From Desulfobacteraceae bacterium (lineage in GTDB: Bacteria; Desulfobacterota; Desulfobacteria; Desulfobacterales; SURF-7): DNA of 44,140 bases. The stretch covers positions 1-44,140 of the forward strand of contig QZKS01000046.1 in NCBI GenBank assembly GCA_003599865.1, given 5' to 3'. The notes beneath the pieces were generated by a model that searched no databases, had not been told where the DNA came from, and saw nothing but the letters and a program-made list of their open reading frames with translations. Positions 1-44,140 of this stretch are shown one piece after another (the first letter of the stretch is position 1; the number at the start of each line of letters is the position of its first letter). The translations under genes were made by a program, and so were the position numbers.

Positions 1-80
1 ATGCGCTGGTGATTAAAAATATTTTATATGATCATTCTCCGAAACCTTAAATGGTTCAAAAAAATCAATGCCTCTGTTTG

Positions 81-1400
81 TTATTCATTGGCAAGCGAGC
101 CCTGTCCGGTTGAATCGAGTACGGTCTGCCATAGTTTCCCGTTGGGATCAACCTGCTTGCGCTTTCCTGCTGAAGTATCGATCGGGATATGGACAAAATG
201 ATTGTTCCAGTGACCGACGATCAGTTTTGTTTTTCCGGCCATGCCGGCATGTACGGCATCCCGCCCCAGAAACCCGCAGAATACGCTGTCATTCGCATTG
301 GCCGGAAGGCTCCGGATCATATAGCTGGGATCGATGTATTTCAGTGAAATATCAATATTTCGGGCTTGAAAGTATTCCGTTATTTTGGTCTTCAGATACA
401 GACCGATATCTTTCAGACGAATATTGCCTGAGGCATCCCGTTCTTCTGCAGCCTCAAAAAATTTCTGGCCGGCGCCTTCCGCAACAACGATAACCGCATG
501 ATTCCTGTCTTTCAGCCTTTTCTCCAGCTTTGCCAGCAGGGCTTTTGGGCCTTCCAGGTCGAAGTCAACTTCAGGAATCAGCACAAAATTCACTTCCTGC
601 TGGGCCAGTACCGCAGTGGTTGCGATGAAACCGGAATGCCTCCCCATCAGCTTGATCAACCCGATTCCATTGGGATAGCTCTCCGCCTCATTGTGTGCCC
701 CCTTGATCGACTGGGTTGCCACATCGACCGCCGTATCAAAACCAAAGGAGCGGGCAACCATATAAATATCATTGTCAATTGTCTTGGGAATCCCGACAAC
801 GCTGATCTTGATTTTCCGATCCAGAATGGTATCTGCAATCTTTTTGGCTGCCATCAGGGTACCGTCACCTCCGATCATAAAGAGGATTCCGATATTCATC
901 CTCTCCAGACAATCGACAACCTCATCAATATTCTGCTCTCCCCTGGAAGATCCCAGTATGGAGCCCCCCATATCCAGAATACCGCTGACAGCTGTCGGCG
1001 TCAGCTTTTCCACATCATACCCATATTTGGGAATAAACCCCCGCAAACCGTAGCGAATACCATAAATATTCCGGACACCGTATCGATAATAAAGCTCAAG
1101 GACGATTGCCCGGATAATATCATTCAGTCCCGGGCAGAGTCCTCCGCAAGTAACCAGCGCACACCTGACCTTGCTGGGATCAAAATAGATTTTGCTTCGG
1201 GGACCCGCGGTTTCAAAAGAAGGTATTTCCTTTCCATCCGCAAAAAGGTTTCGAAGCTTTGCAGCATTGACATCAATTAAAACCCTTTCATCATCGGAAA
1301 TAAAATAATCTTTCGAGAGTTTTTCTTCACTGTTAACAGGGGAAGGTATCCTGGCTTCACCAAGAGTGATTATTCTGGTATCAATTGAATCAAATTCCAT
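81..1400 (-). CDS. 6-phosphofructokinase, TP0108/plant-like ATP-type clade
   Basis: Phosphorylates fructose 6-phosphate to fructose 1,6-bisphosphate in glycolysis; cytoplasmic. In the longest reading (445 aa) the nucleotide loop GGDGTL lies near residues 183-188, PKTIDND at 211-217 with catalytic Asp215, and MGRHSGF near 258-264. Gly follows the GGD aspartate, as in ATP-dependent enzymes. Lys212 replaces the Gly of E. coli PfkA, a combination known from plant-type and TP0108-like enzymes, so ATP is the likelier donor, though PPi cannot be excluded from sequence. About 440 aa is normal for this clade, versus about 320 for E. coli PfkA. I chose the ATG at 1400 because TTGAGGT lies six bases upstream of it; the ATG 18 bases earlier has no ribosome site. 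The 127-bp gap to kdsD shows no terminator, so the two may be co-transcribed. Confidence 0.93.
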   Translation of the reverse strand: MEFDSIDTRIITLGEARIPSPVNSEEKLSKDYFISDDERVLIDVNAAKLRNLFADGKEIPSFETAGPRSKIYFDPSKVRCALVTCGGLCPGLNDIIRAIVLELYYRYGVRNIYGIRYGLRGFIPKYGYDVEKLTPTAVSGILDMGGSILGSSRGEQNIDEVVDCLERMNIGILFMIGGDGTLMAAKKIADTILDRKIKISVVGIPKTIDNDIYMVARSFGFDTAVDVATQSIKGAHNEAESYPNGIGLIKLMGRHSGFIATTAVLAQQEVNFVLIPEVDFDLEGPKALLAKLEKRLKDRNHAVIVVAEGAGQKFFEAAEERDASGNIRLKDIGLYLKTKITEYFQARNIDISLKYIDPSYMIRSLPANANDSVFCGFLGRDAVHAGMAGKTKLIVGHWNNHFVHIPIDTSAGKRKQVDPNGKLWQTVLDSTGQGSLANE

Positions 1401-1545
1401 ATATACCTCAATTTTCATTTGGATTGTGACAATAACGGCAGGGTGACTTTCGGTAAGTAACCCAGTCAGATGGATCGGACTAACAATACACCAATATCAT
1501 CTGAAAAGTCAATAGGATAAGCAAGGCATTCCTGCCTTTCTTCTT

Positions 1546-2526
1546 TTATTCCGGCGCACCGTTGAATTTAAAAGCGCCTTTGCCAAGGATATCATGCAAA
1601 TGAAGCATGCCTTCGACCTGGCCGGCAGGATTGATAACAGGCAATACCGTAATCTGATAATGTTCCATCAGGTTCAGCGCATCATACACCGGCGACTCCC
1701 GATGAATGGTCTGCGGATTTTTCGTCATCAGTTCATCCACCCGGTATTGTTGAAATGACTCTTTTTCCATTACGATCCGGCGGATATCTCCATCGGTGAT
1801 GATTCCGGTCAGAGAAAGACGGTTGTCAATAATCAGCGCCACGCCCAACTCAAAACGATTCATGACTTTCAAGGTTTCCATGATCGTTGATGCTTCCGGA
1901 ACAATCGGCAGATCGGTTCCATGCAGCATGATATCCGATACCTGTAACGACAGCCTCTGCCCCAGCGCCCCTCCAGGGTGTATCTTTTTGAAATCACTTT
2001 GTTTAAACTTTTTCTTGTTGATCAGGACAACCGCCAGTGCATCGCCCATTGCCAGAACAGCCGTGGTGCTTGCTGTGGGTGCAAGTCCAAGAGGGCAGGC
2101 TTCCCGCGTAACCCCGACATCGATTACAATATCACTCATTTTGGCCAGCGAAGAATCCATTCTGCCGGTAAACGCGATGATTTTACAGCCAATATGCCGA
2201 ATCACCGGAACCAGAATATTCAACTCTTCCGTTTCACCACTATTGGATAACGCCAGCAAAATGTCATCTTTTCCGACAACACCAAGGTCACCATGCATTG
2301 CCTCCACAGGATGGAGAAACAATGCCCGTGTTCCCGTGCTGTTGAGCGTTGCAACGATTTTCTGACCGACGATTCCGGACTTTCCTATTCCGCTGACAAT
2401 CAATCTCCCGGTTGAACCAAAAATGAGTTCCACCATTTCAGCAAATCGATTGTCCAGACGATCGACAAGGCTGAGAACACCCTCTGCCTCAATCCTTAAC
2501 ACTTCCTTTGCTTGATCAATAATCAT
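1546..2526 (-). CDS. kdsD: Arabinose-5-phosphate isomerase (KdsD/KpsF/GutQ family)
   Basis: Converts ribulose 5-phosphate to arabinose 5-phosphate, the first step towards Kdo for lipopolysaccharide; cytoplasmic. The 326-aa protein has the family layout. A SIS sugar-isomerase domain covers about residues 30-165, with GIGKSG near 46-51, SNSGETEEL in the middle and the LAPTASTTAVLAMGDALAV segment. HPGGALGQRL follows, and two CBS domains cover about 205-260 and 270-322. Length equals E. coli KdsD (328). The start ATG at 2526 has AAGGT about 13 bases upstream, a weak site. It lies upstream of and in the same direction as the phosphofructokinase gene. The presence of this enzyme implies a Kdo-bearing outer membrane. 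GutQ or KpsF paralogues have the same domains, so the exact paralogue is inferred. Confidence 0.93.
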   Translation of the reverse strand: MIIDQAKEVLRIEAEGVLSLVDRLDNRFAEMVELIFGSTGRLIVSGIGKSGIVGQKIVATLNSTGTRALFLHPVEAMHGDLGVVGKDDILLALSNSGETEELNILVPVIRHIGCKIIAFTGRMDSSLAKMSDIVIDVGVTREACPLGLAPTASTTAVLAMGDALAVVLINKKKFKQSDFKKIHPGGALGQRLSLQVSDIMLHGTDLPIVPEASTIMETLKVMNRFELGVALIIDNRLSLTGIITDGDIRRIVMEKESFQQYRVDELMTKNPQTIHRESPVYDALNLMEHYQITVLPVINPAGQVEGMLHLHDILGKGAFKFNGAPE

Positions 2527-2699
2527 TTGTGTTTATTACCTTACCATGGTATATATCCGTCATTCGATCTCTCATGCAATGAAACCGGTGACCGGGAAAA
2601 TATCAAACTGCCAACTATTCGCATGAAAATCAAGATATCTTTTTTGTTCCACAATATTGACCCTGCCAAATATTTGATTTTAAATTTCAAAAATCAGGG

Positions 2700-2728
2700 T
2701 TGACAAGGTTTTATAACTGGATTATTTT
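2700..2728 (+). promoter_or_regulatory. Sigma-70-type promoter before the small four-Cys gene
   Basis: TTGACA (2700-2705) and TATTTT (2723-2728) are separated by 17 bases, a perfect -35 and a 4/6 -10. Transcription would start near 2735 and reach the ATG at 2792 after about 57 bases. The surrounding sequence is AT-rich and gene-free. Prediction from sequence only. Confidence 0.5.
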
Positions 2729-2791
2729 TAGTGCCTTAATTACCATTATATTATTATCATTTTTTTTAAGGAATCAACAAGGGTTAGGAAT

Positions 2792-2998
2792 ATGGGAAAT
2801 ATTACGGAAAGATGCAAGGGATGTTTGAAGATTGACAACAATGAAAACTGCATGGTGTATCCGAATCCGGCCGTCCAGATGAGATGGGTGGATGGCAGTT
2901 CTAAAATCGGATGTGCGTTCAATCGCAAAACGCATGTACAGGAAAAAGCCGCTACACAGAAGGTCCGTGTAGGGCAACAGAAACAGAAGAAAAAATAA
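2792..2998 (+). CDS. Small four-cysteine protein of unknown function
   Basis: A 68-aa protein I cannot assign to a named family. It has Cys at positions 8, 11, 20 and 41 (CKGC, ENCMVYPNP, IGCAFN), a spacing that could bind zinc or an Fe-S centre. It ends in a basic, lysine/glutamine-rich tail (VRVGQQKQKKK). There is no signal peptide or membrane segment. Support for a real gene: a good promoter 60-90 bases upstream, purine-rich sequence (AGGG, TTAGGA) before the ATG, ordered cysteines, and a strong terminator 150 bases after the stop. That makes it a compact single-gene transcription unit. Function unknown. Confidence 0.6.
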   Translation: MGNITERCKGCLKIDNNENCMVYPNPAVQMRWVDGSSKIGCAFNRKTHVQEKAATQKVRVGQQKQKKK

Positions 2999-3151
2999 GC
3001 AATCCGATTGTGCTGTTTACCGATATCTCAATCCTGTTCGCCGGTATGCGAAATCAGCGGGTCCGTTCCGGATTTGCAACCTGCAAAAACGAACCGGAAA
3101 GGACCGGAAGTATCTGAATGTCATGTTGAGAATCGTTAATCCTATCATAAT

Positions 3152-3186
3152 AAACCTCACTCCCTTTTCGAGTGGGGTTTTATTAT
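3152..3186 (+). terminator. Rho-independent terminator
   Basis: An 11-bp stem (3152-3162 with 3170-3180, one G-T pair) encloses a 7-base loop, followed by TATTATTATT. It lies between the four-Cys gene and the ClC gene, so it probably ends the small transcript and separates the two genes. Confidence 0.75.
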
Positions 3187-3278
3187 TATTGGCCCGCATT
3201 CCTGAACAAAAATAATCCGGCCGATACGGATCAACAGATCGTTGCCGTTTTGCCAACCCACAAAAACAGTTGCGACAT

Positions 3279-5102
3279 ATGGCCATTCTGAAAAGGATCA
3301 AATCAAGCTTTCCGCAATATTTTAATCGGAAAAGCCCTGGACAGATCGCCTATGCCGGTAAATGGTTTCTGTATTTTATTCTCATTGGTGTGATCGCCGG
3401 TTTAGGCTCTGTTGTGTTTCACTATCTCTGCCGGCTTGGTATCCATTTTTTTATGGATGCCATTGCAGGCTATCGGCCACCGGCGCCGGCCGGAGAACAT
3501 CACCTCCTTCCGCCGACCGAAACACCCTTCAACAGATGGCTGCTTCTTTTCCTTCCTGCCATGGGAGGGATCATCAGCGGATGGCTGGTCTATACCTTTG
3601 CCCCGGAAGCGGAAGGACATGGCACAGACGCGGCGATCGATGCCTATCATCATAAAGGCGGATACATCCGGGGACGTGTGCCGATCATTAAAACCATTGC
3701 ATCGGCGGTTACACTCACAACCGGCGGCTCCGGCGGACGGGAAGGTCCCATCGCACAGATCGGTGCAGGATTTGGATCGTTTCTGGCAACAAAGCTTAAA
3801 TTATCTCACCGGGAAAGAAGAATCATGCTTGCCGCCGGGATCGGTGCCGGCGTTGGCAGTATCTTCCGGGCCCCCCTTGCCGGAGCCCTCTTTTCCGCCG
3901 AAGTTCTTTACCGCGATCCGGAATTTGAATCGGAAGTCATCATCCCTGCCGGAATTTCCTCGGTTGTGGCTTATTGCATATTCTGTCTTGTATTCGGATG
4001 GGGTTCCTTGTTTCAATCTCCGGATTTCATGTTTCAAAATCCTCTGGAGCTGGGTCCTTATACCGTATTGGCATTCGTGCTTGTCATCACAGGCGTCCTT
4101 TATATCAAAACCTTCTATGGCGTCACCTCCCTTTTTCGGGCGTGGAAAATTCCAAACCATATCAAACCGGCTATCGGCGGGCTCATCACCGGAATGATCG
4201 GATTCTTCCTGCCGCATACCCTTGCATTTGGATACGGATTCATTCAAATGGCCCTTCACAACCAGGCCACCATATCCTTTCTGCTTTTTCTGGCCTTTGG
4301 AAAAATCTTAACGACATCCTTTTCCATCGGATCAGGCGGAAGCGGCGGCGTCTTCGGCCCTTCGGTAGTCATCGGAGGCGCCATGGGCGGCGTTGTCGGA
4401 AAACTGTTTCATCAGATCATGCCGAAGGTGGTATCCGAGCCCGGCGCCTTTGTCGTCGTCGGGATGGCGGGTTTTTTTACGGCGGTTTCCAATACGCCGA
4501 TTTCAACCATCATTTTTGTAGGCGAGATGACCAACTCCTATCGCCTTCTGCTGCCCAGCCTGCTGGTCTGCTCTCTCTCCTATCTTCTTTCCCAGAGATG
4601 GTCCATCTATCAAAAGCAGGTAAAATCCAAGATCAACTCCCCTGCCCACGCAGGTGAATTCTTTGTGGACGTCCTGCAGGCCCTGAAGATCAGGAACCTG
4701 ATGCATCTTGTAAAAAAAACCGAGACCATACCCGAAGATATGACCTTTTCCGATTTCAAACGATTTTTCTCCGAAACAAAGCAGCATTACTTTCCTGTCA
4801 CGGACCGTTATGACCGGCTGACCGGGATCTTTTCCAGCACCGACATCCGGGGTGTGCTGTTCTCCATGGAAATCGAATCTCTGGTTGTCATGAAGGATAT
4901 CATGACATCCGACATCATTGTAACGACGCCTTCGGAAGATTTGAACACGGCACTTCAGAAATTTACCATTAAAAATATTGACAGCCTTCCGGTGGTGCAG
5001 GAAGATGACCATGGTATTCTTATCGGGATGTTAAACCGAAGAGAAGTGATTGATTTTTACAATCGGCAGATTCAGCGAATGAAAAATCCGGATCAGGAGT
5101 AA
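3279..5102 (+). CDS. ClC-family chloride channel/transporter with C-terminal CBS pair
   Basis: Integral membrane anion channel or exchanger, 607 aa from the ATG at 3279 (an in-frame TTG lies nine bases upstream; neither has a clear ribosome site). The ClC core covers about residues 25-440. It has GREGP at 153-157 with the gating Glu155, and GSGGSGGVFGPS for the helix-N region. Helix-R Tyr is plausible in RWSIYQ. Two CBS domains fill about 460-600. Two features are unusual. The selectivity motif GSGIP of E. coli ClC reads GHGTD (113-117). The internal proton glutamate (E203 in E. coli ClC) aligns with Val209 in LFSAEVL, the residue found in many ClC channels such as ClC-0/1/2. A passive chloride conductance rather than H+/Cl- exchange is therefore inferred. 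The ABC-class ATPase gene follows after 69 bases. Confidence 0.92.
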   Translation: MAILKRIKSSFPQYFNRKSPGQIAYAGKWFLYFILIGVIAGLGSVVFHYLCRLGIHFFMDAIAGYRPPAPAGEHHLLPPTETPFNRWLLLFLPAMGGIISGWLVYTFAPEAEGHGTDAAIDAYHHKGGYIRGRVPIIKTIASAVTLTTGGSGGREGPIAQIGAGFGSFLATKLKLSHRERRIMLAAGIGAGVGSIFRAPLAGALFSAEVLYRDPEFESEVIIPAGISSVVAYCIFCLVFGWGSLFQSPDFMFQNPLELGPYTVLAFVLVITGVLYIKTFYGVTSLFRAWKIPNHIKPAIGGLITGMIGFFLPHTLAFGYGFIQMALHNQATISFLLFLAFGKILTTSFSIGSGGSGGVFGPSVVIGGAMGGVVGKLFHQIMPKVVSEPGAFVVVGMAGFFTAVSNTPISTIIFVGEMTNSYRLLLPSLLVCSLSYLLSQRWSIYQKQVKSKINSPAHAGEFFVDVLQALKIRNLMHLVKKTETIPEDMTFSDFKRFFSETKQHYFPVTDRYDRLTGIFSSTDIRGVLFSMEIESLVVMKDIMTSDIIVTTPSEDLNTALQKFTIKNIDSLPVVQEDDHGILIGMLNRREVIDFYNRQIQRMKNPDQE

Positions 5103-5171
5103 AACAGCCGCTCTTTCTGCCGTAAAACCCATAGAATGAAAGAGCGACGACACCTTCAGGGAGGTCCCGCC

Positions 5172-6878
5172 ATGAAACCGGAACAGCATCTTCAGGAAGT
5201 GCTCCGGCAAATCAATGGAAAAGGGTATAAAGCCTATAAAAAAATACAGGGTGAATATACCTGTAAAGGTTATCGCCTGATCATTGATCATGTCCAGGGC
5301 GATCCATTCTCAACCCCCAGCCGGATACGGGTTCAGGTTGAAAGAAACGATTCGGGATTCCCGCCGGACACCACCGGAAATCCAAGTCGAAGTATCGCCC
5401 TCCGTGACTACCTGACCCGATGTTTCCATCAATGCTGCCGGCAGAAATCAACTTCCGGCCGCGGCATCGGAAATTCCGGTCTGATCACCATTGCCCGACC
5501 ATTGCAGGAAATCCTGGAGCGAAGTTCCATGATCATCGGGCCGGCCTTTATAGAAGCAAGATTCTTTATGGGGCTGCCCGCATCCGGGCGTACCATCCTG
5601 GGTGATGTTGCCGAAGAAATGTTTTTCCGTGAGCTTCCCGATATTGTCCGGTCTTCGCTCGTTTTCAGCAATCTTGACCCACATTCCGTTTATGCGCACA
5701 TCGAAACAGCGGAAGATTCCGACTTTCTGAGATCGCGCCTGATGGATATGGATCTCATCTCCTTTATTGCCGATGGTTCCTTACTTCCCAGGGCCAGCGG
5801 AATCGATCCCTCGCCGATGGATCAACGCCATGCAATCGTATTCCGGTCCCCGAAAAAGCTAAGGATTGAACTGGATCTGCCCAATAAAGGAAAAATCACC
5901 GGCATGGGAATTCCCAGAGGAATCTCCCTGATTGTCGGCGGTGGATATCATGGCAAATCCACCCTGCTGAAGGCAATCGAACTGGGAATTTACAACCATG
6001 TGCCCGGCGATGGAAGAGAGCTTGCCGTAACCGTGAAAAATGCCGTCAAAATCAGGGCCTATGACGGACGTAGTATTGCGTGTACGGATATCTCTCCGTT
6101 TATCCGCAATCTGCCCTATGGAAAGGATACGGTATTGTTCTCCACCGGAAACGCCAGCGGAAGCACCTCCCAAGCGGCAAGCATCATGGAAGCCATTGAA
6201 GCCGGGGCAGCCGTGCTGCTTCTGGATGAAGACACATCCGCCACCAATTTTATGATTCGTGATTTTCGGATGCAGCAGCTTGTCCGGAAAAAGCACGAAC
6301 CCATCACACCTTTTATTGATAAGGTGCGGCAACTATATTCGGAAAAAGGGATCTCGACGATTCTGGTGATGGGCGGTTCCGGAGATTATTTTTCGGTAGC
6401 GGATCATGTTATCCGGATGACCGGTTACCTCCCTGCAGACGTCACCCGAAAAGCGCAACAGATTGCCAGGGAAATCGCTGACAACCGGATGGAAGAAGGA
6501 GGACAACGGTTCGGCGTCATCCGGCAGCGCATCCCGGATGCAGACAGTTTCCATCCGTTGCAGGAGAACGGAAAAATGAAAATCGCACCAAGAGGACTGC
6601 GGGAGATTCTTTTCGGAACGCAGACCATCAACTGCCGGGATCTTGAACAGATCGTCGAGGAAACACAGACAAGGTCTATCGGATATGCCATACTGTATGC
6701 GGTTCGGTATATGGATGGGAAACGTTCGTTCCGGGAAGTTCTGGAGAAGGTCATGAAGGATCTGAAAGAAAATGGTCTGGACATCCTCCCGCCCTGGATC
6801 ACCGGGGATCTGTCCGCGTTTCGAATATTTGAGCTGGCATCAGCGATCAATCGCATGCGAACCTTGAAAATCAGGTAG
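5172..6878 (+). CDS. Predicted ATPase of the ABC class (COG3044-like)
   Basis: A 568-aa soluble protein of the uncharacterised ABC-class ATPase family; no substrate or partner is known to me. Visible motifs: Walker A GGYHGKST (257-264), a signature-like SGSTSQAA (329-336), and Walker B AVLLLDED (347-354) followed by DTSATNFMIRD. A conserved N-terminal region includes ARFFMGLPASGRTILG (129-144). No membrane segments are visible, so it is not a classical transporter half. Its domain order recalls RNA/DNA-associated ABC ATPases. The ATG at 5172 is preceded by GGGAGG at seven bases, which decides the start over an ATG 36 bases upstream. It follows the ClC gene in the same direction. Its last eight bases overlap the convergent sensor-kinase gene. 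Confidence 0.85.
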   Translation: MKPEQHLQEVLRQINGKGYKAYKKIQGEYTCKGYRLIIDHVQGDPFSTPSRIRVQVERNDSGFPPDTTGNPSRSIALRDYLTRCFHQCCRQKSTSGRGIGNSGLITIARPLQEILERSSMIIGPAFIEARFFMGLPASGRTILGDVAEEMFFRELPDIVRSSLVFSNLDPHSVYAHIETAEDSDFLRSRLMDMDLISFIADGSLLPRASGIDPSPMDQRHAIVFRSPKKLRIELDLPNKGKITGMGIPRGISLIVGGGYHGKSTLLKAIELGIYNHVPGDGRELAVTVKNAVKIRAYDGRSIACTDISPFIRNLPYGKDTVLFSTGNASGSTSQAASIMEAIEAGAAVLLLDEDTSATNFMIRDFRMQQLVRKKHEPITPFIDKVRQLYSEKGISTILVMGGSGDYFSVADHVIRMTGYLPADVTRKAQQIAREIADNRMEEGGQRFGVIRQRIPDADSFHPLQENGKMKIAPRGLREILFGTQTINCRDLEQIVEETQTRSIGYAILYAVRYMDGKRSFREVLEKVMKDLKENGLDILPPWITGDLSAFRIFELASAINRMRTLKIR

Positions 6879-8961
6879 GGGTAATCAGTTCCCGGAGTTT
6901 CCTGGACACCTCCTGCTGGGTATAGGGTTTCATAATATACCCCTGAATACCCAGTTTTCTTGCTTTTTCCGGTGACACCTTTTCATTGAATCCCGTGCAC
7001 AGAACAATGGGAATGTCCGGACGGATGGCCAGCATCTTCCGGGCCAGCTCGGCACCGGTCTGGTGGGGCATGGTCATATCCGTTATCACCAGGTCAAAAA
7101 ACTCCGGCTGTTCGCGGAATATCATCAGGGCTTCTGCCGGATTGGAAGTGGAAGTGACATGATATCCCAACCGCCGGAGCATTCTCTGCCCCGCATCAAT
7201 CAGCGCTTCTTCGTCATCCACAAACAGAATGGTTTTTCCTTTTCCATTTTCCATGAACTTTTGTTCAGAATGCACAATGTCGGTATCCCCGTTAACGGCC
7301 GGCAGCAGAATCCGGAAAGAAGACCCCTGTCCCGGCATGCTCTTGACCGTTATGTTTCCCCTGTGCTTAAGAACAATACCATGCACCACGGAAAGCCCCA
7401 GACCGGTTCCTTCTCCGGTTTTTTTGGTCGTGAAAAACGGATCGAAAATTCTTTCCTGATGTTCCGGTGCGATGCCATGGCCGTTATCCGAGACAATAAG
7501 TTCCACATATCGGCCGGAAGAAAGCCCGGCGGCATGGGCAGCTTCTGGCTCCAGAACGATATTCTGAAGAGAAATGTGGAGATTACCCCCTTTTTCCTGC
7601 ATGGCATGGGCGGCATTGGTGCAAAGATTGATCACCAGCTGCTGAATCTGTGTCGGGTTTGCCATGACCGTCCAGCTGTTTGCCGCGATATCCCGGCGGA
7701 TCAAAATGGTGGAAGGCAGCATGGCCCGCAGCATTTTCAGCGTATCCCGGATTACCGAATCAATCTTGATCTTCTTCCGATCCACCTCCGCATTTCTGCT
7801 GAACGTCAGAATCTGATCCACCAGCTCCTTTGCCCGCTGACTGGCCTTCAGCACCTGATCCAGCGCATGCTCGATTTCCGTTCCCACCGGAACATCATCC
7901 AGAGCCAATTCCGTGTTTAATACAATTGCCCCCAGAATATTGTTAAAGTCATGGGCAATACCGCCGGCAAGAGTTCCGATTGCCTCCATTTTCAGGGCAT
8001 GCTGAACCTTTTCCTCTAAGGTTTTCTGCTGGGTGATATCCCGTATGATGCCGCGAAACCCGATGGCATTGTCGGCCATATCCCGGATCAGGGATATGGA
8101 ACCTTCTGAAAAGCGTTTTTCCCCACCCCCTCCAATCACCGGAAACGCATACCGTTTTACCGGTTTATGGGTGGCATAGACCTGATTAAACTCCTTCATC
8201 ATCACTTTGGCGGTATCCGTATCCGTGTACTGCCGATAGTTCATTCCAATCAATGATTCACGGGGATAACCGAAATGATCACACAGGGACTGGTTGACAA
8301 AGATAAAATTACCTTTTAAATCAACCTCATAGTACCCATCCTCAATATTGTCCATGCCGGCCTGATACTTTTCCAGAACCTCTTTCAGCTGTTTTTCCGT
8401 CTGCCGGTATTCCGACAGGTCAATAATGGCGACCCGGAGAAGATCAGGCTGACCGTTTTCACCCTTCATGCCGATACTTTTCAGGCGGACCGGCAGCGTC
8501 CCTTTCGCCGCATCCGCCAACAGTTCAACCCGGCATGTTTTTTCCGCGCCGTTCACCAGACATTCACTGACATGCCGCTCAAAAAGGTGATGATCTTCCG
8601 GATGAACAAAATCCGCAAAGGATCGGCCGATCAACTCTTGCCGATCCATATTGAGCAGTTCGCAACCGGCAAGATTGATTCCGGCAATCCGCCCGTTTGC
8701 ATCCAGGGTGACAAAAGCCACCGGCGCCATGTCAAACAGGTCCGGATACCGGCTGCATGATGTTTCCGGACCGGACTTTTCAGACACCAGTTCCTTGACA
8801 AGATTTTTTACGGCAAGCAGGTTGGACCGGATCGTCTGCATTACCTTACGGCGCTGTTTCGGCGACAGGCTTTCCATGCTCTCCGGTTCCGGACAGCACA
8901 GCAGGCTTTCAATGCTTTCTTCCAGTTTCCGATATGGATGTGTTTTTTTGAATTCCGCCAT
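6871..8961 (-). CDS. PAS-PAS hybrid sensor histidine kinase with receiver
   Basis: A 696-aa soluble hybrid kinase. PAS domains cover about residues 72-185 and 195-312. The HisKA H-box GGIAHDFNN carries His337. The ATPase domain shows N-box NLCTNAAHAM (446-455), SDNGHGI (491-497) and GEGTGLGLS (517-525). The C-terminal receiver covers about 577-693, with acidic pair D582-D583, phospho-acceptor Asp628 (ITDMTMP) and Lys678. There are no transmembrane segments, so the input is probably cytoplasmic (redox, ligand). No output regulator sits next to it, so it is an orphan here. It converges on the ABC-class ATPase gene with an 8-bp overlap. The start ATG has only a loose GGTGGCGGG upstream. Confidence 0.92.
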   Translation of the reverse strand: MAEFKKTHPYRKLEESIESLLCCPEPESMESLSPKQRRKVMQTIRSNLLAVKNLVKELVSEKSGPETSCSRYPDLFDMAPVAFVTLDANGRIAGINLAGCELLNMDRQELIGRSFADFVHPEDHHLFERHVSECLVNGAEKTCRVELLADAAKGTLPVRLKSIGMKGENGQPDLLRVAIIDLSEYRQTEKQLKEVLEKYQAGMDNIEDGYYEVDLKGNFIFVNQSLCDHFGYPRESLIGMNYRQYTDTDTAKVMMKEFNQVYATHKPVKRYAFPVIGGGGEKRFSEGSISLIRDMADNAIGFRGIIRDITQQKTLEEKVQHALKMEAIGTLAGGIAHDFNNILGAIVLNTELALDDVPVGTEIEHALDQVLKASQRAKELVDQILTFSRNAEVDRKKIKIDSVIRDTLKMLRAMLPSTILIRRDIAANSWTVMANPTQIQQLVINLCTNAAHAMQEKGGNLHISLQNIVLEPEAAHAAGLSSGRYVELIVSDNGHGIAPEHQERIFDPFFTTKKTGEGTGLGLSVVHGIVLKHRGNITVKSMPGQGSSFRILLPAVNGDTDIVHSEQKFMENGKGKTILFVDDEEALIDAGQRMLRRLGYHVTSTSNPAEALMIFREQPEFFDLVITDMTMPHQTGAELARKMLAIRPDIPIVLCTGFNEKVSPEKARKLGIQGYIMKPYTQQEVSRKLRELITPT

Positions 8962-9383
8962 GACCCGCCACCGGCGCTTCTAAATTAAAAAACTTTTAAA
9001 AGCCCATTTTATTATCATTTCAAACAGCTTATGACGACCAACAGAAAAACAGCCGTTCCGCCGTTGAACGGATTGAGGGAAAACCTTGCATCCGTCCATT
9101 CAGCGCGGAAACGCTATTCAGGAATCGCTGCTGCAAGTGTGGTTGAGCGCAGGGCAGGAACCGGAGATGGTGCAGAAGGATGAAAAAACCATATTTCAGC
9201 AGAACTGAGTTATCTACTTTGGAACGATTTCTGATCTGCCGCACTCTATTTTTTTATTTTCGGATTGTCAAGTAGAAATAACTATGCAATTTTGCAGTAT
9301 TTTTTAAAAGCATAAAGCGGCCGGTATCGGTCACGGCCGCTTTATGTCTGATTCAGGAAAGAACCGGATGAGAATAATCGAGG
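8962..9383. other. Gene-poor interval before the hybrid kinase
   Basis: About 420 bases with no convincing gene. It holds the terminator of the thiolase gene (9311-9346) and, presumably, the promoter region of the hybrid kinase. A 71-codon reverse reading frame at 9029-9244 has no ribosome site or recognisable family and is not called. Confidence 0.5.
9301..9346 (-). terminator. Rho-independent terminator after thiolase
   Basis: A perfect 13-bp stem (9311-9323 with 9334-9346; CATAAAGCGGCCG arm) encloses a 10-base loop. On the reverse strand it is followed by CTTTTAAAAAA. It lies 38 bases past the thiolase stop. Confidence 0.82.
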
Positions 9384-10634
9384 CTACAGAATTTCAATGG
9401 CGCATGCCATGGAAACACCGCCGCCGCCGCAAAGCGTGGCAAGCCCAAGGGATTTTCCGCGGTTTTTCAGGGCATACATCAGTGTGGTCATGATCCTTGC
9501 GCCGGTCGATCCCACCGGGTGCCCCAGACCGATGCCGGAACCATTGACATTGGTGATTTCCCGGTTCAGGCCCAGTTCCTTTTCACATCCGATATACTGG
9601 GCGGCGAACGCCTCGTTCACCTCAACCAGCTCGAAGTCTTTGATTTTCAATCCGCTGCGTTGCATGAGCTGTTTCACGGCAGGCACCGGTGAAACACCCA
9701 TAACGGAAGGATGACATCCACCCATACCGGTTGCCACGATCCTGGCAAGCGGTTTGAGTCCCAGTTCTTTGGCTTTATCCGCAGACATCAGAATCATCCC
9801 GGTGGACCCGTCGTTCAAACCGCTCGAGTTGCCGGCTGTGACCTTGCCGGTCTTGGGTATAAAAGCAGGAGGAAGGGATTGAAGATTTTCAAGGGTCAGC
9901 CCGGGCCGGAAGTGCTCATCTTTTTTAAAAACAATCGGCGGTTTTTTCCGCTGCGGAACCTCAAGGGGAACAATCTCATCGGCAAACGAGCCGTCGCTGT
10001 TTGCCCGTTCCGCCTCATTGTGGCTGCGCAAGGCAACCGCATCCATTTCCTCCCGGCTGATTTTCCAGTGCTGGGCGATAAATTCGGCGGTATGTCCCAT
10101 GATGTAGGGCTTGCCCTTGAAATAACAAAGCGGGGCCTCCTCTGCATTCACCGGCCCGTCTTCCGGATTGGGCATTACATGGGAACCGCAGTGCAGCGCC
10201 CGGATCATGGTATCGACCATGGTCTGATCCTGAAGTCTTGCACCCCATCTGGCGGAAGGAACCGTATACGCCACACCGGACATATGCTCCACGCCGCCTG
10301 CAAGGATGACATCCGCCATGCCGGCCTGGATCATCGCCATGCCGGATATGGCGGCTTCCATACCGGAAATGCATACCCGATTGATGGTCACGGCTGTCTT
10401 GGATTCCGGAATCCCGGCCAGCAGTGCGGCGACCCTGGCCACATTCAAGGTATCCGCAGGCTCCAGACAGCATCCATACCGCACATCGTCAATCAGGTCC
10501 GGATCGATACCCGCCCGTTCAATCGCGCCTTTCATCGTAACCTTTGCAATATCCGCCGCGATCACATCCTTCAAGGTTCCGCCAAATGTACCAATCGCCG
10601 TCCGGCAGGCCGAAACAATCACCACATCTTTCAT
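9384..10634 (-). CDS. Acetyl-CoA acetyltransferase (thiolase)
   Basis: Type II thiolase: condenses two acetyl-CoA to acetoacetyl-CoA or, in reverse, cleaves 3-ketoacyl-CoA; cytoplasmic. The 416-aa protein has nucleophile Cys88 (NRVCISGMEAA), NEAFAAQ, GHPVGSTGAR with His372, and the acid/base Cys402 in LCGGGGVSMA. These are all the catalytic residues. The start at 10634 is chosen because AAAGGAG lies just upstream of this ATG (MKDVVIVSACRT), whereas an 18-residue upstream extension lacks a site and has no family match. A stand-alone unit: terminator downstream, no acyl-CoA genes next to it. Whether it serves biosynthesis (AtoB/PhaA-like) or beta-oxidation cannot be told here. Confidence 0.95.
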   Translation of the reverse strand: MKDVVIVSACRTAIGTFGGTLKDVIAADIAKVTMKGAIERAGIDPDLIDDVRYGCCLEPADTLNVARVAALLAGIPESKTAVTINRVCISGMEAAISGMAMIQAGMADVILAGGVEHMSGVAYTVPSARWGARLQDQTMVDTMIRALHCGSHVMPNPEDGPVNAEEAPLCYFKGKPYIMGHTAEFIAQHWKISREEMDAVALRSHNEAERANSDGSFADEIVPLEVPQRKKPPIVFKKDEHFRPGLTLENLQSLPPAFIPKTGKVTAGNSSGLNDGSTGMILMSADKAKELGLKPLARIVATGMGGCHPSVMGVSPVPAVKQLMQRSGLKIKDFELVEVNEAFAAQYIGCEKELGLNREITNVNGSGIGLGHPVGSTGARIMTTLMYALKNRGKSLGLATLCGGGGVSMACAIEIL

Positions 10635-10903
10635 GTCGCTCTCCTTTGATAAAATAATAACCCTATTAAAAAGCCGGATTCCGCGCAATTTCCCAGAAAC
10701 AACAACGTGTTCATATGGTGATTCATCCAGAATGAAAGATCACGACAGCGCAGAAACATAGCCCGTATACACCTGTAAAAAAACAAGCTCTTTACATAAA
10801 GCTTTTCACAACCGGGTGTCAAGAAAGGAATTTTCGGCATGAAAAAGCCGGTACAAACTCTCCAGTCAGCCCTTGCAGAGTTGCGACATCTGACATCAAA
10901 ATT

Positions 10904-11043
10904 CCCCCCTTTTTGAGGGGGGACACAGGGGGGTGTAAATTTCATAACCACACACCAGCCCCGCTCCATGAATAATTTTAAGACTTCGTCGTTCAAACTC
11001 ATGAATAAGGGCTCGTAAGCAAAAAACAGGGGGTGTAAAATTT
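10904..11043. repeat. C6/G6 hairpin and short direct repeat
   Basis: CCCCCC (10904-10909) can pair with GGGGGG at 10917-10922 or with a second G6 at 10928-10933. The stretch CAGGGGGGTGTAAATTT (10927-10943) recurs as CAGGGGGTGTAAAATTT about 100 bases later (11027-11043). It resembles small palindromic interspersed repeats. It sits inside the repeat-rich gap upstream of the thiolase gene and partly overlaps the inverted right-arm repeat at 10962-11000. Confidence 0.5.
10962..11000 (-). repeat. Right arm of palindromic repeat family, inverted copy
   Basis: Its reverse complement matches 12632-12670 in 37 of 39 bases. It belongs to the same palindromic repeat family as 11131-11173 and 12559-12670, but here the two arms are separated by about 130 bases of unrelated sequence. 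Confidence 0.8.
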
Positions 11044-11130
11044 AAAGAACGCTCTCAATGCTTCCCAAATATCGGAATCAAACAGCAGCCGGGAAATAAA
11101 ACTGTTTTTTGCCAACGATCCCTAATTCAT

Positions 11131-11173
11131 TCAGACAGTGAACGACTTCGCTATAAAATCATTCATTGCGCTA
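11131..11173 (-). repeat. 43-bp inverted repeat, left copy
   Basis: Reverse complement of 12559-12601 without a single mismatch over 43 bases. Together the copies frame 1.47 kb that contains one gene (11428-12159). No transposase is encoded between them. Confidence 0.88.
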
Positions 11174-11427
11174 AAACCGGGGAATATCCCCATTCAGAAT
11201 CTTTCGTTGTTTAAACTGGTAGCAAGGTAATCGTTGGCAAGGTGATAAATCTGAACCTTTTTCTATTTATGAGTCATTGTACTTATCGACCTTTATTTAG
11301 AGATATCCCAGCCCCAAAAATCTCCCCTGAAACCTTGACCCGTTCGTTTCCCTTTCCGGTTTAGGGTGCTGCTTTAGTTTGCTTTATTGGAGTTGGATAA
11401 AAATCTGGAACGCATTTCGAGTGGTTA

Positions 11428-12159
11428 TTACTGTTTATTTTGGAGGTTCTTAGATTCTATCCGGAGTACACCGCGGTAATAATCGATAAAATCATCCATG
11501 GGTTGAGTGAATTTGTCTTTAATGAATTGGTCTATTTTAATTTGGTAATTGCGAAAATATTTTAGAAAATCCTCTTTGTTGTTTATCTTATGATCGGAAA
11601 AAGATTTAAAATCACCTGTAGGTGCAAGTTTTTCCAATTTTCCCACTGTGACAGGGTTTGGGTCTAATAAAATAAGAGTTTCTAATGCTTGATAAAATTG
11701 TTTGTCGAGCTCATATCTTCTTTCACTTAGGTCATTGGCATTTTTTTGCATCAATTCTATCATATCAGTGGTTTCCTGATCTGTATTTGTTGGAAATATT
11801 TCTAAATCCTTTCCTATACGATTGGCAAAAATATGTTCCTGTAATAATAGCTGATTGCGATATAAATGAATAAATGTTTTTCTGAGCCCCACTAGTTCAC
11901 TAAAATTTTTCTGTTTTTTTTCAAGTTGTAATTTTGCCTGGAATTGACTCTGGCGTTGGTTTTCAGCCCTCAGTTTTCGTTCATTAATAAACATGTTTAC
12001 CAGGGCCATAAGCAGAACACCGGCCAAGGCAAAAAGAGCACTTGCATTTTCATACCAGAATCCTCGACCAGAAAGAATATCAAAAATTTTGTCCAGTTGA
12101 TCTTGGACCGTAACAGTTTTAAAAAAAGTTTCTGCTGGGATGATAAACGGTTCAGCCAT
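11428..12159 (-). CDS. Unknown membrane-anchored coiled-coil protein
   Basis: A 243-aa protein I do not recognise. One hydrophobic segment lies at about residues 38-58 (ASALFALAGVLLMALVNMF). It is followed by a charged, heptad-like stretch rich in Lys, Glu and Gln (about 60-90) and a mostly helical C-terminal half with many Asp/Asn/Lys. There is no signal peptide, enzyme motif or Cys cluster. The ATG is preceded by GAGGTGG at a good distance, so translation is likely. The gene is AT-rich compared with its neighbours and sits alone between perfect 43-bp inverted repeats, consistent with an acquired cargo gene. No function is proposed. Confidence 0.72.
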   Translation of the reverse strand: MAEPFIIPAETFFKTVTVQDQLDKIFDILSGRGFWYENASALFALAGVLLMALVNMFINERKLRAENQRQSQFQAKLQLEKKQKNFSELVGLRKTFIHLYRNQLLLQEHIFANRIGKDLEIFPTNTDQETTDMIELMQKNANDLSERRYELDKQFYQALETLILLDPNPVTVGKLEKLAPTGDFKSFSDHKINNKEDFLKYFRNYQIKIDQFIKDKFTQPMDDFIDYYRGVLRIESKNLQNKQ

Positions 12160-12317
12160 TGTCCACCTCTATTCTATAGGCTATAGGTTGTGGTGTCATG
12201 GTAGCATGGTCTGAATGATTACGAATTTATCATAGAGGTGTCAATCTTTTGTTGCAATTTTAAATACTATAAAAAATACCCCGCATCATCCACAGCTTGT
12301 TCTGTTCCATGGCAAAA

Positions 12318-12343
12318 GCGGAATGAATGATTTTATAGCGAAG
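12318..12343 (+). repeat. Partial left arm of the palindromic repeat family
   Basis: Matches 12561-12586 in 25 of 26 bases, same orientation. It is interrupted downstream by a different inverted repeat (12348-12420), as if one element had landed in another. Confidence 0.75.
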
Positions 12344-12347
12344 CCTT

Positions 12348-12420
12348 GTAGGATGCGCTTTTAAGCGCATCTTAAGAGGTTGAAATCAGATCAATCGGTG
12401 CGCTTGAAAGCACACCCTAC
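12348..12420. repeat. Palindromic GTAGG-TGCGCTT repeat
   Basis: 24-base arms at 12348-12371 and 12397-12420 are imperfect inverted copies, each with its own internal GCGCTT/AAGCGC symmetry. The type resembles common small interspersed palindromes (REP/BIME-like). It holds no gene. Confidence 0.65.
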
Positions 12421-12558
12421 CTGGCTACGATTTTTCCCCAGGATCGGTAATCACCACGATTACTATCCCTTTGTTATATTTCACAGCATCTTATGAACCT
12501 CAGCGCGATAATTTTTTCCAAATTGATGAAACCGGAAATGAGGATATTTTCCGGGAAA

Positions 12559-12681
12559 TAGCGCAATGAATGATTTTATAGCGAAGTCGTTCACTGTCTG
12601 AGCGGATAAGGGGGCAGTTTCCCTTATCCGCGAGTTTGAACGACGCAGTCTTAAAATTATTCATGAAGCGGTGTTCATTCT
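12559..12681 (+). repeat. Complete palindromic repeat (both arms joined)
   Basis: Left arm 12559-12601 and right arm 12632-12670 are imperfect inverted copies of each other, around a perfect inner stem GCGGATAAGGG / CCCTTATCCGC with loop GGCAGTTT. The whole could fold as a hairpin of more than 100 bases. It ends just upstream of the vapBC promoter. This is the only copy in the window in which the two arms are contiguous. Confidence 0.8.
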
Positions 12682-12733
12682 AAAACGATTTCAAGGGAGA
12701 TCCCTTTCGCAACAAGACCGTATGAATAAATAT

Positions 12734-12785
12734 TTGACAAATCAAACACCTTACCCTATTGTAAGGACATCGCTATTTGGTAAGG
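12734..12785 (+). promoter_or_regulatory. vapBC promoter with overlapping operator-like repeat
   Basis: TTGACA (12734-12739), 17 bases, then TATTGT (12757-12762). The inverted repeat CCTTAC-6-GTAAGG (12749-12766) covers the -10 box, and a third GTAAGG half-site (12780-12785) overlaps the vapB ribosome site AAGGAG. AbrB-type antitoxins autoregulate by binding such repeats, so this is the probable VapB/VapBC operator (inference). Confidence 0.62.
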
Positions 12786-12793
12786 AGACTTAT

Positions 12794-13036
12794 ATGATTA
12801 CCGCAACGGTTACAAGCAAAGGTCAAATTACGATCCCCAAAGACATCCGGGATCAACTTAAAATCCAGGCAGGCGACAGGATTCATTTTTTTATCGATAA
12901 TTCTACCGGAACAGTGACATTTTTGCCGGTTAAAACAAACGTAAGAGAGCTTAAAGGAATCGTACCAAAACCCCAAAAACCGATCTCAATAAGTGATATG
13001 AATGAAGCGATTCAGGCTGGTGGAAGCAAGATATGA
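12794..13036 (+). CDS. vapB: VapB-type antitoxin (SpoVT/AbrB DNA-binding family)
   Basis: An 80-aa antitoxin. The N-terminal 45 residues form the AbrB swapped-hairpin domain (TVTSKGQITIPKDIRDQL, then GDRIHFFID), which binds operator DNA. The C-terminal tail (KPISISDMNEAIQAGG) would wrap the toxin. The start at 12794 follows AAGGAG at eight bases; an upstream in-frame extension of 41 codons starts inside the repeat element and looks non-coding. Its stop overlaps the vapC start by four bases (ATGA), the usual coupling in toxin-antitoxin pairs. Expected to repress its own promoter and neutralise VapC. Confidence 0.9.
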   Translation: MITATVTSKGQITIPKDIRDQLKIQAGDRIHFFIDNSTGTVTFLPVKTNVRELKGIVPKPQKPISISDMNEAIQAGGSKI

Positions 13037-13431
13037 TTGGAATCGATACAAATGTCTTGGTGCGTTACCTCGCCCAGGATGATCCGGATCAAACCAGGAT
13101 CGCGACCGAATTAATAGAAAACAAATGCAGTGAAACAGATCCTGCCTTCATCAATCATATCGTTTTATGCGAAACCGTATGGGTTCTTGAAAGACTTTAT
13201 GATGTAAAGAAATCGCTGATAGCTGAAATTTTAGAAAAAATTTTAAATACGGAACAGTTTAAAATCCATATGATCGATATTGTTTGGAGGGCACTTCAAG
13301 AATTCAAACTGAACAATAAAGTTGATTTTGCCGACTGCCTTTTATCCCGGATTAATACGGAAAATGGCTGCATGGAAACGGTAACTTTTGATCAGGCAGC
13401 AGCCGAAACCGCCGGATACAGCCTATTATGA
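13033..13431 (+). CDS. vapC: VapC-type toxin, PIN-domain ribonuclease
   Basis: A 132-aa PIN-domain protein, the endoribonuclease toxin of the pair; family members cut tRNA or rRNA when freed from the antitoxin. The four acidic positions are visible: Asp5 (GIDTNVLV), Glu47 (CETVWVL), Asp98 (VDFADCL, with Asp101) and Asp120 (TFDQ). It therefore looks catalytically intact and is full length. Translation is coupled to vapB through the ATGA overlap. Direct repeats 12647-12679 and 13459-13491 bracket the pair. The RNA target cannot be told from sequence. Confidence 0.92.
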   Translation: MIGIDTNVLVRYLAQDDPDQTRIATELIENKCSETDPAFINHIVLCETVWVLERLYDVKKSLIAEILEKILNTEQFKIHMIDIVWRALQEFKLNNKVDFADCLLSRINTENGCMETVTFDQAAAETAGYSLL

Positions 13432-13458
13432 AGAGAAAACAGGATTCGTGAACACGGT

Positions 13459-13491
13459 AGTCTTACAATGATTCATGGAGCGGTGTTCATT
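13459..13491 (+). repeat. Right-arm repeat copy downstream of vapC
   Basis: Matches 12647-12679 in 30 of 33 bases, same orientation, 812 bases away. The two copies bracket vapBC. It lies 28 bases past the vapC stop and just before the end of the convergent 93-aa gene. Confidence 0.78.
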
Positions 13492-13499
13492 AACGGTCA

Positions 13500-13781
13500 T
13501 CAGGTGAGGTCATGTTTCAGGTTCCCCATGGCCTTCACAATATCCAATATTGCCTCATGCATGCCTTCGGCACCGGCATCTTGTTTTGATTTTCCTTTTT
13601 TCGTAATCCTACCCTGAACCCTGGATTTGATATTTTTCAAATTTTGAGCATGTATTTCAAACTGCAAGCGATGTTCTTCCTTCATGTTGTCAATGCAATC
13701 GGAATCCAATTGGGATATGAGTTGATCGGCCTCAGCCATCAATTGCTCAATCGTCTTTGATTCTGCTAATTTATTGGTCAT
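13500..13781 (-). CDS. Small helical hypothetical protein
   Basis: A 93-aa protein, unrecognised. It is almost entirely charged and helical (KTIEQLMAEADQLISQL, EEHRLQFEIHAQNLKNIKSRV), with a basic GRITKKGKSKQ linker and a C-terminal helix. There is no membrane segment or metal motif. The ribosome site AAAGGAGG is very strong and lies before two adjacent ATGs (13784 and 13781); the second has the better six-base spacing. A sigma-54-like element at 13880-13895 points towards it from about 100 bases upstream. The gene converges on vapBC but shows no sign of belonging to that pair. Confidence 0.65.
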   Translation of the reverse strand: MTNKLAESKTIEQLMAEADQLISQLDSDCIDNMKEEHRLQFEIHAQNLKNIKSRVQGRITKKGKSKQDAGAEGMHEAILDIVKAMGNLKHDLT

Positions 13782-13879
13782 CATGTGCCTCCTTTCCGTA
13801 AATCCTTGTCGGTCTCAGGATTCATCCCTTCTCTAAAACCGGCAGTTATATTGTATATGGGAATCGATACTTTTTATAT

Positions 13880-13903
13880 TTCAATCTTTGTGCCAGGTTT
13901 CCA
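13880..13903 (-). promoter_or_regulatory. Sigma-54-like element, half of a perfect 24-bp inverted repeat
   Basis: On the reverse strand it reads TGGCAC-N5-TTGAA (13895 to 13880), close to the -24/-12 consensus TGGCAC-N5-TTGCW except for A in the -12 GC. The full 24 bases recur as a perfect inverted copy at 14317-14340. The downstream target would be the small helical gene, whose start is about 100 bases away. Confidence 0.4.
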
Positions 13904-13962
13904 TCACGCACGGCAGTGTTATGATACTACTGATTTTTTTTGCGATAACGGGTTTGATATGG

Positions 13963-14065
13963 ATCAACCCTTTTCGTATTCCGATTTGGAACACCCCTAT
14001 ACAATAACGTCTTTGAATCCGAATACTACATCTGATAAACGCCATTTTGGCATAGACAGTATTGG
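13963..14065. repeat. Degenerate interspersed repeat, copy 1
   Basis: About 100 bases share several blocks in the same order with 19796-19895: a CTTTTC...CCGATTTGGAA block, a CTTTRRATYCRRATA block and a GCC.TTTTGGCATAG block. No gene is seen in it. The rest of the 13785-14481 gap carries the 24-bp inverted repeat and no convincing gene. Confidence 0.5.
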
Positions 14066-14316
14066 CGTGGTCAAAAGATGGATCCAAACAATACATTCTG
14101 TTTCGGGTTGAGTATGGTAAGGTTTCCGCACCGTATTATCAGGCAGCATGTTTTATCACCCGGATCACCTCATGCAGATTGACGGGACCTCCTTCCCGGT
14201 CAGTATCCGGAGTGAACTCCGCGATGATCAATTCCATACCGGGACGCAACCGGTTTTGGGGAATAGCAGACGTCATCGAAAGGTTTGTCTGAGGACAAGC
14301 TCGTGACCCTGAATGT

Positions 14317-14340
14317 TGGAAACCTGGCACAAAGATTGAA
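14317..14340 (+). promoter_or_regulatory. Sigma-54-like element upstream of gpmA, second half of the inverted repeat
   Basis: TGGCAC (14325-14330), AAAGA, TTGAA (14336-14340) on the forward strand, an exact inverted copy of 13880-13903. If used, transcription would start near 14352, about 130 bases before the gpmA ATG. The -12 box has GA instead of the usual GC, which lowers confidence. Confidence 0.4.
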
Positions 14341-14481
14341 CTTATAAAAAAGCATAAAAAGCAGCAAATGTCCGCAAACACAAAAAGAAGAACCGCCTGC
14401 CGATGATTTTCTCAGGGTTCGCAGGAGCTGCGGACCGGTTCGGCAGTAATCCATTCCTTTCAGAATCATTGAGGTGCCGTA

Positions 14482-15267
14482 ATGACAAGTCTGGTACTCC
14501 TTAGACATGGTGAGAGTATTTATAACCAAGAGAACCGTTTCACCGGATGGGCGGACGCGGACCTCTCGGAAAAAGGAATTCAGGAAGCAAAGCAGGCCGG
14601 AAAAATCTTGAAAAAGGTGGGATACTCCTTTAATGCGGCCTTTGCCTCCGTGCTCAAACGGGCGATCCGGACCCTGTGGATCGTCAAGGATGAGATGGAT
14701 CTTATGTGGTTACCGGTTACCATCTCATGGCGATTGAATGAACGGCACTATGGCGCCCTGCAAGGTCTGAACAAGACGGAAACGGCTGCAAAATATGGTG
14801 AGGCAAAGGTCCTGAAATGGAGAAGAAGTTTTGATATCCGGCCGCCAAAACTGAAAAAAACGGATCAACGATACGCAGGCAATAACCCCATGTATAAAGA
14901 CCTCGACAGCAAAGATATTCCATTGACGGAAAGCCTGAAAGATACGATGGAGCGGATTCTCCCTTACTGGCACGGGGTCATAGCGCCGCTGATTCTCTCA
15001 GATCAACGGGTCATCATCGCCGCTCACGGAAACACCATCCGGGCTCTGATCAAATATCTCGACAGTGTATCGGATTTCGATATAATGGATATCGATATTC
15101 CCATGGGAATTCCACTGATCTACGAACTGGATGAAAGCCTGAAACCAATTCAACATTACTATCTGGATGATCCGGGTAAGATCAAGCAGGCCACCCGGAA
15201 AATGGCCCTGCAGGAAAAAAGGTATGATATTTCTCTTCCCCCTATTCAATGGCGAAGATCCGGATAA
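14482..15267 (+). CDS. gpmA: 2,3-bisphosphoglycerate-dependent phosphoglycerate mutase
   Basis: Interconverts 3- and 2-phosphoglycerate in glycolysis/gluconeogenesis; cytoplasmic. The 261-aa protein has the histidine-phosphatase signature LLRHGES with phospho-His9, [15 protein letters not shown] (18-32), Glu87 in [11 protein letters not shown], and the second catalytic His182 in [10 protein letters not shown]. Length and motifs fit the dPGM subfamily rather than generic phosphatases. A ribosome site GAGGTGCC lies seven bases before the ATG. The 3' end overlaps the convergent PTS enzyme I gene by 22 bases. The pairing with a PEP-using enzyme on the opposite strand is suggestive but may be accidental. 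Confidence 0.94.
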
Positions 15268-17063
15268 ACACATGGCCCGCCCCGTATCAATACACCCAAC
15301 CCTGCTTCGAGAAGGGCGTTGTTGAGCAGATCGACAATGCCGGTTTCATTCTCTACAGTAAGCGCCTGTCCGGAAATCACTTGAGCCTGTTGCTTGGTAA
15401 AGCTCCGGATGGTCCATTTGACACGCGCAAGGGAGGAGGGATTCATACTCAGCGAATCGACTCCCATGCCCAGCAACAAAAGAGCGGATGCCGGATCACC
15501 TGCCATTTCACCGCATACACCGACGGTTTTTTTTTGGCAATGCGCTCTCGCGACGATATCATGGATGACATGGATTACGGCTGGATGGAGGTTGTCGTAA
15601 AAGCCCTGAACGCGCGGATTGTTTCTATCCACAGCCAAAAGATACTGGGTAAGGTCGTTCGTTCCGATGGAAAAAAAATCCACCCGTTCCGACAGAGCGG
15701 CAATGGAATAGACGGCCGAAGGCACTTCAATCATGGCACCCAATTGAGGCTTTGTTGCGGTATGGCCTTCCGCCATCAACTCCTGATAGGCTCTCTCTAT
15801 CAGATCAACCGTTTCATCAATCTCACTTACCCTGCTGATCATGGGGAAAATGACTTGCAGATTGTCAAGCCCGAAATTGGCTCGAAGCAAAGCCCGAAGC
15901 TGGGTCAGAAAGATTTCGGGATGATCGAGCGTAAAGCGGATTCCTCGCCAGCCAAGAAACGGATTGGCTTCATTGATGGAAAAAAATGGCAGGGCTTTAT
16001 CGGCGCCCGTATCAAGCGTTCGAATGATCACCGGCTTGGGTAAAAATGTTTGAAGCAGATTGCGGTATAGTCGATACTGCTCATCTTCCGTGGGAAGCGT
16101 TTTGCGTGATATAAAAAAAAATTCCGTTCGATAGAGACCCACCCCCTCATACTTCGGGGCGGTTATCGACAAATCATCGGCGCCGATTCCGATATTCACA
16201 AGCAGTGGAATCCGGACACCGTCCGTAGTTTCGGCAGGCAGATCGCTCAACATTTCAAGTTGCGCGGACATAGCCTGCCCTTCCAATAGGCATTGCTCGA
16301 ATTCAACCAGATCCGAAGGTGATGGGTTAATATAGATACTTCCCTGATTCCCGTCGACAACCACGTTGCAGCCCTCCAAATCATCCATCGATAGATCGGT
16401 CAACCCCATGACGGCGGGAATTCCAAGTGCCCGGGCCATGATTGCAATATGAGATAAAGCCGATCCGTTTCGGCAGATGATGCCGGCCAACAAGTCCCGC
16501 GGAACACTGGAAATTTCAGCCAGACTGAGTTCCGTACCCGCCAGAATGCACCGTTTGGGATAGCTTCCCGCGGCCGGTGCTTCTCTCTGCAAATGACTCA
16601 GAATATGCCGCCCGACATTGCGGATATCTTCCGCTTTTGCGGCGATATAAGGGTCTTCAATCCGCTCAAAAACCCGCACCAGTTCCCGAATACTGTCACT
16701 CAGCGCATCCCGCGCCCATTGTCCGGCGCGAATCCGTGCGATTGTTTCCGAATTCAGCTTGCCGGAATCGAGCATCAATATATAAACATCAAACAGAGCC
16801 AGAACCTCGCGGGGCAGATGGGTACTCATGCGTTCCCGGCTTGATCGTAATTCCTGTTTCGCCATGGTAACGGCCACCTGGAAAACGGCTTCTTCAGCAT
16901 CCCTGTCAATGGCTTTATGATCCGGTATCGAATGCAGCTTTGCGGGTTCAACCGGCGTAATGATGCCGATGGCGATTCCCGGAGAGCATGAAATCCCCCG
17001 TATTACCACTGTTTCATTATAGTTGCCGCCTGCCTGTCTGAAATTGCTGCATCCCAACGCCAT
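15246..17063 (-). CDS. ptsI: Phosphoenolpyruvate-protein phosphotransferase (PTS enzyme I)
   Basis: Takes phosphate from PEP and passes it to HPr; cytoplasmic. In this 605-aa protein the N-terminal PEP-utiliser part covers about 20-245 with phospho-His205 ([15 protein letters not shown]). The barrel covers about 270-560 with Arg313 (LYRTEF), Arg348 (RTLDTGADK), GTNDLTQY (467-474) and the acid Cys517 (GVCGEMAGD). There is no N-terminal GAF domain, so it is enzyme I rather than PtsP. HPr and EII genes are not in the window. The ATG at 17063 has GGAG seven bases upstream and lies 47 bases inside the preceding receiver gene. The first 18 residues are an extension beyond the usual enzyme I start, so a later GTG remains possible. 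Translational coupling to the receiver gene is likely. Confidence 0.92.
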
Positions 17064-17505
17064 CCTGCTTCTCCAATACCGGCGGAAGATAATTTTTTTC
17101 CAACTCCCTGTTCGCTTTATGCATTTCCACTTTTTGACCGGAAGATGGGGAGCCCATCAATCCGGTTACAGCCTGGTTAATCGCTTTGCGCGTAAACGGT
17201 TTGGATACTATTAAATCGACATGTTTGCACTTGTTCTGCCGATATTCGGCATTAATTGCTTCACCCGTAATCATAATCACCGGCGTAAGGGGTGATTTCT
17301 GCTTGATTCGTTTGGCCAGAATCGATCCATCCATCACCGGCATGTTGCAATCCGTGGTAACGAGGTCAAAGGGTTTTTCAGAAAACAGCCTCAATGCTTC
17401 GTAACCATTTACGACAGCCGTGACCTCATGTCCTGTGCTTACGAGCAAAGCCGACAGGAGTTCGCGCATCATCAGGTCATCATCTGCGATTAGAATTCTT
17501 GCCAT
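17017..17505 (-). CDS. Single-domain response regulator (receiver protein)
   Basis: A 162-aa CheY-like protein. The receiver covers about residues 2-120 with the acidic pair in ILIADDD, phospho-acceptor Asp in VTTDCNMPVMDGS, Thr in MITGE and Lys in IVSKPFTRKA. A 40-residue Gln/Lys-rich tail without an output domain follows. The start at 17505 is set by AAAGGAG nine bases upstream. It overlaps the upstream 68-aa gene by 26 bases and the downstream enzyme I gene by 47 bases, so the three are one operon. It could act as a phosphate sink or protein-interaction switch; the partner kinase is not identifiable here. Confidence 0.9.
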   Translation of the reverse strand: MARILIADDDLMMRELLSALLVSTGHEVTAVVNGYEALRLFSEKPFDLVTTDCNMPVMDGSILAKRIKQKSPLTPVIMITGEAINAEYRQNKCKHVDLIVSKPFTRKAINQAVTGLMGSPSSGQKVEMHKANRELEKNYLPPVLEKQDGVGMQQFQTGRRQL

Positions 17506-17686
17506 CGGTCGCTCCTTTATTTTGAAAACCATGTTTATCGATCAAGCCATCATCCTGTGAGGGATCATCTGCATTATGATTTACTTCGGATATGCAGATT
17601 TCACATTCAGGAAAAATCTTTTGAAGCCGGGTAGCCATTTTATGGAAAGCATGCGGCCGTCCGGTTTTAATAACGATTTTTTTCAT
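17480..17686 (-). CDS. Small hypothetical protein ahead of the receiver gene
   Basis: A 68-aa protein, family unknown to me. The N-terminal half (MKKIVIKTGRPHAFHKM, then RLQKIFPECEICISEV) looks like a folded beta-alpha-beta unit. The C-terminal half is polar and probably disordered. The ribosome site GGAGGTGACAG before the ATG is excellent. The gene overlaps the receiver start by 26 bases, and it lies 32 bases after the sugar transferase. Strong translation signals and operon position argue that it is real. Confidence 0.65.
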   Translation of the reverse strand: MKKIVIKTGRPHAFHKMATRLQKIFPECEICISEVNHNADDPSQDDGLIDKHGFQNKGATDGKNSNRR

Positions 17687-17718
17687 CTGTCACCTCCGGG
17701 AATGAAAAAATGCACCGG

Positions 17719-18465
17719 TTATTTTTTATAGCTGTCTTTTACCATATCGATTATGGCAACCGGGGTTAAGAACAATATCTTCAAGTCCAGCAAGAATGAC
17801 AGGCTCCGGATATATTGAATATCCAGCCGGATCATTTCATGGAAGGTAAGCTTGTTTTTCCCGCTGACCTGCCAGAGTCCGGTAAGGCCCGGAACAATAT
17901 CGAAACGCCGGCTGAACCAATTTTTGTATTGATCGACTTCATATGGAATCGGCGGTCTGGGTCCGACCAAACTCATGTCTCCCAGCAGAACATTGATGAG
18001 CTGCGGCAGTTCATCTATACCGGAGCTTCTCAATATATTGCCGAATGGAATCACCCGGGAATCATTTTCGATTTTTTTCATGACCTTTGTTGAAGCCGGC
18101 TCGCGATCATTTTCATCTGCGTTGATCAACTTTGCGAGATATTCCTTATGTATCGTGGTATCCGTATTATGTGCCATTGTCCGCAGCTTGAACAAGGTAA
18201 AAATTTTCCCGCCGTATCCAACGCGTTCCTGCATAAAAAGAACCGGCCCTGGGGAAACAACCTTAATAAAAATGGCTACCAGTAATAAAAAAGGAAATAA
18301 AAATAATATCCCCATGGTTGCAAACAAGATATCCATTCCACGCTTCCAAACCGGCATTTCCCGCCCAAATACCAGTTCATTGCCTACCAGACGGGTAGGA
18401 ACGTTCCAATGATATTTTTCGCCTATAGTAAAATTACCTTTGGCAATGGTTGAATGTAATTGCAT
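17719..18465 (-). CDS. Polyprenyl-phosphate sugar-1-phosphate transferase (WcaJ/ExoY family)
   Basis: Starts exopolysaccharide or O-antigen repeat units by moving a sugar 1-phosphate from a nucleotide sugar to undecaprenyl phosphate at the inner membrane. The roughly 248-aa protein has one N-terminal hydrophobic hairpin (MDILFATMGILFLFPFLLLVAIF) and then the bacterial sugar-transferase core: PGPVLFMQERVGYGG, KLRTM, RSSGIDELPQL, MSLVGPRPP and VPGLTGLWQVSGK. It is the short form without the multi-helix N-terminus of WcaJ. Start uncertain: AGGAG lies 10 bases before the ATG at 18465 and four bases before an in-frame TTG at 18471. Same operon direction as the 68-aa, receiver and enzyme I genes. 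No other polysaccharide genes flank it, which is odd. Confidence 0.92.
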   Translation of the reverse strand: MQLHSTIAKGNFTIGEKYHWNVPTRLVGNELVFGREMPVWKRGMDILFATMGILFLFPFLLLVAIFIKVVSPGPVLFMQERVGYGGKIFTLFKLRTMAHNTDTTIHKEYLAKLINADENDREPASTKVMKKIENDSRVIPFGNILRSSGIDELPQLINVLLGDMSLVGPRPPIPYEVDQYKNWFSRRFDIVPGLTGLWQVSGKNKLTFHEMIRLDIQYIRSLSFLLDLKILFLTPVAIIDMVKDSYKK

Positions 18466-18586
18466 ACTCAAAAAACTCCTTTAGCGGTTGTTATGCGAAA
18501 CGGTTTTGGCTGCGTTGATAATGCTCGGCAGAATAGGATAAGCCGGTATTCTAAGCCCCGGCAGGCTGTCTTTCCCGGCAGATCTT

Positions 18587-18769
18587 CTACAAATCATCAA
18601 CAACTTTCTTGAGCTGCCCCACTTTTTCCTGCACTTTCCCGTCCAGATTTTCAACCGTGCCTTCGGCTTCCAGATCCCGGTTCTTGAATAGTTTTCCGAC
18701 AGACTCCTTGATCTTACCTTTTGCTTGATGTAACTTCCCTTCTACATTATCTCTTGTGCTGGATTTCAT
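18587..18769 (-). CDS. CsbD-family stress protein
   Basis: A 60-aa hydrophilic protein of the CsbD family, usually induced by general stress; molecular role unknown. Family pattern: NVEGKLHQAKGKIKESVGK, then DLEAEGTVENLDGKVQEKVG. It is complete, with AGGAG before the ATG. It lies 76 bases downstream of the BON-domain gene, in the same direction, and probably forms a stress pair with it. Confidence 0.88.
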   Translation of the reverse strand: MKSSTRDNVEGKLHQAKGKIKESVGKLFKNRDLEAEGTVENLDGKVQEKVGQLKKVVDDL

Positions 18770-18845
18770 GATATTGCTCCTGTTTGATTGTGGTGATCAC
18801 CTGAACAGCCAAAAATATACCGACGGTCAGTCGATTTCGGGCTTC

Positions 18846-19628
18846 CTATACGGTCATGTTGTTGATCACCTTGTTTACGCCATGGACATCGTTCACGATT
18901 TTGGTGGTCAGATCCCTTACCGTTGCATTCCCGGCCTTTCCCCCCAGACTGACCACGCCGTCCTTTGTCTCAACCGTTGTTTTAAGGGTGCTGGTCGAGC
19001 GATGATACAGCAACGTCGATTTGACCATGGCAGTGATGGACGCGTCATCAATCGATTCGATTACAACATCCATTTTTTCCCCTATCTTTTTTCCAACCGG
19101 CTTTTGCACGGCAGCCAGCACTGTCATTTCATTTTTAACTTTTTTGACGCCTTCCACATCCTTGACATATTCGGTCGTCAAATCCTTCTGAGCCTGACTG
19201 GCCGCTTCTCCTCTCAAAGTGACCGTTCCGTCTTCTGCAAGAACCTCAGTTCCCGTGGCACTCACGTTCCGATGGAACAAAAGTGTGGATTTCACTTTGG
19301 TAATGAGCCACGGATCCGAGTCCTCAGAAGAAACTTTGCCTTCGAATTCCATTTGATTGTCCACGCTTTTAACGCCGGGCAGGTTCAGCACGGTTTCCTC
19401 GGCCAGTGTTTTATGATCTTTTTCGTTAACCGTCCCCGTCAGGGTGACGACACCTTCTTCAGATTCGATCTTAACATCATCATCCTTGAGGAAGGTCTTG
19501 AACACATGAGACTCCAGGGCGGATGATTCGATGCGGTCATCCATATCGGATGCGAACACCGGGCCGTTGATGATAAACAAAACAGCCACGGCTACTATCC
19601 ATACTGATTGATACATTGTTTTTTTCAT
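18846..19628 (-). CDS. Periplasmic protein with three BON domains
   Basis: A 260-aa secreted protein. A signal peptide covers about residues 1-27 (hydrophobic IVAVAVLFIINGPVFA, then SD). Three BON domains follow at about 30-100, 105-180 and 190-258, each with the pattern 'DGVVTLTG.V....' and 'VPGVKSVDNQM'-like ends. BON proteins such as OsmY bind lipid surfaces and protect the envelope during osmotic or other stress; E. coli OsmY has two such domains, so three is an expansion. The start has AGGAG upstream. A sigma-54-like element at 19686-19701 points into the gene. A CsbD gene follows. Confidence 0.9.
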   Translation of the reverse strand: MKKTMYQSVWIVAVAVLFIINGPVFASDMDDRIESSALESHVFKTFLKDDDVKIESEEGVVTLTGTVNEKDHKTLAEETVLNLPGVKSVDNQMEFEGKVSSEDSDPWLITKVKSTLLFHRNVSATGTEVLAEDGTVTLRGEAASQAQKDLTTEYVKDVEGVKKVKNEMTVLAAVQKPVGKKIGEKMDVVIESIDDASITAMVKSTLLYHRSTSTLKTTVETKDGVVSLGGKAGNATVRDLTTKIVNDVHGVNKVINNMTV

Positions 19629-19685
19629 GGTGCTTTTCTCCTGAATTTTGTTGTTGTTTTTATGAAGCGATCTTTACTTGTACAT

Positions 19686-19701
19686 ATCAATTAATGTGCC
19701 A
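19686..19701 (-). promoter_or_regulatory. Sigma-54-like promoter before the BON gene
   Basis: Reverse strand: TGGCAC (19701-19696), five bases, TTGAT (19690-19686). Transcription would start near 19674, about 46 bases before the BON ATG. Only the -12 GC is off (GA). The next gene upstream encodes a sigma-54 activator, which raises plausibility. Confidence 0.45.
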
Positions 19702-19795
19702 GGTTAAAAAATCCGGTGTTCTTCTTAAAAAGTTGATGTAATATCAGTAGTTGTACAGAATAGGCGGGAAGGCGGGGGCGGTTTGGGACTCGAAT

Positions 19796-19895
19796 CGGAC
19801 TTTTCACTATCCCGATTTGGAATCCCTCGCTGTAAGTAACTCTTTAGATTCAGATAGGTTAAAAGTGAAATGCCCTTTTTGGCATAGGATGAGAT
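19796..19895. repeat. Degenerate interspersed repeat, copy 2
   Basis: Shares ordered blocks with 13963-14065 (CCGATTTGGAA, a CTTTAGATTCAGATA-like block, TTTTTGGCATAGGA). It lies between the BON gene and the 3' end of the sigma-54 regulator gene. No gene is seen. Confidence 0.5.
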
Positions 19896-19924
19896 TGGAA
19901 CATCGAGTGAAAATCAGATCAGCA

Positions 19925-21295
19925 TCATCCTACGCCATAGGATTTCAGTTTTCTTCTCAGGGTGTTGATACCGATTCCGAGAAGTGCGGCTGCCTGTGAC
20001 TTGTTTTGATCCAGTTTATTATACACCTTGAGAATATTTTCCTTTTCCATGTCTTTCAATGCCACAAACGGATCGGAGCCGGGCTTGAGCGTAACTGCCG
20101 ACAGACTTTTTCTTTTCCGGAATTCAGCAGGGAGCACTTCGACGCTGATGGGTTTCCCTTGAGAAAGATTCACTGCGGCCTGAATGATATAGCGCAGCTC
20201 CCGGATGTTTCCGGGATAATCATAATTCAGAAGCAAAGCCAGGGCGCTTTCTTCCATACCGTCTTTTCCTGCAGCGCCGCCGAATTCTTCCAGGAATTTC
20301 TGTATCAGCAAGGGTATATCATCGCTTCTTTCCTTTAAAGGCGGCAGATGAATCCAGCCTCCTCTGAGGCGATAATATAGATCCTGGCGGAAGGTTTTTC
20401 TGGCCACCATCATTTCCAGATCCGAATTGGTGGCCGCGATAAAACGGACATCGGCTTTCTGCGGAATACTGGTACCCAGCTTCATATATTCACCATCCTG
20501 CAACGTTCGGAGCAGCTTCCCCTGAAGCTCAGCGGACAGTGAACCGATTTCATCCAGAAAAAGGGACCCCCGGTTACTTTGTTCCAGATATCCCATCCGA
20601 TTTTTATCCGCACCGGTAAACGCACCCTTGGTGTGTCCATAGAACTCAGCGTCAAATATACTACCGGTCAGGGAAGCCATATTGATGGGAGTAAAGGGAA
20701 ACTTCGCCCTGGGACTGGCCGCATGAATGGCCTTGGCCAGGAGTTCCTTGCCCGTGCCGCTTTCCCCGGTGATCAGGATCGGCGCATTGCTTTGGGCATG
20801 AAGTTCGGCCTCCTTGAAAATTTTCAAAACTTTTGGTGAATTCGTTATCATCGTTTTAAAGGCCTCGGGATTTTTCAATCCGGGCAATCTCCTTGTTTTC
20901 CCAAGATCCAGGAGGTCGACCAGTCTTTTTCTTTCCAGCGCCCGGTCGATGGAGGAAATCAGATCCTCTCTTGAAAACGGTTTTACCAGATAATCATACG
21001 CGCCCTTTTTGAGACAACTGACCGCGACCCTTGCCTCATCGACCGCCGTAACCATGATACATTCCGTGCCCGGACTGATTTTCTTCAGCATTTCAAGTAG
21101 CTCCACCCCGCTCAAATCCGGCATGTTGATATCGATCAGGGCGATATCAAAGTTCGCTCCTTTCTCGAAGAGCGCGACGGCTTTATGCGGATTTTGCTCC
21201 AGCGTAACATTCTGATAACCATACGTTACCAATCCTCTTTTAACGCTTTGCAGAAAATCCAATTCATCATCTACAACGATTATGCTGTTATCCAT
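19925..21295 (-). CDS. NtrC-type sigma-54-dependent response regulator
   Basis: A 456-aa transcription activator. The receiver covers residues 1-118 with phospho-acceptor Asp55 (LIDINMPD) and Lys105. The AAA+ domain covers about 147-375, with Walker A GESGTGKE (177-184), the sigma-54 contact motif GAFTGA (224-229) and Walker B LFLDEIG. The C-terminal Fis-type helix-turn-helix covers about 412-455 (NKSQAAALLGIGINTLRRKL). All core motifs are intact, so it should activate sigma-54 promoters when phosphorylated. The PAS/GAF kinase gene lies one base upstream and is the obvious partner. The BON and CsbD genes downstream are candidate targets. Confidence 0.95.
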   Translation of the reverse strand: MDNSIIVVDDELDFLQSVKRGLVTYGYQNVTLEQNPHKAVALFEKGANFDIALIDINMPDLSGVELLEMLKKISPGTECIMVTAVDEARVAVSCLKKGAYDYLVKPFSREDLISSIDRALERKRLVDLLDLGKTRRLPGLKNPEAFKTMITNSPKVLKIFKEAELHAQSNAPILITGESGTGKELLAKAIHAASPRAKFPFTPINMASLTGSIFDAEFYGHTKGAFTGADKNRMGYLEQSNRGSLFLDEIGSLSAELQGKLLRTLQDGEYMKLGTSIPQKADVRFIAATNSDLEMMVARKTFRQDLYYRLRGGWIHLPPLKERSDDIPLLIQKFLEEFGGAAGKDGMEESALALLLNYDYPGNIRELRYIIQAAVNLSQGKPISVEVLPAEFRKRKSLSAVTLKPGSDPFVALKDMEKENILKVYNKLDQNKSQAAALLGIGINTLRRKLKSYGVG

Positions 21296-21296
21296 T

Positions 21297-23708
21297 TCAA
21301 ATCTTCTCCTCCACTCTATTCTCGCTTCTCCGTTCCATATCGGGCAGGATCACCCTGAACGTACTGTATTTTCCGACTTCGGTCTCCACTTCAATCCGAC
21401 CCCCTAACCCCGTAACCAGATCATGGCATACATATAACCCCAGACCGGTTCCATCATTCGGTGCTTTGGTGGAAAAGAAAGGATCAAAGATATGTGCGAT
21501 GTTTTCTGCATCGATACCACAACCGTTGTCCGTGACTTCAATAATCGTATGATCGAGCCATGTTTCACCCGTCATCGCACTCAGCTTGATCAAGGAGTCC
21601 GCCTTATCCGAGGCTTGCGCTGCATTCATCAGGAGGTTGATCAGGATATGCTCCAGGGCGTTTGGCTCGGTGTGGATCTGTGGAAATGTTTCCGGAATAT
21701 CATCGATATAAAATTGGACCGTCCTTTTCAGCTTGCTCCGGCAAATGTCAAAAGCCTTTTTCGAAAGCGCTTTTAAATCCACCCAGGTTTCCTTGCCCTT
21801 ATACTTCGTCCAGGAAAACTCCTGCAGGTTGGAAACGAACATGTTGATTCGTTCCGAACCATGCTCCAGGTTGCCGATCAGCCTGAAAACGTCCTTGCGG
21901 AATTCCGGGTAAGGCATATTACATAATTCAAACGCAGGCGTATTCCCTCTGTCATGGTCGATCATGCCGATCAGTTGCTCGATATACTCTCTTAAAATCG
22001 GGAGATTGAAGGCAATAAATGCATTGGGGTTATTGATTTCATGGGCGATGCTGGAGACCATAACGCCGAGGGCCGCCATTTTTTCATTTTGAATGATTTG
22101 CTTATCCAGCAACTTTCTCTCTGTGATATCACTGATACGGTAAATAATGTTTTCGGTCGCGCCTTGCCGGTCCTTTACAATATATAAAAAAACTCTTTCA
22201 TATCGGTGAGGGTTTTTAAAGCCTTTCCGTTCGAATTCCACGTTCCCGGACTTGGACAGCATCAGGGGGATCCGGCATCCCTCGCAAAAATCCGTTTTGC
22301 CTTTAAAAGCATTGTAACAAATCTCGCCGACAACTTTCCGGGAATCCGTCACGCCAAAATACGCAACCGCGCTGTTGTTCATTACCCGGATTCTCATATC
22401 GCGATCCAGCAGTACAAGCGGCTCCGCGATCCCGTCAAATACTTTCTGAAGCATGCTTCTGCTTTCAAGCAACAGTTTTTCAGCTTCTTGACGTTCTTCG
22501 ATCTCCATCACCAATTGTTGATTAGACCGGGTCAAATCACGGGTGCGCTCCTGCACCTGCTTTTCCATCTCATTATAGGCCTTTTGCAGTTGGTTCTCAT
22601 TTTGTTTTAAAGCATCCAGCATTCGATCGTTTCTCAGGGAAACAGCAGCCAGTTGCGTAAAGGCCGTGATCAGGTGGATGTCATTTTTGGTAAACCCGCC
22701 TGCTTTATTGATAAACCCCAAAATACCGACCGGCTGTTTATGGATCATCACCGGTGCCAAAAGGATGCTCTCCAGGCGGACATGACCGGCGGGCAGATAT
22801 TCCATCCAGGGACCGGAAAAAATATTATTGTCATAGACCACCTTGCCAAAACGATAAGCCTTTTCCCGCAACGCTCTTATCGGCATGAGCAAAACAGTAT
22901 CGATGCTGCAGGAGATATCGCCGGCTTCAAAAAATACGATCTTATGATCTTCTCCTCCATCGGAAAACAACTCCAGGTATCCGGCCGCAGCGCCGGTAAG
23001 GGTGCGGCAGATATCAAAAATTTTGCGGGAAGCTTTGGTGAAACTGCTAGTAGAGAGAACGATTTTGGCACTTTTCAACAGGGCGGTAATTTCCTGAGCC
23101 CGCTCCTGGGATAGACGGGTCGTTTTCCGGATCGTTTCCTCCTGATGTTTTCGTTCGGTGATGTCACTCACCGCAATCCGCATTTGCCTGAAGCCGGTCT
23201 CACTATCTGTAATGACCAGACACTCCAGCCGCGCGTAAAATTCCGCTCCGCCGCTTTTTAGCAGACGCAATTCAAAGGACGTGGGTGTTTCGCTTTCCAG
23301 GAGAGCTCGCCGGTTGCGATAATAAATATCCTGGTCATCCCTGAAAATAATCCGGGTAAACGCTTTTCCGATCAAGCTTCCCCGCGCAATGCCCACCATA
23401 TCCGCAGCGGTGAGATTGACCTGCTCGATGATTCCTTTTTCATCCACATTGAAATAGCCAAACGGCGAAAAGTCAAACAAATGAGAATACCGGTTGCGCG
23501 ATTTTTCAAGCTCCTCCTGAATACGGCGCAGCTCTTCGTTCTGCATCTTCAACTCGATCTGATGGACCCGCAACTCGTGAATCAGGCTCGCCGATTCTTC
23601 CGGGGAAATTCCGGGAGAATCCGGGCCTCCGGCAACCGTTTCGGCAATTATTTTTTCAGCACGCCGGCGGAGCCCGGCATCCGTCGGTGTTTTATGATTC
23701 TTTTTCAT
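21297..23708 (-). CDS. PAS-GAF-PAS sensor histidine kinase
   Basis: An 803-aa soluble kinase, partner of the adjacent sigma-54 regulator (one-base gap). The layout is helical N-terminus, PAS (about 70-190), GAF (about 210-365), coiled coil (365-415), PAS (about 418-532), then HisKA with His556 (SSIAHEINNPNAF). The ATPase domain has HILINLLMNAAQAS, TDNGCGI and NDGTGLGLYV. The second PAS carries Cys464, Cys475 and Cys478 (CYNAF...FCEGC), a pattern seen in a class of PAS domains and possibly redox- or metal-sensing (inference). No membrane segments, hence a cytoplasmic signal. A full-length kinase ending in a canonical G2 box, with no receiver of its own. Confidence 0.94.
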   Translation of the reverse strand: MKKNHKTPTDAGLRRRAEKIIAETVAGGPDSPGISPEESASLIHELRVHQIELKMQNEELRRIQEELEKSRNRYSHLFDFSPFGYFNVDEKGIIEQVNLTAADMVGIARGSLIGKAFTRIIFRDDQDIYYRNRRALLESETPTSFELRLLKSGGAEFYARLECLVITDSETGFRQMRIAVSDITERKHQEETIRKTTRLSQERAQEITALLKSAKIVLSTSSFTKASRKIFDICRTLTGAAAGYLELFSDGGEDHKIVFFEAGDISCSIDTVLLMPIRALREKAYRFGKVVYDNNIFSGPWMEYLPAGHVRLESILLAPVMIHKQPVGILGFINKAGGFTKNDIHLITAFTQLAAVSLRNDRMLDALKQNENQLQKAYNEMEKQVQERTRDLTRSNQQLVMEIEERQEAEKLLLESRSMLQKVFDGIAEPLVLLDRDMRIRVMNNSAVAYFGVTDSRKVVGEICYNAFKGKTDFCEGCRIPLMLSKSGNVEFERKGFKNPHRYERVFLYIVKDRQGATENIIYRISDITERKLLDKQIIQNEKMAALGVMVSSIAHEINNPNAFIAFNLPILREYIEQLIGMIDHDRGNTPAFELCNMPYPEFRKDVFRLIGNLEHGSERINMFVSNLQEFSWTKYKGKETWVDLKALSKKAFDICRSKLKRTVQFYIDDIPETFPQIHTEPNALEHILINLLMNAAQASDKADSLIKLSAMTGETWLDHTIIEVTDNGCGIDAENIAHIFDPFFSTKAPNDGTGLGLYVCHDLVTGLGGRIEVETEVGKYSTFRVILPDMERRSENRVEEKI

Positions 23709-23908
23709 CTGCTCCTCGGTTTAATCGATACATGAGCCCTGTTCCTTACCGGGCAGCGTGTCGGCGATGTTCAGTCTTGTCTTGTGACACGAAGCGGGTT
23801 CATCAATTGAATGGCTATAGTCAAATCCTATAACACGCCTGAAAACCCAAAAGCAAAATAATATTCCCGTTACCGGGGCTGGTGATGACAGGTCTCCCAC
23901 CTTTTTCT

Positions 23909-24265
23909 TTAGATTGCAGCCAGCAAATTGTCCAACATATTATTTTGCGTCTCAGTGAGTTCAACCAATTTCAGCCCGCGTCTCCTTTTTTCCTTGCCAC
24001 TGAAACTCCGACCCTCGGAAAGGACGCCGATATCGTAAACCAATTTACAGGCTATGTTTATTAACCCGCCTTGATCACAACCACTTCCGACAATATCAAT
24101 GGTCTCTGATTCGATTGTTTCTCCGAAAATGGGCGTATATTGAAATGACAAACCGCCTTTGCTGATATCCCTGATATTCCACCCATCCGTGGAGTTATGA
24201 GTAAAAACGCGCAACGCCCCCGGCATGGGCGTGTATCGGTTAAACTGTTTTCGCTTCGGCATCAT
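23909..24265 (-). CDS. PilZ-domain protein
   Basis: A 118-aa single-domain protein. PilZ domains bind cyclic di-GMP through an N-terminal R-rich loop and a D/NxSxxG strand. Here KRKQFNRYTP and DISKGGLSF are visible, although the Arg motif is loose, so c-di-GMP binding is likely but not certain. The start is supported by TTGGAG before the ATG. It is the first gene of the reverse-strand regulatory cluster, 200 bases upstream of the kinase gene. It could link c-di-GMP to exopolysaccharide or motility control. Confidence 0.75.
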   Translation of the reverse strand: MMPKRKQFNRYTPMPGALRVFTHNSTDGWNIRDISKGGLSFQYTPIFGETIESETIDIVGSGCDQGGLINIACKLVYDIGVLSEGRSFSGKEKRRRGLKLVELTETQNNMLDNLLAAI

Positions 24266-24859
24266 GTTATCTCCAATCGTGCTACCACTATCATACCGGC
24301 AGGATTAACCCATCCGACATTTTTGGAAAAAACGGTTATTATACTGCAAAAGCGTACCTATCAAATATTATGCCATTCAGAAGCAGAAAATGGGTGACCA
24401 TCAAATTCCCCGATTCGATTCCGCAGCGGACCCATGGGTCTTTGAATTATCAGGGAATAATCATGAAACAAAATCCCCCGGCCGGATCATCGGAATGTTC
24501 GAAAATCGAATATCAGGCCAGGGTTCGGAATCTGCCAACAAGAACCATGCTAAAATGGAACAGGCTGTTTTAAGTGTCCGGATTCAAGCAAGTTAATGAC
24601 ACCGGGTATGCCAAATCAGGATACCTTATGGCTATATTCAACCCATCACCACTGACCTCATCTCCAAACCATTCCGATATACATGCTGATATTACCGCTT
24701 TTTTTTCGTCTTCTTTGAATATTCCTGATTGGCATATTATTTGATTAGATAATTCGACCGATAGATAAGATTAACGATAACAAAGGATGGCGGAAAGGCC
24801 GCTTTTACAACAAGCCGGTTTGGATGAAAAAATAAGCACGGAAGAACAGGGCCGATATC
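24266..24859. other. Divergent intergenic region, PilZ gene / hybrid kinase gene
   Basis: About 590 bases with no supported gene; several short overlapping reading frames lack ribosome sites and family features. The one recognisable signal is the sigma-54-like element at 24730-24745. Both flanking genes point away from this region, so it must contain their promoters. Confidence 0.5.
24730..24745 (+). promoter_or_regulatory. Sigma-54-like promoter before the hybrid kinase
   Basis: TGGCAT (24730-24735), ATTAT, TTGAT (24741-24745). It has the same TTGA variant of the -12 box as the element before the BON gene. The start codon of the hybrid kinase is about 115 bases downstream. Confidence 0.38.
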
Positions 24860-26866
24860 ATGATTATACCCAACACCAATACCGAAAACCAGCTGCACCT
24901 TGCCAACACCGAACTGAGCAGGCAGATCGCCCTGCTGGAAGAAAAACTGCTGGAAAAAGAGAGGACCGGAGAGGCCCTGAAGGATTCCGAGAAGCGCTAC
25001 CGAAGGCTTTTTGAATCCGCCAAGGACGGCATCCTGATTCTGGATGCCGATACCGGCAAGGTGGTCGATGTCAATCCGTTCCTGCTGAAGCTCCTCGGTT
25101 ATTCCTACGACGCGATATATGGCAAATATATCTGGGAACTCGGTGTGTTTAAGGATATCGCCGCATCCAAGGACGCTTTCAGAGCCCTACAAACCAACGA
25201 TTATATTCGCTACGATGACCTGCCGCTGGAAACCATGGACGGGCATCCCATTGCCGTGGAGTTTGTCAGCAATGTGTACCTGGTGGACCACAGTACGGTG
25301 ATTCAATGCAATATCCGCGACATCACCGCGCGCAAGCGGACCGACGCCGAACGCAAGCAATTGATGGCGGCTATCGAGCAGACCGGGGAAACCATTATCA
25401 TGACCGATGCCAAGGGGATCATCCAGTTCGTAAATCCTGCCTTCGTGCGAACGACGGGCTATTCCCGGGAAGAGGTTCTTGGCCGGAATCCGAACATTCT
25501 CAAGAGCGGCAAGCAGGATGACGTCTTTTACCGCAACCTCTGGGAGACTATCTCGGACGGAAGAATCTGGACGGGTCTCATGGTCAACAAACGCAAGGAC
25601 GGGAGTTTGTACACCGACGAGACGACGATTTCACCGGTTCGCGATCCTTCGGGCCGGATCACCAGCTACGTGGCGGTCATACGGGATATTACCGATAATC
25701 TCCGACTGGCGGCCCAGCTTCAGCAGGCCCAGAAAATGGAATCCATTGGCCGATTGGCGGGCGGCGTGGCACATGACTTCAACAATATGTTGTCGATCAT
25801 TATGGGCCGCGCGGAGCTGGCCATGATGAAGCTGTCGCCATCCGACCGGGTCTACAATGACCTCCGCGAGATCGAGGCTGCCGGCAGGCGCTCCGCAAAT
25901 CTCACGCATCAGCTTCTGGCCTTCGCCCGTAAGGAGACCATCGCGCCCATTATCCTGAATCTCAACAGCGTGACGGGAAACATGCTCAAAATGTTGCGGC
26001 GAATGATCGGTGAGGACATCGACATTGTCTGGAAGCCTTCCATAGACCCATGGCCGGTAAAAATGGATCCATCCCAAATCGATCAACTACTGGCCAATCT
26101 GGTGGTCAACGCCCGGGACGCTATAAAGGGCGTGGGCAAGGTCATCATCGAGACGAAGAATATGGTGCTGGATGACGGTTTTTGCTCGGTTCATGCCGAT
26201 TTTATTCCCGGACACTACATACAACTGGCAGTCAGCGACAGTGGCTGCGGCATGGATAAGGAAATTCTGGCGAATATCTTCGAACCCTTTTTTACAACCA
26301 AACCCATGGGTCAGGGTACGGGACTCGGCCTTGCCACGGTTTACGGCATCGTCAGACAGAACAACGGTTTCATTAATGTCTACAGCGAACCGGACGAAGG
26401 AACGACCTTTCGGATGTATTTTCCTCGATATAGGGGGAAATCCGCGGTCGCTTTAACGGAAACGGCCACGGAAGCGGCGATAGGCGGTTCGGAGAAGGTG
26501 CTGCTGGTCGAGGATGAACCGGCGATTCTGAAGATGACCGAAACAATGCTCCAAAAATTAGGGTACACCATCCTGACCGCAAGGTCACCGGGCGAGGCGA
26601 TCCGGATCCATGAAGAGTGCGTCGGAGAGATTCATCTGCTGATAACCGACGTGGTAATGCCCGATATGAACGGCCGCGATCTCGCCAAGCGCCTGCTTGC
26701 AGGCCATCCGAACCTGAAACATTTGTTCATGTCGGGCTTCACGGCCGATATCATCGCTCGCCACGGCATTTTTGATGCGGGGCTGCATTTCATCCAGAAG
26801 CCTTTCTCCCTGAAAGAATTGGCCGTCAAAGTCAGAGAAGCCCTTGGGGATGTAAAAGTGCACTGA
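24860..26866 (+). CDS. PAS-PAS hybrid sensor histidine kinase with receiver
   Basis: A 668-aa soluble hybrid kinase. A coiled coil covers about residues 10-45. PAS domains cover about 45-158 and 165-280 (the latter with TGYSREEVLGRNPNILKSG). HisKA carries His305 (GGVAHDFNNML). The ATPase domain has NLVVNARDAI, SDSGCGM and GQGTGLGLATV. The receiver covers about 546-665 with Asp597 (LITDVVMPD) and Lys in FIQKPFS. All catalytic residues are present. Ribosome site weak. The cyclic glucan synthase gene follows after 168 bases in the same direction, so the kinase may report on, or be transcribed with, glucan synthesis (inference). Confidence 0.93.
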   Translation: MIIPNTNTENQLHLANTELSRQIALLEEKLLEKERTGEALKDSEKRYRRLFESAKDGILILDADTGKVVDVNPFLLKLLGYSYDAIYGKYIWELGVFKDIAASKDAFRALQTNDYIRYDDLPLETMDGHPIAVEFVSNVYLVDHSTVIQCNIRDITARKRTDAERKQLMAAIEQTGETIIMTDAKGIIQFVNPAFVRTTGYSREEVLGRNPNILKSGKQDDVFYRNLWETISDGRIWTGLMVNKRKDGSLYTDETTISPVRDPSGRITSYVAVIRDITDNLRLAAQLQQAQKMESIGRLAGGVAHDFNNMLSIIMGRAELAMMKLSPSDRVYNDLREIEAAGRRSANLTHQLLAFARKETIAPIILNLNSVTGNMLKMLRRMIGEDIDIVWKPSIDPWPVKMDPSQIDQLLANLVVNARDAIKGVGKVIIETKNMVLDDGFCSVHADFIPGHYIQLAVSDSGCGMDKEILANIFEPFFTTKPMGQGTGLGLATVYGIVRQNNGFINVYSEPDEGTTFRMYFPRYRGKSAVALTETATEAAIGGSEKVLLVEDEPAILKMTETMLQKLGYTILTARSPGEAIRIHEECVGEIHLLITDVVMPDMNGRDLAKRLLAGHPNLKHLFMSGFTADIIARHGIFDAGLHFIQKPFSLKELAVKVREALGDVKVH

Positions 26867-27034
26867 ATGAACAGCCATTTCAAGAATGCCCCGATGTCAA
26901 CCGGCGGAATCGATTTTCAGAAGCGTATTCCAAGGACCGGATAAGCGATTACAACAATGACCTGCCCGTAAATAGACGGGAAGTCCGTATGCTGTTCACG
27001 ATGTATGGCATGTCCTATGAAGGAGGCACAAATC

Positions 27035-30000
27035 TTGACGTCAATTTTTCGAACCATACGCCATTGGAAGGCCTATATCAGTCGAAGCGGCCTGAAAAAA
27101 GACTACCAAGGCGAAGAGCCGCCGCTGCGGTCGGAACTGTTCAGCAGTGAGCAGATGGCGCGGCACGGCAAGGTTCTGGCGCACTCACACCAGCTGAGTT
27201 CACAACATGCCCCGGATAGACTTTTGAAGCGTCTTTCCGAGAATGAAAGCGTCCTGATCGAAGTCCGCAATCTACTGACGGAGGCGGTTAAGGCCAACTG
27301 CCGGATTGCACCGGCCGGGGAATGGCTGCTCGACAACTATTATCTGATTGAGGAACAGATTCGTATGGCCCGGCGGCATTTACCGAAGGGCTACAGCCGC
27401 GAACTGCCTCGCTTGAAGAACGGTCCATCGGTCTGGGTTCCCCGTGTGTATGATATCGCGCTGGAGATCGTTTCGCATGGCGATGGCCGTGTGGATCCGG
27501 AAAACCTCCAAGGTTTCGTTGCCGCCTACCAGTCGGTGACGTTCCTGAAACTCGGCGAATTATGGGCTATCCCCATCATGCTGCGCCTCGCCCTGATCGA
27601 GAATCTTCGACGGGTTGCCGCCCGGATCGCTGCCGACAGGATGGATCGAAATCTCGCCAACTATTGGGCCGACCTGATGACGGAAACCGCCGAGAAGGAC
27701 CCGGGGAATCTGATTCTGACCGTGGCCGACATGGCGCGGTCGGATCCCCCGATGTCCAGTGCTTTTGTTGCGGAGTTTTCACGCCGGTTGCAGGGTCCCG
27801 GTTCCGCTCCGGCCCTGCCGCTAACCTGGATTGAACAGCGGCTGTCCGATTCCGGTATGTCCATTGAGCAACAGGTGCGTTCCGAGAGCCAGCAACAGGC
27901 CGCAGATCAGGTTTCCATGAGCAACAGCATCGGCAGCCTCCGGTTCCTGGGTGCAATGGATTGGCGTGAGTTCGTTGAGACGATGAGCATTATCGAGCTG
28001 ACCCTGCTGGAAGATCCCGTAAATATCTATGCCAAGATGGATTTTGCCACCCGTGACCGCTACCGCCGTGTTGTGGAAAAAATTGCGAAAAGCTGTCCTC
28101 TGTCCGAAAAAGAAGTGGCGGACATGGCGCTCCGGCTGGCGAATGAAGCCGCTGCCCAAAAAGGCAACGACAGTCGTGAGGCGCACATCGGTTTCTACCT
28201 GATCGACAAGGGATCGGTCCGGCTCCATCATTCGGCGAAGGTGAGATTGTCGTTCGCAGGCGCTCTGTGCAAGGCAGGCCGTCAATTTCCCATGCTGTTT
28301 TATTGCGGCGCCATCCTGTTGATAACGGTCATGATCGCCGGATATTTTACGGCAATGTCCTATGCCGGTGGGATGCATGGCTGGATGCTCGGGCTGTTTG
28401 GGTTTCTCACGCTGTTATGCGCCGGCCAACCGGCGGTAGCCATGGCAAACCGGCTGGCAACATTGCTGACGTCACCACGCCTGTTACCGTGTATGGATTT
28501 TTCCAAGGGAATCCCACGGGAATCACGCACGTTGGCAGTGATCCCGACGATACTCGCAAACCCCCGGAGTGTCGAGGATCTGGCCGAGGCCCTGGAGGTC
28601 AGCTTCCTGGCCAATCGGGACGAGTACCTCCACTTTGGTCTGCTGACGGATTTCCAGGACGCAACCGGGGAAACGCTTCCGGAGGACGAATCTTTGTTGC
28701 GGCTGGTTCAAAAAAGAATCCGGGAGCTGAACGAAAAACACAATGACCGGAAAACCGGCAGGTTTTTCCTTTTTCATCGTCCCCGCCGCTGGAATCCTCA
28801 GGAAAAAATCTGGATGGGTTACGAGCGGAAGCGGGGAAAGCTGGCGGATTTGAATGCTCTTCTGCGCGGCGATGCAGGGGATCGTTTCTCTCTCATTGAC
28901 GGGGACACCGCCGTATTGCCGGAGGTGAAGTATGTGATCACCCTGGATACGGATACCCAGCTTCCCCGGGACTCGGCATGGCAGATGGTTGGAGCCATGG
29001 CCCATCCGCTGAATCAGGCGCACTACAACGAAGGCCGGCAGCGGATTGATGAGGGTTACGGTATCCTTCAACCCCGGGTGGCTGTCAGTCTGCCGGAAAT
29101 AAATCAGTCTCGATATGCGCGGTTATGCGGGAGTGAGCCGGGCATCGACCCCTATACCCGTGCGGTCTCGGATGTATATCAGGACCTGTTCGGTGAGGGC
29201 TCATACATCGGCAAGGGGATTTATGATGTCGATGCGTTTGAGCAGGCACTGAAGGATCGTCTTCCCGAAAACCTGATTCTCAGTCATGACCTTGTGGAGG
29301 GTTGCTATGCACGGTCCGGGCTGCTCAGCAATGTGCTGTTGTACGAGGAATATCCATCCCGCTATAGTATAGACATGAGCCGTCGGCACCGCTGGATTCG
29401 CGGGGATTGGCAAATTGCCGGCTGGCTGCTGTCCAGCGTTCCCGGTCTCGATGGCCGCCGCAGGAAAAATCCGATCTCCGTTTTGTCCCGATGGAAAATT
29501 TTCGATAATCTTCGCCGCAGTCTCGTGCCGGCAGCCTTGACCGTTTTGTTGCTCTTCGGCTGGACGGTCCTTTCCCCTGCCTGGTTATGGACCCTCATGG
29601 TGATCGGAATCATCCTGGTCCCGACCGGATTGGCGTTGCTTATGGATTTGTTCCGGAAACCGGACGATATGCTTCTGGGGCAGCATCTTGCGGAGACGCT
29701 GCGCACGACCGGCCTGCATTGCACCCAGGCCGTCTTTTCCCTTACGTGTCTCCCCTATGAGGCCTACTCCGATCTGGATGCGACTGTATCCTCAGTCTTA
29801 CGGATGTGGATTACCCGCAAACGGCTTCTGGAGTGGAATCCGCAAAAAGACGCGGATCACCAGAACCGTACGGACCTCGCCGCATCCTTTCGGACAATGT
29901 GGTTTGCGCCTTTTCTGGCCGTTATCGTGGGGAGTTATCTGAGCATTACCATGGCGATGGACGTGCTGATCGCGGCCGGTCCCATCCTGGTCCTCTGGTT

Positions 30001-33000
30001 CGCTTCCCCCGCCATCACCTGGTGGATCAGCCTGCCGATCCCTCGCCGTTGTGAAAAACTGACAAGCGATCAGACCCTTTTCTTACGAAAATTGTCCCGA
30101 AAAACCTGGGCGTTCTTCGAAACGTTCATCGGTCCGGAGGATCATTGGCTGCCGCCGGATAACCATCAGAAACATCCCGTTCCCGTAACCGCGCACCGCA
30201 CCTCGCCCACCAATATAGGGCTTGCCCTGCTGGCGAATTTGTCCGCGTACGACTTCGGGTATATCCCGGCCGGACAGCTTATTGAACGCACCGCGAAGAC
30301 GTTCCACACCATGGAAGCCCTGGAACGAAACCGGGGCCACTTCTACAACTGGTATGACACCCAATCCCTCAAGCCGCTGCAACCCCTCTACATTTCGTCG
30401 GTGGACAGCGGAAACCTGACGGGACATCTGCTGACGCTACAGCCGGGTCTGCTCGAAATCGTCGATCACAAAATCCTGGGAAAACGTGTTTTCGAGGGGC
30501 TTAGCGATACCCTTGAGATTGTCGCGAATGCCGCGGCCGCCGTTCCGGAAAAAACCGCTCGGGATCGACTTGCCCGGCTTCAGCAGGATATCGCATCCGC
30601 GGTCCGTTCCAATCCCGGTACAATCAAGGCTGCGCTATCCTGGCTTGAGCGGTTGGCCGTTTCCGCCGCTGAGCTGGTCGCCGGGATAGAAGCTTTTGAA
30701 GCCGATCCCGAAAGCCCCTTTAGATGGTGGGCCAATGCGTTTGCCGGTCAATGCCGGGACGCCGTCGATGAACTGATTTTTCTCGCTCCATGGACGAAAT
30801 TCATTTCTTCCCGGGACAGCCTTGGCGGCTCTTTCGATCTCGACCGGATCCCGACACTGCGTGAATTGTCGGAACAGAAAGTGAAATTTTCGCCGTCCCT
30901 TTTGCAGCAACCGGATTCTTCCATGTCTCCTGAGAAAAAAGCCCGATTGGATGAGCTCCAAGGTCTCATCACGACGGCTGTCCGGCGCGCCGCGGACAGG
31001 ATCGCGACCATCGAGCATCTCGCATTGCAATGCGGCGCATTCGCGCAAATGGACTATGACTTCCTGTTCAATGATAAGATTCATCTTCTGGCCATCGGTT
31101 ACAATGTAGGTGAACTCAAACAGGATGCAAGTTACTATGATCTTCTGGCTTCCGAGGCGAGGTTTGCCACTTTCGTAGGAATTGCCCAGGGGAAATTACC
31201 GCAGGAGAGCTGGTTCGCCATGGGACGTCTGCTCACGGTTGCCGGTGGAGAACCGATTCTCCTTTCGTGGAGCGGTTCCATGTTCGAATACCTGATGCCG
31301 ATGCTGGTGATGCCGACTTACGAATACACACTGCTCCACCAGACCTGTAAAGCGGCCGTGGCCCGGCAAATCGATTATGGGAAAAAGCGCGCCCTGCCGT
31401 GGGGTGTATCGGAATGTGGTTACAATGCCATCGATGTGCATCTCAATTACCAATACCGGGCCTTCGGCGTTCCCGGTCTGGGACTGAAACGAGGACTCGC
31501 CGAGGATCTCGTGATTGCGCCCTATGCTTCGGCGCTGGCACTGATGATTGCCCCCGGGGAGGCCTGCCGGAACCTCGAGAGGCTTGCTGCGGAAGGGCTG
31601 GAAACCCGTTACGGCTTCTACGAAGCCATCGACTATACCCCATCACGTCTGCCACGTGGGAAATCGAGTGTCATGATTCAATCTTTCATGGCCCATCACC
31701 AGGGGATGACGATTCTATCCCTGGCCCATCTGCTACTGGAACAACCGATGCAAAAACGCTTCGAGTCCATCCCCATATTCCAGGCGACCATGCTGTTGCT
31801 CCAGGAGCGAATCCCCAAGGATACGGCCTTCTATGCCCATACCACGGAGATCTCGGAGCACCATGGGGCTTTCAACGTTTCAGATTCACCCATTCGTGTT
31901 TTCAGCAGTCCCGATACGCCGAACCCGGAAGTGCAGTTGCTCACGAACGGGAGATACCATGTGATGGTCACCAACGCCGGCGGGGGATACAGTCGCTGGA
32001 ATAACCTGGCCATCACACGCTGGCGGGAAGACGGGACCTGTGACAACTGGGGCTCCTTCTGCTATATCAGCGATGTGACGAGCGGAGAATTCTGGTCCGC
32101 TGCCTATCAACCGACCCTCAAACGATGGAAGCATTCTGAAGCCATCTTCTCGGAAGGCCGGGCGGAGTTTCGCGGGAAAAACCATGACTATGACACCCAC
32201 ACCGAAATTGCCGTTTCTCCCGAGGATGATATCGAGCTGCGCCGAGTCCGCATCACCAACCGTACCCGCACCCGGCGCGCGCTGGATGTTACCAGTTATG
32301 CGGAAGTGGTTCTGGCGCCTCCCGCCTCGGACGCACTCCATCCGGCATTCAGCAATCTGTTCGTACAGACCGAGATCATCCATGGACAACGAGCCATTCT
32401 CTGCACTCGCCGGCCCCGTTCCGAAGGCGATCAACCCCCCTGGATGCTGCACCTGATGGTTGCGCATGGGGCGGAAATCGGAGAAATCTCCTATGAGACC
32501 GATCGCATGCAGTTCATCGGCCGCGGCAACTCCGTCGTTAATCCACAGGCCCTGAGCGGCAGGGCTGATTATTATACGGGAGCGCTCTCAGGCCGGGAAG
32601 GCTCCGTGCTCGATCCGATTGTCGCCATCCGTTATCGGATAACGCTTGCTCCCGAGCAATCGGTAACGATAAACATTGTATCGGGCATCACCGAAACCCG
32701 CGATGCCGCCTTACGCCTTGTGGAAAAATATCAGGATCGACGTCTGGCGGATCGTGTTTTCGATCTGGTTTGGACGCATGGACAGGTACTGCTGCGTCAA
32801 TTGAATTCCTCGGAAGCCGACGCCCAACTGTATGGCCGCCTTGCCGGTTCAATCATATACGCCAATGCTTCGCTTCGCGCCGACACGAGCATCCTTATCA
32901 AGAACTTTCGAGGACAATCCGGTCTCTGGGGATACGCCATATCCGGCGATCTGCCGATTGTATTGCTTCAGATCGAAGATCCGCTCCATATCAATCTGGT

Positions 33001-35779
33001 GCGTCAGCTCATACAAGCACACGCCTACTGGCGTTTGAAGGGAATTTTGGTGGATCTGATCATCTGGAACGATGATCACAGCGGTTACCGGCAGCTTCTT
33101 CACGACCGGATCATGGGACTGATCAGCGCAAGCACGGAAGCCGGCCTGACAAACCAGCCGGGCGGCATTTTCGTAAGACCTGCCGACCAGATATCGGAGG
33201 AAGACCGCATCCTGATACAGACAGTCGCCCGCGTCGTCATCACCGACAGGAGAGGAACCCTGGAAGAGCAGATCAACCGGCGCGGTTTCATGGAACCTGT
33301 CACACCGCTCCTTACCCCGACCCGAACCCATCGCTCCGAACCACCGGTAACAATTGCCCTGCCTCGCTCCGATCTGACGTTTTTCAATGGAATCGGCGGA
33401 TTTACCCCGGATGGCCGCGAGTATGTCATTACCACCGCTCACGGGCAAATGACTCCGGCGCCCTGGGTGAATGTGCTGGCCAACCCGAACTTCGGCACCG
33501 TCATCTCGGAAAGCGGGTCGGCTTATACCTGGAGCGAGAATGCCCATGAGTTTCGTCTCACGCCTTGGGGGAATGATCCCGTCGGTGATACAAGCGGAGA
33601 GGCGTTTTACATCCGTGATGAAGAGCGCGGACATTTCTGGTCTCCGACACCGCTCCCCCGACGCGGCACCACGCCTTACGTCACCCGCCACGGATTCGGC
33701 TACAGCGTTTTCGAACACACCGAACGCGGTATCCACTCGGAGTTGTGGGTTTACACGGCGCTGGATGCACCGGTCAAATTCATGGCGCTTAAAGTACGAA
33801 ACGAGTCGGGACGATTACGCCGGCTCTCCGCCACCGGATACGTGGAATGGGTGCTTGGCGACCTGCGGGAGAAAACGGCCATGCATGTGATCACCGAAAT
33901 CGATCCGACCAGCGGGGCCGTGTTCGCACGAAATCCCTATAACATGGAATTCTGCGGCCGGGTTGCATTCTTCAACGTGGGTGATACAACCCGCACCGTT
34001 ACCGGTAATCGAACCGAATTCCTGGGCCGCAACGGTACGCTCGGAAATCCGGCGGCCATGCTGCGAACCCGCCTTTCCGGAAAGGTAGGAGCCGCAATGG
34101 ATCCCTGTGCTGCGATCCAGACGGCATTTGAGCTATCCGACCAGCAGGAGCATGAAATCATTTTTATGCTCGGCGTCGGGTGTGACGAAAAAGATGCCGT
34201 GAATCTGGTCAACCGCTTCCGGGGACCATCCGCCGCGCATGGCGCGCTGGAAGCGGTATGGCGACACTGGACGCACACCCTTGGGGCCGTGCATGTGGAA
34301 ACACCCGACCGGTCTCTCAACCTGCTGGCCAACGGCTGGCTCCTGTACCAGACCCTGACGTGCCGCCTCTGGGCGAGAAGCGCAACCTACCAGTCCGGAG
34401 GCGCATTCGGATTTCGCGATCAGCTGCAGGACGTGATGGCACTCACTCATGCCATGCCGCATCTCGTGCGCGAGCACCTTCTTCTGTGCGCTGCTCATCA
34501 ATTCGTGGATGGCGATGTTCAGCATTGGTGGCACCCCCCAACGGGCCGGGGAGTGCGCACTCACTGTTCGGACGATTATCTCTGGCTGCCGCTCACCACG
34601 TGCCGCTATGTCCTTGTCACCGGAGACACGGGCGTTCTGGATGAGACCGTCCACTTCCTCCAGGGCCGACCGGTAAACGCGGATGAGGACTCTTATTATG
34701 ATTTGCCCGGACGTTCCGAAGAGACGGCGAATCTTTACGAACATTGCGTCCGCGCCATTCTTTACGGCCTCAAGTTCGGCGAGCACGGTCTGCCGCTCAT
34801 CGGTTCCGGGGACTGGAACGACGGCATGAATACAGTGGGCGAACAAGGCAGGGGCGAAAGTGTCTGGTTGGGTTTCTTCCTTTATGAAGTGCTCATGCAA
34901 TTCATGGAAGTCGCCCGCAGGCGAAACGACCCGGCCTTTGTCGAACGTTGTGGGAAGGAGGCGGACCGACTGCGACAAAATATCGACCGGAACGCCTGGG
35001 ATGGAGCGTGGTACCGACGTGCCTACTTTGATGACGGTTCGCCGTTGGGATCATGGGTTAACCCCGAATGCCGGATTGATTCCATCGCACAGAGTTGGTC
35101 TGTCCTTTCAGGCGCCGGAGATCATGAGCGATCGCGCATGGCCATGGAAGCGCTGGATGAGCACCTCGTTCGACGCGAGCATGGGCTGATCCAACTGCTG
35201 GATCCTCCCTTCGACAAATCGGCACTGAATCCCGGCTATATCAAAGGCTACCTCCCGGGAGTCCGGGAAAACGGTGGTCAATACACGCACGCCGCCATCT
35301 GGGCGGCAATGGCCTTTGCCCGTCTGGGAGACAGCCGGCGCGCATGGGAGCTTTTTACCATGATCAACCCGGTGAACCACGCAAGATCCATCGAGGAAGC
35401 CGAAACCTACAAAGTGGAACCCTACGTCATGGCCGCCGACGTATATGCGGTATCACCCCATATTGGCCGAGGGGGCTGGACATGGTACACAGGCTCGGCC
35501 GCCTGGATGTACCGGCTGATCGTGGAATCACTTCTGGGGCTCAGACTTGAAAAAGATACGCTTCGTTTTGAACCATGCATCCCGGCGGATTGGAAGTCGT
35601 TTAAAGTGCATTACCGGTATCGGGAAACCGTTTACCACATCAACGTCCTGCAATCGCCGGACGTTACAAGCAAAGCCGGCATAAGCGTTGACGGAGTCGC
35701 GCAACACGACCGGACGATTCTTCTTGTGGACGACCGCCGGGAACATATCGTTGAGGTGAGACTACCCCAAAAGACGTGA
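27035..35779 (+). CDS. Cyclic beta-1,2-glucan synthase (NdvB/ChvB-like)
   Basis: A giant inner-membrane enzyme of 2914 aa (ChvB/Cgs about 2830). It builds a UDP-glucose-derived beta-1,2 chain on itself and cyclises it; the product is an osmoregulated periplasmic glucan. Domains in order: an N-terminal region; membrane helices about 415-475; the GT84 transferase with DTDTQLP (about 637) and RRHRWIRGDW (about 780); further helices about 830-865 and 955-1000; a glycoamylase-like domain about 1035-1570; two carbohydrate-binding GT36-associated domains about 1630-1890 and 2120-2390; and a GH94 phosphorylase domain about 2410-2820, with the catalytic Asp in GSGDWNDGMN near 2592. The start: AAGGAGG (27020-27026) lies eight bases before an in-frame TTG at 27035; an ATG 30 bases upstream lacks a site. 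GC-rich relative to its neighbours. No ndvA exporter in view. Confidence 0.93.
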   Translation: MTSIFRTIRHWKAYISRSGLKKDYQGEEPPLRSELFSSEQMARHGKVLAHSHQLSSQHAPDRLLKRLSENESVLIEVRNLLTEAVKANCRIAPAGEWLLDNYYLIEEQIRMARRHLPKGYSRELPRLKNGPSVWVPRVYDIALEIVSHGDGRVDPENLQGFVAAYQSVTFLKLGELWAIPIMLRLALIENLRRVAARIAADRMDRNLANYWADLMTETAEKDPGNLILTVADMARSDPPMSSAFVAEFSRRLQGPGSAPALPLTWIEQRLSDSGMSIEQQVRSESQQQAADQVSMSNSIGSLRFLGAMDWREFVETMSIIELTLLEDPVNIYAKMDFATRDRYRRVVEKIAKSCPLSEKEVADMALRLANEAAAQKGNDSREAHIGFYLIDKGSVRLHHSAKVRLSFAGALCKAGRQFPMLFYCGAILLITVMIAGYFTAMSYAGGMHGWMLGLFGFLTLLCAGQPAVAMANRLATLLTSPRLLPCMDFSKGIPRESRTLAVIPTILANPRSVEDLAEALEVSFLANRDEYLHFGLLTDFQDATGETLPEDESLLRLVQKRIRELNEKHNDRKTGRFFLFHRPRRWNPQEKIWMGYERKRGKLADLNALLRGDAGDRFSLIDGDTAVLPEVKYVITLDTDTQLPRDSAWQMVGAMAHPLNQAHYNEGRQRIDEGYGILQPRVAVSLPEINQSRYARLCGSEPGIDPYTRAVSDVYQDLFGEGSYIGKGIYDVDAFEQALKDRLPENLILSHDLVEGCYARSGLLSNVLLYEEYPSRYSIDMSRRHRWIRGDWQIAGWLLSSVPGLDGRRRKNPISVLSRWKIFDNLRRSLVPAALTVLLLFGWTVLSPAWLWTLMVIGIILVPTGLALLMDLFRKPDDMLLGQHLAETLRTTGLHCTQAVFSLTCLPYEAYSDLDATVSSVLRMWITRKRLLEWNPQKDADHQNRTDLAASFRTMWFAPFLAVIVGSYLSITMAMDVLIAAGPILVLWFASPAITWWISLPIPRRCEKLTSDQTLFLRKLSRKTWAFFETFIGPEDHWLPPDNHQKHPVPVTAHRTSPTNIGLALLANLSAYDFGYIPAGQLIERTAKTFHTMEALERNRGHFYNWYDTQSLKPLQPLYISSVDSGNLTGHLLTLQPGLLEIVDHKILGKRVFEGLSDTLEIVANAAAAVPEKTARDRLARLQQDIASAVRSNPGTIKAALSWLERLAVSAAELVAGIEAFEADPESPFRWWANAFAGQCRDAVDELIFLAPWTKFISSRDSLGGSFDLDRIPTLRELSEQKVKFSPSLLQQPDSSMSPEKKARLDELQGLITTAVRRAADRIATIEHLALQCGAFAQMDYDFLFNDKIHLLAIGYNVGELKQDASYYDLLASEARFATFVGIAQGKLPQESWFAMGRLLTVAGGEPILLSWSGSMFEYLMPMLVMPTYEYTLLHQTCKAAVARQIDYGKKRALPWGVSECGYNAIDVHLNYQYRAFGVPGLGLKRGLAEDLVIAPYASALALMIAPGEACRNLERLAAEGLETRYGFYEAIDYTPSRLPRGKSSVMIQSFMAHHQGMTILSLAHLLLEQPMQKRFESIPIFQATMLLLQERIPKDTAFYAHTTEISEHHGAFNVSDSPIRVFSSPDTPNPEVQLLTNGRYHVMVTNAGGGYSRWNNLAITRWREDGTCDNWGSFCYISDVTSGEFWSAAYQPTLKRWKHSEAIFSEGRAEFRGKNHDYDTHTEIAVSPEDDIELRRVRITNRTRTRRALDVTSYAEVVLAPPASDALHPAFSNLFVQTEIIHGQRAILCTRRPRSEGDQPPWMLHLMVAHGAEIGEISYETDRMQFIGRGNSVVNPQALSGRADYYTGALSGREGSVLDPIVAIRYRITLAPEQSVTINIVSGITETRDAALRLVEKYQDRRLADRVFDLVWTHGQVLLRQLNSSEADAQLYGRLAGSIIYANASLRADTSILIKNFRGQSGLWGYAISGDLPIVLLQIEDPLHINLVRQLIQAHAYWRLKGILVDLIIWNDDHSGYRQLLHDRIMGLISASTEAGLTNQPGGIFVRPADQISEEDRILIQTVARVVITDRRGTLEEQINRRGFMEPVTPLLTPTRTHRSEPPVTIALPRSDLTFFNGIGGFTPDGREYVITTAHGQMTPAPWVNVLANPNFGTVISESGSAYTWSENAHEFRLTPWGNDPVGDTSGEAFYIRDEERGHFWSPTPLPRRGTTPYVTRHGFGYSVFEHTERGIHSELWVYTALDAPVKFMALKVRNESGRLRRLSATGYVEWVLGDLREKTAMHVITEIDPTSGAVFARNPYNMEFCGRVAFFNVGDTTRTVTGNRTEFLGRNGTLGNPAAMLRTRLSGKVGAAMDPCAAIQTAFELSDQQEHEIIFMLGVGCDEKDAVNLVNRFRGPSAAHGALEAVWRHWTHTLGAVHVETPDRSLNLLANGWLLYQTLTCRLWARSATYQSGGAFGFRDQLQDVMALTHAMPHLVREHLLLCAAHQFVDGDVQHWWHPPTGRGVRTHCSDDYLWLPLTTCRYVLVTGDTGVLDETVHFLQGRPVNADEDSYYDLPGRSEETANLYEHCVRAILYGLKFGEHGLPLIGSGDWNDGMNTVGEQGRGESVWLGFFLYEVLMQFMEVARRRNDPAFVERCGKEADRLRQNIDRNAWDGAWYRRAYFDDGSPLGSWVNPECRIDSIAQSWSVLSGAGDHERSRMAMEALDEHLVRREHGLIQLLDPPFDKSALNPGYIKGYLPGVRENGGQYTHAAIWAAMAFARLGDSRRAWELFTMINPVNHARSIEEAETYKVEPYVMAADVYAVSPHIGRGGWTWYTGSAAWMYRLIVESLLGLRLEKDTLRFEPCIPADWKSFKVHYRYRETVYHINVLQSPDVTSKAGISVDGVAQHDRTILLVDDRREHIVEVRLPQKT

Positions 35780-35800
35780 TTGACAAATTGGGGGCGGTTT

Positions 35801-36032
35801 CCCATAAGCGCTAAGTTAACAATTCGTTATTAATCATTGATTATTAATTATTATAATATGATAGGTCTATGTTTGCAAAATTGCCAAAATAGAAATAATG
35901 AACTCATAAAAAGTCCGAATTCCGTCACTCCGATGCAAACCGGAGTCCAGAATCTCCTGACATTAATGAAACAATAATAATCAATAATCAATTGTTAATA
36001 ATTAATAATGAATTTAACTTAGCGCTTATGGG
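35801..36032. mobile_element. MITE-like element with 19-bp perfect terminal inverted repeats
   Basis: The ends 35801-35819 and 36014-36032 are exact reverse complements (CCCATAAGCGCTAAGTTAA and its partner). The next about 35 bases on each side are imperfect, very AT-rich inverted copies (TTATTAATCATTGATTATT type). The 232-bp element has no gene. GCGG occurs just outside both ends, at best a hint of a target duplication. It lies between the convergent ends of the glucan synthase gene and nrdG and might also act as a terminator. Confidence 0.78.
35924..35953. repeat. REP-like hairpin inside the MITE-like element
   Basis: ACTCCG and CGGAGT form a stem around ATGCAAAC, in the context GTCACTCCG...CGGAGTCCAGAAT. 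It resembles the widespread 'GTCATTCC...GGAATCCAG' palindromes. Nested within 35801-36032. Confidence 0.6.
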
Positions 36033-36068
36033 GCGGAATTCACGGGTATCGTATCTAAAAATTCACAA

Positions 36069-36767
36069 CTACCGGACCATGCATTCCCGAACATGTTGTG
36101 ACGCCATCGCCTGAAACCCTTGAAACTCTTCATCGGAAAACCCGCAGTTTCCGCTTTCAAAAAAAGAAGGGTTCAGCAGTTTTGTAAAATGAAACTGCTG
36201 AAGGACATACCGCCGGGCGCCCTGTATCCGTGTCAGGACGGCTTTCAGTACCTCTTCATCAAACAAAGGCTTGACGCAGGTGGTCCGGAACTCATACGGA
36301 ACGTCCGACCCCATGAGAACTTCAATGCTTTTGATGATCCGGTCTGCGACCGGCTTTCGGGAAAAAACAGAAGAATAGGCCATTGGATCGGTCTTGATGT
36401 CCATGGCACAATAGTCAATCAGTCTTTTTTCCATCAGGTCACGGATCACCTCCGGGTGGGTCCCGTTGGTATCCAGCTTGATCTTGAAGCCCAGCTCTTT
36501 CACCTTTTCGCTGAATGAAAAAATGCCCCTGGAAAGAGTCGGCTCACCGCCGGTAATGACAATTCCGTCCAGCAGCCCGATCCGGGTTTTCAGAAAATCC
36601 ATGACCCAGGCTTCATTTAAATAATCGGGAACAGGGCCATCGCCCCTTACCAGTTCGGGATTGTGACAATAGGGACAAACCAGATTGCATCCGGAGAGGA
36701 ACAGCACACAACTGATGTTACCGGGATAATCAATGAGCGAGGTTTTCTGAAAGCCGCCGAAATTCAT
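36069..36767 (-). CDS. nrdG: Anaerobic ribonucleotide reductase activating enzyme (radical SAM, NrdG2 type)
   Basis: A radical-SAM activase that generates the glycyl radical on NrdD using S-adenosylmethionine and a 4Fe-4S cluster. The 232-aa protein has CNLVCPYC with Cys27, Cys31 and Cys34 (CxxxCxxC), an IVITGGEPTLS SAM-binding stretch and the family opening GGFQKTSLIDYPG. The start at 36767 is chosen because the family begins there. A longer frame runs back through the end of nrdD but translates that gene's shadow. The start lies 70 bases after the nrdD stop, so the two form an operon. The class III pair needs strictly anoxic conditions. Confidence 0.92.
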   Translation of the reverse strand: MNFGGFQKTSLIDYPGNISCVLFLSGCNLVCPYCHNPELVRGDGPVPDYLNEAWVMDFLKTRIGLLDGIVITGGEPTLSRGIFSFSEKVKELGFKIKLDTNGTHPEVIRDLMEKRLIDYCAMDIKTDPMAYSSVFSRKPVADRIIKSIEVLMGSDVPYEFRTTCVKPLFDEEVLKAVLTRIQGARRYVLQQFHFTKLLNPSFFESGNCGFSDEEFQGFQAMASQHVRECMVR

Positions 36768-36837
36768 GCCGTCACCAACCACCCGCTGAACCGTCAGACC
36801 GTTGAACGCTGATGGTTCGGCAGGTGGTTTCAACTCC

Positions 36838-38994
36838 TCAAACCGCCTTTTTTTCCGGCATTTCTTCGACAAAGGTTTCCGGCAGACAGGGAGTCTGTTC
36901 GCGGCTGTCCAGATTGTATGTCTTGCGCATGGTAAACTCGGTCTGCTTGCCGTTGTTCCACTGCTTGACCGGCCGCAGATACCCGACGACCCTTGAGTAT
37001 ACTTCCGTTTCATGGCCGCAGACCGTACATTTTTCATGCGCGCCCTTGATATATCCATGGGAGGGACAGACACTGAAGGTCGGTGTCAGCGTAAAATAGG
37101 GAAGCCGGTAATTCCCGGCAATCTTGCGAACCATGGCCTTGGTGGTTTCAATATCCGATATCTGCTCTCCCAGGAAAATGTGCAGCACGGTTCCGCCGGT
37201 GTATTTGGTCTGCAGTTCATCCTGAAGCATCAGGGTTTCAAAAATATCGTCCGTATAATTGACCGGAAGCTGCGTTGAATTGGTATAAAACGGATCTTCG
37301 TTTTTCAGGTATCCTTCCTGATTCATGCAGATGATGTCCGGATAATGCTGCTTGTCCAGCATGGCAAGACGGTAGGAAGTCCCTTCTGCCGGGGTTGCCT
37401 CCAGGTTGTAGATATCGCCGGTTTCATCCTGAATGCCGGCAATCAGGCCTCGCAGGAAATCCATGGTCCGCAGGGAAAACTCCCTACCCTTCCGGCTGCC
37501 GATATCCTCACCAAAAAAATTGAGACACGCTTCATTCATGCCGATGATGCCCACGGTGGAAAAATGATTTTTCCAGTATTTGTCCGACCGTTTTTTGATG
37601 TCTCTCAGGTAGAATTTGGAATAGGGATACAGATTGTTCTCCGTGAACGATTCCAGGATTTTCCGCTTGATGATCAGACTCCGCTTCGCGATCTCCACCA
37701 TGTCCGACAACCGGGCAAAAAATTCCTCTTCGGTTTTAGCCACATATCCGATTCGCGGCAGATTGATGGTGACAACGCCGATGGAACCGGTAAGGGGATT
37801 GGCGCCAAAAAGACCGCCGCCCCGTTTCATGAGTTCGCGGTTGTCCAGACGCAAACGGCAGCACATGGATCTGGCATCTTCCGGCGACATGTCGGAATTG
37901 ACGAAATTGGAAAAATACGGGATGCCGTACTTGGCGGTCATTTTCCAGATCATGTCCAGGTTGGGATTGTCCCAGGAAAAGTCTTTCGTAATATTATAGG
38001 TCGGAATCGGAAAGGTAAAGACCCGCCCCTTGGCATCCCCTTCCATCATGACCTCGGCAAATGCCCGGTTGATCAGATCCATTTCCGGCTGAAATTCCGA
38101 ATAGGTTTCCGCCTGCTCTTTCCCGCCGATGATGACGGGATGATCTTTCAATGTGGAGGGTACTTCCAGATCCATGGTAAGGTTGGTGAACGGGGTCTGG
38201 AACCCGACCCGTGTCGGAATGTTGATATTGAATACAAATTCCTGCATGGCCTGTTTTACACCCTGAAAATCAAGGCCGTCATGCCGGACAAACGGAGCCA
38301 GGAGCGTGTCGAAATTGGATATGGCCTGGGCGCCGGCTGCCTCTCCCTGAAGGGTATAGAAAAAATTGACGACCTGGCCGAGAGCGGAACGCAGATGCCT
38401 GGGCGGAGCGCTCTCCACCTTGCCGGCAACACCTTTGAATCCCTGCCGGAGCAGATCCTGCAAGTCCCAGCCCACACAGTAAACCGAAAGAAGACTCAAA
38501 TCATGGATATGGATATCCCCGTTTTTATGGGCGCGCCTGATCTCCGGCGGATAAATCCGGTTCAGCCAGTATTCGGAAGTGACATCCGAAGAAATATAGT
38601 TGTTCAGCCCCTGAAGGGAATAACTCATATTGCTGTTTTCTTTTATTTTCCAGTCCATCTTCTGGATATAGTTTTCCACCAGATCCACGCTGGCTTTGGT
38701 GGTGATATTCCGGATCTGGTTGTGCTGCTCACGATAGATGATATAGGCCTTTGCGGTCTGATAAAAGGTCGAGTCGAGCAGCACCCGTTCAACAATATCC
38801 TGAATTTCCTCCACCATCGGCATCTCACCCAGACGGATTTCATGCGCCAGGGTGAGCACCCGGAGCGTCAGCTTTTTCGCTTCCCGCTCTCCAAATTCAC
38901 CGGTGGCCAGCCCGGCTTTGGCGATTGCATTCGTGATTTTGGTGGAATCAAACTCCAGCACCCTGCCGTCTCTTTTTTTTATTTTCTCAAACAT
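36838..38994 (-). CDS. nrdD: Anaerobic ribonucleoside-triphosphate reductase, class III
   Basis: Reduces ribonucleoside triphosphates to deoxy forms for DNA synthesis without oxygen. In this 718-aa protein an ATP-cone covers residues 3-92 (allosteric control). The catalytic barrel includes the Cys pair in MCCRLRLDNREL (about 376-377). A C-terminal metal site is visible in CPSHGY and CTVCG. The radical-bearing Gly671 lies in YSRVVGYLRP, followed by a 47-residue tail. Only one Cys plus His replaces the first Cys pair of the phage T4 zinc site, a form common in bacterial NrdDs. The ATG has AAAAGGA upstream. nrdG follows. A promoter overlapped by NrdR-like boxes lies about 150 bases upstream. Confidence 0.95.
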   Translation of the reverse strand: MFEKIKKRDGRVLEFDSTKITNAIAKAGLATGEFGEREAKKLTLRVLTLAHEIRLGEMPMVEEIQDIVERVLLDSTFYQTAKAYIIYREQHNQIRNITTKASVDLVENYIQKMDWKIKENSNMSYSLQGLNNYISSDVTSEYWLNRIYPPEIRRAHKNGDIHIHDLSLLSVYCVGWDLQDLLRQGFKGVAGKVESAPPRHLRSALGQVVNFFYTLQGEAAGAQAISNFDTLLAPFVRHDGLDFQGVKQAMQEFVFNINIPTRVGFQTPFTNLTMDLEVPSTLKDHPVIIGGKEQAETYSEFQPEMDLINRAFAEVMMEGDAKGRVFTFPIPTYNITKDFSWDNPNLDMIWKMTAKYGIPYFSNFVNSDMSPEDARSMCCRLRLDNRELMKRGGGLFGANPLTGSIGVVTINLPRIGYVAKTEEEFFARLSDMVEIAKRSLIIKRKILESFTENNLYPYSKFYLRDIKKRSDKYWKNHFSTVGIIGMNEACLNFFGEDIGSRKGREFSLRTMDFLRGLIAGIQDETGDIYNLEATPAEGTSYRLAMLDKQHYPDIICMNQEGYLKNEDPFYTNSTQLPVNYTDDIFETLMLQDELQTKYTGGTVLHIFLGEQISDIETTKAMVRKIAGNYRLPYFTLTPTFSVCPSHGYIKGAHEKCTVCGHETEVYSRVVGYLRPVKQWNNGKQTEFTMRKTYNLDSREQTPCLPETFVEEMPEKKAV

Positions 38995-39141
38995 TTAGCT
39001 GTCCTTTTCAGTACATTTCCATTTTTTCAGATCCAGTGAGGAATACGTGAAACAGCACGCCAACCAAACGAAAAAAAAGTCTGTGTAAATCCAATTTATC
39101 GTACGGAAATCCAAGAGAAAACTCTTGAAAGGTGAGAAAAA

Positions 39142-39171
39142 CTGATAGCACAACATATTGTTATGTGTCAA
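39142..39171 (-). promoter_or_regulatory. Predicted nrdD promoter
   Basis: Reverse strand TTGACA (39171-39166), 18 bases, TATCAG (39147-39142). The leader to the nrdD ATG would be about 140 bases. The spacer contains one NrdR-like box and the other lies just upstream, a layout suited to repression. Confidence 0.45.
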
Positions 39172-39194
39172 TTAGAAAATTCAATATATAGCGC
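39148..39194. promoter_or_regulatory. NrdR-box-like pair over the nrdD promoter
   Basis: Two 16-base sites, GCACAACATATTGTTA (39148-39163) and ATTCAATATATAGCGC (39179-39194), start exactly 31 bases apart. Each matches 12 of 16 positions of the NrdR consensus ACACWATATATWGTGT, and the second has a perfect ten-base core. Paired boxes at about 31-bp spacing are the hallmark of NrdR operators, the repressor of ribonucleotide reductase genes. Confidence 0.6.
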
Positions 39195-39394
39195 TTTTAA
39201 ACCGCTTTTACAAAAAAATCAGTAGGAATATCAAGTCAATATACCGGAAAAATTTCCCATCCCCTTGCTGGTTGGACTTTTGCTCATACCGTCTGATTGT
39301 TTTCGTCTTTTCACCAATAAAAATCATCTTTGAAATAAGCATGTTTCCTACAGCCGGCTGGTGCCGGAAAAAAAATCCAGCCCAGTTGACAAAT

Positions 39395-39441
39395 ATACCA
39401 TATAAAGGGGGCTCTCCACATTACTACACAATATATTGTTG
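39395..39441. promoter_or_regulatory. Second NrdR-box-like pair, upstream of the receiver gene
   Basis: ATACCATATAAAGGGG (39395-39410, 11/16) and ACACAATATATTGTTG (39426-39441, 14/16) again start 31 bases apart. The stronger box overlaps TTGACA (39439-39444), which with TATCTG (39462-39467) forms a possible forward promoter for the receiver gene at 39526. It could also act at a distance on nrdD. Confidence 0.55.
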
Positions 39442-39525
39442 ACAAAGCCGGCCGGATGATTTATCTGTAGCTACACTGAACAGCCGGATTGCCATCCAAA
39501 ACCACTTTTTTGAGGGATTACTGTC

Positions 39526-39876
39526 ATGTACAATATTCTGGTCATTGACGACGAACAAGCGATTGGCATGCTGTTGACCAAAGTCCTGTCAAAATATGGC
39601 TACCGGGTCGAAACGGCTCTGGACGGCCTGGAGGGAATCAGAAAATTTGACGAGTCCGATTTTGATATGGTGATCACCGATATCCGAATGCCCGGCCTGG
39701 ACGGAAACGGCGTCATCAAGCATATCCGGGAATCCAAAAAACGGCTCACACCGGTTGTCGGTCTTTCCGGAACCCCGTGGCTGATTGACAAAAAAAGCTT
39801 TGATGCGGTTCTGTCAAAGCCGTCCTCCATCAAAACCATCATTGATACGGTCTCCAGCAATATGAGGCATCATTAA
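39526..39876 (+). CDS. Single-domain response regulator (CheY-like)
   Basis: A 116-aa receiver-only protein: acidic pair in LVIDDEQ, phospho-acceptor in DMVITDIRMPGLDG (Asp about 52), Ser in GLSGTPW and Lys in VLSKPSS. No output domain. GAGGG lies about 11 bases before the ATG. It is divergent from nrdDG across a 0.5-kb control region that carries two NrdR-like box pairs. No kinase is adjacent. Link to nucleotide metabolism is only suggested by the shared control region. Confidence 0.9.
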   Translation: MYNILVIDDEQAIGMLLTKVLSKYGYRVETALDGLEGIRKFDESDFDMVITDIRMPGLDGNGVIKHIRESKKRLTPVVGLSGTPWLIDKKSFDAVLSKPSSIKTIIDTVSSNMRHH

Positions 39877-39933
39877 TCCTGCAACCGCTGGACTTTTTTT
39901 CTTCCCCATTCCGTCTCCGTGATCTGCCTTTTT

Positions 39934-40581
39934 TCAAAACAGCGGTTCCGATTTGAAACTCAGGATTTCATGGGTTGCCGGATGCTCAAAACTTAGAGAA
40001 AACGCATGCAGCAGCAAAGGGTCTCCCGGACGGCCGCTTCCATAAAGCCGGTCACCGACAATGGGGCAATTCAATCCCAGCGGGTGGGATGCATGGAGCC
40101 TTAGCTGATGGGTCCTTCCGGTTATGGGTGTGAACAGAATACGGGTCCGTTGATCTTCAACGGATATTTTCCGCCATTGGGTAATCCCCCACTTGCCATG
40201 GACAGGATCATGGATCTGGTAAGGCCTGTTGGTAATATCCAGCCGGAACGGAAGCCTGATTTCGCCTTCCTCTTGTGCAACGATTCCGTCCAGCACGGCG
40301 ATATAGCATTTTTTCACACTGCGGTTTTGAAACTGGCAGGAAAGATGCTGATGAGCATCGGCTGTCAGCGCAAGAACCATCAAACCGGATGTATCCATAT
40401 CCAGCCGGTGTACGGAAGGCTGGGCAATACACCCGGGAAATACCCGGCGCACCCGGGAGACAATACAGTCCTGCCTGTCCGGCCCCCGGCCCGGAACCGA
40501 CAGAATGCCGCCGGGTTTACGGACCACCACAATGGATGAATCCTGATAGACCATATGAAGATCGCCGGATGCTTCATCCAT
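39934..40581 (-). CDS. RluA-family RNA pseudouridine synthase
   Basis: Isomerises uridine to pseudouridine in rRNA and/or tRNA. The 215-aa protein is a bare catalytic domain without an S4 domain: RKPGGILSVPG at 21-31, the signature VHRLDMDTSGLM with catalytic Asp61, and TGRTHQLRLHASHPLGLNCPIVGDRLYG. Its start overlaps the stop of the upstream 250-aa gene by eight bases (ATGGATGA), so translation is coupled. In several gammaproteobacteria a domain like that neighbour is fused to the synthase in one chain; here the two are separate. The target uridine cannot be told. Confidence 0.9.
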   Translation of the reverse strand: MDEASGDLHMVYQDSSIVVVRKPGGILSVPGRGPDRQDCIVSRVRRVFPGCIAQPSVHRLDMDTSGLMVLALTADAHQHLSCQFQNRSVKKCYIAVLDGIVAQEEGEIRLPFRLDITNRPYQIHDPVHGKWGITQWRKISVEDQRTRILFTPITGRTHQLRLHASHPLGLNCPIVGDRLYGSGRPGDPLLLHAFSLSFEHPATHEILSFKSEPLF

Positions 40582-41326
40582 GTTGCGGCTCCATCCCCTG
40601 CATCATAAACCCGAGGATGGGCAGGCACTTTTCCGTGCATGGCAGGTAAAACATGCTGTGCCGGCGGGTTCCGGAACGATTGGACCTACCCCAGAAAAAT
40701 TCCGCAAGACCGACGGGTTTCAATCCGGTCCGGGCAGCATGATTCAGCAGTTTGGGCGCACAGCAGTCACCGGCTCCGGTGGGGATGCCATGGGGAAAAA
40801 AATCAGACAGCGGTTTTGCCTGGGATCGGAAATTGAAGACATGGTAAAGCGCATGAATCTCTTTCATCAGATTTTGGGACATTTTTTTTCGCCGGACAGC
40901 CAAAAGGCGCCTCTCCTCTCCTTCGGGCAGCCGGTCGATTTGATTCCCCAGTTCTTTGATCTTGTGATCCGTTCCGCAGACCAGTTCATCAAACCGATCC
41001 ACATTGAAAAGCGGCGGCACCCATCCTTCCACCTTCCAGATACCGTTGTACTGGCCGGAAAACGCCTTGAGGATCACGACTTCACCATCTGCATCCGCAC
41101 ACTCCAGAATGCCGAACATCTGCCCCCTTGCCTCGCCGAACAGATAGTCCAGCGACAACCGGGGATCGGAAGCCTGTTCCGGAACCTCAAAATCGATCCT
41201 GTTTTTTTCTTCCAGGATGCGCATCAAATCATGACAATGCTTCCCGGCATTTCCCTGCTCCAGCTTGATGGTCACACCTGCAGGCATATATTCCCCATGA
41301 AACTCCCCCTGCACGGCAATTGCCAT
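40574..41326 (-). CDS. RluA-associated domain protein (stand-alone partner)
   Basis: A 250-aa protein that resembles the N-terminal half of long RluA-like pseudouridine synthases. Visible features: FSGQYNGIWKVEGWVPPLF, a charged central helix (about 115-160), FFPHGIPTGAGDCCAPKLLNHA, LAEFFWG, and a C-terminal FYLPCTEKCLPILGFMM with a CxxxC pair. Activity is unknown; RNA binding or substrate recognition for the synthase is inferred from the fusion in other bacteria. The gene precedes the synthase and overlaps it by eight bases. It opens with MAIAVQGEFHGEY. Confidence 0.72.
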   Translation of the reverse strand: MAIAVQGEFHGEYMPAGVTIKLEQGNAGKHCHDLMRILEEKNRIDFEVPEQASDPRLSLDYLFGEARGQMFGILECADADGEVVILKAFSGQYNGIWKVEGWVPPLFNVDRFDELVCGTDHKIKELGNQIDRLPEGEERRLLAVRRKKMSQNLMKEIHALYHVFNFRSQAKPLSDFFPHGIPTGAGDCCAPKLLNHAARTGLKPVGLAEFFWGRSNRSGTRRHSMFYLPCTEKCLPILGFMMQGMEPQHG

Positions 41327-41429
41327 TATTTCTTTTGAATGTGAATTGCCGGAAAAAAAAAGGGCTTATCATCTGACAGGCCCTAAGTCATAATTACAAG
41401 CCTGAAACGATAACCCCTTAAAAACCCGG

Positions 41430-41505
41430 TGGTGGAGCTGAGGGGGATCGAACCCCTGACCTCATGACTGCCAGTCATGCGCTCTCCCAACTGAGCTACA
41501 GCCCC
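41430..41505 (-). tRNA. tRNA-Ala (anticodon GGC)
   Basis: Reverse-strand cloverleaf. The acceptor GGGGCTG pairs with CAGCTCC (one G-T). The D arm is GCTC-AGTTGGGA-GAGC. The anticodon stem CATGA/TCATG carries loop CTGGCAG with anticodon GGC. The T arm contains GGTTCGATCC. Discriminator A and the CCA end are encoded. It reads GCC/GCU alanine codons. Confidence 0.96.
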
Positions 41506-41517
41506 GCAAATGAGGTT

Positions 41518-41546
41518 GATTACCAAAAAAAAAGCAGGGGTGTCAA
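41518..41546 (-). promoter_or_regulatory. Probable tRNA-Ala promoter
   Basis: A perfect TTGACA (41546-41541, reverse strand) lies 36-41 bases before the mature tRNA 5' end, with a T-rich spacer and a poor -10 (GTAATC). Position fits a short leader; the -10 is weak. Confidence 0.35.
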
Positions 41547-41644
41547 CACCTAATTTTGCCTGATTTCCGGACCCGGTTGATTTCCTTTTGTAAAACCGCC
41601 CGGAAGGAACAACCCCCTTTTTTACGGGATGGAACAAGTCATTG

Positions 41645-41673
41645 TTGACAAACCCTTCGATAAAAAATATGAA
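41645..41673 (+). promoter_or_regulatory. Sigma-70-type promoter before the PpiD-like gene
   Basis: TTGACA (41645-41650), 17 bases, TATGAA (41668-41673). The leader to the ATG at 41769 is about 90 bases. Confidence 0.5.
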
Positions 41674-41768
41674 TTTAGCGTTTTCTTGAATGTTTGGGAT
41701 GAGGATTCGTCCGGTTCAGACCGCCATATGAAAATACGACCAACCTAGAGAGATGAAAAGGAAAAGAT

Positions 41769-43655
41769 ATGCTTCAGGCTATGCGGGAAAATGCATCTTC
41801 ATGGATTATCAAAATACTGCTGCTGGCAATTGTGGTTGCCTTTGTTTTCATGGGGTTGGGGTCCTATGAAGCCCAGCGGGCTTCCAAAATAGCAACCGTG
41901 AACGAACAGGCCGTATCGGTTGACGATTATCGGGAAACCTACAACAATCTGCTGCAAAAGGCCCGGCAGCAGTTCGGCGGCAATCTGAATGATGAGATCC
42001 TGGAAATGATGAACCTGAAACAGCAGGCCATGGATCAGCTGATCATCAGGACGCTGATCCTCCAGGAAGCTGAAAAACTGGACCTGTTTGTTTCCGATGA
42101 AGAGTTGACCGGTACCATTCAGGACATGCCGTTTTTTAAACAAGAGGATTCCTTCAATGTGGCTGTTTACGAAAAAATGCTCAAACGGGTCGGCCTCTCT
42201 CCGGAACAGTTTGAAAAAGATCAGCGGAGCCAGATGCTTGCGCAGAAACTTCAGCAATTTATCACCGGCAGCATCCATGTATCGGAAGCAGAAGCCAGAG
42301 AATGGTATGACTGGGAAAATGCCCTGGTGAATATCCGCATGGTTCGTTTTGATCCGGAAACCTATACCGATATCAAGCCGACGGAAGAAGAAATCAGTGC
42401 CTATTTTAATGAAAACAAAAACAGCTATCAGACAGAACCAAAAGTAAAAGCCAAATATCTGCGGTTTTCACCGGAGAAGTATACCAAGGACATTCAGGTT
42501 TCAAAAGATGAGGTTCAGGAATACTACGAAAACAACCTGACCGCCTATTCGGTTGAAAAAACCGTTGAAGCCCGTCATATTCTCATTAAGCTGGATGAAA
42601 ATGCCCCGGAGGAACTGGTTCAGGAAGCAAAAACAGAAGCGGAGCGCATTGCAAAAGAAGCGCGGGACGGCAAAACAGAATTTTCAGAACTGGCCAAAAA
42701 ATACTCCCAGGACCCTGGAAGGGATAACGGGGGTTACCTGGGTAAATTTGTCAAAAACGCCATGGTACAGCCCTTTTCAGACAAGGCGTTTTCCATGAAT
42801 CCCGGAGAGATCAGCGACCCGGTAAAAACCCGGTTCGGATGGCATATCATCAAGGTTGAAAATGTATTCCCGGCCAGTACCCGAACCCTGGCGGAAGTGG
42901 AAGCGGAAATCCGTCAAAGCCTGATGGAAGAAAAAGCTAGAAATATCGCCTATGATGAGGCGGAATCCTTTTTTGATGCTGTTATGGAGGGCGATGACCT
43001 GTCAATCGAAGCGGGATCCAGAGATCTGGAAGTGACGGAAACCGACTTTTTTACCCGGCAGCAGGGACCCGTCGGGGTGGGAGATCCTGTGAAATTCGCA
43101 TCGGCGGCCTTTGAGCTGCCGGAAAAAGAAACCAGTGATATCCTGGAGCTGGAAGGCAGTTATTACCTTCTCCAGGTTACCGGGAAAATCCCCCAGCAGA
43201 TTGCTGAATTTCAAACCGTTTCGGAAAAGGTGAAAAACGATCTGGTCCAACAGCTCAAAAGCAGGAAAGCCGCTGAAGAGGCCGAAGCCTTTTTAAAGTC
43301 AATCAATACCGACAACAGTCTGGCCGACCTGGGTGCCCGGAAAAATGTCATCACCACCGGTTTTTTCAAACGCAATGGAGAGGTTCCTCAGGTTGGATAT
43401 GAAAAGCCGCTCATGGACGCCGCCTTTCTGCTTTCAGGCGAAAAGAAATGGCCTGAAAAGGTGATCAAGGGAAAAACAAACTATTATGTCATTGAGTTCA
43501 TCGATCGAAAAAAACCAGACCCGGAAGAGTATCAAAAAGAAAAGGAAACCGTCATCAACAGACTTTCCCAGAGCAAAAGACGGATTACCTTTGATGCTTG
43601 GCTGACAAAGGTCCGGGCTGCAAGTGACATCACCATTGAAGAGAGTTTTCGCTAG
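41769..43655 (+). CDS. PpiD-like periplasmic chaperone/peptidyl-prolyl isomerase
   Basis: A 628-aa membrane-anchored folding factor for outer-membrane and periplasmic proteins leaving the Sec translocon. One N-terminal membrane helix covers about 12-32 (WIIKILLLAIVVAFVFMGLG). A SurA-like N-terminal domain follows to about 240. A parvulin domain covers about 262-360 (VEARHILIKL, FSELAKKYSQDPG, GGYLGKF, FGWHIIKVE). The C-terminal chaperone part reaches residue 628. Size and order match E. coli PpiD (623 aa). Ribosome site AAAAGGA. The zinc-ribbon gene follows in the same direction after 67 bases. Confidence 0.93.
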   Translation: MLQAMRENASSWIIKILLLAIVVAFVFMGLGSYEAQRASKIATVNEQAVSVDDYRETYNNLLQKARQQFGGNLNDEILEMMNLKQQAMDQLIIRTLILQEAEKLDLFVSDEELTGTIQDMPFFKQEDSFNVAVYEKMLKRVGLSPEQFEKDQRSQMLAQKLQQFITGSIHVSEAEAREWYDWENALVNIRMVRFDPETYTDIKPTEEEISAYFNENKNSYQTEPKVKAKYLRFSPEKYTKDIQVSKDEVQEYYENNLTAYSVEKTVEARHILIKLDENAPEELVQEAKTEAERIAKEARDGKTEFSELAKKYSQDPGRDNGGYLGKFVKNAMVQPFSDKAFSMNPGEISDPVKTRFGWHIIKVENVFPASTRTLAEVEAEIRQSLMEEKARNIAYDEAESFFDAVMEGDDLSIEAGSRDLEVTETDFFTRQQGPVGVGDPVKFASAAFELPEKETSDILELEGSYYLLQVTGKIPQQIAEFQTVSEKVKNDLVQQLKSRKAAEEAEAFLKSINTDNSLADLGARKNVITTGFFKRNGEVPQVGYEKPLMDAAFLLSGEKKWPEKVIKGKTNYYVIEFIDRKKPDPEEYQKEKETVINRLSQSKRRITFDAWLTKVRAASDITIEESFR

Positions 43656-43722
43656 CAAAAAAACATTGGCTTTCCGGTACCCGGGTTTCAATCTTTTAAT
43701 CCTGTAAGAGGGTGCAGCGATC

Positions 43723-43959
43723 ATGAAAAAAACAGGCCACAAGCATCAAAAAAGCATCGATGCAAATTACAAAAGATGCCCTGAATGTTTCACGAAGCTT
43801 CCATTACAAGCGACAAAATGCCCCTCTTGCAATCAGAAGGTTCAGGAGGTTGGGAAATACGGCCTTGCCAAAAAACCGGTCAACTGGTTTGGGTACCTCT
43901 CTGCCATGGGATTATGGATCGCCCTTGGCCTCTATGTCTGGTGGGCTTTTTTTAAATAA
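43723..43959 (+). CDS. Small zinc-ribbon membrane protein
   Basis: A 78-aa protein. An N-terminal zinc ribbon has CPEC (19-22) and CPSC (33-36), and one C-terminal membrane helix covers about 55-75 (FGYLSAMGLWIALGLYVWWAFF). Function unknown. AGAGGG lies about 11 bases before the ATG. It may share the ppiD transcript. Confidence 0.72.
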   Translation: MKKTGHKHQKSIDANYKRCPECFTKLPLQATKCPSCNQKVQEVGKYGLAKKPVNWFGYLSAMGLWIALGLYVWWAFFK

Positions 43960-43981
43960 ACAAGAGAGAGAAATCTGCTTG

Positions 43982-44140
43982 TCAGGACAGCATGGCCTGC
44001 ATCATATCACCTGCATGCTCGGCATAAACGGATATCAGTCCGATGGATTCGATCAGCCTTACCATAAAAAACACGGTAACCGGATCAATCTCCAGGGCCA
44101 AGGTTTTACGAATCAGAGAAATTTCGACCTGACCGGCCTC
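43982..44140 (-). CDS. DUF47/PhoU-like protein, 3' end only
   Basis: The reverse strand is open from the window edge to TGA at 43982: 52 codons of a C-terminus. It ends VFFMVRLIESIGLISVYAEH, then AGDMMQAMLS. This matches the end of the DUF47 (PhoU-like) family, whose members usually close with an '..IGDIADYAE..GDRL' helix and are often paired with Pit phosphate transporters. The partner gene, if any, lies outside. Too short for a firm family call. Confidence 0.55.
   Translation of the reverse strand, partial: EAGQVEISLIRKTLALEIDPVTVFFMVRLIESIGLISVYAEHAGDMMQAMLS

Follow-up and report, generated by a model that had tools for sequence, protein, structure and literature searches.

A probable NrdR-type double operator at the predicted promoter of a stand-alone receiver gene in a Desulfobacteraceae genome

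In the available excerpts of one account (PMC9110341), NrdR is presented as a repressor specific to RNR which frequently controls its own gene as well; it does not bind DNA with ATP alone and, with dATP and ATP, forms a tetramer that kinks both boxes of the operator and represses. The same excerpts place the boxes approximately three helical turns apart, describe higher oligomers of NrdR, and tie its CxxC pairs, an RRRR stretch and D15/R17 to DNA contact. Other sources, likewise available in part, state that NrdR requires 14–17 or 24–27 bp between boxes (PMC12051234), that the E. coli NrdR operators have 15 bp there (PMC12176259), and that candidate NrdR sites average 3.2 per genome (PMC5343134). 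The one non-reductase gene that the excerpts name as having an NrdR box and as having been tested for expression is topA from Pseudomonas aeruginosa (PMC4409342), and deletion of nrdR in E. coli is cited as lowering motility and chemotaxis gene expression through a mechanism given as unknown (PMC4898720, in part, citing Dreux 2015). The partially available literature on NrdR in connection with CheY, Desulfobacter or a receiver domain yielded no report of such a link; RegPrecise lay outside this search, and a prediction there is possible.

The DNA considered here, hereafter the window, is a stretch of 44,140 nucleotides from a Desulfobacteraceae bacterium (contig QZKS01000046.1). Within it, nrdD and an nrdG-type gene on the reverse strand are separated from a gene for a stand-alone receiver-domain protein on the forward strand by an AT-rich intergenic region of 531 bp, and this region holds two box pairs, one on the nrdD promoter and one before the receiver gene. 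A convergent pseudouridine synthase gene comes after the receiver gene, and no kinase gene adjoins the latter in the window. The features are as follows.

36069 to 36767, reverse strand, start codon inferred: nrdG-type radical SAM activase, downstream of nrdD (Pfam Radical_SAM, 61 bits on 36069–36800)
36838 to 38994, reverse strand: nrdD, anaerobic ribonucleotide reductase with ATP cone (Pfam NRDD 673 bits, ATP-cone 72 bits)
39148 to 39163, reverse strand: strong NrdR-type box of the nrdD operator, within the −35/−10 spacer (16.1 bits; 15/16 columns invariant in 3 genomes)
39166 to 39171, reverse strand: TTGACA, −35 hexamer of the nrdD promoter, flanked by the two nrdD boxes (read from the sequence)
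39179 to 39194, reverse strand: second NrdR-type box of the nrdD operator, spaced 31 bp from its strong partner (13.2 bits; 13/16 columns invariant in 4 genomes)
39395 to 39410, forward strand: weak NrdR-type box of the receiver operator (box 1), ATACCATATAAAGGGG (11/16 to consensus; 7.7 bits)
39426 to 39441, forward strand: strong NrdR-type box of the receiver operator (box 2), ACACAATATATTGTTG (14/16 to consensus; 20.2 bits)
39439 to 39444, forward strand: −35 hexamer TTGACA of the predicted receiver promoter, overlapping box 2 (19/20 columns of 39427–39446 invariant in 4 genomes)
39462 to 39467, forward strand: probable −10 hexamer TATCTG, 17 bp after TTGACA (position conserved in aligned receiver promoters)
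39526 to 39876, forward strand, ATG at 39526: stand-alone receiver-domain protein, 116 aa (Pfam Response_reg, 67.6 bits)

Apart from these, the window contains an 8.8-kb open reading frame at 27005–35779, the 2924-aa product of which resembles a protein of the cyclic beta-glucan synthase type.

The receiver protein matches PF00072 above the cut-off (67.6 versus 30.2 bits). Phosphorylation of receiver domains involves an acidic pair, a phospho-acceptor Asp and a conserved Lys, and the protein has the acidic residues D8-D9-E10 together with D52, S81 and K98; because D52, the acidic residues and K98 are retained, it is likely to be phosphorylated. It shares 88–90% identity with its counterparts in three genus-mates, and an SGTPWL motif marks the subfamily in six aligned rows. 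The relatives found for the window's receiver locus itself were the three genus-mates and one distant Bacteroidales match, and the solved structures matched to the protein were generic receivers and uninformative.

Boxes were scored against the NrdR consensus, a 16-bp palindrome like ACACWATATNTWGTGT, and with a spacer-free matrix of 16 positions. The matrix was trained on 27 operators that precede nrdD and class I/II reductase genes, all from genomes that do not belong to the genus of the window. These training operators were picked by consensus score at a spacing of 31 bp, which guarantees a pair at each of them; no such guarantee attaches to the lack of a second pair at the training loci or to the counts for receiver, aprB and pilM genes given below. 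The initial annotation had reported two boxes starting 31 bp apart and matching the consensus at 14/16 and 11/16, 85–130 bp ahead of a CheY-like gene, with the stronger box overlapping a TTGACA. Re-scoring returned the boxes as described, at 85–131 bp before the ATG at 39526 and with the hexamer at 39439–39444; their 15-bp spacer falls within the published 14–17 bp. The annotation had recognized a single pair in the intergenic region, and that pair is real, but it had overlooked the 31-bp pair belonging to nrdD itself (39148–39194). The matrix scan that it had suggested places the receiver pair second in the window at 27.9 bits, after the nrdD pair at 29.3 bits, when any spacing of 20–60 bp is allowed; the third-best pair at spacing 31 reaches 9.0 bits, and box 2 of the receiver operator is the top-scoring single box of the whole window.

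To judge how common such scores are, the rest of the genome was scanned over 1.10 Mb, a figure that excludes the window and two stretches chosen for an already known pair. Four pairs of at least 24 bits were found there over 41 spacings (20–60), two at 30, one at 31 and one at 52, and as such scores of this height are rare; with only one of the four at 31, the spectrum alone does not prove a peak at that spacing. At a threshold of 20 bits the same DNA held four pairs at spacing 31, two at 30 and at most one at any other. A fuller spectrum of the genome (at least 24 bits: five at 31, two at 30, one at 52) is biased by the choice of stretches, two having been taken for known pairs and other contigs for earlier matches.

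The TTGACA of the receiver operator points toward the receiver gene, and the operator overlaps the predicted promoter. A sigma-70 consensus scan of the window returned 0 promoters, TATCTG at 39462–39467 lying under its threshold; across 38 aligned receiver promoters, the −10 position 17 bp on has its T in 32/38, its A in 33/38 and the sixth-base T in 20/38. Another TTGACA (39386–39391), beside the weak box, was set aside as it is not conserved in G001–G003. The 27 training nrd operators, which come from other genera, mostly have their TTGACA between the boxes, with box 2 occupying the −35/−10 spacer. The predicted receiver promoter is no copy of the nrdD promoter, its TTGACA being placed differently relative to the boxes, and occupancy by NrdR would hide the −35 of the receiver promoter, but the spacer of the nrdD promoter.

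The presence of a regulator for these sites, another of the checks that the initial annotation had named, was borne out by one full-length nrdR gene in the genome (E 7.2e-62, 209 bits), the translation of which carries two CxxC motifs, an RRRR stretch and D15/R17. No pair of at least 18 bits was found in the 700 bp before nrdR at 8/8 loci, which lends nothing to autoregulation. A class I/II reductase gene of the same genome (G000:C16) has a pair of 24.0 bits.

Within the genus the receiver pair, boxes and spacing alike, is conserved in 4/4 genomes, and the comparison with relatives that had been proposed came out in its favor. The weak box, at 11/16 in the window, stands at its place in G001 and G003 with 13/16 matches to the consensus. 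Across the four genomes the invariant columns number 11/16 in box 1, 14/16 in box 2, 2/15 in the spacer and 71/200 between the pairs; taken together, the receiver boxes are invariant in 25/32 columns versus 73/215 for the spacer and the DNA between the pairs combined (Fisher p 3e-6), and box 1 alone also stands out from that DNA (Fisher p 0.007). A second model which includes the spacer (R1, built from 25 of the 27 training operators) scores the receiver pair in three relatives at 21.5, 20.6 and 17.1 bits and detects box 2 alone in the window, at 10.9 bits. Receiver operators and nrd operators do not have similar spacers, with the result that R1 gives receiver pairs too low a score, and for that reason our counts were taken from the spacer-free matrix. 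Among receiver homologues from other genera of the window's family, none has a full pair. One homologue in G006 carries, 99 bp upstream, a strong box fused to TTGACA, and the partner of that box at 32 bp is no more than degenerate; a homologue in G009 has no NrdR-type pair upstream, nor does a second homologue in G006 (G006:C94) or one in G005 (G005:C6).

Beyond the family, a profile of six receivers was searched in 242 genomes, a draw from the order. The matches listed included 90 homologue loci, of which 88 were usable (L317 and L361 were dropped, their upstream DNA being short); G006:C94 and G005:C6, also above 92 bits, were left out of the 88. Among these matches listed, 38/88 loci have a pair of at least 20 bits, 26 at 31 bp and 12 at 32 bp, and 50/88 have no such pair. 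At L018–L020 the best-scoring pair is that of nrdD, and the receiver pairs there were scored separately. Outside the genus the pair occurs at 34/84 receiver loci among the matches listed, 101–162 bp before the start and most often at 118–129, and these loci fall in at least 11 other families of the order (one of the boxed loci, L306, has an in-frame stop). Generic stand-alone receivers used as controls had a pair in 0/20 cases, these 20 having been hand-picked from the lower part of the same match list, at lower profile scores, and not drawn at random. Box 2 is fused to TTGAC (a degenerate box core followed by GTTGAC) in 38 receiver loci, including the window and the three genus-mates. No nrdD, nrdG or nrdJ was found beside the homologues at 86 outside-genus loci among the matches listed, in the 0.8–3.3 kb around each, and the neighbour genes vary among 15 receiver-homologue loci inspected. 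On a receiver tree built on few columns, loci with the operator cluster, requiring at least 16 label changes as compared to 30.4 in shuffles, with 0/500 shuffles as low; at least 16 changes would imply that gain or loss of the receiver operator has been frequent.

Taken as a whole, these observations make it probable, in our judgement, that the receiver gene has at 39395–39441 a double operator of the NrdR type, at which NrdR with ATP and dATP would repress, so that the receiver would be made at low dATP. NrdR loaded with both nucleotides would bind the two boxes as a tetramer, and the bound protein would bend the DNA and exclude RNA polymerase from the receiver promoter. A fall in dATP would lift repression of the receiver along with that of nrdDG and the class I/II reductase gene, and the receiver may then act as a phosphorylatable single-domain response regulator, in which case nucleotide status would set the dose of a signalling protein. 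The initial annotation had raised the placement of the receiver in the NrdR regulon as one of two options, and this one is supported at the level of sequence because nrdR is present, the pair is conserved in the genus, and the operator stands before homologues without an adjacent nrd gene.

An alternative that we regard as unlikely, though it fares best among those considered, is that the receiver, aprB and pilM answer to some regulator other than NrdR whose paired site looks like that of NrdR, the nrd operators having no more than the motif in common with it. Pairs at 30–32 bp do occur before aprB (15/27 loci) and pilM (13/27), and these could belong to another factor that shares the site. 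However, the matrix, trained on nrd operators alone, scores receiver pairs as high as those of nrdD (maxima of 38.2 and 38.7 bits, respectively); the same-face spacing of the boxes is what NrdR itself requires in the excerpted accounts (PMC12051234, PMC9110341); and the window's genome (G000) yields a single NrdR match, with no second.

The pairs before other genes deserve description in their own right. Genes for the receiver, a PilZ-like protein and a 50-aa protein, as well as pilM and aprB, each have NrdR-type pairs at 30–32 bp in several genomes. Among the 15 aprB loci of the order with a pair, 14 have it 346–436 bp before the gene (loci L235–L264; L202/L237 in the window's own genome); aprB, a name assigned from the sequence, presumably encodes the beta subunit of adenylylsulfate reductase, of sulfate respiration. 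Similarly, 11 of the 13 pilM pairs lie 407–436 bp before the gene (L269–L295; L134:14430 in the own genome), which, again by a name assigned from the sequence, we take to be a type IV pilus gene. In five genomes of the family (G000, G001, G002, G006 and G007; L164:443, L206, L123, L199 and L114), the PilZ-like small protein has a canonical pair whose boxes flank a TTGACA; no pair stands at 28 other PilZ-like homologue loci, of which one is in that family too. Three homologues tested match PilZ with scores under the cut-off, and the protein of G000 has no Pfam match. The conserved protein of approximately 50 aa (MITADELRVLNHIIEDMEDHP...) comes directly after an NrdR-type pair in 4/4 genomes having it, of 30 searched (L143:2609, L192:1574, L195:1540 and L120:1500). 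Single instances include a pair before a topoisomerase-like gene in G005 (L119:1501), presumably for a type II topoisomerase B subunit to judge from the sequence, which calls to mind the control of topA in Pseudomonas, and a pair at 31 bp, scoring 25.4 bits, ahead of a DUF11/DUF3344 protein (L175:7543, G000:C11). The aprB, pilM, PilZ-like and 50-aa pairs may be treated as leads to a wider NrdR regulon in the order. That NrdR is a broader regulator here, tying ATP/dATP status to the receiver, the PilZ-like and 50-aa proteins, pilM and aprB, is a tentative proposal to which we give somewhat less than even weight.

We consider it quite improbable that the pair before the receiver gene is instead a second operator of nrdDG, with NrdR at both pairs looping the DNA and tightening nrdD repression, although NrdR does form higher oligomers in the excerpted account (PMC9110341) and, in the 3 genomes of the genus where the region is complete, both pairs fall within a single intergenic region. 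The nrdD pair is itself whole in three genomes of the genus, the contig of the fourth ending inside it, and the three genus nrdD loci carry two pairs of at least 20 bits each. Outside the genus, exactly one pair of at least 20 bits is found within 900 bp in 32/32 usable nrdD loci (34 examined, L083 and L089 unusable; L016, its 5' end missing, was left out), that of L102 being marginal at 20.4 bits. This receiver is absent from those loci, where the best match to the receiver profile is 57 bits versus 217–222 in the genus. A single pair at nrdD loci that have no receiver argues that the distal pair is not a distant nrdD operator, the other option raised in the initial annotation, which gives way here since nrdD has a pair of its own. 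Furthermore, the same architecture stands before receiver homologues with no nrd gene within 0.8–3.3 kb, the TTGACA of the distal pair is directed toward the receiver, and the distance between the two pairs changes from 247 bp in the window to 217 bp in G001 and G003.

Last, a chance resemblance of AT-rich palindromes, for which one might cite the AT-rich intergenic DNA and a weak box of only 11/16, is scarcely credible and is ruled out as the origin of the receiver pair by conservation, with 0/1000 dinucleotide shuffles of the 531-bp region reaching 27.9 or 29.3 bits and with the pair in 4/4 genus genomes and 34/84 outside loci among the matches listed versus 0/20 of the hand-picked controls.

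In this sulfate-reducing bacterium and in many of its relatives, an operator of a type that normally represses reductase genes, standing on the receiver promoter, suggests from its sequence that nucleotide supply may control a signalling protein too. If a canonical paired operator does govern a signalling gene in at least 12 families, the receiver would become a reporter of nucleotide status, and the supply of DNA precursors would be linked directly to signalling or motility, a link for which the E. coli data, as cited in the available excerpt, offer only an unexplained effect.

In comparison to known systems, the proposed receiver operator resembles the NrdR operators of E. coli nrdHIEF and nrdDG and of S. 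coelicolor nrdRJ in its two 16-bp boxes, its overlap with a promoter and the presence of nrdR in the genome, and its 15-bp spacer is that of the E. coli operators as excerpted (PMC12176259). Unlike in those nrd operators, the gene controlled would be a stand-alone receiver and no reductase, and unlike most nrd operators of the order, in which TTGACA lies between the boxes, the receiver TTGACA overlaps the downstream end of box 2. The protein is akin to single-domain response regulators of the CheY and Spo0F type in being a receiver domain with the phosphorylation residues, and differs from them in belonging to the SGTPWL-motif subfamily and in having no adjoining kinase gene in the window. As in E. 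coli, where NrdR is linked to motility and chemotaxis genes in the excerpted source (PMC4898720), there would be a connection to signalling, which here would take the form of a paired operator on a receiver gene. The closest parallel for a non-reductase gene with an NrdR box is topA of Pseudomonas aeruginosa, and according to the portion available of that report (PMC4409342) topA has a single box and is activated, whereas the receiver has a canonical pair on its predicted −35, an arrangement that suggests repression.
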